The notes under the pieces are model-generated. The model made no database searches. It was not told the origin of the DNA and saw only the letters and a list, made by a program, of their open reading frames with translations. Position numbers and translations under genes: made by a program. A DNA stretch of 64,000 nucleotides from Cytauxzoon felis (taxonomy: Eukaryota; Apicomplexa; Aconoidasida; Piroplasmida; Theileriidae), in the NCBI GenBank assembly GCA_020283715.1, contig JAIQCW010000130.1, positions 1 to 64,000 on the forward strand. Reading direction: 5' to 3'. Positions 1 through 64,000 of the stretch are shown in pieces. The stretch's first letter is position 1; each line of letters opens with the position of its first letter.

Positions 1-336
1 GAGGTCCAATCACTTTCCTTCTTAATTCCAATAGGCGTGGAGCCCTCTTCCATTTACATCCCCTTCCAGCTCCCGTAGATCGCTTCCAGGTTCCACTTGA
101 GGTCCAGTACTACTCTCCTTTCCACTCGCCGTGGTGGCCTCTCTATTTACCTCACCTCGACTCCCATAGATCGTCTCGGATATTTCGCCACGATCTCTGG
201 GAGTGGCTATACTCTTTAGAGATAGGTAAATAAAGGAGCTGACGGCAGGATTGACCTCAAGTGGAGAGCTCTCTGCAAGAGGAACAGAGGTCGTAACCTC
301 AGGTGGAGAGGTGGATTGAACTTCGGGTGGAGAGCT
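1..336 (-). repeat. Modular palindromic repeat, copy R1 (cut by window edge)
   Basis: The copy reads on the minus strand and is cut by the left edge of the window. It carries, in order, PPEV-type, LAESS/PAVSS, YLSLKS-ATPRDRG, SETIYGSRGEVNRE and GSDLRELEG modules. It lies at the 3' end of the broken gene at 299-5146; that gene's last frame closes at 299 inside the repeat, while the repeat's usual frame is open further left, to about position 30. Confidence 0.85.
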
Positions 337-3300
337 GACGTTGGAATGTAACTTCGTGTGGATAATAAATTATTTTTATTGTATTTGAAATCACGTACCC
401 GAAATCATTTTGTTGTAATCTTCTTCTGATATAGATTCGTTTCCAATCTTTATTAGATTTATGTATTAATCTATAGAGTGTGTGTGTTATGAGGATGTGA
501 ATAAAACTATACTTTTCTAAGAATGGGAATATTGTTAGATATGTTTGTAGATGTTTATTATTTATTAATCTTTTTCTATAACAATATATAATCCAACAGC
601 TATATGCATATTGACTATTAATAATAGCTCTATTATTTTTATATTTATCTTCAGGTAATGGTGGATTAATTTCATATTCTAAATCAATAGGTATATCACC
701 AATATGAAATTCATTTGGTATACATTCAAAACATTTATCAATTTTACCTAATTGTATTAATTTATCTAATTCCATTTGTTCTTTAATAGTAGTATTAGTA
801 TCAATACCAGTAATTTCTAATGGTTTAATATTTAATTCATCATCATACCATATTTTTTTTAGCATATTCTATAGTATTTAATGATAATTTCGATTCTATT
901 AATTCCCAATCACCATTAACATATTCATAAATACCTTTACCTAATATTTCATCATTATTAAAATTTTTCTTTATATATAATTTATTATATTTAAATGCTC
1001 TATTTATTTTATACCAATGTTTAACATCTATAATATTTGATATAATTGATGTTATATTCTCTTTACATTTTATTAAATTATCTACATGTTTTTCAATTTG
1101 ATACCAATTATTTAAATCACGTGATATAACTAATTCATTTTTCAATTCTGATACCCATTTTTTTATAATCTCACATAATACAAGTACAAATACATGATCT
1201 GTACTATTATAACACATTTTTATATTATATAATTCATCCCTTGTTATATTACATAAATCTATCTTTAATAACTCATCATATAATCTATCAAATACCATTA
1301 TCTGATGATACTCTAAATATATCACACTATTCATACCCAATGAATGAACCACATCACTCAATGATGGATTAATGAAATTTATAAAATTATCTGATGATGA
1401 AGATATAGTACTAATCTTCTTTCCACTCGAAGTTCCACCTGAGGTCATTCCACTAGGCGTGGAGCCTTCTCCACCTGAGGTCGTCTTGCAGACAGCTTCT
1501 CTATTTACATCCCCCTCCGCTTCCCTGAGATCAGCTGCGGGTCCCACCTGAGGTCCAGTACTACTCTTCATTCCACTCGTCGTGGTGGCTTTTCTATTTA
1601 CCTCACCTCGACTCCCATGGATCGTCTCGGATTCCACCTGAGGTCCAGTACTACTACCTCCACCTTCGCCACGATCTCCGGGAGTGGCATCACCCTTTAG
1701 GGATAGGTAATTGGAAGAGCTGACGGCAGGACCAACAGTGGTTGTAACCTCAGGTGGAAAATCATGGGGTTTTTTATCATTATGGTGTTTTTTATCCCCA
1801 GAAATCCCCATTACCCCACTTTCTCCACTTGAGGTCCAATAATTACCTTCATCTTTTTCATTCGAAGTTATATAACTACCTTCATCTCTTCCACTATGCG
1901 TGATACCTCTTTTATTTACTTCACCTTGAAGATCCCGTAGATTGCTTCCAGGTATTCCACTTCCGCCACGATCTCCGGGAGTGGCTCTACTCTTTAGAGA
2001 TAGGTAATTGGAAGAGCTGACGGCAGGACTGACCTCAGGTGGAGAAGGCACCACGCCGAGTGGGACAGTAGATGATAATGATTGGACCTCAGGTGGAAGA
2101 GATTTCGATTGTGTTTCGAGTGTATAATTATAGATGATATTTTTTTTAAATTGTATGATATGATTATGATTGAGATTGAATAATTGTAATTGTTGATTGA
2201 ATAGATTGTTATTGATGGTACCATATTTATGTATAAATTTGGCTATAAGTTGTGTTATATTATTATTAAAGAATATATAAAATTCATTTAATAGCCAAGA
2301 TTCATTAACATGTAATATAAATGATAATGCTTTAATAATTTCTAATGTATAACCAATATTATTAAATAAATTTTTAATATTATTTCTAGATTCTTGTAAT
2401 TGTATAGATTGTCTATATAATAATTCATTTTTATTTTCACCTATAAAATCATCTTTACTAAATATACCATATTTTTTTTTATATTAATATTTAATAATTT
2501 ACCATTATTATATTGTAATTTATTAGACCATTCATTAATATTATCTAATGTAGATGGTAATATAGGCATTTTTTTTAATTGTTCATATTCATAATCTAAT
2601 AATTCATCTTTATCTATTATATAATTTTGTATAGCATAATTTTTTGTAATTGATTGAAATTTATTTAATAAACTATATGTATGTATAGAAAATAATGTGA
2701 AGAATAGAGCGTTATTTTTATAATTTACATTTGTATTCGATTGTATAATACCTAATTCTTCATCTGTATCATTATATAATAATTTATAATCATCATATTC
2801 ATCTAATAATTCATTTGTTATTTCATTACCTAATACTTCATTACCTTCAGCAATAGGTAAATCTTCACTTAATGCTAATTCTGTACCTAATCTATATAAT
2901 ATTCTATATACTGATACACCACTAATTTCAATACATGAATTTATAATACTCCTTAATTCCATAATCAATTTATTCCATACACATAAATCTATACCATCAT
3001 CCATCATTAATAATAATCTACGAAATACCTTAAGACTACTTATAATCATAAATGATTCCAATCCACGTGAAGCATCCTCTATACCTACACATGCACTATT
3101 CAATAAACTACATACACCATCATATGTCATTATCTCAACACCACTCGAGGTTACATCACTAACTTCAGTTCCACCTTCCTTTCCCAATGCCGTTACACCC
3201 GAGGTCATTCCACTAGGCGTGGAGCCTTCTCTATTTACTTCCCCTTCCAGCTCCCGTAGATCGCTTCCAGGTATTCCACTTGAGGTTACATCCTTATATT

Positions 3301-5146
3301 CGTCTTGCAGACAGCTTCCTTTATTTATCTCACCTCGACTCCCATGAATCGTCTCGGATTCCACCTGATGTCCAGTACTACTACCTCGACCTTCGCCACG
3401 ATCTCCGGGAGTAGCATCACTCTTTAGAGATAGGTAATTGGAAGAGCTCTCTGCAAGAGGAAGAGAGTTGGATTGGACCTCAAGTGGAGTGGATTGGACC
3501 TCGAGTGGATCGGATTTCGTACAATATTCTGTAGAATTATGGATGATATGATTGAGTAGTAGTGGGAAGATATCATCATAATGTATATTATTGGGTGATT
3601 TTAAGATCCAGTATAATAATGAGAAGATGATTTGGTATATATTAAAGTTATTATATTGATTAAGGAATTTCAATTGATAATGGAATTTTGTTAGATAATT
3701 GATGATGAATTGTATTAAATAGCTAATTGTAGTACCAGTTAATATACTAATTATAGGTAATGTTATATATTTATATAAAAAATTATTAGATTTTAATCCT
3801 AAACCTATACCATATGAATCTTTCATTAATTCTACTAGTGAATTATTATATTTTAATGGTTCATTATACCATATTGAATATAAATTTAACATATCTTCAT
3901 CTGTTACTGGCCATTTTAAATTAGGATAACATTTTATAAAATTACTATATGTTTCTGCTTGTGCTGTTAATATATTTTCTACATCAGTTAATATTTCAGA
4001 ATCTAATATATTATTATTTATTTTTATATCTGATATTAAATCAATTTTTTTATATATTTTATTAATTACTATTAATATTTTTTTTGCACGTTTGGGGTTA
4101 TATATTAACATATTTTTTAAATGTATATAATATGGTAAACCTAAATAACCTCTTAATGCTGTATCTGTTAATATCCTTTCATCATCACCGTCACCAACAC
4201 CATTACAATCACCACCATCATCACCAACATCATTTAATATTGATTTAATATCAATTGGTTTCATAACATCACCAGTTAATCTCTTCCATATATTTAAAAT
4301 ACCAAATTCATATAATAAACCATTTATAAAATCATTTGGTGGACTTGGTCTACCTAATAATGTTCTTGATATTTGTACCAATGTTTTAAATGATATAGAT
4401 AAACCTGGTTCTATACCCATAATCTTACAAATCTCTTGTATACTATCATGTTTTTCTGATAATTTTTCAGCCTCTCTACCTAATTGTATTAATTTATCAC
4501 GAGGATTTGGATTCATTCCTTCTGGTCTATTATATAAATCCAATGGTAAATAATCAAACCAATCCTTTTCATCAGAAGAATTTGTTATATCATAAATGTT
4601 CATTGAATGTCTAATGAAGTTGGATGATTTAAAATCATAAAGTTTATGACATTTTATAAACAATAATGAATTATTAGAGAATATATTCTTAATATTATTA
4701 TTAGAAATAATATTTACATTAAAATGTATTGTATTAATGTCATTCTTTGAATATTTTGGGGTAATTTTGATGAAATTTCCATTATACGATGAATTTTCAT
4801 TCTTCTTACTTATATTGAAGAATTTTCTACTGAAATTATATAAAATTGTACCATATTTTAAATTTATACCAAATGATGGTAATATAATATGTTTTCTTTG
4901 AAATTTATAATCATTTTTCTTCAATTTATTATTATAATCAACATTTATAGAATTTAATTGATAAATATCCGACCTTCTCTTGAATTTATTACTAGAATGT
5001 GTAAAATTTCGGGATAAAATTTCCCATCTAGTAGGATATTTTATGTCTACAATATCAAATGAAGATTCTAAACATCTTACAATAAAAATATATAATAAAT
5101 TAACATATATATATATCAACACATATATTAAACGTGCATAACCCAT
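299..5146 (-). CDS. Large AT-rich protein of unknown function, frame broken twice
   Basis: I do not recognise this protein. Three consecutive minus-strand open frames appear to be one gene: 5146 to 2441 (901 codons), an open frame from about 2470 to 843, and 865 to 299. Each join falls in an A-run (about 2472-2480 and about 855-862, plus-strand numbering) followed by the same bases, TATGGTAT. Changing the run length by one would reconnect the frames, so sequencing error, real frameshift mutation or slippage are all possible. The N-terminus has a hydrophobic stretch (residues 6-25) followed by a basic, Asn-rich region, which could be a signal or bipartite organelle-targeting leader. The chain is rich in Asn, Ile and Lys. 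Two repeat copies (R3, R2) lie within it in frame and a third (R1) sits at its end. Confidence 0.5.
1425..2107 (-). repeat. Modular palindromic repeat, copy R2 (exonic, compound)
   Basis: This is the longest copy in the window. It lies in frame inside the unknown gene at 299-5146. Reading on the minus strand, it starts with two PPEV modules and [21 protein letters not shown], then GSNLRDLQGEVN, a diverged spacer (about 1760-1900), then a second [12 protein letters not shown] module, [33 protein letters not shown] and a final STPSG/TSSG block. Two full units side by side suggest a tandem or nested insertion. Confidence 0.85.
3148..3513 (-). repeat. Modular palindromic repeat, copy R3 (exonic)
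   Basis: The copy is in frame within the first long segment of the unknown gene, about residues 544-666. It opens with two PLEV boxes and [21 protein letters not shown], continues with SETIHGSRGEINK and CLQDE, and ends with [14 protein letters not shown] and STPSG. The frame stays open through all modules and returns to AT-rich sequence on both sides. Confidence 0.85.
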
Positions 5147-5301
5147 AACTTAGCAACTTTAAGTCGCCATTACTATAATATACAATGTAACTCTACACAT
5201 CTATCAACATAACCACACCAATAATAGGGTAATTTATATTCTCATTCTTAATAACAAATCTTCCATAAAATTTATTACTATTCTTAATCATCCTATAATC
5301 A

Positions 5302-5499
5302 ATGTTAGATGTTGATGAACGTATAGAACAGTCTGGGTGTGCAGATACGTATAAATTAGTACAAGATTGCATAGATAAATATAATCGGTAAGTTATAAAT
5401 CTTATTCAATTTCTAAAATACATTTAAATCATCAGTGATTGGAGAAAATGCCAAGATGAACTAAAAAATCTATCAAATTGTCTACATAAAAATTCTTGA
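5302..5499 (+). CDS. COA4: Small twin-CX9C protein, COA4-like cytochrome c oxidase assembly factor
   Basis: This is a two-exon gene, 5302-5387 and 5436-5499, with a 48 nt GT..AG intron; the split Arg codon joins to give a 49-residue protein. The sequence shows two CX9C motifs (the Cys of SGCADTY to the Cys of QDC, and the Cys of KCQDE to the Cys of NLSNC) separated by a short helix turn containing DWRKC. That spacing and the DWRKC element are typical of COA4/CHCHD8, an intermembrane-space factor for cytochrome oxidase assembly, imported through Mia40-type disulfide relay. It is shorter than animal homologues. SCO1, another factor for the same enzyme, lies further along the window. Confidence 0.7.
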
Positions 5500-5560
5500 C
5501 ATTAATCTCATTCTCATGTATATATATTACATTTTATACTTCAAATTTTCATAATATTCA

Positions 5561-5950
5561 TTAACTCAAGCTAGATTTCTTCACTACCATCAAATAATTG
5601 TTCACTGCTTCCGGATTCTTCAATAAATCAGCATATTGATCTGATACGTTAACGTATTTATCATTCAACTCTAATACACTCAGTGAAAATGGAGCATTAA
5701 ATTCCGTCGTCACCTTTCCATCTTCCAATGAAAATAAATAGTCACCTTCACGGACATGCTGACGATCAGTAAAACTCAAATAATCAATTGATTTCACTGA
5801 CTTCAGTCTCTCTTTAGTTACACCAAGCTTATACTGTTGAAATTCTAAACTTCTCAAATAATATCCGTCTTTTAGGTATTGTACATCCGAATCACCATGG
5901 CGGCCAGATGCTCCAGATGTATTCAACAATTTTGAACCATCCGAAACCAT
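5561..5950 (-). CDS. Small protein with a lipoyl/GcvH-like fold, perhaps ABITRAM (FAM206)-like
   Basis: A single-exon gene of 129 residues starting at an ATG at 5950. The second half (residues 65-125) has the shape of a biotinyl/lipoyl-type beta barrel: a GDYLFSLEDGK turn, then NAPFSLSVLELND, and an ending like NNYLMVVKK that resembles the GYIAVV-type end of FAM206/ABITRAM and H-protein-like proteins. No lipoyl-lysine motif is evident, so a glycine cleavage H-protein role is unlikely. The family call is tentative. It lies 54 bp from the 3' end of RPL37 and converges with the COA4-like gene. Confidence 0.45.
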   Translation of the reverse strand: MVSDGSKLLNTSGASGRHGDSDVQYLKDGYYLRSLEFQQYKLGVTKERLKSVKSIDYLSFTDRQHVREGDYLFSLEDGKVTTEFNAPFSLSVLELNDKYVNVSDQYADLLKNPEAVNNYLMVVKKSSLS

Positions 5951-6004
5951 TTTAACTAATCGTATACCATAGATATATTTTAGAAAATTCAGAATAGTAT
6001 TATT

Positions 6005-6432
6005 TCATGTGTTTATCTTCTTCTTCGATGGTGGTACTGTACCCTCCCTAAAACCATTCCTAAAACGACGTCTCACCAATTTCAAGTGACGGCACCTAAA
6101 AATATAATATAAATCATATCAAGTAAGTAAAAATAATTGTTTAAATTCTTGACTTTCAGTTGAATCAAGAAAACTTTTCAAATAATTTAATACTAACCTT
6201 CCAGTCCCGGTAGCCTTGCGACGCAACGCCTTAAATGACCAATTGTACCTCCTAGTTTTCTTATCTGGATAGCCTAAATATTATTTACAGTAAATGAGTA
6301 GATCAACATACCACAAGATGCACATCTCTTCTTTTGATCATGGAAGGCACGTTTACCGCATCTAATACATAATACATGCGTTTTTCCGTTCCTTAAACCA
6401 AAGGATCCGGTACCTTTACCGCACTTTCCCAT
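6005..6432 (-). CDS. RPL37: 60S ribosomal protein eL37
   Basis: Structural zinc-binding protein of the large ribosomal subunit. Three exons: 6312-6432, 6198-6273 and 6005-6095; introns are 38 and 102 nt. The spliced product is 95 residues, the normal length. It shows the eL37 start GKGTGSFG, the zinc pairs C-IRC-G and C-ASC-G, the RRYNWS element and a basic tail ending PPSKKK. Start and splice sites are fixed by this strong family match. A repeat copy (R4) lies upstream, between this gene and the 3' end of the NOL11-like gene. Confidence 0.95.
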
Positions 6433-6687
6433 ATTTTAAATAACAAATCTACTAAAATTTTAATATTACACGTAAATTTTAATGCTTACATTCACCAAGC
6501 ATCAACCACCCCATCATCAGAGATCACAGCATTAGGGGTGTAATACATCAATTCATGTCCCCAAAATTCGAACTATCTAGGACTCCATTATTAAATTAGT
6601 TTTATTTAAATAAGTTTTACATTTAAATTTATGAAACTAATATGATTTATACCACAATTCCCATGTATAGACATTATAGTTATAATC

Positions 6688-6965
6688 CGAGGTCTTTCCA
6701 CTCGCCGTGGAGCCTCTTTTAATTACCTATCTCTAAAGAGTAGAGCCACTCCCAGAGATCGTGGCGGTGAAGGTATTGATGAAGTCAGTGATGGATCATC
6801 CATCATGGGAATGATGGAAGATGGTGCTAAGGATGTGTTGGATATAACCTCAGGTGGAGAACCCGCAGCTGATCTCAGGGAAGCGAAGGGGAAAGTAAAT
6901 AAGGAAAGCCACCACGGCGAGTGGAATGGTGATTGTAACCTCAATTGGAGAGCTTACGGCAGGAT
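6688..6965 (+). repeat. Modular palindromic repeat, copy R4 (intergenic)
   Basis: Plus-orientation copy between RPL37 and the NOL11-like gene. Modules: CCACTCGCCGTGG box, the [14 protein letters not shown] module, then the DGSSIMGMMEDGAKDVLD module, [13 protein letters not shown], a GGCGAGTGG arm and an ACGGCAGG end. The short open frame across it looks like a property of the repeat, not a gene. The rest of 6433-7055 shows no other coding sequence. Confidence 0.85.
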
Positions 6966-7055
6966 AACGAATGGTGTAACTGTTATTGGAGAAATCCGGC
7001 GGTACACAACACTTCATTATCTATTTTGTTCGTGTAATGCATAGGTGAGAGTAGA

Positions 7056-10000
7056 TTAAAGTGTAATGTTATATGTTGAGATGAGTGGGTATGTTGATTT
7101 TGTTTGATTATTGCAAAAGAATGTATTGGTGAAACTTAAGAGACTTTCTAAATTGTAGTGTTCAGTCTGACAATTTGCAACTAGTGATTTTAATTTCTCT
7201 ATCCATTCATCTTTAAAATCCCCACTTTCATATAATTCCTATGGGGTGATGTTTATTTTTGATCATGGACTTACGAAATATTTAGCATCGAGTAATACAT
7301 TAATAAACCCGATAATTCTGCGATTATAGTATAAATCATTGATATCATCCAAAATATTAAATAATTCTTCAATTATTATTGAGAAGTGATGATTATCCAA
7401 TTCACTTCTCAATGCTTTACCTAATTCCGTCTCGTTACTATAAAATTGTCACATCAAAGCAATAAGAAAAATACCATTTCGTATGAATTAGAAAATGCCT
7501 CAACAACTCCAAATCACTCTTTATCAAACGAACAACACACAACTCCTATATAAGAAATTATTTATTTATAAACAAAGGATGGAAAATGGCTGAAGGCATG
7601 ACTAGGATCTCGGGAGAATAATAAATGGGGTAGAGAGAAAAATTATGTGGCGATCATAAATATGGTGTAAATTATCCACACTAATAATTATTTAAATTTA
7701 ATATCCAAGTAAGATGCTAACATATATGATCATCCGATGTAAAGTCATTAACTCCTGCTGTATTTTTATTAGCCTTTGTAGCATGATTATCAACAGTTTG
7801 AACATGATCTTTATTGGGATATTTATACCACCGTCTATTTGGTCCAATGACGTACGCCTCAACATCACTAGGCTTATAATCAATATCCAATAGTGCTACA
7901 ATATTAACCTTAGCTATCCCTACTGCATTAGTAGTAGGATTACCTGTAACTTGTACTTCAGGAACCTTACCAGCTTCCACTTGAAAGTAAACTATATCGG
8001 TTCCAAGTGTGTCAGCGTTTACAGTATTACCAGCAGGAGTTTCACCAGCATTAGTAGCAGCAGTAGCAGAATCATTCCATGCTGTGGGTTTCCAATTCTT
8101 TGAAATGTTTGCATACCGTAAATTAGCCTTACGTATGTCTACATCCCTAAGATTAACTTTATCCAACCCGTTGGCCTTTAACACGCAAAACAGTATAGTA
8201 ATTATGGTAAATATTGAAAAGAGAGCACCGAAAAATAGATATAACATTGAGGTTTCTATGAAACACCCCATGAATAACCCAATGAATATACCGAAGAATG
8301 CTAAACTTGCCATTACAGCAGATGTTTCAAGAGGTTTTTTAATATTCTCATCAGTTTTCCAATTAGTTTTAATATTAGTACCGGTAAGTTCATTCTTTAC
8401 ATCATCAGTTAATTTTTTGGCAACAGCCCCCCCATCTATTAAATAAATCAACTCCAGCATAAACTTGTTTAGCATTAGAAGGAGGTTTATCTTCAGATTG
8501 TACAGATAGTTCATTGTAATCGTAATAATATTCTTTCTGTTCAAGGGTTGCTGATGTTGTTTTCGTATTATTAGTTGCTTTAAGGATCCCTTCAATGGCC
8601 CACCACTCATATTTTGGCTCCAATATATTCCAACATTGATCGATGGACCACAGGATGGAATGATGAATACTCACGTAAGATGCCACAATTTATGATTCTT
8701 AGTTCTCTTTTCAATTGAATGATCATACCATCTACCATTTGGTCCAAATGCACCTTTTTTAGTATAATCAATATCCAAAGCGGTAAGGAGTATAAAACTA
8801 CTATACTTGGCTTTATCAAGAGTATCATTAGCTTGAGTAGCACCATCTAGTTGACCATGCATATATATTCCGGCTATCGCGCTCGATATTGCAATACCTC
8901 CGAATACTAGAGCAGATGTAGATGTAATGAACGTGAATAAAAAGAGAGGAGCAGCTAAAGATTTCGTATCCTTACGAAATATAATAAAACTTAATAAAAG
9001 TACAGATCCAAACACGATTACAAGAGAGAATATCCCAAAAGATACAATAATGTTTGCTTTTATTATATTAGTTGGCGTATCATAACCATTAGCAGAATCA
9101 TATGTGGGTGGATCAAAATTTGGAGCATTTTGCATATCTGGAGTTTTTATATGATCACCATCACGTAGAGTGTTATAAAGTAGAGGATTATTATCACTGT
9201 GATCATTTCCTTCCTGTTGCCATTCCTCATTAGCACCAGCCTTCGGTTTATATCTAAACAATTTAACAGTCTCATTAGTGCCAGGTGTATATTTATATGA
9301 TAATCTAGTTCCATCAATGTTGGTCTTAAGTGCCTTCTTATCATGAAAATTTCCAGAAATTAGGCATGTGAAGACGGGAATTAATCCGAAGATAGAGAAT
9401 ATTATGCCGATGAGTACATGTGTACATGGGGATTTAATATTCCATATGATGAGTAACAAGAGGAATATAATGGAAAGTGATATACCCGCTATAACAGTTG
9501 AAGTTATCACAGGATGTTTCATTACAATGTCCGTCTGATAAAGCGTTTCCATCCAATCTTTACCCGCAGTTTTAACATTATCCAATTTCCGTACACCGTC
9601 TGTTAATTTCCCGGCCAATTCATTCTTTTTAGTCATTCCATCAATAGAAGCATCATTGTAATCTGTACCTTTAACAATTTTAGTGTTGCCAGATTTAATA
9701 TGATCCTTAATATTTCGAGTACCAGGATTAGTTGCAGCTTGACCTGTACCGGTACTCGGATTATGTGTTCCCCATGTATATTTCTTTCCTTGTGGAACTG
9801 CTTCTGAATTATTGGCTGCACCAAATATATTATCCAATGCCCACCATTCATATTTTGGATTCAATATATGCCAACATTGATCGACGGTCCATAGTATGGG
9901 ACAAATGCTGGATATGTACCGTTCCAAGGTATACGATCACCTTCCCATTGTTTACCTGGACCATTAGCACCTACACCATCTAGTATATCCAATAGGGCTA

Positions 10001-12178
10001 TAGAAGGAGTACAAAGCTACTAATACTGGCATTCTTAAGAGTATCATTAGCTCCACCACCTAGTACACCATGCATGTGTATCCCGGCTATTGCACTCGAT
10101 ATCGCAATTCCTCCGAAGTTTAGAGCTGAAACTGATACAATGAAAGTGAATAGAAATAAAGGTGCAGCTAAAGAATTTTCATCCTCGAGGAATAACAAAT
10201 ATGAGAACATCAGTACGAGCGCAAAGATAACCATCAAAATTCAAATCCCAACAAGTATTAAAATCCTCGCATAATTATAAGCGGCTTTAAATTTATTATC
10301 AGGGCTAGTACCTGTATGTTTCTTAATTGCACGTTTCTCTACGTAATTTCCCAATACTATAGCAATAATGAAGGTAATGCATGTGATTATACCAAAGTAA
10401 ATAGCACCATATTTAGGATATTTCAAAAAGTCGGGATCATTAACATCTATGGATTTACAAAGATAAATCCCATAAATTAATCCAAATAACAAACTGAGGG
10501 CTATAATACCGGAAAATACGTAACCAATTATAGATGTACCACCGCCTTTTTTTAAATGCTTTTCAAGATTAGTTTCAATTGGCACCTCTAATTTTTCACT
10601 TAGTTCAGTATCAGTAGGATTAGTGCCAGTTTTATTAGCAGCTTTTCTTAGATTATCAGCCTGCCATCCTTCATATTTCGGCTCTATTATATTCCAACAC
10701 TGATCGACAGTTCATAAATAAGTAAATATTCAAACAGAAGGTCATACCTAGTCAACACTCCACTTCCACTTGAGGTTACATCCAACACATCCTTAGCACC
10801 ATCTTCCATCATTCCCATGATGGATGATCCATCACTGACTTCATCAATACCTTCACCGCCACGATCTCTGGGAGTGGCTCTACTCTTTAGAGATAGGTAA
10901 TTAAAAGAGCTGACGGCAGGAAGTGGAAATTACATCCGTTAAAAACCTCAACTTACCGATATTATATTTGATTTGAGACATTCTTTTGCACAATTTAAGA
11001 GTTTTTTATCAATTATATATTGAATTAGGTCGATAGTTATGGGAATATGGGACTTGGAGATCATGTTTTCCAAATCTGTGCGGAATATGAAGGAAATGAT
11101 TACGGACAAACCATTGTCGGAGATAATCGAGTATGTAACCTCCTGGTGCTTGTATAGATCCAACTTAAGATCGTATAAACAGAGAGATGTAATGTAAAGT
11201 GTGTTTCCTAATCTCGACATTATATTCATACGATCCTTGTTGTTAATCTAAATAACATGTACATGAAGATAAATGAATGCAGGTCAACTTACAATGTGTA
11301 GAGCGGTCCCATCATGGGACAATTCGCACTTCGTGAAGTATTCGTGTTTAATTCTATAGTCATAGACGTTGAACAATTTCAGATTAATCTCATCAGGGGA
11401 AGAGTTTATTGTACAAAACGTGTTGGAATTCAATAATTTTATTGTACCTTGGGACGGTGGTGTCAATTTGTGTATTAAAATATTAACAGCCAAGAGGCTG
11501 GGATTATATGATAGGATATAATACAGATCATCACAAAACAAAAGGAAATCTAAATTCGAGACAAGGCTGGTGGTAAATTCAACCTTTTTGCCGCAGATTA
11601 ATAAATCGTGCCTTATTAATAGCAATTCACAGTCGTTATTAATATGAACCAACGCATATTTAACATATGTGTGGGTCTTATAACAGATAAATATTAGACC
11701 TTCAGCTATTATAGAGAGATTTAACAGCAATACATCACATTTGTCCCTAAATCTCTCAAGGACAATCACAGATTCCTCCAATTGAACTTGTAGCAACTTC
11801 TTTTCCTTACAAATAGATACAACCAGTGGGTTCTTCAATGAAAGCAGAGCCAAAATACGTTTACGATGCCTCTTTTCCACTAGATTACCATCCGATATCC
11901 TATATATGCCCTTGCGCGACCCTAAGGTCATAAAGCCGTTTGTAACGTTCGCTGCTGTACATTCACTACCAACGTCATATTTCTCCATCAATACTTCATC
12001 TTGATCATACGAGTACTAAACACATTTGATGAGGAATAAATTCCTTCAATTGACTCACCTCGAGGATATATACTCTAGTTTTAGACGTCAAGTAGTAATA
12101 TCGCTCATTACTACACAATACATGCTTAATATCATCATCAATCTCTACACTTTTAGATATAGACTGAAGTTGATCCAT
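7056..12178 (-). CDS. NOL11-like nucleolar (U3 snoRNP/UTP) protein containing a 3.4 kb intron
   Basis: Six exons can be joined in frame: 12178-12059, 12015-11293, 11247-10957, then 7545-7475, 7437-7275 and 7238-7056, about 516 residues. Most introns are 36-45 nt, but one spans 7546-10956 (3411 nt) and contains repeat R5 and a Tpr/Tar-like array. The two sides of that large intron are both phase 0, with donor GTAAGT and acceptor TATATAG. The N-terminal two thirds looks like a beta-propeller of short beta strands; the C-terminal exons are helical and contain a VLLDAKYF segment resembling the C-terminal domain of NOL11/UTP-type proteins, which act in early 18S rRNA processing. The family name rests on remembered similarity and is moderate; the exon linkage is an inference that needs transcript support. 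Confidence 0.55.
7717..8686 (-). pseudogene. Tpr/Tar-like multi-membrane protein, copy 1, frame broken at a G-run
   Basis: This is the last copy in a tandem array that lies in the large intron of the NOL11-like gene. The N-terminal part (8686 to about 8432) carries the family motif SIDQCW..LEPKYEWWAIEG. The frame then changes at a run of seven G (about 8428-8434) and continues as a second frame to 7717 with two strongly hydrophobic segments and a tail ending ALLDIDY...GPNRRWYKYP. No ATG precedes the conserved N-terminal motif. Either a homopolymer error or a true break explains the shift. Assignment to the Theileria Tpr/Tar family is from general character (tandem, multi-spanning, variable) and is uncertain. 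Confidence 0.5.
8671..9927 (-). CDS. Tpr/Tar-like multi-membrane protein, copy 2, open
   Basis: An uninterrupted frame of about 418 codons, the best preserved of the three tandem copies. Order of parts: an N-terminal motif WTVDQCW..LNPKYEWWAL (residues 13-32), a hydrophilic Thr/Asn/Gly-rich region, a pair of membrane segments near residues 145-195, a second hydrophilic loop, then two to three membrane segments (about 285-370) with AAPLFLFTFI and AISSAIAGI, and an ending ALDIDY...GPNGRWYDH. The frame opens at a TTG, not an ATG, and overlaps the ends of both neighbours, so it may be an internal exon, a decayed gene or a family with unusual starts. Function unknown; surface or membrane location is inferred. 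Confidence 0.5.
   Translation of the reverse strand: MERYISSICPILWTVDQCWHILNPKYEWWALDNIFGAANNSEAVPQGKKYTWGTHNPSTGTGQAATNPGTRNIKDHIKSGNTKIVKGTDYNDASIDGMTKKNELAGKLTDGVRKLDNVKTAGKDWMETLYQTDIVMKHPVITSTVIAGISLSIIFLLLLIIWNIKSPCTHVLIGIIFSIFGLIPVFTCLISGNFHDKKALKTNIDGTRLSYKYTPGTNETVKLFRYKPKAGANEEWQQEGNDHSDNNPLLYNTLRDGDHIKTPDMQNAPNFDPPTYDSANGYDTPTNIIKANIIVSFGIFSLVIVFGSVLLLSFIIFRKDTKSLAAPLFLFTFITSTSALVFGGIAISSAIAGIYMHGQLDGATQANDTLDKAKYSSFILLTALDIDYTKKGAFGPNGRWYDHSIEKRTKNHKLWHLT
9940..10720 (-). pseudogene. Tpr/Tar-like multi-membrane protein, copy 3, degraded
   Basis: Homologous to copy 2: it has TVDQCWNIIEPKYEGW near 10705-10660, two hydrophobic segments in the middle, NSLAAPLFLFTFI and AISSAIAGIHMHG. 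It is damaged: an in-frame TGA at 10241-10243, a frame change after the SSFVLLL segment at about 10000, and a truncated N-terminus. Past the frame change the family ending is still readable as ALLDILDG...GANGPGKQW. The 3' end runs into the start of copy 2, as expected for unequal tandem duplication. Repeat R5 lies directly upstream. Confidence 0.55.
10769..10922 (-). repeat. Modular palindromic repeat, copy R5 (in NOL11-like intron)
   Basis: Minus-orientation copy just inside the 5' end of the 3.4 kb intron. It carries [14 protein letters not shown], then the DGSSIMGMMEDGAKDVLD module and a CCACTTGAGGT box, with the GAGCTGACGGCAGG arm at the right end. It borders the Tpr/Tar-like array. Confidence 0.85.
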
Positions 12179-12302
12179 TATATATAAATTTTATTGCGAT
12201 GTGAAGGTATTTTAACAATATTAGATCATACTGCTCATGGGTGGGGGATGGAGCGTGATGTCGAGGTGTAAATCTAAAATTTTAATACATCTCGATTGAA
12301 TA

Positions 12303-12704
12303 ATGATCATTCCTATACGGTGTTTTACTTGCGGTAAAGTTATAGGTCATCTTTGGGAAAAATGGCTAGAAATGTTAAAAGATAATATCACGGAAGGGTA
12401 GGTTACAAGATTACAACTTAAACTGGTTGGGGATCCATAATTGACGATATTTATGGAAATATTCCCTCAAATCTAATATATAATTGGATTTCTAATTTAT
12501 TTATTCATTAATCATTAATTTCATGAAAAATTCTACAGACAAGCGCTGGATGACCTGGGACTATCACGCTATTGCTGTCGTCGAATGATACTAACACATG
12601 TAGACTTGATAGAGAAGTTATTGGTATACAACAGTATGTTTAATTTGATATATAAATCACATGTTTCCATAGTTTATGATAAACGTAACCCTGAGACGTT
12701 GTAA
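12303..12704 (+). CDS. RPB10: RNA polymerase common subunit RPB10 (RPABC5)
   Basis: Small zinc-binding subunit shared by RNA polymerases I, II and III. Exons 12303-12397, 12539-12633 and 12673-12704 give 73 residues. The hallmark start [15 protein letters not shown] supplies the first CxxC, and SRYCCRRM supplies the second Cys pair; ALDDLGL and [10 protein letters not shown] are conserved. The last intron (39 nt) is inferred; without it the protein would have a 13-residue longer, atypical tail. The gene is divergent from the NOL11-like gene with about 124 bp between starts, which could be a shared promoter region. Confidence 0.93.
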
Positions 12705-12859
12705 ACTGAAGACGTTTGTTATTTAATGATAATTTATCGTATAAAATTATAATTTATCTGTGGTCTCGTATAATATCGAGATATAGAGCTCCTGAAGCTT
12801 CCGAATGATTTACTTGTAGAATTCACTGTTGTTTCCCTGAGTTGTAATGAAATTAAGAA

Positions 12860-13658
12860 TTAATTAAACACACTCAATATATTTTTAAGATTATTAATAA
12901 TTGCATTTTCATTATTTACGTGGTTTTCGTAGCTTTGCAGAGCCTTTGCACGTTCATTCTCGGCATTGTATACCTGTGGAACATCATTTGCAGATTTTCA
13001 AGTTGATAGAACATACCAGAGCTTCTTTTTTTAAACGCATAGCGGTCATTGCTTTATGCCTTGACCCGCTCATAACATAACCGATACGTTCGAAATTTTC
13101 AATTTGTTCACTAGTTAATCCAACTTCACCTCTCCTAGGTATACGTTTACCTTCTTGCACATACTGAGCTATGGCATCACCCTCGCCCGGGAGTAACTCA
13201 TTACCGTATCGTACCCTCTTGTTCAATGACTTTATCATTTGTAATGGTCTGGGACCATATTCTTCATCTGATGTATCGTCTCCATCGGATGTATTTTCAT
13301 TCGTCCTATCACTACCTTTCACTCCACTCGCCGTGGTGGCTTCTCTATTTACTTCCCCCTCCAGCTCACGTATATGACTTTTCGGTTCTTCGTGACAATC
13401 TTCGGGAGTGGCTTTACTCTTTAGAGATAGGTAATTAGGAGAGATCTCTGCAGGGCCACTACTAGTAGCAGAGTCATTAGACATATAGGTGGGTAACGGC
13501 TCAGACGCGTTATTCGTTCGACCTTTACTATACTTTTCTAGATAATTTTTATATACATTTGGGCTTGAAGTATTTGACGAGGTATATATGTGATGGGTTT
13601 TTAATTCTACTCTCATACGCTTATTCATGCGATCAATTAGCCATTTATCCTCGTACAT
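12860..13658 (-). CDS. NKAP: NKAP family protein (spliceosome-associated), with an in-frame repeat
   Basis: Two exons, 13658-13017 and 12973-12860, give about 251 residues. The C-terminal half is the NKAP domain: LLPGEGDAIAQYVQEGKRIP, RRGEVGLTSEQIENFE and GYVMSGSRH, ending in a basic/Asn tail. In animals and plants NKAP works in pre-mRNA splicing and transcriptional repression. The N-terminal region is low complexity and carries a repeat copy in frame at about residues 63-113. The start ATG at 13658 is the only upstream Met in frame. The insertion lies outside the conserved domain, so function may be unaffected. Confidence 0.88.
13320..13470 (-). repeat. Modular palindromic repeat, copy R6 (exonic, in NKAP)
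   Basis: In-frame copy in the variable N-terminal part of NKAP. It reads [18 protein letters not shown], a diverged junction, then HIRELEGEVNREATTASG. Relative to other copies it has substitutions in the GDRG segment (here EDCHE), which suggests age. Confidence 0.85.
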
Positions 13659-13762
13659 TATGAATGGCCTATTGAGGTGTTAAACGCGGGGCATTGGATG
13701 TGTATATTACAAGAGTAAACGATGTAGAAAATATCATGAAATAAATTTACAATGTTAAAATA

Positions 13763-16498
13763 TTAAATATCATCATATTGATTAAATTTGTGGAAGTAAT
13801 TTGTGAATGTGTTCCGGGTGAAAAGATCTGGTGGATAACGATCGATTGTGGATTTAGTGAAAGTGGTAATGTTATACTGTAAAATCATACCATTTGTTTC
13901 TTTACTATAAATCAGTGGATAGTAATCGTAATTTGTAGGTTTTGGTAAATCTTTTGGGATATTCTCAATAGCGATGTATAAATCATCACCTCTCGGGTGT
14001 AATCGCACATTTACATTCGATAATGACATTATTTTCTTCAAAATAACCTTCGTCTTATTATCTGGTCCTGTTATATCAATCGAATCCAATTTGTAATCGT
14101 CAGATAATTGCCAATTTATATAATATTCTATCACCGAGTAATACTGTTTCATCAATATGCAACCCTCACGTTTCATACCCAAACCCATATCCAAAGATAG
14201 GCCACGCAATGCTGTTTCTTCGAGGAGCATCTCAGAGTCATTTCCTTTTCCTGAGGTCTTAACCTTACCACGATCTCTGGGAGTGGCTATACTCTTTTGA
14301 GATGGATAATTGGAAGAGCTCTCTACAAGAGGAAAAGGGTCAGATGTATCGCTTGCGCCACTTATTTTAAAATCGTACAATTTTGTGGATTTATACCAAC
14401 GCTCTACATTCAATACACGTATCTTTCCCTTCACCTCCGACGTTTCTTCCTTTTTCACCACCTTGGATTCCTTAGGGTAGTAGAGGTTGATCATTCGGGT
14501 AAAATTGTATCTAGAATCGGGTACAATGATCTCTCCATTGTATAGAATGTCACCAATCTTGTACTTGTATGGTTGATTTTTAATTCTGTAAAATTTATAG
14601 TCACCATCGGTGATGATTGACACCATGTCGTGACCTTTCGTTAAGTCCACGCTTATAGGCATCTTATCCACTATACTATACCTTGCGATACCATCTCTAG
14701 ACTGGATCTGATAGACGTCGGTTGTGCACTCATTGACATCACAGGAGACGATAATAAAATGATAGGTGAATTTGTTCAAATATATAGTCCTTGATGTCAG
14801 CTGTGGATCCTGAGGTACGACAATATTACCATTGAACGTCACATTGCCAATAGTCTTTGTAATTATATTCCTCACATCAAACTTGAGGTAATCACCCAAG
14901 TCTACAATGGCCAAGTGCTCGTTTGGTAGGAATTTATTAATCTCAAGGGTTATAAAATCCCTTCCGTTTTGTATATAAATGGGTTTGTTCTCATCAAAAA
15001 TAGGGGTGCACATAGTGTACTTTGTATAAATACGTCTACCATCCGATGTTAAACCGGAGGCCACCATCTCGTAACCATTGTTCGAAATATTGAGTTCCAG
15101 GACGTTATAACGATTAGGCTCAACAACAACATCTCCGCACTTTATAGTACCAATTTTATTGTAAAAACTCCCACTAGAAATATTGTAGTAACCATCATAG
15201 CTCCTAATAACATTGATATCCTTGGTAGAACGTGTTAGCGTCTCGATCTTAATCATCAATGGTTTGCTCTTATATATGTTGAAATTTTCACCATTTGACT
15301 TGTAAATGATGTGTCTAAACTCGCCATTACTCAAGATGTCATCGATAATTATCAGGTCACTTTCTCTAGTCACGACCCTTTGGTAGAGGCCCTCGACGAC
15401 GTCTATATATTTTCCATTATACAAGACTTTCCCAATAGTATGAAGAGAACCATGTCCATTTGATATAAAAAACCTTATTTTATTCTCACTACGATCAACA
15501 GATATAAATTCACGTGACTTTACAGAATTTAAATCAAGGGTTATATACTTGCGATTGACTTCTATGTAATCTCCACTGCCCTTAGACATAAATACAGCAA
15601 CACTAGTTCTCTCTGAGCCAAAGTGTTTATTATATACAGTTAAAAAGGTACAATTATCTTTGCGATCAATTTTCACAGATAAACAACGCGTCAAAACATC
15701 AGAGAAAATAATCGAATTTCCATCGACTACATCTACAATACTGGTAGAGTGCCCGCAGCCGTCATAGAATATACAGTCTTTTCCACAGGAAACTGCAACA
15801 TCAGAATATCTACTTGGATCTTGTGAGACATCGAGAGTGATGCAATCACTCTTTAATCGATATTTACCACCATTTATGGGTACTAATGTCAATTTAAATT
15901 CATCACCAATGGATGGAAGCGTAGTAACTGTCAGTCCATCCACAGACTTTGTTATCGTACGCTCAAATACATCTACACCATCAATCAAAATTTCAGATTT
16001 ACATTTTATTGCACCAATGACTTCACAATCTTTCAATTGAAACTTCAATGACACTTCCGTATCATTTATAATCAAGTCAGAGCACAAATCAACATCTACG
16101 GCTTTGAAATGTACACGTTCATATCTATCTTCACGTTCCGATGACACCTTCATGTATCGTTCGCGTACCGGTAAACTACCATTTTTAGTATAAACATGAA
16201 TAGATTCTGAAAAATCAGCGGAATCATTCTTGATTATACACACCCTGCGATCATAATTACCGGGGGTACCAGGTGACTTTGTGATGACGAGATTTCCGTC
16301 AACCACATCACCTATACATTTATTAGTATCGTTCTTACCATTATTCAATGCGATTTCAACTATATTACCAGATATTGTCCTTATAAATTTATCTTCTTGT
16401 GCTGAAGAAATATCCAACACCTCATAATCACTACAAAATGTGTATACAAAACCCGGAACAAATAAAACAAAAATTGAAATCGCTAAATACGATTTCAT
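13763..16498 (-). CDS. Secreted protein with tandem beta-rich repeats
   Basis: Single exon, 911 codons, ATG at 16498. A clear signal peptide (residues 1-20, hydrophobic ILVLFVPG core) is followed by about eight to ten diverged units of roughly 70-80 residues. Each unit has a strand pattern of the type IGDILYNGEIIVP, then a hydrophobic strand, a loop and VDL or LDL. I see no C-terminal membrane segment or GPI signal. The organisation recalls Theileria secreted proteins with FAINT/DUF529 repeats, but I cannot confirm that domain from the residues. Repeat R7 is inserted in frame at about residues 719-744. Likely exported or surface-exposed; function unknown. Confidence 0.6.
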   Translation of the reverse strand: MKSYLAISIFVLFVPGFVYTFCSDYEVLDISSAQEDKFIRTISGNIVEIALNNGKNDTNKCIGDVVDGNLVITKSPGTPGNYDRRVCIIKNDSADFSESIHVYTKNGSLPVRERYMKVSSEREDRYERVHFKAVDVDLCSDLIINDTEVSLKFQLKDCEVIGAIKCKSEILIDGVDVFERTITKSVDGLTVTTLPSIGDEFKLTLVPINGGKYRLKSDCITLDVSQDPSRYSDVAVSCGKDCIFYDGCGHSTSIVDVVDGNSIIFSDVLTRCLSVKIDRKDNCTFLTVYNKHFGSERTSVAVFMSKGSGDYIEVNRKYITLDLNSVKSREFISVDRSENKIRFFISNGHGSLHTIGKVLYNGKYIDVVEGLYQRVVTRESDLIIIDDILSNGEFRHIIYKSNGENFNIYKSKPLMIKIETLTRSTKDINVIRSYDGYYNISSGSFYNKIGTIKCGDVVVEPNRYNVLELNISNNGYEMVASGLTSDGRRIYTKYTMCTPIFDENKPIYIQNGRDFITLEINKFLPNEHLAIVDLGDYLKFDVRNIITKTIGNVTFNGNIVVPQDPQLTSRTIYLNKFTYHFIIVSCDVNECTTDVYQIQSRDGIARYSIVDKMPISVDLTKGHDMVSIITDGDYKFYRIKNQPYKYKIGDILYNGEIIVPDSRYNFTRMINLYYPKESKVVKKEETSEVKGKIRVLNVERWYKSTKLYDFKISGASDTSDPFPLVESSSNYPSQKSIATPRDRGKVKTSGKGNDSEMLLEETALRGLSLDMGLGMKREGCILMKQYYSVIEYYINWQLSDDYKLDSIDITGPDNKTKVILKKIMSLSNVNVRLHPRGDDLYIAIENIPKDLPKPTNYDYYPLIYSKETNGMILQYNITTFTKSTIDRYPPDLFTRNTFTNYFHKFNQYDDI
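14266..14340 (-). repeat. Modular palindromic repeat, copy R7 (exonic, minimal)
   Basis: The shortest exonic copy, about 75 bp. It holds only the [21 protein letters not shown] module inside the secreted repeat protein. It shows that a single module can exist without the flanking arms. Confidence 0.8.
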
Positions 16499-16677
16499 TC
16501 TAGTTAAAATTAGTCAACATTATTCATATTCTGGAATAATATCCGCATGCATTACATAGTATGTTGAGCTATACAACTCACGGTCCCCATCACAAATTTG
16601 AATGAAATAAGAAAACAGATGGAGAAACAAATAATGATCATACATTCCAGTAAATAATGGTTATTAAAACGGATATT

Positions 16678-18388
16678 TTAGCCTTCCTTCAATAAATCAT
16701 CAATCTTGACCATCAAATCCTCACTACCCTCCACTGTGCTCAACACGTTTTTAAAAATCATCAGTTTCCACCTATAAAAAATGAAATGTGTAAATACTTT
16801 AAGCCTTTAAAAATATAAATGAACCTTTCCAAGCCGTCAAGGGTGGAACATAACAATTCCCTGTTCTTCTGTACGATATGTGATACATCAAGCGATGCTG
16901 AGCAGAGCCCCCAAGTCATTTGAAATAACACATTGATCTAAAAATGCACTAAAAATATAAAACAAATCCTTACATTATCTATTTGCGATACTTGTGCCTG
17001 GATTCTATCGTATAAATCCAAATTGCGATACCCGAACCTCCCAAACGCCAAGCATGCGCCGCTTAAATCTACAGTAATTAAAAAGTAGATATAAAAGGTC
17101 ATCACCCACCCTCGCTGTTCAAATCAGTAATGTATTCCATGAATTTCTGGCAAACGCTCCTACATATTTGCGCATCATTATACCCTGCATTGTTGAGATT
17201 CCATAATACTTTAATTATATCCATCCCTAAGATGTGATGACGCGAGTATGTTTCACTTACCATTCAACTGATATAAAACATTCGGTACATGATCGGCCAT
17301 TGATTTGAAGAACTCCTTTTGGGTATTCTTTTTAAGCCTCGTAGATAATATCCATAAGCAATCAACGAGTGAACGCCCAGAAAATTCATCGATTCTATCC
17401 TTCAACTCAATGACAGCGACCACATAAACACCTAATTATATATGTTTTGACATTTTAATTACAAAAAATCAACAGAATTTCTTTTACTTACCCGTATCTT
17501 TATTGTATGTATGAAAGCTCTTAAGCACTTCCACTATAGTCTCCACCTTGAGGATATGTATAGACTCCTTAAACCTCTTACTATAGACAATCCAGAATCC
17601 ATTTGATTTATGCGATTTAATCCTAGTCTTGTCATTACCCATTAAAGATAGATCTTTAATTAGTTCATTTGCGGTCCTGTGTAAAGTAGCCTCATTTGCC
17701 ATACATAGCACGTTCCAATAATCTTTACGTATAGGTCTTAATTTAAACTTAAAATGACGATATGGACCGTCTTGAGTTAGCACGGACATGGCTTTACTAC
17801 TGGAACTTCCTATTCCAAATAGCCTTTTCCCTGTCAAAATCATTCCTCGATTGAAATTAACGGGTAATGCTTCCAAAATGCCAACCGTGCCCTTGCTATT
17901 TTATTGAACGTCACAGATTTAGTATTTATACTCTCTATCAAATACAATCCCAAATCATTCATGTCGTGCCTGGAAGGAGAATAATAAGCATAGACGATAA
18001 CAATATTTCATACCTCGATATCCATTTGGTTAAAGTGCAAGTCCTTCTATCTTCGTGTAAACAAGACAGATATAAGTTATAAAAATCTATAGCTGCCGGA
18101 GATTTAGATGCTATAAAGTACAAATCAGGTGTGTATTTGTTGTAAATTGCATAGATTATTCGCTCAGCCGTTTCTAGTGAATTTTGGCCTTCAGCTAGTA
18201 AATTTTGGCAAACACCTATAGATTCTCTTGATTTACGTACTTTAGCGGCTATAAATGTGAAATTTTTATGCTAAATTACCTAAAGACAAACCTAATTGGT
18301 GTAACTTTTGTATATGTTCGGGGAATAGTAGAGGATTCTTTAACGCCTTGTCATAATTTCTACTTAAAATGCGTATTTCACTTAACAT
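16678..18388 (-). CDS. RAP/FASTK-like organellar RNA-binding candidate
   Basis: A multi-exon minus-strand gene starting at the ATG at 18388. Short introns are recognisable near 18290-18247, 18014-17969, 17491-17447, 17262-17227, 17111-17071, 16974-16939 and 16824-16772. The spliced protein is all-helical with degenerate 35-40-residue repeats such as SLVDCLWILSTRLKKN and DIIKVLWNLNNAGYND, the pattern of apicomplexan RAP/heptatricopeptide (FASTK-like) proteins that act on mitochondrial or apicoplast RNA. No RAP domain is visible at the C-terminus. Near 17853 the first part ends in TGA while the next frame opens with an overlapping ATG; no GT..AG intron restores the phase, so there may be a frameshift or two genes. 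Confidence 0.5.
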
Positions 18389-18477
18389 TATAAATTAAAA
18401 TTTAAAATCCTGAAGAAGTCCCGACATTTTATATTAAGTGATACTTCTATCTACATTCCTCAGTCAGTTGATGCATA

Positions 18478-19232
18478 ATGACAGATGATGATCCGGTTAT
18501 AATATCGCAAGGTGCTGAAGCGGTAAGAGTATAGACTCTGTAATCATGTTTAAAATATTTTCAGGTTGTATATAAATCGACTTTTATGGGCAAAGAATGT
18601 GTAATTAAGCGTAGAGTTAAAAAGACATTTAGACATTTGCAAATTGATGAACAATTGACTAAAAATCGCATAGTAGCAGAATGTAGAACCACAATGAAGC
18701 TACGTAATAATGGAATTTACGTGCCGGTCATTTATCTTGTTAACTTTAATGAGCGGGAAATTGTCTATGAATACATCTCTGGTACAATTATACTAGATTT
18801 AAAGGGAGAAAACGCAGAAATTTTCGTCAACATTGGCGAAATAATCGCAAAAATGCACAATTCTAATGTTATTCATGGTGATCTTACCACTAGAAATATG
18901 ATTCTTAGCGATCACGGTCTCATCGCACTCATCGATTTTGGTCTAAGCTACACATCTACTCTCATTGAGGTGAGCTAAAGGACCTATATATGGTCTAATG
19001 ATCACTCAATGATGTATCATATATTCACTACACTTCAGGATAAGGCTGTCGATTTATATGTGTTGGAGCGGTGTTGTACAGCTGAAGAGGTACAGTTGAT
19101 ATATAACATATTTACACTCATTAGTTCCAGAATATACTCAATGGATATATTAAAGTGACAAATAATAAATCAATTTTAGATAAGCTTAATGAAGTCCGTC
19201 AGAGAGGACGTAAACGTAATTTGGCTGGTTGA
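18478..19232 (+). CDS. BUD32: BUD32/PRPK/TP53RK atypical kinase of the KEOPS complex
   Basis: Small kinase/ATPase of KEOPS, which helps make t6A37 in tRNA. Exons 18478-18522, 18565-18969, 19039-19089 and 19131-19232 give 200 residues, the small size typical of BUD32. Motifs: ISQGAEA (reduced glycine loop) at the start, KRRVKKTFRH with the catalytic Lys region, HGDLTTRN catalytic loop, IDFGLS metal-binding motif, and the conserved tail RQRGRKRNLAG. Its stop codon lies only two bases from the stop of SCO1 on the other strand. Confidence 0.93.
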
Positions 19233-19234
19233 CG

Positions 19235-20588
19235 TTACTTTGTCTTGATCAAATTTATAATCGATTTGGCAATCTCATTAGCGTTGTGATTCTTGCCATA
19301 AAACTCCACAAATTGACCGTTCCCATCTGTACTTTAAAATCTAATTACAGGTTACCTTACCCAATAAATAATGTATTATTGAATGATCTATTAGATAGTC
19401 TTGGTCCGTAGCGGCTATTCCTTGATTGTAATAGACCCTAAACTTTTTGGTCACATCACGAATCTGGTCCTGAAAGGGAATGGAGTGGAGAAATAAAGTG
19501 TAATTAAGTAGTGAATATAACATCACTAGTTTCTCCATTAGATAGACATAACTACACCAGTGACTCACATGTGTTCCAGTAAGTGCGACTAATCGTGGAT
19601 GGTAGTCTTTGGCATATGCTTTGAGTTTATCTACGGAATCTCTCTTGGGGTCGACTGAATTAACAATGAGTTTAATTATGCTTTAGATTTTACCAGTAAT
19701 GAATAATGGTTGTACAACGGGCCCGAGTTTACGATCTGTAGAATATGAAATCAAATCAATTTACAAACCTATCATGTTAATGACCTGATATTGTTTCTCC
19801 ATTTCCTGAGGACATATGTCCGGACAATTCGCAAAACCTATATATAATGATAGAGATATATATAGACATTCATTTCAATTCCATTTACTCTGGTTCATCT
19901 GAGGTTACAGACTCTCGTTTCCCACTAGGCGTGGTGGCCTCCTCTATTTACCACCCCTTCCAGCTCCCATAGATCGCTTACAGGTATTCCACTTAGATCT
20001 GTTCTTTCGAGTGTCAAAATACCGAGGATGATCTACGGGAATCCGAGGGGAAGTAAATAGAAGGCTGTCTGCAAGACAAGGGAGATGGACTATAGAGTGT
20101 AGGATTGGGCATCAAATGAAGAAGCTGACAGTATGTTGACTTCGGACTGCATGAATTGATATCAATTTACCGAAATATAAGAGTATATGCTTCCCTTTAA
20201 AGTCTTCTAAACTCTTGACCTTGCCATGTTGATCGACTAACGTGAATGTACCACCAAGCTGAGGCTTACCATACCTCTCCTCGGAGACAATAGCTATATA
20301 AAGTTCATAATAACAATGTATTTATGCCAAACCTAGCTGCTTCCTATGTTTCCAGTCGTACGCTAAGTAGATACCACCACCAATAGCGCTGGAGATGTGT
20401 GAATTAGATATCAAAAAACATACCCGCACATTAAAGCATTTAATACAGCATCTTTAAATGTAAACTGAAGATATATATTGGTGTTTATAGATGCAAACCT
20501 TGATACCGAAGTGACGGTTAGAGGTGCTGGAATACAATCTGCGATGCCTGATGAAATTATATAAACATCTATTACGTAAAGTAATCAT
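19235..20588 (-). CDS. SCO1: SCO1/SenC-type copper chaperone for cytochrome c oxidase
   Basis: Delivers copper to the CuA site of subunit II in the mitochondrial inner membrane. The gene has about eight exons starting at the ATG at 20588. The N-terminus is basic and Ser/Thr-rich, as in a mitochondrial presequence, followed by a hydrophobic segment. The thioredoxin-like domain shows the copper site CPDICP, PLFIT, VDPKRDS, ALTGTH, RVYYNQG, DYLIDHS and an ending [15 protein letters not shown]. The intron before the CPDICP exon (19838-20170, 333 nt) contains a degraded repeat copy (R8); the other resolved introns are mostly about 30-40 nt. One intron (about 19470-19568) lacks stops and could be retained. 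Confidence 0.92.
19896..20140. repeat. Modular palindromic repeat, copy R8 (SCO1 intron, degraded)
   Basis: It keeps a CCACTAGGCGTGG box, a CTATTTACC..CCTTCCAGCTCCCATAGATCG element reading minus, and on the right a GATCTACGGGAATCCGAGG and AAGGCTGTCTGCAAGAC element reading plus. Several mismatches make it one of the oldest-looking copies. Confidence 0.7.
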
Positions 20589-20620
20589 TATAAAATTAGT
20601 AAAATATTTTTTAAAAAAAT

Positions 20621-23600
20621 TTATTCTTCAGCCTCAGGTTCAGCTTCTACTTCTTTTTCTTCCTCTTCAACATTGTCTGGATTTTGGGCCTCCTCTTGTT
20701 GCTTTGGTTCTTCTTCCTTAGGTGGAGGGGTAGGTATAGAATTCTTCTTGTCTTTACAGAATTTTTGTATATCTTGACTAATTAACTTCAACTGTTCACG
20801 TATTTGATCCATTGTAAATAATGGTTGACTATATTTAGGATTTTTCGATTCACGTTCATATGCTTCCCTTACTTGACCTTCTAGATCCAATAAACGTTTA
20901 GCAAACGTTAAACGTTCATCTGATGTTGCTCCATACCATCTAGGATCGTCTTCACAACAGAAATTATATTCTTCTTGTAATTTTGAGTAAAATGATTCTA
21001 AATATGATGATTTATCATTATAGATATTATATAATTCCTCTATATTCTTCCAATCATCAAAAACTTTATCAAATGATTCCTGCAATACCTCCAATGATGC
21101 ACCAGAATTCATATATAACCAGTCCTGCCATTTGTCAACATCCTGTAATAACTGGTCAACAGTATCAGGTTTTATAAATTCATGATGTGAAGTTTGTATC
21201 TTATCACGGACACTATATATAAACGTCTCAAAATCATTCAATACACGAAGTCTTTGACTCTCATTCAAGTCATTCTTTAAATACTCCTTCTCTAGAGCAG
21301 ATAATAAATCTAAATCAACACAATGAGAAGGTAACACAGTAATATTACAATTATCTACCGAAGATGTGAACGATCCGAATTCATCAAATCCACATCTCAA
21401 CACATATTCCTTAGGCTCCTCTCCTGCAGGAAGTTCAGTAACAACTTTAGATACTTGATATTGACCTAATGAATCCACATTATTAACATCTCTAGGATCA
21501 CCCATAGATACAAATACAGTACATGGCAATTCTAACCCCAAGCTCAGATTATAAGTCTCCATCTTTAATGAATTCGGTGATGCTAACTCAGTATAATTCA
21601 ATGAAGATCTATAATAATAATAATGAATTGAAGTAGGTAATAATGTTATAATTATATGATTTCAGGTTGCATGAAGATAAACAACCTGAGGTTATTTCCT
21701 TGTCCTGCAGACAGCTCTCCACCTGAGGTCCAATCCACATATGTTCCACTAGGCGTGGAGCCTTCTTCCAATTATCTATCTCTAAAGAGTAGAGCCACTC
21801 CCGGAGATCGTGGCGAAGAATCCGAGACGATCCATGGGAGTCGAGGGGAGGTAAATAGAGAGGCCACCACGGCGAGTGGAAAGACCTCAAGTGGAGAGCT
21901 GACGGCAGGACGACCTACGGTAGAGGTAACATCAGGTAGAATAAATATAATAACGTGATCGTTGTTGTGGAGATAAGTACAAGACAATAAAAGAAATAGT
22001 GAATTGTGATCTGGAAATGATATAAAACTTACAATTCTTCGGAGTTGAAAGGTCCTAGGCCGGAGAGTAGTAGGATATTTAGTGGTTTACCCATCTTTTC
22101 AACTACATTGTATTTTCTGACCATATAGTGCTTGCTTGATAATGCAGCCTGAGTATTGTCAAATAAAAATTATATCAACGTACATGTAATACACATCCTC
22201 TAGCAATGCATTCATCAGCATTTAGAGTCCTGCTAAGTGGCTTATTGAAAACTTGGGATATCAAATTCTGAACGCACGGGATCCTGGTTATACCACCAGT
22301 CACCTCAACGGAAAACAACGACTCCAATGGTCTACCAGATCTTGCTATACCCTCATTCAACAATGCAGACAACATTGGTAAAAACTCAGCGGAACATATG
22401 GCTTCAAATTCATCGCGCTTTATCAAACCTATATAATTATATGTATATAAATTTAGATGAAGAGCTGATAAGCCTTAACCCAACAAATAATGTAATCAAA
22501 ACCTCTATCATCATACAACAAACCTTGTAAATCATAATCTTCCATTAAGCACTCAGCGGAGTAACCGGACTCTGAGTTGGCGGATAGTACTCTTTTAGTT
22601 TTGGTAGCCACCGCTTCAACTTTAAGTCTGGTTTTGGGATTCTTGAGTGGATCGCAGCCATATTTTTTATTGAATGATGATGCCATATGATTCATAAGAA
22701 TTGCATCTATATTTCGACCGCCCAAATCACGCCTGGAAACTTCAGATAGAATTTCACAGTGACTTGCATAGAAATCTACAATGGCTACAGTGGCATGAGA
22801 ATGTCCCACCATCACAAGTCCAACAGTTGTCGGTGTCTCATCGTTGAGTTGTTTCAATCTGTACATTCCATAATCCATTGCCATTGCTACACCCTCACTA
22901 ATAACCCTCAAGCACTTCAATCCAGCTGCACGAGCTGCCGAACATAAGTGAGACTTTTGTGCCTCAGTAAACCACGAAGGATGAGATAAAACGACCTCTC
23001 TACATTGTGCACCAGTATAACGCTCAGCCATTTCAGTCAAAAATGACAAGTAACCAACAGTCACCGATAAGGCACTCTGCATCTTGACTTCCGAACCAAC
23101 TTTCACCTAATAAAGGAAAATGAAATGTATTATGTAATGTTATCCTATGAGTCCGGGAGGTGGAAATTTGTCGAAAAGAGTATAAAAATAGAGAGAGGGA
23201 TAATGAATATCATCTCAATCTCATAAGAAGATAAAGTTGAAGAACAAACATAGGATATAAACACAATATCTCCTCCGTAAACTTACTTCATAAACAACTT
23301 CATTCTTTTCATCCACTTTCAGAGGTGTTGATGAGAAAAATTGGTCGAGGTCGGTGACGTGGTCATACTGGCCTTTAGTTCCGATAAGATTTAGGAATCC
23401 ACGACAAGTACTTTTGAAATTGGATACAATTTGAGATTGAGCTTGATCACCGAAAATGCGTTGCAGCGAAGTGTAGGTAAGGCATGTTCTGAAGGTAAAA
23501 TCATCAATGATGGATCGATATATATAAACTTACGGGGTATATCTTTGTGATGTATCATTTAGTACAATATCAATAGCTCCTCTAGAAATTGTGGCAACGG

Positions 23601-23640
23601 TAGATGTAGATGAACCAATATCAATACCTATAACTGGCAT
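20621..23640 (-). CDS. HSP110/SSE-type HSP70-superfamily nucleotide exchange chaperone
   Basis: Exons 23640-23534, 23488-23287, 23106-22524, 22428-22184, 22148-22033 and 21608-20621 join to about 746 residues. The N-terminal ATPase lobe starts MPVIGIDIGSSTSTVA and includes SHPSWFTEAQ and GGRNIDAI; VEVTGGITRIPCVQ is the phosphate-2 region. The diverged peptide-binding domain and long helical C-terminus identify the HSP110 branch, which acts as exchange factor for cytosolic HSP70. The tail is very acidic (EEEEKEVEAEPEAEE). Intron 21609-22032 (424 nt) contains repeat R9; intron 23107-23286 (180 nt) is the longest without an obvious copy. It diverges from HSP90 across about 1.2 kb. Confidence 0.9.
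21663..21945 (+). repeat. Modular palindromic repeat, copy R9 (HSP110 intron, near-complete)
   Basis: This is the best example of the nested architecture. From left: CCTGCAGACAGCTCT, CCACCTGAGGTC, CCACTAGGCGTGGAGCC, the [14 protein letters not shown] module, the SETIHGSRGEVNRE module, then the arms in reverse: GGCCACCACGGCGAGTGG, GACCTCAAGTGG, AGAGCTGACGGCAGG. It lies antisense to its host gene, the orientation that closes the host reading frame. Confidence 0.9.
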
Positions 23641-24858
23641 TTTCCTCTAGTAGTAGAATATATCAATGATCAATATGCCTTCTATTATACTATAAATATA
23701 GGACAACTATATCAATATATCTCCTATTTATTATTACAAATCCATAAAATAACATATAATTACATTAAGTTTTATTACGTATGTCTAATTCGTTATTCAA
23801 GTCAAGCTTTGGAGTGGGGGTGTCACATAAAAAGAAGCTCCAAAATTACAAAAATTTCCAAAGATACGAGTTACCGATGATATTTTTACAACATAATTAA
23901 TTCGTTTAAACTCTATTTATATTTTTAAACACTGAAATTCATCCAGTTATAATTTTTAGATCGATCCTGACTTTCTCAATTAACCAGTATCTTTATCATA
24001 CTATCTATATTTGTTACACAGTACCCTAGTTTCCTTAATTTTACTGTATTTAGTGCGCACATTTGAGCTTCATAGTTCTCATCTTATGAATCCAGCGTTT
24101 CATTATTGCAACTACCAAATACTTACAGGAATTGTACATTAATGAAGCATTGTATAAATAGTTTAGCATCTAATGCATATTTGGTCTTGATTATGTTCTA
24201 AATTTTAAACCTTCTATGTCTCGGCTACAATAAACTATCCCTCATATGTACACTCGAATAATGCTTTTTACCTGGAGACTATCTACGTTGTTGAAACTAA
24301 AACTAAATAGGGTAATTTAAATACCATAATTAAATGTTATAAGCTGTCCGCGTAATGGAAAATTATGTATCGTTTACCTTGGAGAGGCACTATCTTAAGT
24401 GATGCCTACTATAGATATAGCAAAGAGGTGGAAGTTTCAATGGATCATACGGAACAAATAACTTTATAAATAGTAGTACAAATTCTCCGGATGGAAGACT
24501 GTGTATCTCAACAGAGATTAATGTTTCCGACAATGTATATGTTTAGATAAGTTTATGAATATGAGCGTTTATATGTGAGAAGAGGAATAAATTATGATAA
24601 AATTTTGTTATTTTTAAATCTATAAACGACAAAAATCTAGAGGTGTCAAATAGCGGTTTTAAGTTATGTGACACCTTTTGTAACTAATATTGTAGCCCAA
24701 TGTAGTCATCTATTGGGTTGGTTAGTGACGCATATGAGATAATCAGTTTAAATAAAGTTGAAAGCGACGGTGAAGTATATACAAGCATTTTAGTTCTTTC
24801 CTTTTTAGATAAGATTAATATTAATTGTTTTGCGTAACTTATTTGTAGAGAAGTAAAG
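23641..24858. promoter_or_regulatory. Long divergent intergenic region between HSP110 and HSP90
   Basis: About 1.2 kb separates the two chaperone starts, longer than the usual spacing here. I see no convincing coding exon, RNA gene or repeat copy in it. Two chaperones firing outward from one region could share stress-responsive promoter elements, but I cannot point to a specific motif. Confidence 0.35.
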
Positions 24859-27800
24859 ATGTCGTCAGAGGAGCAGGAAACATACGCATTTAATGCGGAC
24901 ATTTCTCAATTATTGAGTGAGTTTTATTCAATATTTTAATTGATGTAAATAATTTTAATCTATAGGTTTAATTATTAATGCCTTTTATAGTAATAAGGAG
25001 ATCTTTTTGCGTGAGCTGATTAGTAATGCTAGTGATGCTCTTGAGAAGATAAGATATGAAGCTATAAAGGATCCTAAACAAATTGAAAAACAACCAGAGT
25101 ATTATATTCGTTTATATGCTGATAAGGAATCTAATACATTGGTTGTTGAGGATTCTGGTATTGGTATGACTAAGGCTGATTTGATAAATAACTTGGGTAC
25201 TATTGCTAAATCTGGTACTAGAGCATTTATGGAAGCTTTGAAAGCTGGCTCTGATATGTCTATGATTGGTCAATTTGGTGTTGGATTTTATTCAGCTTAT
25301 TTAGTCGCAGATAAGGTTACTGTTGTATCAAAACATAATGATGATGATCAATATGTATGGGAATCATCAGCTTCAGGTCATTTCACAATTACTAAGGACA
25401 ATTCTGAGAATCAATTAGTTCGTGGTACTAAATTGATTTTACATTTGAAAGAAGATCAATCTGAGTATCTTGAAGAGAGAAGATTGAAAGAGCTTGTTAA
25501 GAAACATTCTGAGTTCATTGCATTCCCAATTAGTTTATCTGTAGAAAAGACTCATGAAACTGAGGTAACTGATGATGAAGCCGATGAAACTGAAGAAGAG
25601 CCAAAGGAGGGTGAGGAATCAAAGGAGAAGATTGAGGATGTAACAGATAAACCAGAAGGAGAGGAGGAAGAAGCATCTACTGAAAAGAAAAAGAAGACTA
25701 AAAAGGTACAAACCGTTACTAAAGAATGGGAGACATTAAATAAACAAAAACCAATTTGGATGAGGGCTCCTACTGAAGTATCCAATGAGGAATACGCAGC
25801 ATTTTATAAAAATATTACCAATGATTGGGAAGACCATTTGGCTGTTAAACATTTTTCTGTTGAAGGTCAATTGGAATTTAAAGCTCTTTTATTCATTCCT
25901 AAAAGAGCACCATTCGATATGTTTGAGAGTCGTAAAAAGAAGAACAATATTAAATTATATGTACGTAGAGTTTTCATTATGGACGATTGTGAAGAACTCA
26001 TCCCCGAATGGCTCAGTTTTGTTAAGGGTGTTGTAGACTCTGAAGATTTACCACTCAACATCAGCAGAGAAACATTACAACAAAATAAAATCTTAAAGGT
26101 TATCCGTAAAAATCTTGTTAAGAAATGCCTTGAACTATTCAATGAACTCACCGAAAAGAAGGAAGACTTTAAAAAGTTTTATGAACAATTCAGTAAGAAC
26201 CTCAAACTTGGTATCCATGAAGACAACACTAATAGATCAAAGGTGAGTTACTATATCCTTAATCTTGGACATATCATGTCTGACGAGGATAGATCTACTG
26301 TAATGCTGAATGTTGAAGCATGAAATTTACTATTTTATGCCTGTTTTGAGTTTTACCAATCCTCGGCATACCCCACTTTTCTCAGATTACTCTTGATCTA
26401 TTTGTTATTTCCATCCATATACTATCCTACATCCCCCCATTTTACTTCATTTGTATGTATACGATATATATATGCTAGTAAAAATGGGTAGAATAATCCA
26501 TTGTCCTTGAGAGTGTATGTACTATTTGTTACATACATTTGAATCTGCAGTGGGACATTTTTCAAAATCCAAAAGCACCGTATTGAGTTATCCTCATCTT
26601 TACTTTTCCATTCCACCTGAGGTCGTCTTGTAGACAGCTCTTCTATTTACTTCGCTTCAGCATCCCAGAGATCGTCTTCAGTCTAATCCTTTAAACGCTT
26701 TATATTTACATTATATATAGATTGCCGAGTTGTTGAGATTTGACACTACAAAGAGTGGTGATGAAGCTATTAGTTTGAAGGATTATGTAGATCGTATGAA
26801 GCCAGATCAAAAGTTTATTTATTATATAACGGGTGAATCTATCCAGAGTGTATCGTCATCACCATTCTTGGAGGCTCTAAAGGCTAGAGATATTGAGGTT
26901 ATATACATGACTGATCCAATTGATGAATACGCTGTACAACAAATTAAAGAATTTGAAGGTAAAAAATTGAAATGTTGTACTAAAGAAGGATTGGAACTTG
27001 AAGATCCAGAAGAAGAAAAGAAAACATTTGAATCCCTAAAGGAAGAAATGGAACCACTATGTAAACTCATTAAAGAAGTTTTACATGATAAAGTTGAAAA
27101 AGTAACCTGTGGTAAAAGATTTACCGAATCACCATGTGCACTTGTTACCAGCGAATTCGGATGGTCTGCCAATATGGAACGCATCATGAAAGCACAAGCA
27201 CTCAGAGACTCCTCAATTACTGTAAGTTGAATCCCACATTATATACCAGCGATCGAAGCCAAAAGAATGTAATAACTGCTCCACCTGAGGTCCAGTACTA
27301 CTCATCATTCCAACCTTATCTTTGTCTTGCAGACAGCTTCTTTATTTACCTCCCCCTTCGCTTCCCTGAGATCAGCTGCGGGTTCTCCACTTGAGGTTAC
27401 ATCCATACCTTCATCACCGCCACGATCTCCGGGAGTGGCATTACCGTTTACGGGGAAGTAATTGGAAGAGCTGACGGCAGGACCAAGAGAGGTTGGACTG
27501 TTGGTAGAGGTAACCTCAGGTGGGGACCTCACTTGTTATATTCCGAAATGTATCTCTATGGTTACTTATTTATTTATTTTCGGTTGCTTGGTATTGTGGT
27601 ATCTACTATGATGATAGAATGCCTTGCACCACTCCTATGTATAATGAGGAGATATACCAAAGAGCTACATCTGAGTAGATTTGATTGACAATTGTTATAT
27701 ATATTAATTTATAGTCTTATATGGTATCTAAGAAGATTATGGAGATTAATCCTCGTCATCCTATAATGAAAGAATTGAAGGAGAGATCGACTGCAGATAA

Positions 27801-28023
27801 GACAGATAAGACTGTGAAGGATTTGGTGTGGTTGTTATATGATACAGCATTATTAACATCAGGATTTAATTTGGATGAGCCAACAGCATTTGGTAATAGG
27901 ATTTATAGAATGATAAAATTAGGTTTATCATTAGATGATGAAGATGAATCAACTACTAATGATGTATCAATGCCGCCATTGGAAGAGGGTTTAGTGAACT
28001 CGAAGATGGAGGAGGTTGATTAA
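24859..28023 (+). CDS. HSP90: Cytosolic HSP90
   Basis: Exons 24859-24916, 24966-26242, 26721-27221 and 27715-28023 give about 714 residues, the standard length. The ATPase domain shows [33 protein letters not shown] and [15 protein letters not shown]; a charged Glu/Lys linker follows (about residues 215-260), then PIWMR, the middle domain and the terminal MEEVD, the cytosolic tag that binds TPR co-chaperones. Introns 2 and 3 (477 and 493 nt) each hold a repeat copy (R10, R11) in antisense orientation. Antisense Ser-rich open frames across the linker are shadows. Confidence 0.97.
26609..26690 (-). repeat. Modular palindromic repeat, copy R10 (HSP90 intron 2, fragment)
   Basis: Short, degraded fragment: CCACCTGAGGTCGTCTTGTAGACAGC-type arm, then CTATTTACTTCGCTTCAGCATCCCAGAGATCG. 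The arm has a T where most copies have C, and the GATC core is rearranged. Confidence 0.7.
27276..27530 (-). repeat. Modular palindromic repeat, copy R11 (HSP90 intron 3)
   Basis: Minus orientation. Reading on that strand: GGACC/PPEV box, [21 protein letters not shown] (with a shifted AAACGG variant of the AAAGAG element), [27 protein letters not shown], and a final GGACCTCAGGTGG. Bounded by CCACCTGAGGTCC on the left and CCTCAGGTGG on the right. Confidence 0.85.
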
Positions 28024-28290
28024 ATTTATGATCACTAATAATAACTTGTACTATTAAATTATTAAATATTATAAGTATATATAATCGTTATTAATAAATT
28101 TAATTGATCTATAGTCTGTGGTGTTTTGATGTGAGTAGTAGGGCAATAGAATTATATATTGATATATAAATTAATATTGAGACGCTAATGATTATTTAAT
28201 ATTTATTGATGTATTAATATAATAAAATTTTAAATAAGAATAGTAATATTTTTATTGTTGACGACATCGTATTTATTGTATAATTTATGA

Positions 28291-29094
<804 letters not shown>

Positions 29095-29119
29095 TACATT
29101 TATATTAATAGTGTATATA

Positions 29120-29851
29120 ATGTACTTATTTTTTATAATGTTGATGGTTGATTGTTATATTTCATGTATGAACTTTGACAGTGTTGTATATAATTCTTCG
29201 TATCTACTCAGGCCTTCATCCGCTGGGATTCTTGATGAACTATCCAGAGATTATGTAAAGAATAGGAATAAATGTAAAATAAGTTTAGAATCATTGGGAT
29301 ATTCACACGATTTGGTTAAATTTAGGCGAAATTTGAAAAACATCATGGCCGATTTAGACAAGGCCTATGGGTTCTATAAAACTGAACCAATCGCATATAT
29401 AATTTTATATATAGAGTTTAATGACACTATAAATGAGCTTATTCATTCATTTGAAGATAAATTGATCGAAATTTTGAAAATTTCATCAATGTGTATATTA
29501 GACGCATCACCTGGAGGCAATGTTAAGCGATACCTTTTATTACTCTCTGTACAAGATCTAGTGGATGAAGCATCGACATATTTAAAGGCATACAACATCG
29601 ATTATAGGCCTATACATTTGGATGATGTATTCAATTCTATAATATTTAAACAAGGTCTAGATATTAGATACTGGTCTCTTGTACATTATAAAGCTGTTAA
29701 ACGCGGTATTATAATGGTAACCAAATTATTGGCCTTAGCAATTTTAAATAAGATCATTATACCCATACTTTTAAATAATACCCTTCAATGGTTACCACAA
29801 GATCATATTTTATCAAAACTATTCAAATACATAAACCTCAATATAAATTAA
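29120..29851 (+). CDS. Hypothetical membrane or secreted protein
   Basis: Single exon, about 243 residues from the ATG at 29120. The N-terminus is strongly hydrophobic (residues 1-17) and ends at a Cys-Ile-Ser-Cys, consistent with a signal peptide; a second hydrophobic segment lies near residues 205-225 (ILNKIIIPILLN). The middle is helical with no motif that I recognise. The stop codon overlaps the stop of the next gene on the opposite strand by two bases. Confidence 0.6.
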   Translation: MYLFFIMLMVDCYISCMNFDSVVYNSSYLLRPSSAGILDELSRDYVKNRNKCKISLESLGYSHDLVKFRRNLKNIMADLDKAYGFYKTEPIAYIILYIEFNDTINELIHSFEDKLIEILKISSMCILDASPGGNVKRYLLLLSVQDLVDEASTYLKAYNIDYRPIHLDDVFNSIIFKQGLDIRYWSLVHYKAVKRGIIMVTKLLALAILNKIIIPILLNNTLQWLPQDHILSKLFKYINLNIN

Positions 29852-32295
29852 GTGAATACCACTCTGGTATTTTTAGTAATTTCATCGCATATTTCCTGCA
29901 ATTCTGACATTGATATTTTCTGTTTATTAATTGTCGATTCCATCACTTTCTTTACCTTTCCATCAACTAAATTTGTAAATTTGAGGTACTTTGAACCATC
30001 TACAACGATCTTGGTAGTATTTCTTTCATGTTCATCTTTATATAATTGAAAATAGTAGGAAAAATCTACAATATTGTACAAGTCATTATTCTTTTCTTTT
30101 TTTAGCGCTGCATCATTACGTTTAACCTTATTGACCATGTCATGTATAACTTTGAAATCTTCGTGTTCCAAGGCATTTTCATCCTCACACTGTTGATATT
30201 CTTCGTCTATAAAATCCCTTTTATCAGCCAATACATTAGATAAATCGAAATTGATACTCAACCAATCTTTCAATTTCGTCATTGCCATTCTTGGATTATA
30301 CTTTATAGCATCGTCAGTCATGTGCAAATGATCCATAAGTACATCTGAAAATATATAGTGGATATTAATCTTTTATGGAGGACAATCCCCAATTCTTCAC
30401 TCAACTTACTGCTGGTCGATTCATAATTATTTGGATCCATGATGCCCTAAAATTATAAATTTACATAAAATCTGATCATACCTTTTCTTCTGCAGCGATG
30501 ATTTCATTGAAGATAAATTTATAAAATGTAATTTTACGACCAGTAGAATCTATAGAAGTATAGAAGATGATATCACTTTTTCATTTACCTGCAACAGTAG
30601 CCGCTCTATAATTCGCAAAGTTACTATTAACTTGTCTCAAGAAATCCAAAACATGTTTGAATGTTGATGATTTAGACTCTTGATCACTTATTTTAAAATT
30701 AGCTGTTGGTATACCCTCTACCAGAAACGATTTAATAACATGAACGTTATATTTAATGTCAGATGGTTTCTATAAATTATATTATTTATTCATTCATTTA
30801 CATACCGATATTAATTTAAATATCCTTTTATCTTGTACTGATTTTATCCCATTATTCTTTATAGCCTTTGGTTCCATCTGAAGGTAGTGTATACATATAT
30901 ATATTTAATACTCACCTTATTCAATAAGTTAAATGATAATTCCCATAATGCTTTACGCCTAATTTCATTCTCTAAGGACTTCTTCATCATTTTCAACAAT
31001 GCCATATGTCTTTTAAATAATGCATCATTAGATATTAATAGTAATTCCACAGGAGTTGGCCTCTTATATCTGTGATTCGAAGCATTGTCTTCATTGGAAT
31101 ACTTTTCATACTCTTTCCACTGATCAGTTAGACGTGCAAAGTGTTTTAAACGTTCAACATCATCACGTTCAATAGCTGCTCCAAGATGTATCAATCGAAA
31201 CTGCATTTGTATAATGATATTTGATAGTCGGGTAATCTCCTTTGCAAGTTCTACATCGTAATCGTTGGATACAACGCAAGTATTCGAATGCGTTGAATCA
31301 GTTACAATAGATGTTCCTACTCTTTCATTACTACATTCTGGTAATAAATATTGTGTAATATCATCCATCAATGTCAAAAATTGTTTATCATACTCACTCC
31401 GACCAGCAATTAATCTCATCAATTCAGAGTCAAATGATGAAACAGTCTTACGTTTAGTGAGAACATACATCCTCTTCGTTATATCCGACGCTATAGTTGT
31501 GATATTCTTCTCTAACAGCTCATTTGGTGATACTAAGGTATTCTTCGCACCAAGATCAGTAGATGTAATGGTAATATTGCTTTTCATAGTACTGAAGCTT
31601 TTATAAGTACTAAAATTACTCTTGTTACTACAAATTGATTTAAATACATCAAAACAGCTTTTGTTTGTGGATTGAGTCTTTAAACTATTAAATATATCAC
31701 TTGATTTCGTTGTAAAAATTTCATTCTTCGAAACAGATAGAGGTAAATTTTCATTATTAATTATATCTCCATTGTTTGGTTCTCCAATATTAGAAGCACA
31801 TTCAAGTATACATCTCCTCAACTCCTTGTACTCTTTACTACTGGAATCTATGCGTTTGAACCAATTATCCTCGGCTATAATGTATACCAAGGCCAAAAAT
31901 AATTCTTGAGGATCCTGTTGGTTATCAAGTGTTATCTTACATATACGATTATAACGTAACGATTCCAAGTGTAAGTATATAAATACATCAAATGCATGCT
32001 TTATATCCGCATAGCCTTCTATACTACCATCATCAATTATCGATATATTACACATCATAGGGTCAATAAATCTCCTATCTTCCGTAAAATGTACTCCAAG
32101 ACAGAGTCCTAATACACAACGATACAATATGTTAATTTCCGTCAATCCAATAGATTCCTTGTTCATGATATTAATAGGCGGAATTCCAGCGAGTCCTAAC
32201 ATGTCCATAATATCATTTATAGCAGAATCAAAGCCATTGCCTACAGTAACATCAATCAACATTTTGATTATCCGTGTAGGCAAGGTTTTAAACAT
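29848..32295 (-). CDS. Conserved-type hypothetical protein, multi-exon
   Basis: I do not recognise the family. Exon 1 runs 32295-30916; several smaller exons lie between 30878 and 30330, and the last exon ends at 29848. Total about 730 residues. The first exon has a helical N-terminus (MFKTLPTRIIKMLIDV), a Ser/Thr/Asn-rich low-complexity middle (about residues 190-260), and a helical, charged region with EITRLSNIIIQMQFRL suggesting coiled coil. Later exons carry RKITFYKFIFNEII and a charged C-terminus. Introns are about 35-60 nt and free of repeats. Exon linkage is inferred from matching phases. Confidence 0.55.
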
Positions 32296-32812
32296 TAAAG
32301 TTACATGTGCAAATTTTTACAACATATAAACTATTGGTGATATTATCAAAGGTAAGTATAACGGTGCTTATTATAATAATTGTACGATGTTTAAATCTAT
32401 AAACGTCTAGAATCAGCAATGTGCAGGTAATAGATACGAACTAAGGCATCCCATATCTACAAGTGAAATGAGACGGTAACTGGAAACCACAAGGAAAATA
32501 TTGAAAATTAACGATATTGAAAAGATATTTAATGCCCATATATAAATTATATAGGGAAAATGGTAGAAGATTTAGAAGGAATCCAAATTAAATTGATTCA
32601 AATTTTCAACTGACCAAAAAGATCGGATCTTGACATATACCAACTTTTACCAATTAATATTGAATTAATATCATTTATTATTATTATTATTAATAATATA
32701 TGGCCTTATCTTTGTTTAATTCTGCAGCTAACGAAGATTGGCCTTCCTCCCCCCATGCCGTTATATTCCTGGCGAGGACTTGATCACTGTCTACACTAAT
32801 TTATGGATTAAA
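32296..32812. other. Divergent intergenic region without recognised content
   Basis: About 0.5 kb between the divergent starts of the hypothetical gene and EIF3L. It is AT-rich, with a TTATTATTATT tract near 32680. I see no repeat module and no RNA gene. An ATG at 32700 opens a frame different from EIF3L, so it may belong to the leader. Confidence 0.4.
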
Positions 32813-35463
32813 ATGTCTGATGCTCCAAATGGCGAGAATGTTCGCCAGCCAATAATATCGGAAGGTGTTCAGAGATCAGTGGGTCAATTGATACCTATTG
32901 AACCGGAGGTGATAGATTTTTTAGTACGTTTACATGACAATTTGTATCGTAAAAATGCTGAAGCTATTAAAGTATTATATGAGCAGGAGTTAAATGTTAT
33001 AACAGAAAAGTATTTCAAGGGTTGTAGATGGCCATCTATAGCGGATGTTGCAGGTTTCTACAGTCAATCTGGGCGTTTCCATAGTTTAATTATGGCATTG
33101 TACTCTGAAATATATTATAGACATGCATTTTATATTGGAGAGACTAGTTTTGAGGATCGTATAGATTCATGGAATAAATATGTGAGATTATTGAGTTATT
33201 TCATTGAAGAATGTGATAAACCAGAAGGTAGTGATGGATTGTAAGTTGAATGACTCTTATATAGCTCATTACATCTCAGATCATCACTTTTCATACCTCC
33301 AACGTGGGTATGGGATATGTTAGATGAATTTGTCTACCAATTACAAGAGAGTTGTCGCTGGAAGACCAGATTATCATCCTCCAAAGGTTAGTTGAACTTG
33401 TTGATGATAAATGAATTTCAGGGGCTAACGTTGAGTCCGGAATTGATATTACTGAGTTGGAAAAGAGACTTGAAGAAGCCCAAAAAATTTGGTGCGTACC
33501 AACCGCGCTAGAACTTCTTTTGAAACTCGCAAACAATCCATTATTCAAAAAGGTGAGTACAAACAACCTTTCTATTTGAACTTATACTACCAATTACATT
33601 ACTGACTACTACCGTTATAACTATGGGCCTGTTTCCGGCTGTCGTTCCACTAGAGGTCCAATCCCTATCTTTTCCACTCGCCGTGGAGGCCTCTTCCAAT
33701 TAGTCATCTCTAAAGAGTAAAGCCACTCCCGGAGATCGTGGCTGAAGGTGGTGATTGGATTTCACTTTGAGAACTATTGGTTCTATAATGTATTAATTGC
33801 TTATGCTTCTATATTTTTCATCTTTAGGAAACTGGAGCGGATCCTAACACATTAAATTATCAATTGGGTTACTTCGCTACAATTTCTTTAATGAGGTTGC
33901 ACGTATTGCTTGGAGATTACTATACCTCCTTGACAATGGCCTCAAATATCGACATTTCACCAAAGAGTTTATACTGGAAAGTTCCAGCATGTCATGTTAC
34001 TCTAGTTTACTATCTCGGGTTCTCTTTCATGATGCTAAGGTATGTCCATTCACTTTCCCATGTTATTTCTTCGCCATGATATCATCCATACTCTCTTCAT
34101 CCTCTATCTGAGGTTACTTCCACTATTAGTCCAACCTCTCTTCCACTCGCCGTGGAGGCCTCTTCTATTTACCTATCTCTAAAGAGTAAAGCCACTCCCG
34201 GACATCGTGGATGTGGAATACCTGTAAGCGATCTACGGGAGCTGGAAGGGGAGTGAATTAGAAGAGCTGACGGCAGGACAAAAAGATGTTAATGGACCTT
34301 TGATGAGGTAACACTTGTGGATAGTTAGAAATTGTATCATTGATAAGCAAATATTGTTCATCATGTTTTTTAGGCGTTATAATGATGCTATTCGTATATT
34401 ATCTCAGTTGCTTATATTTTTGTCTAAACAACGTAGTTATTTGGTGTCTCAAAGCTATCAGCAGGTGTCAATGAGTAAACAAACGGAGAAGATGTACCTC
34501 ATAATAATACTATGTCATACTATCACTAGAATTAAATTGTATGAAATTATAATGCAAACTGTCAAGGATCAATATGCCAACAAATTCTATCAGTAAGTAT
34601 ATCCTCTAATATATATCATTCTACACGTCACACAACAAATATTCATCTCCACTTCCACCAAAGGTCCAGTACCACTCTTCATTTCACTTGCCGTGGTGGC
34701 CTTCTTATTTACCTCCGCTTCCGCTTCCCTGAGATCAGCTACGGGTTTATAGCCACGATCTCTGGGAGTGGCTATACTCTTTAGAGATAGGTAATTAGAA
34801 GAGCTGACGGCAGGATGGACCTCAGGTGGGGATCTGTCTGCAGGACGAACAGAATTGTATTGGACTTTAGGTGTATAATTCATATGAATATATTTATATT
34901 GTATTCATAACATTACATTTATATCCTTTAGATTACAGACTGATAATGAGGAGGCGTTTAAAGATGCCTTCTTGAAGGCATGCCCTAAATTTATAGACCC
35001 TTCGATGGAACTTTATAGTACAAACGATGTGATACCATCTATTAATGAACCGGTCCAGCGTCAGGTTCAGATATTTCTGGAGGAAATTAACAAACAACGT
35101 AAGGTTGATGAAATATATTCCTATGCGAAGTTGTACCATAACATAAGTTTAAATAAATTGGCAACATTGGTAAATATTGAGGATATTGAACTATTAAGAT
35201 CGTACATCCTCTGTGTTAAGCACCTCCTCAGACAATTTGTCTCAAATCCATACTCATTTTATCATAGTGATCTCTTACAAACATTTGGTGATCGTGATGA
35301 CATCTATATCGATCAAGATGTCCTCCATATTAAGAGTAGGCAAAACCAGAAGATCTATACTGAATACTTTTTACAACAAATCAACAAGTGTAAACAAACC
35401 CTCAATGGCCTTCAAAATAAAAAGGACGAACGCGTCAAGAAGGATGGAACTGATGGAGTGTAG
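32813..35463 (+). CDS. EIF3L: Translation initiation factor eIF3 subunit L
   Basis: Exons 32813-33240, 33280-33386, 33422-33552, 33828-34039, 34374-34592 and 34932-35463 give about 542 residues. Characteristic elements: [86 protein letters not shown] and [11 protein letters not shown]. eIF3L is a PCI-domain subunit of the 43S-recruiting eIF3 complex. The start is placed at the in-frame ATG at 32813; open sequence without Met extends slightly upstream. Introns 3, 4 and 5 (275, 334 and 339 nt) each contain a repeat copy, while introns 1 and 2 are 39 and 35 nt without one. Confidence 0.93.
33645..33755 (+). repeat. Modular palindromic repeat, copy R12 (EIF3L intron 3)
   Basis: Plus orientation, same as the host. 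CCACTAGAGGTCC box, CCACTCGCCGTGGAGGCC box, then the TTAGTCATCTCTAAAGAGTA and GCCACTCCCGGAGATCG module. The usual ACCTATC is changed to AGTCATC, which creates an in-frame stop; this copy is therefore closed in the coding frame, as tolerated in an intron. Confidence 0.85.
34102..34320 (+). repeat. Modular palindromic repeat, copy R13 (EIF3L intron 4)
   Basis: Plus orientation. CCACTCGCCGTGGAGGCC, the CTATCTCTAAAGAGTAAAGCC module ending in GGACATCGTGG, then CCTGTAAGCGATCTACGGGAGCTGG and an AGAGCTGACGGCAGG arm. The element ends about 60 bp before the splice acceptor. Confidence 0.85.
34648..34880 (-). repeat. Modular palindromic repeat, copy R14 (EIF3L intron 5)
   Basis: Minus orientation, opposite to the host and to the two preceding introns. 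It contains the [20 protein letters not shown] module, [23 protein letters not shown], and a GACCTCAGGTGG box with a CTGTCTGCAGGAC arm on the right. The three EIF3L copies differ in module order, so they were not made by duplicating one intron. Confidence 0.85.
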
Positions 35464-35738
35464 GGTGGAAATAAGAATGCACAGAGTATTGGATGATTAA
35501 CGTGGTATATTAGATGTATTACTGTAATTTTTATATTTCTGTAATTTATTGAAGCTAGTTTTATATTTATTGACGTAATTTGAGATCCATTCTTCATGTT
35601 ATTAGTTTAGACATTTCCTTCCATCATTCAGTCAACTAATACTTGTCTTTTTATTACCTTGATGGTTCCTATGATGATTATTATTCGTCTTCCATATAAT
35701 ATATGCTCATATAAAGGCAAATTATCGGTCTCGAAATA

Positions 35739-35811
35739 GATCCATTAGCTCAGTGGTTAGAGCGTTGGTCTTATGAGCCAAATGTCGTGGGTTCGACCCC
35801 CACATGGATCA
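35739..35811 (+). tRNA. tRNA-Ile(UAU)
   Basis: A complete cloverleaf can be folded: a 7-bp acceptor stem GATCCAT/ATGGATC, D-stem GCTC/GAGC, anticodon stem TTGGT/GCCAA, T-stem GTGGG/CCCAC with TTCGACC loop, and A73 at 35811. The anticodon loop CTTATGA puts TAT at positions 34-36, reading AUA. Position 37 is G, unusual after U36, where t6A37 is normal. A TTTT just downstream (35812-35815) fits Pol III termination. No intron. Confidence 0.9.
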
Positions 35812-35887
35812 TTTTAGGGAAATGTATAGAAAAATCGTATAAATCATAAATAATATTTAATAAGTTTAATATATTAAGGTATATTAT

Positions 35888-38504
35888 CTATCTACGGTTA
35901 GTTTTACCCAATGTGCGCTTCCCACTATACATATGCTTGGGTAACTTAATATTGATTGACCTATCGTGCTCCCTATATACACCTTTAGGTAATTTAACAC
36001 GTTTCTTCGGCTTAATATATGGTACACTTTTACCCTGAGTTTCTCTTTGTTTAGATTTGGCCATCTCTAATTTCGATTGAATACTATCGATAGGCATTGG
36101 ATCAATCATGTTTAATATACTTCTCCTCTTTTCACCCTTATTTCTAACCTTCTTTATACGTATAGTCTCATTTAGTATAGGTCCTACTCGTTTCTTCTTC
36201 AATCCACGTTCCAAACGCCATTGCCTTATCCTAGAATGTAATTCATTTTCACGTCTAACCAAGTCCTCCCATTGTTCCTATAGTAATCATATATATAAAC
36301 TGTAAATACTCACATCTTCAATATTGGGTTGTAATTGCTCCAATAATAATTCTTCCTCCTTCTCCAATAATTTTAAACGTTCCTCAACACCAGGATAAGC
36401 ATAATCTATGACGTTCCTACCATTATAAAATTCCGGCACCTCGTCATATTTCCACTCGTCATTCGCCAATATATGATTCTCTGAATAAATATATATAGAT
36501 GAATTAATATAATGACTGATGCGTTGTCCAGTCAAACTTGTCTCTGTCTTGCAGACAACTCTCCACATGTCTAATCCACCGTAGGTCGTCTTGCAGACAG
36601 CTTCTTCTAATTACCTATCTCTAAAGAGTAGAGCCACTCCCAGAGATCGTGGCGGTGAGATGGTAGTTATTGGACCTCAGGTGGAGACCTCAAGTGGAAT
36701 ACGCGTAGCTGATCTCAGGGAGTGGCTCTACTCTTTAGAGATAGGTAATTAGAAGAAGGTGTCTGCAAGACGAAGATAAGGACCTCAGGTGGAACGTAGA
36801 GTGGAAAGAGAATGAATGGGCGGTTGGATTGGAATACAAAGTTTACACTTACTTCTAAGATCGATGGAGTATACTCCTGGCCCTCCGTGTAATAGTTCGA
36901 GGTCTTTTTCTGTAGATACTACAGTATCTTTAAGATCTTGTACAATTGTTGGTGGTCTGTTTTCATTAGTTTCAACATCGGTGATGTAACCTATCTTTTC
37001 TATTTTATCGGGTACTGCATCATTGAGTTTTACATTAAGCCTAGTATCCAAGAGGAGTTTACATGCCATAATCTTAGCATCATCTATACCTTCTCCGGTA
37101 AGAGCTGATGTTTTCATTATGGTGAGATTTGAAAATTTACTGTGAATGAGTTCCAAATTATCACCAGTAGATAGATCAATCTTATTTAAAACAATGAGTA
37201 TAGGCTTATTTTGAAATAATGGACTGATCGATTCGAACAGTTTAATCTGTTCCGCTATAGAATAGCCACAACTCTCACTAACATCAATGAAGAACATAAT
37301 AGTACAAAATATATGTGCCAAAGCTGTAATGGCCGTCATCTCAATGGTATTCCTCTCATCTAATGGATGATCCAATAACCCAGGGGTGTCAATTATCTGC
37401 CAACGAAGATAATTGTAATCAAAATGTCCAACATATAATGATTTAGTAGTAAAGGCATATGGTTGTACATCCACATTCGCCTTACTAACTTTATTCATAA
37501 AAGATGATTTACCAACGTTCGGATAACCCGTCAATAATATTGTACGAGTATACCTGAAGGGAAAAATATTTATTAAAAGCATAAATAATTAGTCAAATTA
37601 TATCTATCTAAGATCATACATGTAAGGTTCATCTTTTCCACTCGCCTCCACCTGAGGTTCAATACACGTCTGTTCCTCCTGCAGAGAGCTCTTCTATTTA
37701 CTTCCCCCTCCGCTTCCCTGAGATCAGCTACGGGTATTCCACTTGAGGTCCAACGACTATACTTAGGCCACGATCTCTGGGAGTGGCTCTACTCTTTAGA
37801 GATAGGTAATTGGAAGAGCTGACGGCAGGACCTCAGGTAGAGGCTAGTGGAAAAGTGGTGTACCCTCGGGTAAATATACAATAAGAATCAAGCAGATACA
37901 TTTAAACTTTGGTAGACTTACGGATTAATGGTTGGTAGTCTGGACATATGTTGCCTTACATCTTCGAGATATTGTAGTGATCCTTTTAGCCTCTTTAGTG
38001 CTTTACACATATGCCCTAATGCGGCCTTTTTAAGCATTTTACAGCGATAAAGTGAGTTTCCGTACTTCATTTGTCTGACGTACTCTTTAGCTATGCGATC
38101 TATAACTCTCATGATGGAGTTGCATTGTCCTAAGGCCAATTTGTAATGGTCGCGATCATAAAGTACATTACATAAATCAGCATAGAATGGATGGATATCC
38201 TAAATGGTTAATGGTTAAATTAAGAATTACTCACATTCAATTGAGGGAGCTGAGATAATATCCTCTGTAGACGGTCGTGACATGTTTGCTGACAGAATTT
38301 GACCTTCCTCATATAAAATTTACGTATCCTTGATATTTTGAACTGTTTATGTACCTCTGTTGGTGTTTTACGTTGTGTTTGTGAGAGTACTACATCTATA
38401 AGCTTTTTAGCGGTAGGGATAGTCGTGATACCCTAATATCAATGACAAGTGAATTTAAAATTCAAACTCACCTTGAAATTATACATTTGCGATTTATTAG
38501 CCAT
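35888..38504 (-). CDS. NOG1: NOG1 nucleolar GTPase (60S ribosome biogenesis)
   Basis: Exons 38504-38472, 38432-38235, 38199-37922, about 37554-36853, 36480-36314 and 36277-35888; about 589 residues. The N-terminal NOG1N helical domain is followed by the GTPase: [13 protein letters not shown] (G1), [10 protein letters not shown] (G3), NKIDLS (G4). The C-terminal NOGCT part has [15 protein letters not shown] and a Lys/Arg-rich end. It binds pre-60S particles in the nucleolus. Two introns (about 367 and 372 nt) contain repeats R16 and R15, the others are 34-40 nt. Confidence 0.95.
36542..36806. repeat. Modular palindromic repeat, copy R15 (NOG1 intron, inverted pair with chimeric core)
   Basis: Two half elements face each other. 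The left part, plus orientation, has CTTGCAGACAGC, CCTATCTCTAAAGAGTAG and GCCACTCCCAGAGATCG. The right part, minus orientation, has GGCTCTACTCTTTAGAGATAGG. Between them is a chimera, GTAGCTGATCTCAGGGAGTGGC (at about 36705-36726), that starts as the AADLRE-type module and continues as the reverse of the ATPRDRG module, switching at GATCTC.GGGAG. The two arms could form a stem of about 45 bp. Confidence 0.85.
37635..37850 (-). repeat. Modular palindromic repeat, copy R16 (NOG1 intron)
   Basis: Minus orientation. It contains [21 protein letters not shown] followed by a [21 protein letters not shown] module and a CTGCAGAGAGCTC arm, and it is bordered by CCACCTGAGGTTC on the left and GACCTCAGGTAG on the right. 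Confidence 0.85.
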
Positions 38505-38996
38505 TTTATATAAAATTTAAATTATAGTTTAAGTAATTCAGAAGTCTGTTATCCAGGAGTTATAAGACTATAAGATATATTACATGGGGATGAGCATTAC
38601 TATTAAATTTTAAAGTGTATAAATTAGGTAGATTTAGAATATTTAAATTATATTAATTGAATAGAAGAGGTTAAGAGATTATAAAATTGATAAAAAAATT
38701 GGTTGAAACTGAATTCACATTAAAAGTTTAGCTGATTTTATATTTAAATCTAAGAATTAATAGTTTAGTATTGGAAAAATATTTTAAACGGATTTAAAAT
38801 ATGGTTTAGATTTTTAAATTTGCATTTAATTTTATAAAGACCTCAAAAATGTTGTATTTATATATTAATATCGTTCCATATATGTAAATTAGTTACTGTT
38901 GTTATATGTCGACAATATTTAGGGAAATGAGGTTCAATCTGATATAACTGATATTATATCTAACCCTTTTTCATCTGTAATATAAAATTATGCGCT
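38505..38996. other. AT-rich divergent intergenic region
   Basis: Nearly 0.5 kb of very AT-rich sequence between the divergent starts of NOG1 and the LRR gene. I find no repeat module, open frame or RNA gene; it probably holds both promoters. Confidence 0.4.
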
Positions 38997-40310
38997 ATGT
39001 TGTTGAATTTAACTGATGTACCATTAGGTACCCTTAAAGGGTCTAAAGAGGTTATGGAGGAAATGACTAATTTAAATCTTGAGTACGCAGATGTAACTGA
39101 GTTGATTATTTCAAATTGTAATCTCAAAAGTCTTGAAGGTGTTGAAGACTTTTATAACCTTACCACACTTATCGCCTCCCATAACTCCATTTCTTCAATT
39201 GACCATTTGCATGCGCTCAAAAAACTTAAGATTGTTAAGCTTGACCACAATAACATCAATTCCATTACCATTTCCCATTCATTTCAGCATCTTCAGAAGT
39301 TTGAAGCAGGTTCAAAGTTTCATGATGATTTGATACTTCAGGATAATATAAAGCTTGAGGATGTCCTGGAACCTCACACATCCTTTACTTCGGAAGTTCA
39401 GGATACTTCTTTTGCTTCTGTCGTTGCTTCTGACTTCAATACTCCAGTCGCTGCATCGGAACTTAGCGCTGATTATGTATCACCTGACTTTGGCATTTCC
39501 GCAATAGATGTTCCATGTGCAGTTTTCTTCGAGTACTTCGATGTTAGTAATAATGGATTGGAGCAGTTGGTGTTTGAGGTGTCGTTCAAAGCACTTGTGC
39601 TGATGCTATCGAATAATAGGCTGTCTAGTATTTCTGGAATGTCCAATGTTAGCATCTTGGAGGTTTTGGACTTGTCTTATAATATCGAGTGCAATGTTCA
39701 GCAGCTACTCGAGTGCACGTTCTCGAACGGCTGTAACTTATTCCTCGAAAATACCCGCGTAGTTAACGAGTACTTATTCGATACTCTCCTTCAGTCTGAA
39801 GGTTTGACGATACATGCGGACATTACAATGAGGAATGATAGGGTCATTGGTCCGATGGATTTGGACCTTCAAAGGTTAAAGACTAAGCATTTTACAGACA
39901 CAAAATTAGAATATGCCGATTTTGTATATGAAGGTGATGAATCTCCAATGGAATTATTGACACCAAGATGTATTAATGATAGAATAGATGGTGGTGTATA
40001 TGTCAAGAGGAGCTTAGCTAAGCTTGGGCACTTGGAAACTCAATCTACAATCGATGATGTAAATTGTTTGAATAAAAGTTTATCGATTACAATCGATTAT
40101 AATAATTTAGAAGAATTAAATTTAAAGGGTACAGATTTCGAGAATGATATGACCTCTAGGTATTATAGTTATCCTTCACCCCCTCCCCCTCCATCATCAT
40201 TGCTAATGCGCGATGGCCCAGATTCTGAATTTTTAGACACGTCTATAAAACTCTGTAAAAAAATTGACGTGTGGAATGACGATTTGAAAAATACACTTTA
40301 TAACGATTAA
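38997..40310 (+). CDS. Leucine-rich repeat protein (SDS22/LRR-like)
   Basis: Single exon, 437 residues. Residues 20-110 form LRRs of the short SDS22-type pattern (VTELIISNCNLKSLEGVEDF, LTTLIASHNSISSID, LKIVKLDHNNINSI). A second LRR block follows at about 180-260 (FDVSNNGLEQL, LVLMLSNNRLSSI, VLDLSYN). The C-terminal third is acidic, ends with a Pro-rich patch (PPPPPPSS) and has no known domain. LRR proteins of this type are protein-binding scaffolds, often phosphatase or cytoskeletal regulators; the partner is unknown. GC content is a little higher in the second half of the gene. Confidence 0.7.
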   Translation: MLLNLTDVPLGTLKGSKEVMEEMTNLNLEYADVTELIISNCNLKSLEGVEDFYNLTTLIASHNSISSIDHLHALKKLKIVKLDHNNINSITISHSFQHLQKFEAGSKFHDDLILQDNIKLEDVLEPHTSFTSEVQDTSFASVVASDFNTPVAASELSADYVSPDFGISAIDVPCAVFFEYFDVSNNGLEQLVFEVSFKALVLMLSNNRLSSISGMSNVSILEVLDLSYNIECNVQQLLECTFSNGCNLFLENTRVVNEYLFDTLLQSEGLTIHADITMRNDRVIGPMDLDLQRLKTKHFTDTKLEYADFVYEGDESPMELLTPRCINDRIDGGVYVKRSLAKLGHLETQSTIDDVNCLNKSLSITIDYNNLEELNLKGTDFENDMTSRYYSYPSPPPPPSSLLMRDGPDSEFLDTSIKLCKKIDVWNDDLKNTLYND

Positions 40311-40374
40311 TATTTTATATTTGAATATTTTACAGTGTGTAGAGTTCTAGTTGTAGTTTTTTTGATAGAATATA

Positions 40375-41694
40375 ATGACCGAAGGTGTAAAGGTTAAATC
40401 TGCGTCTACAACTCGTAGAAATAGAGTAAGTTTCATATATAAAACTCAAATGTGTGAGCGTGAAGAACGTCATAATGTGAATTCTACTTACACATGTGAG
40501 GGCAATTATTTTTTCCTCATCCTAGTCTCTATATACATTTACACATCATCCTTTTTATAGAGTGGCAAGAATCGTGAATATTTATTTGGTTCTTTGGATG
40601 CATTTAATACGGATTGGGCTGATAAGGTTGTAGACTTGAAGATTGATGTGGATGAATTGAACAAATACCGTTCGCTGAGTACAAATGACAATTTTTCATC
40701 TCATCATCAGAGTATAACCTCGGATGGTAGTGACCTTCGAAATCAGAGTATAGTTTCTGATGCTGGTAATGTTAATTTAACTGAGACTACTGATTGCCAA
40801 GGATGTGTACAGTTACAGAAGGAACTTCGGGATTTGAAAGATGGTTCTAAAACATCTCTATTGTACAGCGACTGCGAGAAACGTATAGAAAAGTTGAGGG
40901 CTGATACAAAGGATATGGAACTGAAGGATAAGATTGAACATCTTCTCAATGAGATTTATACGATTACGAGTGAAGTTTTCGGTGAAGACAATGCCATATC
41001 ATTATATCTTGAGGAATATGCTAATCTTTATTTGACGTATCAAAACAATGTTCAGATGGAGTTGACGGGTCTTAAGAGTCAATTGGAAGTTGTCAATAGC
41101 TTTGATAAGATTTTAAATGATAAGGTTAATTACAGTGAAGTTATACAGCAAAAGGTTAAAATTATTGATTCACTTGTTGAACAATTAAAAGATTCGAAAG
41201 ATGAGACGAATATTCAAGTCTCAAAAGTTAAGGATGAATTGGAGCGCGTTCGTGTTGAACTTGAAAATAGTATGAAATTGTTGAATGAAAAGGATGAAAA
41301 ACTTGATGAATATAAAAAATTATTACTCGAGAGTAGGAAAAATTTTTTAAATTTACTTTCTGATCAGAGAGAATTATTATCGCAAATACCTTTAGCTACA
41401 TCAAAGATAGGAGGTGGTCCACAGAAGTATGATGTGCACCAAACTTCACATCAATATCAAAGAGATTCTTTATTACAAGGACAAAAAGAATCGAAGCATG
41501 TATTGGATGGATTAGTAACATCCTTATATAATAAGAATTATGAGTATTTAAGATTAATAGGTGAAAGGGATAATGTCATTCAACAACAACAATTAACTAT
41601 TCAACGATTACAACAGACTATTAAAGAATGGGAAAATGATGGTGTTTTATGGTTAGATTATGTAGATCAAACCAAGAATATTCTTAATAATTAA
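40375..41694 (+). CDS. Coiled-coil protein of unknown function
   Basis: Two exons, 40375-40425 and 40561-41694, about 394 residues; the intron (135 nt) has GTAAGT and TTTTTATAG ends and no repeat. A basic N-terminus (STTRRNR) is followed by an acidic, Ser-rich stretch, then long heptad-rich helices from about residue 90 onward (QKELRDLKDGSK, VSKVKDELERVRVELEN, NEKDEKLDEYKKLL). A Gln-rich end (QQQQLTIQRLQQTIKEW) is also helical. The form suggests a structural or tethering protein. I do not recognise the family. Confidence 0.65.
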
Positions 41695-41767
41695 CAGTGT
41701 TAATAATCCCCACTATACACTGTATTATAATTGACCTTGTAAAAAATCCATATCAAGCACTTATAAA

Positions 41768-41947
41768 ATGAGGAGTTTATATAGAAAATATTCATATACA
41801 TTACCTATACTATATTGTAATATATTATATTGGATTATATTTGTATTATCAATTTGTATTATTGTAGGATTAGTAGTACTGCAAGTTTATCTCTTGAAGC
41901 CTGACAAATCTAAAAATTGCACATGTGCTTCGCAATCTTCGAAATAG
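41768..41947 (+). CDS. Possible small single-pass membrane protein
   Basis: A 59-residue open frame with one strong hydrophobic segment (residues 18-43, IIFVLSICIIVGLVVLQVYLL) flanked by basic residues at the start and a short Lys/Cys tail. It ends inside the last exon of NAT10 on the other strand, overlapping by 38 bp. Size and placement make it plausible but not proven; it could also be chance in AT-rich DNA, where hydrophobic codons are common. Confidence 0.35.
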   Translation: MRSLYRKYSYTLPILYCNILYWIIFVLSICIIVGLVVLQVYLLKPDKSKNCTCASQSSK

Positions 41948-44900
41948 TCTTGTGTAATAAAGCCATAATTTGATTCAAAGGCATCTTCAACTCCTCACAT
42001 AATTCTTGTGCTATAGAAATATAATTTTTAATCTCTTAACAATAAATACTTACATGATTTATGTTGTATACCCATACCAAATAAAATTACACCCTGTATA
42101 AATGGTAGAGTCAATTTCAAATAATCCATAAAATAAATGTATGATAACGTGGGTATCAAATCTGTCACTATAGTAAAGTCAGCCATCTGTTTCATATAAC
42201 GATTAATACGACTAAGATCATATTCCGTCTATAAAAATTTTTTAAAAAACATCTCAATGTGTAATCTTACCAATACAAATTTCATATACTGTATAGATAA
42301 TTCCTTATCGTCCGTAGATGTGTAGCTACCCGATGTATTTATAGTCAAAGTCTTTTCCTTGTATTTCCAATCACCTCCACCCGAGGTTACAATCTTGTCT
42401 TCCTCTTGCAGAGAGCCTTCTCTTTTTACTTCCCCCTTCGCTTCCCTGAGATCAGCTGCGGGTTCCACTCGAGGTCTAGTACTAACTCCACCTTTTCCAC
42501 TAGGCGTGGTACCTTCTCTTTTTACTTCCCCCTTCGCTTCCCTGAGATCAGCTACGGGTTCCACTCGAGGTCCAGTACTACACTTCATTCCACTTGAGGT
42601 TACATCCAACACATCCTTAGCACCATCTTCCATCATTCCCATGATGGATGATCCATCACTAACTTCAACACTACCTTCACCACGATCTCCGGGAGTGGCT
42701 TTACCCCTTGGGGATAGGTAATTAGAAGAGCTGACGGCAGGAGAACGCGAGGTTGTAACCTCAGGTGGATCGGCGAGTGGAACAGAGTTGGATTGTACAT
42801 CAGTTGTGTTATTATCTTTATTTGTATATGATTTATGATGATTGATGAGTGAGAGTAGTAATATGGCGGGTAGATTGCGCCAGCATGAGCTAGCGAGTGT
42901 GAGTAATCTTTTTTTATAATCTTTAGTGAATGAATCTAGCCAATTGTTATTTTTAATTAGATTGAGTATCATAATGCATGAAAATTCACCGGTTGTTTCA
43001 TTGGGTACTTGTCTTGTATATATAGTTTGGAATCCTAATCTTGTCCAGAATCTTACTAGTGATGATGTAATTGAGAAACTGGTACCTATATAATCGATGG
43101 TAGATTTATTATTTGTAATCAATTCTTCATCATTAGATTCTACATCTATTAATAATGATTTAGATGTAGTTTCATTGATATTAGTTATAATATTGATATT
43201 ATTTATTAATCTATTTATAGTTTCAGTACCATATCCTAATTTTTGTAATGGTTGTTGTACAGCTATACGTATAATACGTATACCATTTAATTCAGAGAAG
43301 TTATCAGTACAGAAATGTTGTGTTATAGTCCATGGTATCATATCACCAGATGGTTTAATACCACGTTTAATATTATTATATGCTATATTTTTATTAATAT
43401 TACCTTCAAATGCAATATGTAATACAGATATAATAATAATATCATTAATAGATTGTTTATCATTAGGTATAATAGCTAATATTAATAATTTATGTGAAGG
43501 TGCATCAGATAATAATAATAAATCATCAGGTGTATTACGATAATGTGATGATGTAAGTATATAAATAATTTTATTTAATATTAATTCAGTATAATTATTA
43601 TATGAAAAAAGTATATCTCTATTAATAAGAAAAAATTTACATTTAGATGGTATAATATTATTAGTTATATATAATAATTTATTATTAAATTCATTTGTTT
43701 CTATATAATTAAGACATAATAATTTATTAAGCCATAATTCTATAGAATCATTTTTATTATAACGTATTGGTTCATTTAATTTTATATCTATTAATAAATT
43801 TGTATTAAATTTTTTTAATTTATCTATTAATTTTAATGATATTGATCTACCTGTACCTTCATAACCACCTATAGTAGATGATATAATTATAATACCACGA
43901 TTACATAACATTTCTAATTTTGGTAATGATATTGATGCAGCTTCTTCTATAATTAATATATCCCAAAATTGATTCTTAATAAATTCTATATTTATATCAT
44001 TAGATGATATAAATTTTACATAACAATTTCTTTTATTTATTATATTTATTATACTTGTATATGATTCATATTTTATTTTATTATAACCTACATGTTCATA
44101 TATACCTAATTTATTTAAACCAATCTCTATAAATTTAAATAATGTTATTACATTCTCTATATTTGGTGCTATTATTATTATATTACGATAATCTAAATTT
44201 AATGCAGCAGATAAGAATATTCCTATTGTTGCTGATTTACCACGTCCACGATCACTAAATATAGTAACAATATTAACATGTTTTATATTATCTATATCAA
44301 TTAATAATGTTTGTAATTTTATTAATGCTTTTAATTGACTATATGTAATAGCTAATGATGATAATTTCTTTAATATATCATAATCATTATTAATATATTC
44401 ATCTGTACCTAATTTATTCAATAATTTTATTAATTTACGCCTAGAATCCTTCTTTTTATTAATACTTAAACCACCTTTACAAATAGGTAATATATTCAAT
44501 TCATCATCAACAACCATCATATTATTACCATCAGATAATGATAAAACAAATCTACGAACAAATCTAGGCTCAGCCTTATCATAACCAAAAGAACATAATT
44601 TACCATGAATATCCATAGTAATGTTATATAAATCCTGTAATGATTCCATAGTACGCAATAATATACAAATCAAACCACCACCCTCAACAGTCTCTATTGT
44701 ACGACAAAGAACATTAGGGGTCAATGCCTCAAAATCCTATATTAAAAATATTTTAATGAAATTATGTAAAAGTAGATGTCACACTTGAGGTGCAATACAA
44801 CTATTATTCCACTAGGCGTGGCGCCTCTTCTATTTACTTCCCCTTCCAGCTCCCGTAGATCGCTTCCAGGTTTCACTTGAGGTTATTTAATAATCTCTCT

Positions 44901-45788
44901 TAGATAAAATTAAAGTGACAGAATTCATGTTTGTTGGAATATCTCAATGGATATAAATTGGATTGATGTGATGTTAATTAAACAAAATACAATCATCAAA
45001 GTCCTTTTCAATGAGATATTGACATTGGAAATACATCCTATAGTCATTGAGTTATCATCATGAGTTTCCCCAGAAATGATGAAATTCCTTCAAATTTTCG
45101 AGGTAAAAATGAAGTAGTGGAAGACAGTGATTGGACCTCAAGTGGAACCTGGAAGCGATCTACGGGAAGCGGAGGGGGAGATAAATAGAGAATGCCACCA
45201 CAGCGAGTGGAATGATTAATAGTAATGGACCTCAAGTGGAACCTGGAAGCGATTTATGGGAGCTGGAAGGGGAAGTAAATAAAGGAGGCCACTACGGCGA
45301 GTGGGAAAGATAAGGTTGTATTAGAAGTTAGATATTGGACCTCAGGTGGAACGCCTAGTGGAAAGGAGAGGTGGATTGGACTTCAGGTAGATGAAGTGAT
45401 ATATATAGTGGATATAACTAACTTGAAGTACGCAGAGTCCGAATGTTTGACCGAGAATACGTTGTGATTCTTTATAGTAGCAGTAAGTAATATCAGTAGT
45501 TCTAAGGAATAATTCATATGGATTCTCTACATTTTCATCATATAATCCTTTTTGAGCTAATTTTTTAGCCATTTTTTGACGTTTCCTTTGATGAGATGAT
45601 ACTTCAAGTGATTTTTTATAACACCATAGGACTGTAGGTTTCTTATTCAAAATCCTCTGTAATAGATAATGTAAATTTGCTACTTGAAATCGTGCTTTAT
45701 CTCCTACAATTACAAATAAACCACGCTCGTGGGTAGATACACAATGCTCCACCAACTCGCGAATATCATTAGAGACCTTCTTCTTCAT
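41910..45788 (-). CDS. NAT10: RNA cytidine acetyltransferase NAT10/Kre33 with an in-frame repeat
   Basis: Makes N4-acetylcytidine in 18S rRNA and tRNA and helps 40S assembly. Exons 45788-45423, 44736-42271, 42228-42054 and 42010-41910 give about 1035 residues. Landmarks: N-terminal FVIVGDKARFQVANLHYLLQ; YYKESQRILGQTFG; DFEALTPNVL and TIETVEGGGL; the Walker A motif DRGRGKSA; EEAASISLP; SHYRNTPDDLLLL; the GNAT acetyl-CoA site RIAVQQPLQKLGYG; the C-terminal FGMGIQHKS. A repeat copy (R17) inserts about 145 residues between the GNAT region and the C-terminal domain, and intron 1 (686 nt) carries two more (R18). Confidence 0.93.
42365..42800 (-). repeat. Modular palindromic repeat, copy R17 (exonic, in NAT10)
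   Basis: In-frame insertion in the large NAT10 exon. Order: [36 protein letters not shown], the DGSSIMGMMEDGAKDVLD module, then two nearly identical [13 protein letters not shown] units, one ending GTTPSGKGG and the other GSLQEEDK. The internal duplication of the [13 protein letters not shown] unit suggests growth after insertion. The frame is fully open for about 435 bp. Confidence 0.9.
44780..44885 (-). repeat. Modular palindromic repeat, copy R18a (NAT10 intron 1)
   Basis: Contains a CCACTAGGCGTGG box, CTATTTACTTCCCCTTCC and the minus-orientation [12 protein letters not shown] module, ending in a CACTTGAGGT box. It directly adjoins the unrelated decayed fragment that follows. Confidence 0.8.
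44886..45115 (+). pseudogene. Decayed gene fragment F1, related to the one at 53951
   Basis: About 230 bp lying between two repeat copies in NAT10 intron 1. It aligns along its length with 53951-54190 in the potassium channel gene. Near the right end a readable frame gives FNEILTLEIHPIVI, then a TGA, then SPEMMKFLQIFEVKMK; the other copy reads FNEVLRFEIHPIFI and SPEIQEFLQILGVKMNK. The left part has stops in both. The source gene is not identified; a secreted or variant family of the parasite is possible. Confidence 0.55.
45118..45395 (+). repeat. Modular palindromic repeat, copy R18b (NAT10 intron 1)
   Basis: Two [16 protein letters not shown] units on the plus strand (GGAAGCGATCTACGGGAAGC and GGAAGCGATTTATGGGAGC) each followed by a GGCGAGTGG arm, then GACCTCAGGTGG and a GGACTTCAGGTAG end. 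This is opposite in orientation to R18a, so the two bracket fragment F1 as an inverted pair. Confidence 0.8.
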
Positions 45789-46453
45789 TTTATAATATAT
45801 ACATTTAAAATTATAATAAATACAACATATGCGATTAATTTTATAATTACAATGTGATTTTTAAACTACATTATTACTGAAGATCAAACTATACAATCCA
45901 CCGCACAACGATGTGAATTAAAATACATTGTCTCGTATATATTCATTATAATTCACCATTATTTAAATCAATATCATATTTAAATTTATAATTGTTAGAT
46001 TGTTCTACAATTAAACTTGTAGAGGATTATGTATACTCTTTCCTCTCATCCAGCGTTCTCGACCTCCAATCTATAGAATTCCACCACCAAATATCATCTA
46101 ATTTACAAATAAACTTGACTATAATGCATCAAAATTAGTGGTTTTATTATCCTGTAAAATCCTGCCGGAAAAACACCCTGAATCAGAGCATCGAAACAGA
46201 TGCAGATGCGCAGAACTTTAACCACTGACCTCATACATACCATCTTCCATACATAAAATAGATTTATAAACTGTATAATTCATATTACATCAACATTTTA
46301 CGGTGAATTCTCAAGTTTAGCCAAGAGAATTGCTGTATTAATGGGACCATACATTGGTAGTTGTCAATTGATTTCCATAGGCATTCATCGATTACCAGAG
46401 TTTCTAAAGTATAGGATGATTAAAGGAATGAAAGGTGAAATAATGTAGGTAAC
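45789..46453. other. Intergenic region without recognised content
   Basis: About 660 bp upstream of NAT10. No open frame of note, no repeat module. A more GC-balanced patch at 46150-46220 caught my eye but forms no cloverleaf or box C/D pattern that I can support. Confidence 0.35.
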
Positions 46454-46945
46454 CTATGTGAATATGATTGAAAAATCACAGCTTCCAGTTACGCCGATTT
46501 TATTAAAGACATTATTCAAGAGTAAATAGCCATCACCAACGATTGGTATTAACTCACCAAAGACATTAATATTAGTAAATGATTCATTTATACCATTAAT
46601 TTTATTGATTTTAAGTTTAAGGGTATCCCTTAGTTCATCAATTGTACTTAATCTTAGTGAAATTGGGTTTCTAAAAAAATTGTTGAATAAATGTATAAAA
46701 TTTTAAATATATTTACCTTCTAATTCTATAATCTGCTTGTAATACCGCTAAATAAGGTGTACATTTGAATGCTTTACGATAATTTTCCGCACCAAAATAT
46801 TGTACGGCTTGCCTATAGATGGTATTGGTGATAGAAGAAAAAAAATCGAAACAAACTTGTAAATATTCTTCATTACAAAATTCCTCATTTTTAAATTTAA
46901 TTAAATTGGGTTTATTTACTGCGTTTGGAATTTTTTTATTTAAAT
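46454..46945 (-). CDS. Small hypothetical protein, start unresolved
   Basis: Two joined minus-strand exons with a short AT-rich intron (about 46672-46716) encode a frame ending at a TAG at 46454-46456. The readable part includes EEYLQVCFDFFSSI, YRQAVQYFGAENYRKAFKC, and after the intron NPISLRLSTIDEL and FNKIGVTGSCDFSIIFT. There is no in-frame ATG before an upstream stop, so an upstream exon is missing or the gene is decayed. An alternative frame here starts MRNFVMKNIYKF and looks like a signal peptide, but soon stops. Function unknown. Confidence 0.4.
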
Positions 46946-47071
46946 TTCATCTAACCCACCCCCAATACATCTTATCATCTAGAGCCTCATAGAATCATAC
47001 ATACATCTGTGGGTATAGTTACAACTATCGATATACCCATATATCTGGGTACATGTAAATATCATTGGAAA

Positions 47072-47570
47072 ATGTTGAGGCTTAGTTCATTCCTGGCCTT
47101 CTCCAAGAATGAGGGGTTATTATTGTCCTTGATGTCATCTCATGAATCACTATTAATGAAAGCTCCTATAAAACATGTAACAGTTCCAGGTATGGCTAAT
47201 AGACTTATCATTCATTTAATAATTTAGGCTATGATGGATATTTTACAGTGACTTCTGGTCATTCTCCACTCATATCCAGACTCAAACCAGGTGTTGTATC
47301 AGTTTTTAGACATGACGCCAATGAAGCGGAAAAATTTTTTATCTCAAGTGGTTTTTTAACGTATAAAAAGTATGTTGAGGATAAATTGATGTATTTTATG
47401 CACAATCTTATAGAAATGATGATGATAATGTCGTAAATGTAACAGGTGTTGAAATTGTACCTCTAGAACAGCTAGATAAAGATCGCACAAGTGCTGTACT
47501 TCAAGAAGTACTCGCAGAATCACAAGCCAATCCAGCTCCATGGTCTAAAATTAAATCATTTCTAGCGTAA
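47072..47570 (+). CDS. Mitochondrial F1 ATP synthase delta subunit (bacterial epsilon type)
   Basis: Part of the central stalk of the F1 motor. Exons 47072-47189, 47228-47369 and 47414-47570 encode 138 residues. After a mitochondrial-type N-terminus it reads VTVPGYDGYFTVTSGHSPLI, the beta-sandwich hallmark, then LKPGVVSV and FFISSGFLTYKK, and a C-terminal helical hairpin. Introns are 38 and 44 nt. With COA4-like and SCO1, this is the third mitochondrial energy gene in the window. Confidence 0.88.
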
Positions 47571-47709
47571 GCTGATAATTATTCAATATATATAAATTTA
47601 CAGACAAGATTTATGCTCATGCATACTTAAAGCCGTTCAATAATAAGTGTATTCTATAGCCCATTATAAAGAGCATAACAATTGATGCGTTGTCTACTAT
47701 AGCCGAGGT

Positions 47710-48055
47710 GTAATCTACACCTCTTGTCCAACACCTCTTCTTCCATTCGATACACCATAGGTCGTCTTGCAGACAGCTCTCCACCTGAGGTCCAATCCAC
47801 GTTACTTCCCACTAGCCGTGGAGGCCTCTTCTATTTACTTCCCCTTCCAGCTCCCGTAGATCGCTTTCAGGTATTCCACTTCCACTTGAGGTCTAATCAC
47901 TATACTTCGACCACGATCTCTGGGAGTGGCTTTACCGTTTACGGGGAGGTAATTAGAAGAGGCCACCACGGCGAGTGGGAACAGAGGCTGAAACCTCAGG
48001 TGGAGACGTCAATACGAGCAGAGGTGGATGGACCTACGGTGTAGTTAACCTCGGA
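47710..48055. repeat. Modular palindromic repeat, copy R19 (intergenic)
   Basis: Inverted arrangement: left half has GTCTTGCAGACAGCTC, CCACCTGAGGTCC, CCACTAGCCGTGGAGGCC and a minus [12 protein letters not shown] module; right half has minus ATPRDRG sequence with the TTTACGGGGAGG variant, then GGCCACCACGGCGAGTGG and CCTCAGGTGG. It lies between the 3' ends of the F1 delta gene and the next minus-strand gene. Confidence 0.85.
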
Positions 48056-48109
48056 TGCAAGTGAATATAAGTAGAATCAGTGACATCATCAAAGTGTTGT
48101 ATTTATTCT

Positions 48110-48569
48110 AGGTGTAATTTATTTAATAACTTGGTCGTAGTATTGCTGATATTGTATGGCAATTACCCTATAATATAATTTAACATCCTAGTGTAAAAGA
48201 TACCTTCAGGCATAGCTTCGAATCTGCTATTAGCCTATATGGTCGTTCATATACGGGCTCACTTTTGAAATGTAGCATCAGTTCTAAATCTTCTAATGAA
48301 TTTTTTGTAAGGCCTTGCGATGTTTTCATATAGACTGCTCTATTACCATTAGCTACACCATGGATGTATGTCCTTGAGTTGAAGTATGTTGAAAGGCCAA
48401 TTGCATTATGATTCCCAAAGATTCTTGGTGGATTTGCGATTCTTATGCCATGATAAGGACTTTTATAATCGTTTTTCAAGTCATTAAAAAATGAACCTAT
48501 AATATCATGTGTATAGTCAATATAGTATAACTCACTATTATACACTAAAGGGCACTTGTAATAATTCAT
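48110..48569 (-). CDS. Hypothetical soluble protein
   Basis: First exon from the ATG at 48569, about 125 residues, starting MNYYKCPLVYNSELYYIDYT; a GTATCT..TATAG intron of 36 nt near 48165-48200 may lead to a short last exon ending near 48110. Sequence includes PYHGIRIANPPRIFG, STYFNSRTYIHGVANGNRAVYMK. No signal peptide or membrane segment. I do not recognise the family; the even composition and lack of low complexity suggest a conserved protein. Confidence 0.5.
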
Positions 48570-48693
48570 AATTAAAAATTAATTTTAATGAAATTAATAG
48601 TTTAATTAAAATGTGTTTATGTTTGGAATGATTTTCCAATTACATCTTGCATGATTTTATATTAGACTGCATGTGTAAAGCTGATTGGTGTAA

Positions 48694-49330
48694 TCATTTT
48701 TCATCATCTCTCCAGAAAATATCATCACCATCTGTTGCTAATACATTTTGCACAGTTAAATGTGGTTGTTCTGTCTCGTATAAATTATCTTGATCATCTT
48801 TATATTCAAATGTAGGCTTCTCATCATATATAACATGCTTTTTCCTAATATTATTTATACATTTGGTATAAATGTGTAACTTACGATCCCATAGTTACTA
48901 AAAAATATAATCCTATACATGTTAATAATAATCCTAAAGCCCCTGTTAAATAGGGTACAACAACTATAGTAAGAGTTAAAGTATATATACTACTAATAAA
49001 CATACCATCTTGTGTATTATTCTTTAATATACAACATGAACCATATTTATGAGCTACTCTTGATGATATACAATCAAATAATTTCGTATTTAATATTGTA
49101 TTATCCTTACACTTCTTTGTAGAGGCACAGCATGATGCCTTACAATTGACTATAGTACAATCCGGATCTGAATGTGCTATATTCTCTTCAACCTCTACAG
49201 AATTACATAAATATAATCCTCTTCCTTTCAAATCCATACATTCTTTAGTTAAATCTTTATTCTTTGTAAGCATATCAGCTCTACAACTCACAATCAGTAA
49301 TAGCGATGCATAACATAATACAATCAACAT
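48694..49330 (-). CDS. Cys-rich type I membrane protein
   Basis: Two exons, 49330-48885 and 48844-48694, about 198 residues. A signal peptide (residues 1-18, ending SCRAD) precedes a Cys-rich ectodomain of about 90 residues with ten Cys, including CASTKKCKD and a CC pair near YGSCC. One or two membrane segments follow (TLTIVVVPYLTGALGLLL...) and then a charged cytosolic tail. Probably on the parasite surface or secretory system. I do not recognise a named family. Confidence 0.6.
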
Positions 49331-49593
49331 TATTTATCAATTAATATACATTTAAAACTAAAATTATAATATACAACAATCATTAAATGCATTAAAAAAT
49401 CTTTGATTCGAATGTGTGATCGACGCGACATCATTTTCGATCCTGCACTAATAACGCACATTATTCTCATTTTAAAATACAACGCTACATAAACTTCCTA
49501 ACACCAACAAAAATTTTATTCTGTCTAAATGGATTATCAATAGCTATTTCAATTATAATTCATAACAGACAATCATATCTAATTCTAAATGTC

Positions 49594-50280
49594 ATGAAAA
49601 CTATAGATAATATACCATTCATATCCAAATATCTAATTCTATTAATCGGTATTTCACAAATTTTCAATTATTTAAAAATTCCTAGGACTAGTTACTATTT
49701 TCATTATTTTTAAATATATTTCCAAATATAAAACCCGTAAACATATTAATGTAGACAAAGTTAAAAGGTATTTACCTCATTCTATCAATTTTCCCTATAA
49801 TTTATTTCAGAGATGATAGAATTTCTGCAACATTATTTGCAAATGAGGTAATTTTATAAAGTATTGTTCTATATTACATCATATATAGGCTATATTAAGT
49901 TCCAATGATTATTCCATCATTGAGGATAATCTAAAGCTATTTTTAAACATTTGTACAAAGACTAAATTATATATCTTCGTCAAGGTTTGTTATCTAATCA
50001 CTGTCTATACTAATTTAAATAGATTAAAGACGAAGTTGAAATTGACATTGTTACAAGAAATTTCGAAGATTGTGGAGCATTCACAAATGGATTGGCTAGA
50101 CATGTATGTTGGATGGTCGATTTAATATAATTATTATAGAGGCTTTTATTTTGTACTAGTGATAATGGTAGAATATCAATGATACAACAACTTCAACCTT
50201 ATATACATGTTGAAGCTAATATAGAAAATGTCAAGTTTGTGTCAAAAAAAACTCCCCAAGCTCAATGTTACAACATTTGA
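49594..50280 (+). CDS. PEX22-like single-pass membrane protein
   Basis: Six exons, 49594-49648, 49686-49767, 49811-49847, 49889-49984, 50023-50103 and 50140-50280, give 163 residues; introns are 35-43 nt. An N-terminal membrane segment (about residues 12-28) is followed by a soluble Rossmann-like domain. The last two exons contain FEDCGAFTNGL, LLFCTSDNGRISMIQQLQP and HVEANIEN, which match the order and character of plant PEX22 (a GVFTSGG, LFCSTENGR, VRQLEPDWH pattern as I remember it). PEX22 anchors the ubiquitin-conjugating enzyme PEX4 at peroxisomes. Piroplasms are thought to lack peroxisomes, so the true partner or membrane may differ. Family call moderate. Confidence 0.6.
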
Positions 50281-50702
50281 AAACATGAATAACATATTAA
50301 ATCCTATATAATATTATTATAACAATTAACTATACATGTCTAGATTAATGATAATGATGGAATACAATTTAATTTTACTCTATAAATTATTATGTGACTA
50401 CTATTCGTTTGTACTTGATGTGTTGTTATAAATGAGAGTGATGATATAGAATTATAGTGTTGAATACTATACAACTATTAAATAATATATTAATGGTAGT
50501 ATGTATTAGAATATATTTACTGCAATATATCATCAATACTCCTGGAATAAATCCATCACAATTTGTTTCATTTTATCATTTATTAATAGTTAATAAATAC
50601 TGACCCATCACAAAATTGTGGTGCTAATATGGGGTGAATTTATAAATTAGTATTTAATCATATATAAATATATAGACTAATATTATATTAAGTTTATAGT
50701 AA
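50281..50702. other. Intergenic, nothing recognised
   Basis: Between the 3' ends of the PEX22-like gene and the potassium channel gene. AT-rich, no repeat module, no supported open frame. Confidence 0.4.
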
Positions 50703-53700
50703 TTAATATTGAATTGCCTTGTTGATAATATAGATTAAATCACTCGATTGTAATATAAATGAAGGCTGTGGTGCTACGATTATAAATTGTTTAAGACCAC
50801 AATAATTAGCGAATGGCATATAATAAGTACGTATTATACCAATACATATACTATTTTCTACATGTAAATAATATCTATATAATACCTCAAAACATTTCCC
50901 ATGAAATGATATAGGTATAGATTCTAATGTAATAACACCACCCTCTATAGTACGATTTTTAATTTTTAAAACACCACCATTCAATATCGAATCTATACAC
51001 TCATAATCAACAGAGTTTATTAAATTTGTATTTGAATGGGCTAATAACCCATAAAACATATCCTGTACAAATGTTGTACCCGATGTCATCTCATAACTAC
51101 ACATAAATTCACCATAATTTTCCCATACTTTATTTATAGCATCATTCTTCTGTGTTATATCTACATTAGCTATCAATGATGGATCCAAATATTCCAAACA
51201 TGATGCATGATGAATATCCAATATCAAATGAGGTGTACGGTTCATCTCATTATGATTTATAGTATTATATATCAAATGACGAACAAATAATATCTGCAAA
51301 TCCTTAGATAACTTCTTATGATTACTACCGGATGATATCTGATTACAATTCAATATTATCACACAATTACACTCTATCAAACCTAAAAATATATATTAAC
51401 AAACAATGATACATGTAGAACGAAGATCCAACAATCGAGGATGAAACCACCGTTGGTCCTGCAGACAGCTCTCCACCTGAGGTTACAACATATGTTCCAC
51501 TCGGCGTGGAGCCCTCTCTATTTACCTATCCCTGAAGGGTAATGCCACTCCCGGAGATCGTGGCGAAATATCCGAGACGATCTATGGGAGTCGAGGTGAG
51601 GTAAATAGAGAGGCCACCACGGCGAGTGGGAAGGAAAGTAGGATTGGACCTCGGGTGGAGTTTCACGTGAATTTTGGTAAATTTGACATACCGGCATCGA
51701 TGAGATTTTTCATATCGAGTGATGATCCGTTGATATATACGGCGTAGTTGACGTATTCATCGAGGTGCATTGGATCTTCATCATCGACTGCATCCATTGG
51801 TGCGAGTATGATGATATTATTTTCACAATTTTTGAAAATGATTCTAAAATATAATTTAATGATGCTGGAAAACAAACTTTATAAAATCGTATAAATCTTT
51901 AGGCCAACCACATATTAATAATGTCGGTAGTCGATGTGTAAAGACATTTTCAACAGCGTACGTATAACTCGGTACAATATATAATCCTCTATACCTTTGA
52001 GAATTCTGATCATGCTCAATCTCCGCAATCTCCTCAAGTTTAATATCATGAGCTCCTAAAAAAATCAATGTAAAAATTGAAGTAATTACAATGATATTAA
52101 ACAGCTAGACCTCGTATTCCACCGTCTAGACAATCTTATCCTTTCACTCGCCGTGGTGGCCTCTTCCAGTTACTTCCCCCTCCGCTTCCCTGAGATCAGC
52201 TACAGGTTTTCCACTTGAGGTCCAGTACTACACATCCTTAGCACCATCTTCCATCATTCCCATGATGGATGATCCATCACTACCTTCACCACGATCTCTG
52301 GGAGTGGCTCTACTCTTTAGAGATTGGTAAATAGGAGAGGCCACCACGGCGAGTGGCATCAGATGTTGTAACCTCGGGTTGAGTAGGATTATAATTGAAT
52401 ATAATTGTGTTGAACATACTTGAGCTGAGGAAATTTGAGTAATATGGATCGGATTTGTGTGGTAGTAATTCGATTGGTAGTTTTGTGAGTAATGAGACTT
52501 TGATAACATCTCCTAGTGTTTCAGCCATGACTAGGCCATAGAATTCATCAACGGAATCATCTGTAATTTCTTCACCGATGGTATATCCGACGGGATTAAG
52601 TACGCAATTTTTTCCGGATGCAATACCGATTAGTATGATATTTCTGGTATTATATAATAATCTACAGAATTCATGAAATGGTAATCCTAAAATAATATGA
52701 GAGTTAAGGAGTATGAATAAAAATAGATACCATGAGAGCATTTAGGAAATTTCATTTTAAATAATTGAAATTTCATACCACGTATAAGTTCAAACATTTG
52801 ATTTTGTACATTAAATATTGAAGTTTCATTATCACTATCATTATTTAATAATAATTCATTAGAATTGCTTTCACTGGGTATTAAAAATAGATTACATAAT
52901 TCTTCGACATATATACGTGCTCTTCTTATATCAGATGGTGAATAGAATAAGGTTAATAATAAATAAAATAATCCACGACAATTGATAGATTTTGCTAATA
53001 ATTTATATTTTAATTCTCTTTCATAAAATACCTAAGGATTAAAAAAAATATTTTTTTTATTGTTGATATACTTACATGAACATCATTATCTTTTAAAAAT
53101 GATTTATATTCTGTGCCATGTAATTGTACAGCTAATGGTATACCTAAAGGTCTTGTTATATTTAATGATGCCATTGCCCTATAGTATTATAATAAATATA
53201 TAATTCATTAAAAAAAGAATAACAAACATTAATATAGTTTCTCTATCATCATTCGCCTGATATAAAGCAAAATTTGATGTTTCCATATCATTTACAACAA
53301 CTGTAAAACTAGAATTAAATACAAGCTATAATAATTATATTATAATTAATATCATCTTTACCTTTGATATATAAGATGGGAATGTTATTTTACCATCACC
53401 ACCCATTATACTTAATTTAACTCTAGTATTTAATGATATCGCCATATATACAATTTCATAATAATTCAATGGTAATGGTGATGCTACTACTACATTTTCA
53501 ATAATACCCTCATATGTATTTGATATACATTTAGAATATGTTAATAACTGATAATTCGATATCGGACCCCAAAATAATATATACTTATCATTAAAATCAA
53601 AATATGCACCTATAAATTAATATAATATAATTTATTGATCATCAATTTACCCATTATTACCGGCTTTGTAGATAACGCAGACTTAAGCCTCTTAAATTGA

Positions 53701-56343
53701 AGTGTACCAAGAGTAATACACATCGATATAAATACAATCGATACCGCACGACCATAAAATGTCAATGGAGAAAAATCACCATAACCAACTAAAGATAGAA
53801 AATAATAATTAAACAATTATTAAAATATATTACACCTGAGGTTACCTGTCCTTTACCACTCGCCTCCGCCTGAGGTCGTCTTGCAGACAGCTCTTCTATT
53901 TACTTCCCCCTCCGCTTCCCTGAGATCAGCTGCGGGTTCCACTTGAGGTTATAAATCTAATCTCGTCGAGATACAACTAAAGTGAAGAAATTCACATAAA
54001 TGGAGATATCTCAGTGAATATAGATTGTAATGAATTAATGATGATAACAATAGATACAATCATCAAATTCCTCTTTAATGAAGTATTGAGATTTGAAATT
54101 CATCCAATATTCATCCCACAATCTTCAGTAGTTTCCCCAGAAATTCAAGAATTCCTTCAAATTTTAGGGGTAAAAATGAACAAGTGAAATTTAGGAATTA
54201 TAACCTCAGGTGGAGACCTCAACTGGAACCTGGAAGCGATCTATGGGAGCTGGAAGGGGAACTAAAAGGAAGAAGGCACCACGCCTAGTGGTAAAGGAGA
54301 GGTAACCTCAGGTGTAACATCGAGTAGAAGAAAAGGTTGTAACCGCAGTTGAGCATTGTATGGAATTAAAGTTTGTACGAACCTGTACCCATGGTAGCGA
54401 CTCCAAAGTAGATGTAATCGAATGGGCTGGTATAGCTATTTTCTGAGATTGGTGCTTCAATTAGGAATAAGACCCCAGAAAATCTAATGATAATGATGGT
54501 AAAGATTTTCTCAACTTACGAGAATAATAATGCAATACTGGCGGTAGCGATACCGATTACAACTGTATAAACTTCAGATACCCAATTGAAACTAATAGAG
54601 ACTAGACGTTCAGCTTGCATTAATCTTAGAAATCTCAAAGGTCCAAACTAGGGTGTATAAAAAAATATATGAGGATATAAAAACTTACAAAGATTATTCC
54701 GAAATGTTGTAAAGGTTGATTAGGATTATTGGGTAAAATATTATATGTATCAGCTAATATAAATAATAATTCCGTTAATAATGATGTAGTAGTTAAATCA
54801 AGTAGACCATTTATAGATAAAATATACCAACAACGTGATTCAGAACCATATAAATTTAATAAATAAGTAATAGAATATATAATAAGAAATGATGATTCTA
54901 TATACCAATATTCAATTGGTACATCATCCATAACCCAATGTAATAAATTATGATCACCTTCATCTCTAAAATTATAATTATATAATAATATAATATTAAA
55001 TACCTAGTTATATATTGAATACCCCATTCCCATACAAAACACCATGATATAGTAGTAAATAATGTACATAATATCCAAACCTTACTACAAAGTAATGGTT
55101 TAAGACAATTTGTCATAAACCATATATGTAAACCATACATAAATTGTGTAAATGTATATCCTAAATATTATTTTAATTATTAATACAAATAACATACTGG
55201 GTAATTGCTGTCCATCTTCATTATTTAATGAATGTGATATAATATAACCAACCACTCTATTAAATAAATTATAAATACCACCAGATTTTGTATCAATTTT
55301 ATAAGAATATGAATATCTACCAAATTTTCCATCTATATTACCCAAATATGATGGCTGCCTTAATGCATGCAATGTAGAAAATGACCTCTGACGCAAATTA
55401 GATGGATCCAAATCCGAACGCTGACCATCAACAATACATAACTTAGAAAAACTCGATACATCTATAAATTAATTATATAATTAAAAATTTTAAATGAATA
55501 AAAAAACATAAGTTTATATAATGTCTAATCATACAGACAGCTTGTCCACGTGAGGTCCAATCACTACATTCTAGTATACACTTCCTCTTCCACTCGCGGT
55601 GGAGGCTTCTTCCAATTACCTATCCCTAAAGGGTAGAGCCACTCCCTGAGATCGTGGCGGAGGTGTAGATGGAAGTGGAATGAGGAATAGACTGGACCTC
55701 TAGTGGAACCTGGAAGCGATCTACGGGAGCTGGAAGGGGAAGTAAAAAGAGAAGGCACCACGCCTAGTGGAAGAAGAGTAGGACTAGAGAAGTTAGTAAT
55801 GGACCTCAAGTGGACTACCCGCAGCTGATCTCAGGGAAGCGGAGGGGGAAGTAAATAGAAGAGCTGTCTGCAAGACGACCTCAGGTGTAAGGAATAGAAA
55901 GTGATTAAGAAAGTAATAGTAGAAGGTAGACGTTCTAGGACCTTCTATGGACAGCATATTAGTCACTATGTTCATTCGGATGAAAACATACCTGTATTGA
56001 ATGGTTTAGCTTCTACATCGTGATCATGTAAGGTGGAATGTTCATATGAGAGAATTTTTTTGAGATCACTAGAGGTGGTATGCATAAGACTAAGAGTATC
56101 TGTTTGTGCGGTGCCATTTTTATTATTTCTAGTACCCTTATTGGCAATCCTCTTGATAAAAAAGATAATTCTAGGTAAATTTATGAGAAAACATGAAATT
56201 ATCAAAGCAGATAATTGTATTGCGATGGAAAATACAAGTGCTAAAGGTGTGCGTATACATATTTTAACGGTTGTATAGACCATTAAAGTTGAAAAGGCCA
56301 ATCCGATGATTTCATCGACATACACCAATGGTCTGCACTCCAT
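50703..56343 (-). CDS. BK-type (calcium-activated) potassium channel, multi-exon
   Basis: Start ATG at 56343 (MECRPLVYVDEI). Exons that I can place: 56343-55992, 55461-55198, 55160-55004, 54965-54689, 54648-54520, 54483-54383, 53788-53651, then several more to 50703. The N-terminal part has membrane helices; the pore is TMGTVGYGDFSP, the potassium selectivity filter, split between two exons. Downstream are RCK-type domains, with LPFHEFCRLLYNTRNIILIG and an NPVGYTI segment resembling the BK alpha domain, and a second domain with LLICGWPKDLYDF and NLIECNCVIIL. It probably conducts potassium across the parasite membrane. Four long introns contain repeats R20-R23. The voltage-sensor-like helix has few Arg residues, so voltage gating is uncertain. 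Confidence 0.8.
51455..51665 (+). repeat. Modular palindromic repeat, copy R20 (channel gene intron)
   Basis: Plus orientation, antisense to the host. CCTGCAGACAGCTCT, CCACCTGAGGTT, CCACTCGGCGTGGAGCC, the CTATCCCTGAAGGGTAATGCC variant of the ATPGDRG module, SETIYGSRGEVNRE, GGCCACCACGGCGAGTGG and GGACCTCGGGTGG. CTGAAGGGT replaces the usual CTAAAGAGT, and the flanking bases change with it so that the palindrome is kept (compensatory). Confidence 0.85.
52110..52385 (-). repeat. Modular palindromic repeat, copy R21 (channel gene intron/exon edge)
   Basis: Minus orientation. It contains CCACTCGCCGTGGTGGCC, an [15 protein letters not shown] module, then the DGSSIMGMMEDGAKDV module (52222-52278), the [11 protein letters not shown] module with a one-base change (GATTGGTAAATAGG), GGCCACCACGGCGAGTGG, and GTTGTAACCTCGGG at the exon side. 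A minus-strand exon reads into its right end (PTQPEV), so part may be translated. Confidence 0.8.
53835..53950 (-). repeat. Modular palindromic repeat, copy R22a (channel selectivity-filter intron)
   Basis: CACCTGAGGTTACC, CCGCCTGAGGTCG, CTTGCAGACAGCTC and a minus [11 protein letters not shown] module ending with a CCACTTGAGGTT box. It adjoins fragment F2. Confidence 0.8.
53951..54190 (+). pseudogene. Decayed gene fragment F2, related to the one at 44886
   Basis: About 240 bp between R22a and R22b. It matches fragment F1 over most of its length, with shared TACAATCATCAAA, ATTCATCC/ACATCC, GTTTCCCCAGAAAT and CCTTCAAATTTT segments. F2 lacks the TGA of F1 and ends VKMNK then TGA. Both copies have stops further left, so neither is a gene now. 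Both sit between repeats inside introns of unrelated genes. Confidence 0.55.
54195..54345 (+). repeat. Modular palindromic repeat, copy R22b (channel selectivity-filter intron)
   Basis: Plus orientation: AACCTCAGGTGG, GACCTCAACTGG, GGAAGCGATCTATGGGAGCTGG, GGCACCACGCCTAGTGG and CCTCAGGTG. Together with R22a it forms an inverted bracket around F2, as R18a and R18b do around F1. Confidence 0.8.
55540..55890 (+). repeat. Modular palindromic repeat, copy R23 (channel gene intron 1)
   Basis: Plus orientation. CCACGTGAGGTCC, CCACTCGCGGTGGAGGC, CTATCCCTAAAGGGTAGAGCC, GCCACTCCCTGAGATCGTGG, then [43 protein letters not shown] and a GCTGTCTGCAAGACGACCTC arm. Two half modules follow the core, as in R25. 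Confidence 0.85.
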
Positions 56344-56459
56344 AAACAATTAATTATAAACTACTAATATACATTATATTAAAATTATATTATAAGATTT
56401 AATACGAGTTACGTGTAAAAATCGACGGGGATGGGGAACGCGCGTCAATCCCACAGAGT

Positions 56460-59400
56460 TTAATTGAGTGTAATTTTCTCGACGTTCTCGGGTATATCTT
56501 CTAACATTGTTTGACTAACGATACCGCAGACGTGTTTCCATTCATCTGTTGACTTTATACGGTTTGTAAAGTTGTCCAATGAGTCCAGCTCTGCATTCAT
56601 AATTTCTCTACGCTGCCTTGATCTAAATTCTTCAGGTTCTCCTCTTAAAATACGCTCTAATGATAACAATCCTTTAGCATCTGGCCTTAAAGGCTTGTCA
56701 ATTGATCCAATTTTGCTGACTTTATGCCTTGTAAACTCGCGTTTATTAAATTCCTTCTTCATATCCTCAAGAGACTTTGGAACATTTTTATACGCATCTA
56801 TTGTCTTTGTAAAATTTGGATCAGCATAAGACATGAAGATTACATGGCCAGTGCGCGTTATACGCGCGAACACACCGTAGGCACCCAAGGCCATCCTAAC
56901 TTGTTTCCATAAGTATGTGTTGTCTAGACAATGCAATGCCAACGAATCTTCACCTTTAACAACATCCTTACTTGTGAAGAGTTTTCCACCCATTACTACA
57001 TGATTTATACGTGTCGATGCTACAATAGCTTCATCCTTTTGGTCTGGGAGTCCGACGGACAAGACATCTTTCACCCAAGTGGGAATTTCATGAGGTAATT
57101 TAACTTCTTTTGTTTCTTTAATATTCAGTGATAAAGTATGGGAAGTCTCGAATGCAGAAGCTATAGATTTGTGCATCCATTTGTATTCTTCTTCCACCCA
57201 CGGCTCGACGATGCTGGGAGTGGCTGTTATATTTAGCGTCAAATGGTTAAGTTTGAGTAGCTTATTGCGTATAGCTATCAATTTCCCTTCGATTGATGTC
57301 CAATCTTGTTCGGCTCTCGGTAAAATCTCTTTTAGAACATCCAGTTGTTGATAACCATTGGATAGTTCTTCAGCGTAATCTGAGACCGAAAATGAACGCG
57401 CCAGGCGTTTCATAGCGAATGAATGACCACGCGTTATTATTGAGCGTTGTAAATTTGCAATGCTTCTCTTGATGGTCTCAATACCCTTCGACGCGTTTGA
57501 AAAGTTGCAATCTTTTAATAGCGTGTTAATTATAGTGAACATATCATTCTTCTTATCAGCCAATGCCTTTGTCCTTATAATCAAATAGCCCAAGCCATCA
57601 TTACATTCGGCATACCTTCCATCATTATATTTTGTCATGAACGACAGGTCAAAGTCCAATCCACCTAGATTCTGAGCAATAATATAACTCATCTCCTCAG
57701 AAGTTTTATCAGTCGTACCAGCCTCCTTTAACATTGCGGTGAATAACTTGAGGTATTTCAACTCATCAAGAGTCAATTCATGAAGTGATATAGCATAGTC
57801 AAGATATACAATGCCTTGAGATTCTATAGGGTGTACCAATAATTTCAATGTTGATTTTGGATCCAGTCCATCTCCAACCTCATAAAACTTCGTGGGAATT
57901 AATTCGTTCTCCTTATTAAGATCAGATATTTCCAACGTTGGAAAGGCCTCGAGAGTTTTTGGATCCACAGGCTCCTCGCGAGTCTTTTTGAAAATCTTAT
58001 ATTCATCTTCCAGCTTATCAACCTCTTGCCTCGTATAATGACCAACAGCATCAGTCAATTGGCCCTTTATCCTATTCATCATCTCTTTGTCATACAGGGA
58101 AGATTCTTTAGCTTCCATATGTATAACAGCATAGTCGGCATTATCCAGGAAATACCTCTTGATCAAATTACTAAAGTATCCAGAATATTTAGAGCGACTT
58201 TTTAACTCTGATAGAAGAGAGTCGAAGTACAAGAGACCCAATGGGTCTTTACCGTATAACATTTGGATATGAATTAAACCTAAAAGAGCCAAACCCTTTG
58301 GATATGATCCAGTATTCAATTCACGCAGTTGGAATTCCACCGTATTCATCGCCGCTTTAATCGCGTCATTTTTAAAACCATCGGCCGCTACACGGTTCAA
58401 CGTCTCGAAAACTACACTCTTGAATTTATCCTTTAGTTCAGAACCTAAAAATTATGGATAATAATAGAAAGAGAAAATCCCATAGCAAAAGTGGGGTAAT
58501 GACCTGACAGTTTCAAGAGGTAAATCCAAAGAATAAGTTACATACAAACTCACTCTCTAACATCAATGAAAGTTTATACATATTTCTATTGCATGGAGCA
58601 TACACCTGAGGTATTTCCACTATTGGTCTTGCAGAGAGCACTTCTCCACCTGAGGTCTTTTCCACGTCCTGCAGACAGCTTTTCTATTTACTTCCCCCTT
58701 CGCTTCCCATAGATCGCTTCCAGGTCCACTTGAGGTCCAATAATTACACTTCCGACACGATCTCCGGGAGTGGCTATACTCTTTAGAGATAGGTAATTGG
58801 GAGAGCTGTCTGCAGGACGACCTACGGTAGGGGTAACCTCGGGTGGAAAACAATACCTCACTTCGCCTAGTTATGTGAATTAAACTAACCATTTTTTACT
58901 CCTTCTATACCGATGGCAAATGTTGACTGACGAAAATAATCGACATATCCATCTCCAACGACTTTACTACCAATCTTCGAGTCAATTAGTGCTTTATAAA
59001 GTACACTTTCAGGTGTACCCATGAGCAGATGTTCAACAACCATTAATCCTATCTTATCAACAATGTCAATATTAAATCTGTTATCACTAGTATGAGGATC
59101 TAACAGCCATCCTATTAGTAGTATATCTTCGAGGTCGTTAGAGAGTGATCCATATGTTTGTTTCAAATCCAAGGGGACACCTTTATATTTTTCAAGTTCC
59201 AATAGTTTAATAGCACTATCAGGTGATGCTTTATGGGTAGAATTATCGATTTTACTATTCGATAGATATCCATCAATGAAATTTAATCTATTCTTAACAT
59301 CATCAGGGCCATAGAAACTGACTGTAACAGTAGAGGTTGAGTAGTAACGTTCATAGAAATCAACCAATTGGGGATAATCAAGTTTGACTATAAAATCTGG

Positions 59401-60345
59401 ATTACCACCAGAATCAAATTTATAAGAATTGGTAAACATGTTGGAATACATTAAATCATGAGCTTGTTCTAAAGCGTTAGAATAGCATTGTCTCATCTCA
59501 CTATAGACTATACCAGCATATGATATATATCTATCGTGTAGTAAAATAGCATCATTTGATGGCTCTTTAGATACCTTGAAATGCCAAGCCTCTTGTTTAA
59601 ATACGTCATTATCATGTCTAATTAAAGGTCTAAATACAGAATCCATATAAAAATCTGCAGTGTTATAAAAATGCTTCAGATTTGTAGAACCAAATAAATA
59701 TCTTGTACGATCCTTATAAGTAGAGGCGTTAATATATGAACTCAAACCAGCAACAACAATAGAGAATGCATCCCTAGATTGATACTTATCCGAACCAGCT
59801 AATACTGAATGTTCTAATATATGTGGACTTCCACAATCATTTAAAGGTGGTGTTGGTACAACTATATCAAAACACATCTCTCTATCAGCCACGGCATCAT
59901 TAGATAATGAGATAACAGTCAATCCAGTTTTTTTATGACGATATTTTACAACAGCAATAGATAGATCTTTAATATAATTACTACCTAATTTATCAAAATT
60001 ATCATGTACCACGTTCATAGAGTCGATTGCCCATTGAGGTATGTTACTCTCTTCAAGAGCAACAGCTCCATCAAATGTTTGAACCTTCAAATCGACAGAT
60101 GTCGTATACATATTAACACATTGATTAGTTAAACGAACAGTAGTTAGTTTATTTATAAATAGAAGCCGATTTTTAAGTAAACTTTTGCGATTATTCGTAG
60201 TAGATATATTGATAGATCGGATACCATAGAGTGATAGGGTACTTAGAATTACACGACTATATAATGAGCTCAATAATCCGACACCAGCTAAATATAAATT
60301 AGAACAACGCCATAAGTGAACCATACCATTACGATTTATAAGCAT
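56460..60345 (-). CDS. Falcilysin/presequence protease-type M16 zinc metalloprotease
   Basis: Two exons, 60345-58890 and 58444-56460, about 1146 residues, close to falcilysin and PreP/Cym1. An inverted zinc motif HILEH lies in GSPHILEHSVLAG near residue 170; SYINASTYKDRTRY follows. The N-terminus has a hydrophobic, then Asn/Arg-rich leader that could direct it to mitochondrion or apicoplast. The second half holds the inactive M16 domains. Such enzymes degrade transit peptides and other short peptides; in Plasmodium, falcilysin also degrades globin fragments, which would be less expected here. The intron (58445-58889, 445 nt) contains repeat R24. Confidence 0.88.
58605..58855 (-). repeat. Modular palindromic repeat, copy R24 (protease intron)
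   Basis: Minus orientation, same as the host. It contains CTTGCAGAGAGC, CCACCTGAGGTC, CCTGCAGACAGC, GSDLWEAKGEVNRKAV-type sequence, the [11 protein letters not shown] module with TCGTGTCGG at its edge, and a GAGCTGTCTGCAGG arm with CCTCGGGTGG on the right. Confidence 0.85.
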
Positions 60346-60529
60346 ATTAAATAATTATAACACAACAACCAAGAATAATATAATGACTATAACGACGGGT
60401 AACTTAGGCTCCAAATATAAATCATAAAAGAGGGAAATTATTGTGCCTGGTAGACAACATAAAATCTGTTTTAAAATGTCTAGAAATTATATTCTTGATA
60501 ATTTTAGCGACATCTCCCGGAACGTATTC

Positions 60530-61765
60530 CTAAATTGTTATAACATTACTACACCAAGAGCTAACATGAATTAGATGATTATAACCACCAATTAATTCGA
60601 GTTTGAACTTTCCCTGCATATGTGCGATGATCAACTTTGTTGGCAGTGAATCGTAGCCTGAAATTTCGTTATTACTATCTTGGATCAACAAACTTTCGAT
60701 TATCATAACCTTCATGATGTTAAGCGCGAGGAACATGTCTGTAGTACCTGATACCCAGTCTTCGTAAGAGATGTATATTCAATCTACAATAGTCGTACCT
60801 TTCCAATGTCGCGATGTATCCTTTGGATTACACTTCCATCTCCTAAAGAAAGGATATGTGATGATTGACGCAGGACAAGATTTGGATACTCTGTGGTAAT
60901 ATATTGAGTTTGTAGCCTCAACCACAACACTTCTATATATCTTAAAGCAAAAACTAACCACTTATTATCTCGCTGTATCAACTGCGATGGTAGTGAAATG
61001 TTTAAAACATCAACGTCCGAGTTGGCGGTGTTATTGAGATTCCACGATAGTGCGTCGTCATAGCTGTCGAAACACTCAGGTATTTCGTTAGTCATCTTTG
61101 TAATTGTCTTGAAGTCATCATTAGACACTCTCTCTGTAGGTATTTTTGAGATACAGTTAAATACATATCTCAATCCTCAACGTACCCTCAATGTAGTCGA
61201 TATTAACTAGGGCAATTAGTATGTGAGTGTATAACGGCACGATTTTAACAGCTAATGCGGAGCCGATACTGTGACCCAAGAGGACCAATTTGATATTTAA
61301 ATCTCCAAATTCGTCAATCAAATGAAGTATACAGAGTTTTAAATCTTCAATTAATATTGCAGATGTCATATCATTAATGTCGTTTACACCAGAGTAAGAG
61401 TCTCCATGACCGCGCAAGTCGATGGCAGCTACATATGCTGACTCAGACAACTCTACCTACATGTAGAGATTAAAACATATCATCACATAAACGTACAGCG
61501 GTAGTTGCCCAGCTCATGGCAGATAATCCACATCCGTGTATGCAAACGACCAACACATTTTTATCGTCTAAGCATTTTTTTGAATACGTCTTGAATATAT
61601 TCAACTTCTGAGCGTTATAAATATGATACATAAGGTTAATAATGTCCGTCATTGACGATTATAGTAATAGACACTTACATGAGGTACCCCTGTTACATTA
61701 CTCTCGACAATTTGCGATTCTTTAAAATACAATCTCCAATCACTTGTACATTTAGAATCCTGCAT
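60530..61765 (-). CDS. PPME1: PPME1-like alpha/beta hydrolase (PP2A methylesterase)
   Basis: Removes the C-terminal methyl ester of the PP2A catalytic subunit in model eukaryotes. Starts at the ATG at 61765; exons include about 61765-61675, 61604-61510, then 61450-61180 and others to the TAG at 60530-60532. Features: VVCIHGCGLSAMSWA (oxyanion region), AAIDLRGHGDS, the nucleophile elbow LLGHSIGSALAV, and NIDYIEGTL; the end has IIAHMQGKFKLELIGGYNHLIH with the catalytic His equivalent in YNH or LIH. Compared with animal PPME1 the GGG oxyanion motif is GCG. Introns are short and repeat-free. Confidence 0.75.
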
Positions 61766-61861
61766 TTACACGTACTGATCTACTGCAATAGTGTTGAATT
61801 GGCATTAGTATCTCGCGCGTTAATTTCCCGATGTGTAGGTGACGTTGTAACGGATTCTTGA

Positions 61862-62267
61862 GTATATGTTGGATGAATAAATGAAAATCGATCAATACTG
61901 CGTTATAAATATGATATTAGGGTTATAAATATCCAAAGGTTGAGATTTTATGAATTTGTATTTATAGTCAGCGCTCGTGAGTATGTAAGGCCATGTGCTG
62001 TAACGCGTTCGAGATAACATACTTCAGAAGTATTTATTCATGTAATAATATAAATGTATATAATGGCATCTTTAATTGTTGATATGATAGAGTGTAAATG
62101 ATATTTTGTTCTTGTAAATTTTAAGCATATGATTGTACACATTATAGCTGAAAAGATTGAGTGATATTCTCAATAAAATTGTGCAGGTTTGTGGATTATT
62201 GGTATATATTTGTTTTAATATTCTATTAGGAGTTTATTTTCTGTATTGTTTTCTATGATGTTGATAA
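61862..62267. other. Divergent intergenic region
   Basis: About 400 bp between the divergent PPME1-like gene and the SUMO ligase. No repeat module or supported coding sequence; it probably holds both promoters. Confidence 0.35.
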
Positions 62268-64000
62268 ATGGGTGAGGTATCAGATCGGTATTTTTATTGT
62301 ATCTGTGGCGGTATAAATGGAGTAGATGGTTATGATAGAGATCCTTTGGTATGTAAAACATGTAATCAGAACAGTCATAGGGAATGTACTCATTATAATG
62401 GTCCTGAGTGTGATTTTGAGTGTATGTTATGTAGAGTACAGTTATTAGATCCTTTTAATACAGTTCGGGAATTTTTATGGTATGGTTGTATGGGTAATAA
62501 GACTGAATCATTTATATTGGATGCATCTGATTTGGAGAAATGGCGTACAAAGTGTCAGGATGTATATATGGCATCGATACCATTGAATAAATCTATATTA
62601 AGACATGAATGGCCGAAAACAATGGAGTTGAGAGTGAATAGGGATATAGTACATGTAGTAAAGGAGCCATCATGGGAGCATAAAAGACGTGATAATCCTA
62701 TAAAGATTACATATGCAATAAGACCAGGTGATAATAAGATTGAGATAAATACAAAAACGTATAGTAATAATGATGGGCCATTATTTTTATTATAATTTGT
62801 GTATGTAAACAGATATCAGTGACTCGTATAATTGAGACTATTAAAAAAAAACGTACAATCCCATTGGAGGAATGTAAGAAACGTGTTTATAATATTATTA
62901 ATCGCAAAATAAATGAGGATGATGAAGTTTTTTGTATGGAAAGTACCCATAAAATCGAATTAAATTGCCCTGTGACTTTGGATAGAATTTCTATACCTAC
63001 AAGAGGTAGAAATTGTGAGCATTTACAATGTTTTGATCTTGAAGGGTATTTAAGAGTTATGGAAAAGACTGCAGCATTTAATATGAGATGGAAATGTCCT
63101 GAATGTCATTTAATTGTTAAACCATTTGATTTAGTTATTGATACATTCATAGAGGAATTATTAAAAGTTGTATCTCGTGATGTTTGTACTATTGAACTTG
63201 ACGAGGAATTGAATTATCATACCATTCATACAAAAGACGTTCATGAAAATACCGATGCTGTAAATGAAAACAAACGTCCATCTACCACTTCTTTAAATGA
63301 CAACACAATCGTAAGGACTACAATCTCAAAGCATAAAACAAACATCGAAAATAGTTTAATAGTCTTAGATTCTGATGATGATAACGAAAGTCAATCAATA
63401 TCTAATAACAATGAAGATAGCTCTACACTACCTGAGGTTACCTCTACCAATGGTCAAACATCTCTTCGTCCTGCAGACAGCTCTCCACCTGAGGTTACAA
63501 CCTTATCTTCCACTAGGCGTGGAGCCTCTTCCAATTACCTATCCCTGAAGGGTAGAGCCACTCCCGGAGATCGTGGCGGTGAAGGTAGAGGTAGTGATGG
63601 AAGTAGAGTTAAGGATAAGACCTCAAGTGGAAGTGGATTATCCGAGACGATCTACGGGAGTCGAGGTGAGGTAAATAGAGAAGCTGACGGCAGGAATGTA
63701 ACCTCAGGTGGACCCGTAGCTGATCTCCGGGAAGCGAAGGGGGTACTAAATAGAGGAGGCTGTCTGCAAGACAAGGAAAGGACCTCGAGTGGAAGAGCTG
63801 ACGGCAGGACCTCAGGTGGAGAGGCCACCACGGCAGTGGGAAAGGAGGTAGATGTAACCTCTGGTGGTAATAAATCCATTACTAATGGTGAGATTATTGT
63901 AATTGATTCCGATGATGAATTTATGGTTCCTTCATCTACAAGGACTACATGTGATGATAAAAAGAAGATATTATCTCAATTGGATGTGCGTTACAAGATA
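62268..64000 (+). CDS. PHD and SP-RING (PIAS/SIZ) SUMO E3 ligase, cut by window end
   Basis: Exon 1 is 62268-62763; exon 2 begins at 62820 (intron 56 nt, AG at 62818-62819) and is open to the window end. Order: an N-terminal PHD finger (CICGG, CKTCNQNSH, CMLC; residues 10-60), a PINIT-like region, then the SP-RING (LNCPVTLDRISIPTRG...CEHLQCFDL...WKCPEC). Two SUMO-interacting motifs follow, LIVLDSDDD before and IIVIDSDDE after a repeat insertion (R25) of about 145 codons. SIZ/PIAS proteins transfer SUMO in the nucleus; the PHD-first order is like plant SIZ1. Exon 2 stays open through the repeat. Confidence 0.9.
63418..63860 (+). repeat. Modular palindromic repeat, copy R25 (exonic, in SUMO ligase)
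   Basis: In frame on the plus strand: [95 protein letters not shown]. Arms are CCTGCAGACAGCTCT on the left and AGAGCTGACGGCAGG on the right. About 440 bp with no stop; the host reading resumes on both sides at acidic, Ser/Asp-rich sequence. Confidence 0.9.

Follow-up and report, generated by a model that had tools for sequence, protein, structure and literature searches.

What is the palindromic stretch at positions 21663-21945 of a Cytauxzoon felis contig (GenBank GCA_020283715.1, JAIQCW010000130.1; here C75), and how did it become dispersed? The window, i.e., the whole stretch of DNA analysed (64,000 nt, positions 1 to 64,000, forward strand), is part of this 148-kb contig in a genome of 8.62 Mb (181 contigs). 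The features discussed below are collected in Table 1.

Identity and copy number of the element

The palindromic modules do form a dispersed family, with more copies than first described. After removal of clusters with <24 masked bases, 43 clusters of enriched 10-mers were listed in 94 contiguous kb, and 27 of them begin within the window, in agreement with the at least 25 loci given in the earlier note. The element clusters cover ~12% of the 94 kb, and their modules have ~50% GC (34% in the background). Genome-wide, the hairpin GCCACTCCCNGAGATCGTGGC has 2,826 matches with at most two mismatches (1,397 and 1,429 on the two strands); exact counts on both strands are 217 for CCTGCAGACAGCTCT, 814 for CCACTAGGCGTGG and 346 for GAGCCACTCCCGGAGATCGTGG. 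The reversed sequences, which served as controls, had no genome-wide match in any of the four cases; the proposed family of dispersed modules is confirmed. As the 94 kb contain 33 copies of the hairpin GCCACTCCCNGAGATCGTGGC versus 30.8 expected, this region is typical of the genome. A known RNA family was rejected: at gathering score, Rfam had a single match in the window, to a tRNA, and none for the element.

Table 1. Element copies, their modules and neighbouring features in the window (positions of the window)
Feature	Position	Strand	Remark
Two in-frame copies in ORF 846-2483	1419..2098	-	
In-frame copy in ORF 2444-5149	2996..3509	-	
Degenerate in-frame copy in ORF 12987-13679	13323..13433	-	
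Degenerate in-frame copy in ORF 13766-16513	14268..14324	-	
Inferred intron (GTAAGT...TATAG) of HSP70/HSP110-like gene	21609..22032	-	example copy inside, antisense
Example copy	21663..21945	+	~54% GC in module-rich part 21684-21911
Open frame +0 across example copy	21671..21958	+	95 aa from ATG, terminal TGA; antisense to gene; not claimed as gene
Outer module CCTGCAGACAGCTCT	21704..21718	+	internal small palindrome CTG/CAG
Module CCACCTGAGGTC	21719..21730	+	
Module CCACTAGGCGTGG	21746..21758	+	hairpin CCAC/GTGG
Core, 53 nt	21764..21816	+	17 residues read in frame +0
Hairpin CTCTAAAGAG	21780..21789	+	stem covaries among copies
Hairpin GCCAC-TCCCGGAGATC-GTGGC	21794..21814	+	conserved 11-nt loop
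Second hairpin GAC-GATCCATGGGA-GTC	21826..21842	+	same loop inverted, different stem
Module CCACGGCGAGTGG	21867..21879	+	
Module GACCTCAAGTGG	21883..21894	+	
Outer module AGAGCTGACGGCAGG	21895..21909	+	
tRNA gene	35739..35811	+	sole Rfam match in window
In-frame copy in NAT10, ORF 42232-44736	42376..42784	-	homology resumes past 42-nt GT-AG intron 42229-42270
Non-coding copy in intron of falcilysin/PreP-like M16 protease gene	58603..58848	-	sense
In-frame copy in ORF 62774-64291	63430..63861	+	ORF extends beyond window

Modular structure and conserved hairpins

In the example copy, the arms 21702-21730 and 21883-21911 (29 nt) are 90% complementary and the arms 21744-21766 and 21859-21881 (23 nt) 78% complementary. 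The stretch 21650-21950 folds with -122.5 kcal/mol (z -7.8), and none of 100 dinucleotide shuffles folded as well. Read on the readable strand, a full copy begins with one or more CCACCTGAGGT modules, followed by a B module (CTTGCAGACAGCT, CCTGCCGTCAGCT, CCACTCGCCGTGG or CCACTAGGCGTGG), CTCTTCCAATTACCTAT and a short hairpin (CTCTAAAGAG and its variants). The GCCAC/GTGGC hairpin, a spacer and the ACCTCAAGTGG module form the middle, and the 3' part consists of at least one hairpin carrying the same loop inverted (GATCTNNGGGA), GGGGAAGTAAATAGA, a B' module and ACCTCAGGTGG. The order of modules is constant, and B modules are exchanged between copies.

The earlier note had taken nested inverted arms to be the plan of the element. 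The arms do pair in the example copy; as a rule for the family, however, this does not hold, and the nested form is one arrangement among many. Among 109 typed elements (25 of 134 were dropped), the module class upstream of the core equals the downstream class in 70 (Fisher p = 0.010), which weakens a strict nested inverted repeat as the unit. Although arms tend to agree in class, modules change places freely, and what stays constant is the local hairpins.

A survey of 323 loops of the form GATYTMHGGGA on both strands gave 99 distinct flank pairs. Stem positions 1, 2 and 3 next to the loop GATCTNNGGGA are complementary in 91, 92 and 92 of them, compared with means of 66, 54 and 43 and maxima of 77, 65 and 53 in the shuffled control. 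Pairing falls off at positions 4 and 5, with 62 and 48 complementary pairs against shuffled maxima of 60 and 48. Since the copies are related, these shuffles measure pairing rather than independent events or probabilities. The stems around the loop include CAC/GTG, GCT/AGC, AGC/GCT, GAC/GTC, GAT/ATC, AGT/ACT and AAC/GTT. Covariation is also seen at two of the four pairs of the CTCTAAAGAG hairpin, which are complementary in 119 of 122 (67 expected) and 121 of 122 copies (89 expected), and in coding copies the covarying stem is paired in 42 of 42. Considered by itself, the GCCAC/GTGGC stem does not exceed expectation at its five pairs, and the covariation therefore rests on the comparison of module types. 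Folding of 20 sequences of each kind gave median z values of -3.5 for coding copies (11 below -3), -4.0 for non-coding copies (13) and -0.5 for random stretches (1). Hairpin stems thus covary around a fixed 11-nt loop, and some stems of the element do so in coding copies as well.

Copies inside open reading frames

Ten long ORFs in the 94 kb pass straight through elements, giving the same peptide each time. The earlier note had missed that many copies are open frames within genes. In a survey of 50 non-redundant segments (264,732 nt), a 53-nt profile found 134 cores; as most segments were selected for containing the element, densities are biased, but this selection has no bearing on frames. 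In frame +0, 46 of the 134 cores lie in a stop-free stretch of at least 600 nt; the five remaining frames each have no such core. With a threshold of 900 nt the counts are 42 and 0. Open-stretch lengths are bimodal, with 88 cores below 550 nt and 46 at 693 nt or more. The 46 cores are distributed over 36 ORFs, one to three per host ORF. In the 94 kb, which were taken regardless of the element, 11 of 35 cores lie in long frames and 24 outside.

The other five frames have stops within the element (median open length 51-117 nt); insertion in any of them would truncate the host, and selection would leave one placement in six. Codon differences in the core are distributed alike between changing and silent in coding (134:53) and other copies (220:87), and the peptide therefore shows no constraint beyond openness. 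It fits a tolerated filler better than a working domain. Differences at the second codon position are, in raw counts, less frequent in coding copies (41 of 212) than in the others (105 of 370). Spacers in the segments L012, L007 and L041 (e.g., C75:89980-90625) contain other recurring in-frame modules (VNPEEQ / LPGGTKNVNPEER, ESGVMGISGDKKHHN and DGSSIMGMMEDGAKDVLDV) that may represent separate element families.

Host proteins and their orthologues

A Pfam scan of 30 of the 36 host ORFs gave 12 with families above the cut-off, 2 with matches below it only and 16 with none. The families of the 12 are unrelated to each other: CPSF_A, Spb1_C with DUF3381, ABC_tran, HEAT, PAP2_C, Peptidase_C48, Gpi16, Helicase_C, Beta-lactamase with ABC1, WD40, MMR_HSR1 and Ribosomal_S9. 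Two more host ORFs were scanned, of which NAT10 adds a family and ORF 13766-16513 has none. The unrelated hosts include NAT10, transportin, Spb1, a NOG1-like GTPase, a helicase and an Ulp1-like protease. A PDB search with the CPSF_A-like host gave no match. ORF 13766-16513 (-) is large and has repeated ILYNGEIIVP-like motifs, with a degenerate element near its end; the protein may resemble FAINT domains and belong to a secreted piroplasm-specific family. The 990-aa frame L031:3-2972 (+) combines the end of an ABC1 kinase-like domain with a beta-lactamase-type domain and carries two cores.

Both flanks of the insert are host-derived in NAT10, transportin, the NOG1-like GTPase and Spb1. The NAT10 protein is similar to its piroplasm orthologues up to the element and again, in frame, beyond it. 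The best named matches are from Theileria orientalis and T. annulata (53-62% identity; two further matches at 59-61%), and in this between-species comparison the insert is missing from 8 aligned piroplasm orthologues. In transportin both flanks match PDB 5yvg_A, and the insert is missing from all five aligned piroplasm orthologues, the comparison again being between species (best named matches in Theileria, 44-47%). These orthologues establish presence and absence between species, not movement within one.

In the NOG1-like GTPase (L007:496-1848 (-)), 2e87_A is matched by the P-loop and by switch I, which are separated by 305 residues, element copies included, instead of 4. Such an insert is hard to square with function unless it is tolerated or spliced out, or the gene is dead; either the protein is impaired, perhaps, or the insert is taken out by an unseen route. 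A second NOG1-type GTPase ORF, uninterrupted, is present in the window at 36788-37582 (-).

Non-coding copies

Not all copies are coding. The example copy probably is a non-coding one, antisense in the predicted intron of an HSP70/HSP110-like gene. The HSP70 domain (Pfam) of this gene lies within 22456-23106; the 3' ORF 20624-21601, with no match in Pfam or PDB, probably belongs to the same gene, judging from its frame and the splice sites. The two halves of the falcilysin/PreP-like gene, whose intron also holds a copy, match 2fge_A at 21-369 and 385-962. The flanks were long enough in 74 other copies, of which 15 are open for 90 nt upstream and 150 nt downstream and 16 in neither direction. 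As Theileria introns are mostly near 55-80 bp (PMC2612703), introns that exceed 400 bp and hold an element are unusual.

Possible traces of spread

A genome search with PF00078 (RVT_1) found one locus, L072 (G000:C56:73000-75400), which is telomerase-like and reads as telomerase from its motifs; this search found no other reverse transcriptase in the genome. Retroposition by a resident retroelement was rejected, as the sole reverse transcriptase found is telomerase-like. PF00665 (rve), PF13358 (DDE_3) and the prokaryotic-type PF01797 (Y1_Tnp) had no genome match; the searches for transposase or integrase domains covered these three families only, and control genomes gave matches. No target-site duplication was seen in four inspected copy pairs, which include no same-species empty site. 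Within this range, the earlier observation that neither a transposase nor terminal direct repeats are visible still stands.

Related copies tend to be neighbours: 11 of 35 cores have their best match no more than 6 kb away, compared with a mean of 3.65 after shuffling (p = 0.0055). Furthermore, a block of 326 nt, beginning at TCCACCTGAGG and ending at GACGGCAGGA, is 100% identical at C75:63484-63809 and 65113-65438 (-), inverted and in two adjacent different genes; it is a recent copying event. The other of the two longest shared blocks, with 99.7% identity over 329 nt, extends into host flank and is thus a duplication or gene conversion, not an insertion.

Origin of the in-frame copies

We consider it likely that palindromic elements of ~200-500 bp, built of exchangeable hairpin modules, have spread through this piroplasm nuclear genome and behave like Rickettsia palindromic elements (RPE). 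Mobility of the element and translation of the inserts are predicted from sequence. Copies would insert in both strands, into introns, intergenic regions and exons; those in exons would survive only with an open frame in phase and would then be translated as a linker of ~60-170 residues. Spread would proceed, less surely, through DNA copying that uses the hairpins, be it by gene conversion among copies, by template switching or by repair primed from a hairpin. Two reasons would account for the persistence of the hairpins: their part in driving or guiding this copying, and the correction of imperfect palindromes that intrastrand templating allows. Hairpin-guided copying or gene conversion is favoured, since the domains searched gave no dedicated enzyme, similar copies tend to be neighbours and one 326-nt block is identical in two adjacent genes, though we are less sure of it than of the insertion pattern. 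The chances seem evenly balanced that a transposase-free element propagated by hairpins is the main dispersed repeat of this genome, palindromic and at the same time open in one frame, with translated inserts in ~900 proteins; this number is an extrapolation from the 11 of 35 cores in long frames to the 2,826 copies.

A conventional foldback or MITE-type DNA transposon, with its enzyme lost or unrecognised and the coding frame as a by-product, would account for inverted modules at both ends, the lack of an enzyme in the copies and the very high copy number. It is nevertheless doubtful, as the ends are mosaics of modules rather than fixed, the inspected pairs show no target-site duplication and PF00665 and PF13358, the two families considered here, have no genome match; a 64-genome apicomplexan survey also reports no class II transposons (PMC9141347). 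If, on the other hand, the copies in ORFs were introner-like elements that are spliced out, the insert would not be translated and 305 residues in a GTPase would be harmless. Some copies do sit in introns (in the falcilysin-like and HSP70-like genes), the A modules contain CTGAG|GT and CTCAG|GT, which resemble exon borders, and the alveolate Amoebophrya has hairpin introners with non-canonical splice sites (PMC7789003). Introns, however, need neither an open nor a shared frame, so that the in-frame copies speak against a spliced reading: all 46 copies in long ORFs are in frame +0 and none elsewhere, and the host domains on either side of the insert are in the same frame. The left border is also poor in canonical 5' splice words: within 190 nt left of 45 coding cores (one of 46 was dropped for too little flank), GTAAG occurs in 2, GTATG in 2 and GTGAG in 0, compared with 5, 2 and 1 for the reversed words and 5, 13 and 6 for the complements. 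Short GT-AG introns elsewhere look ordinary (42 nt in NAT10). Ordinary introns are thus disfavoured by the kept frame and the rarity of these words, and we regard the introner-like origin as improbable.

The insert could also be a useful protein part, a translated linker gained by exon or repeat exchange, the DNA palindromes being secondary. Recurrence of the same peptide frame across many proteins would suit this explanation, as would the in-core stops, which are found in none of the 46 coding cores versus 4 of the 88 others. The equal ratios of changing to silent differences do not, nor do the stem changes, which preserve pairing although the residues encoded by both arms differ (SLKS, SLKG, SPRG, PVNG). 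Besides, about two thirds of the cores (24 of 35) lie outside long ORFs, and one is antisense in an intron; a useful linker is therefore quite unlikely to be what has been selected. That the modules are fragments of one repeated gene family, a possibility raised in the earlier note, has become barely credible. Piroplasms do possess large gene families and the element does encode a peptide, but the hosts span many unrelated families and the element part of one host matched no protein at E ≤0.01 among 496 candidates (lengths 0.55-1.75 of 710 aa, in a database apparently without proteins of the same genome). That search, with its 496 candidates and E of 0.01, likewise gave no relatives of the element elsewhere. 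Insertion of a small, hairpin-rich element with one open frame remains the reading that we prefer.

Comparison with known systems

MITEs and foldback transposons are likewise short, have inverted repeats and a high copy number and lack an enzyme; the C. felis element differs in having no fixed ends and no target-site duplication in the pairs inspected. Introners of Amoebophrya and others resemble it as dispersed inverted-repeat hairpins in alveolate genes without an enzyme, as far as described in PMC7789003. Introners are themselves introns, whereas the in-gene copies of C. felis keep one open frame with few canonical 5' splice words, and its intronic copies sit inside longer introns. PARCELs are coding sequences with dyad symmetry that also occur in eukaryotic microbes; according to PMC2996958, they are tandem 25-residue repeats in proteins without assigned function, whereas here single or few inserts occur in conserved housekeeping proteins. 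Tandem arrays of 25 residues are absent from the host ORFs, which carry one to three cores each. Byps of Magnusiomyces mitochondria form hairpins and are mobile. Like the present element, they interrupt protein genes at numerous sites, 81 in all (PMC5009743). The ribosome skips byps, which break the reading frame, whereas here the frame is kept open.

Theileria genomes were earlier described as having no transposable elements (PMC2612703). In the 64-genome apicomplexan survey (PMC9141347), LINE-like elements are reported for T. equi and some Babesia and no transposable elements for C. felis, T. parva, T. annulata and T. orientalis. As described there, this survey discarded MITE candidates and repeat models that match annotated exons, and an element like the present one would be lost in that filtering. 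In the open-access literature, with subscription papers mostly outside its scope, we found no description of palindromic elements that lie in frame within the nuclear genes of a eukaryote; PMC2996958 and PMC10969869 describe them from a few intracellular bacteria and one archaeon.

The closest likeness is to RPE, and the analogy proposed in the earlier note has in fact gained strength, since copies sit in frame inside genes. RPE are ~150 bp long and encode a conserved peptide, with 44 copies in R. conorii, nearly half of them inside ORFs (PMC10969869); RPE-like elements are described from Wolbachia and M. jannaschii (Methanocaldococcus) in PMC2996958. The C. felis element shares with them its small size and palindromic nature, its in-frame position within unrelated protein genes, its conserved peptide and the lack of an enzyme of its own. 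It differs in being modular, with swappable hairpins on covarying stems, and in having thousands of copies rather than tens, such as the 44 of R. conorii, in a eukaryotic nuclear genome with introns. It agrees with RPE, as reviews describe them, in the defining features compared, namely palindromic DNA in many dispersed copies, one conserved frame inside unrelated genes and orthologues that lack the insert, and can be read as a eukaryotic counterpart of RPE in kind; descent from RPE is not claimed. If this is true, the RPE way of adding protein sequence would also be a eukaryotic process. A counterpart with thousands of copies would show selfish DNA reshaping a proteome directly, inside exons, and its copy number would suffice to work out how such elements move, how their translation is tolerated and for what reason hairpins and an open frame coexist in one sequence.
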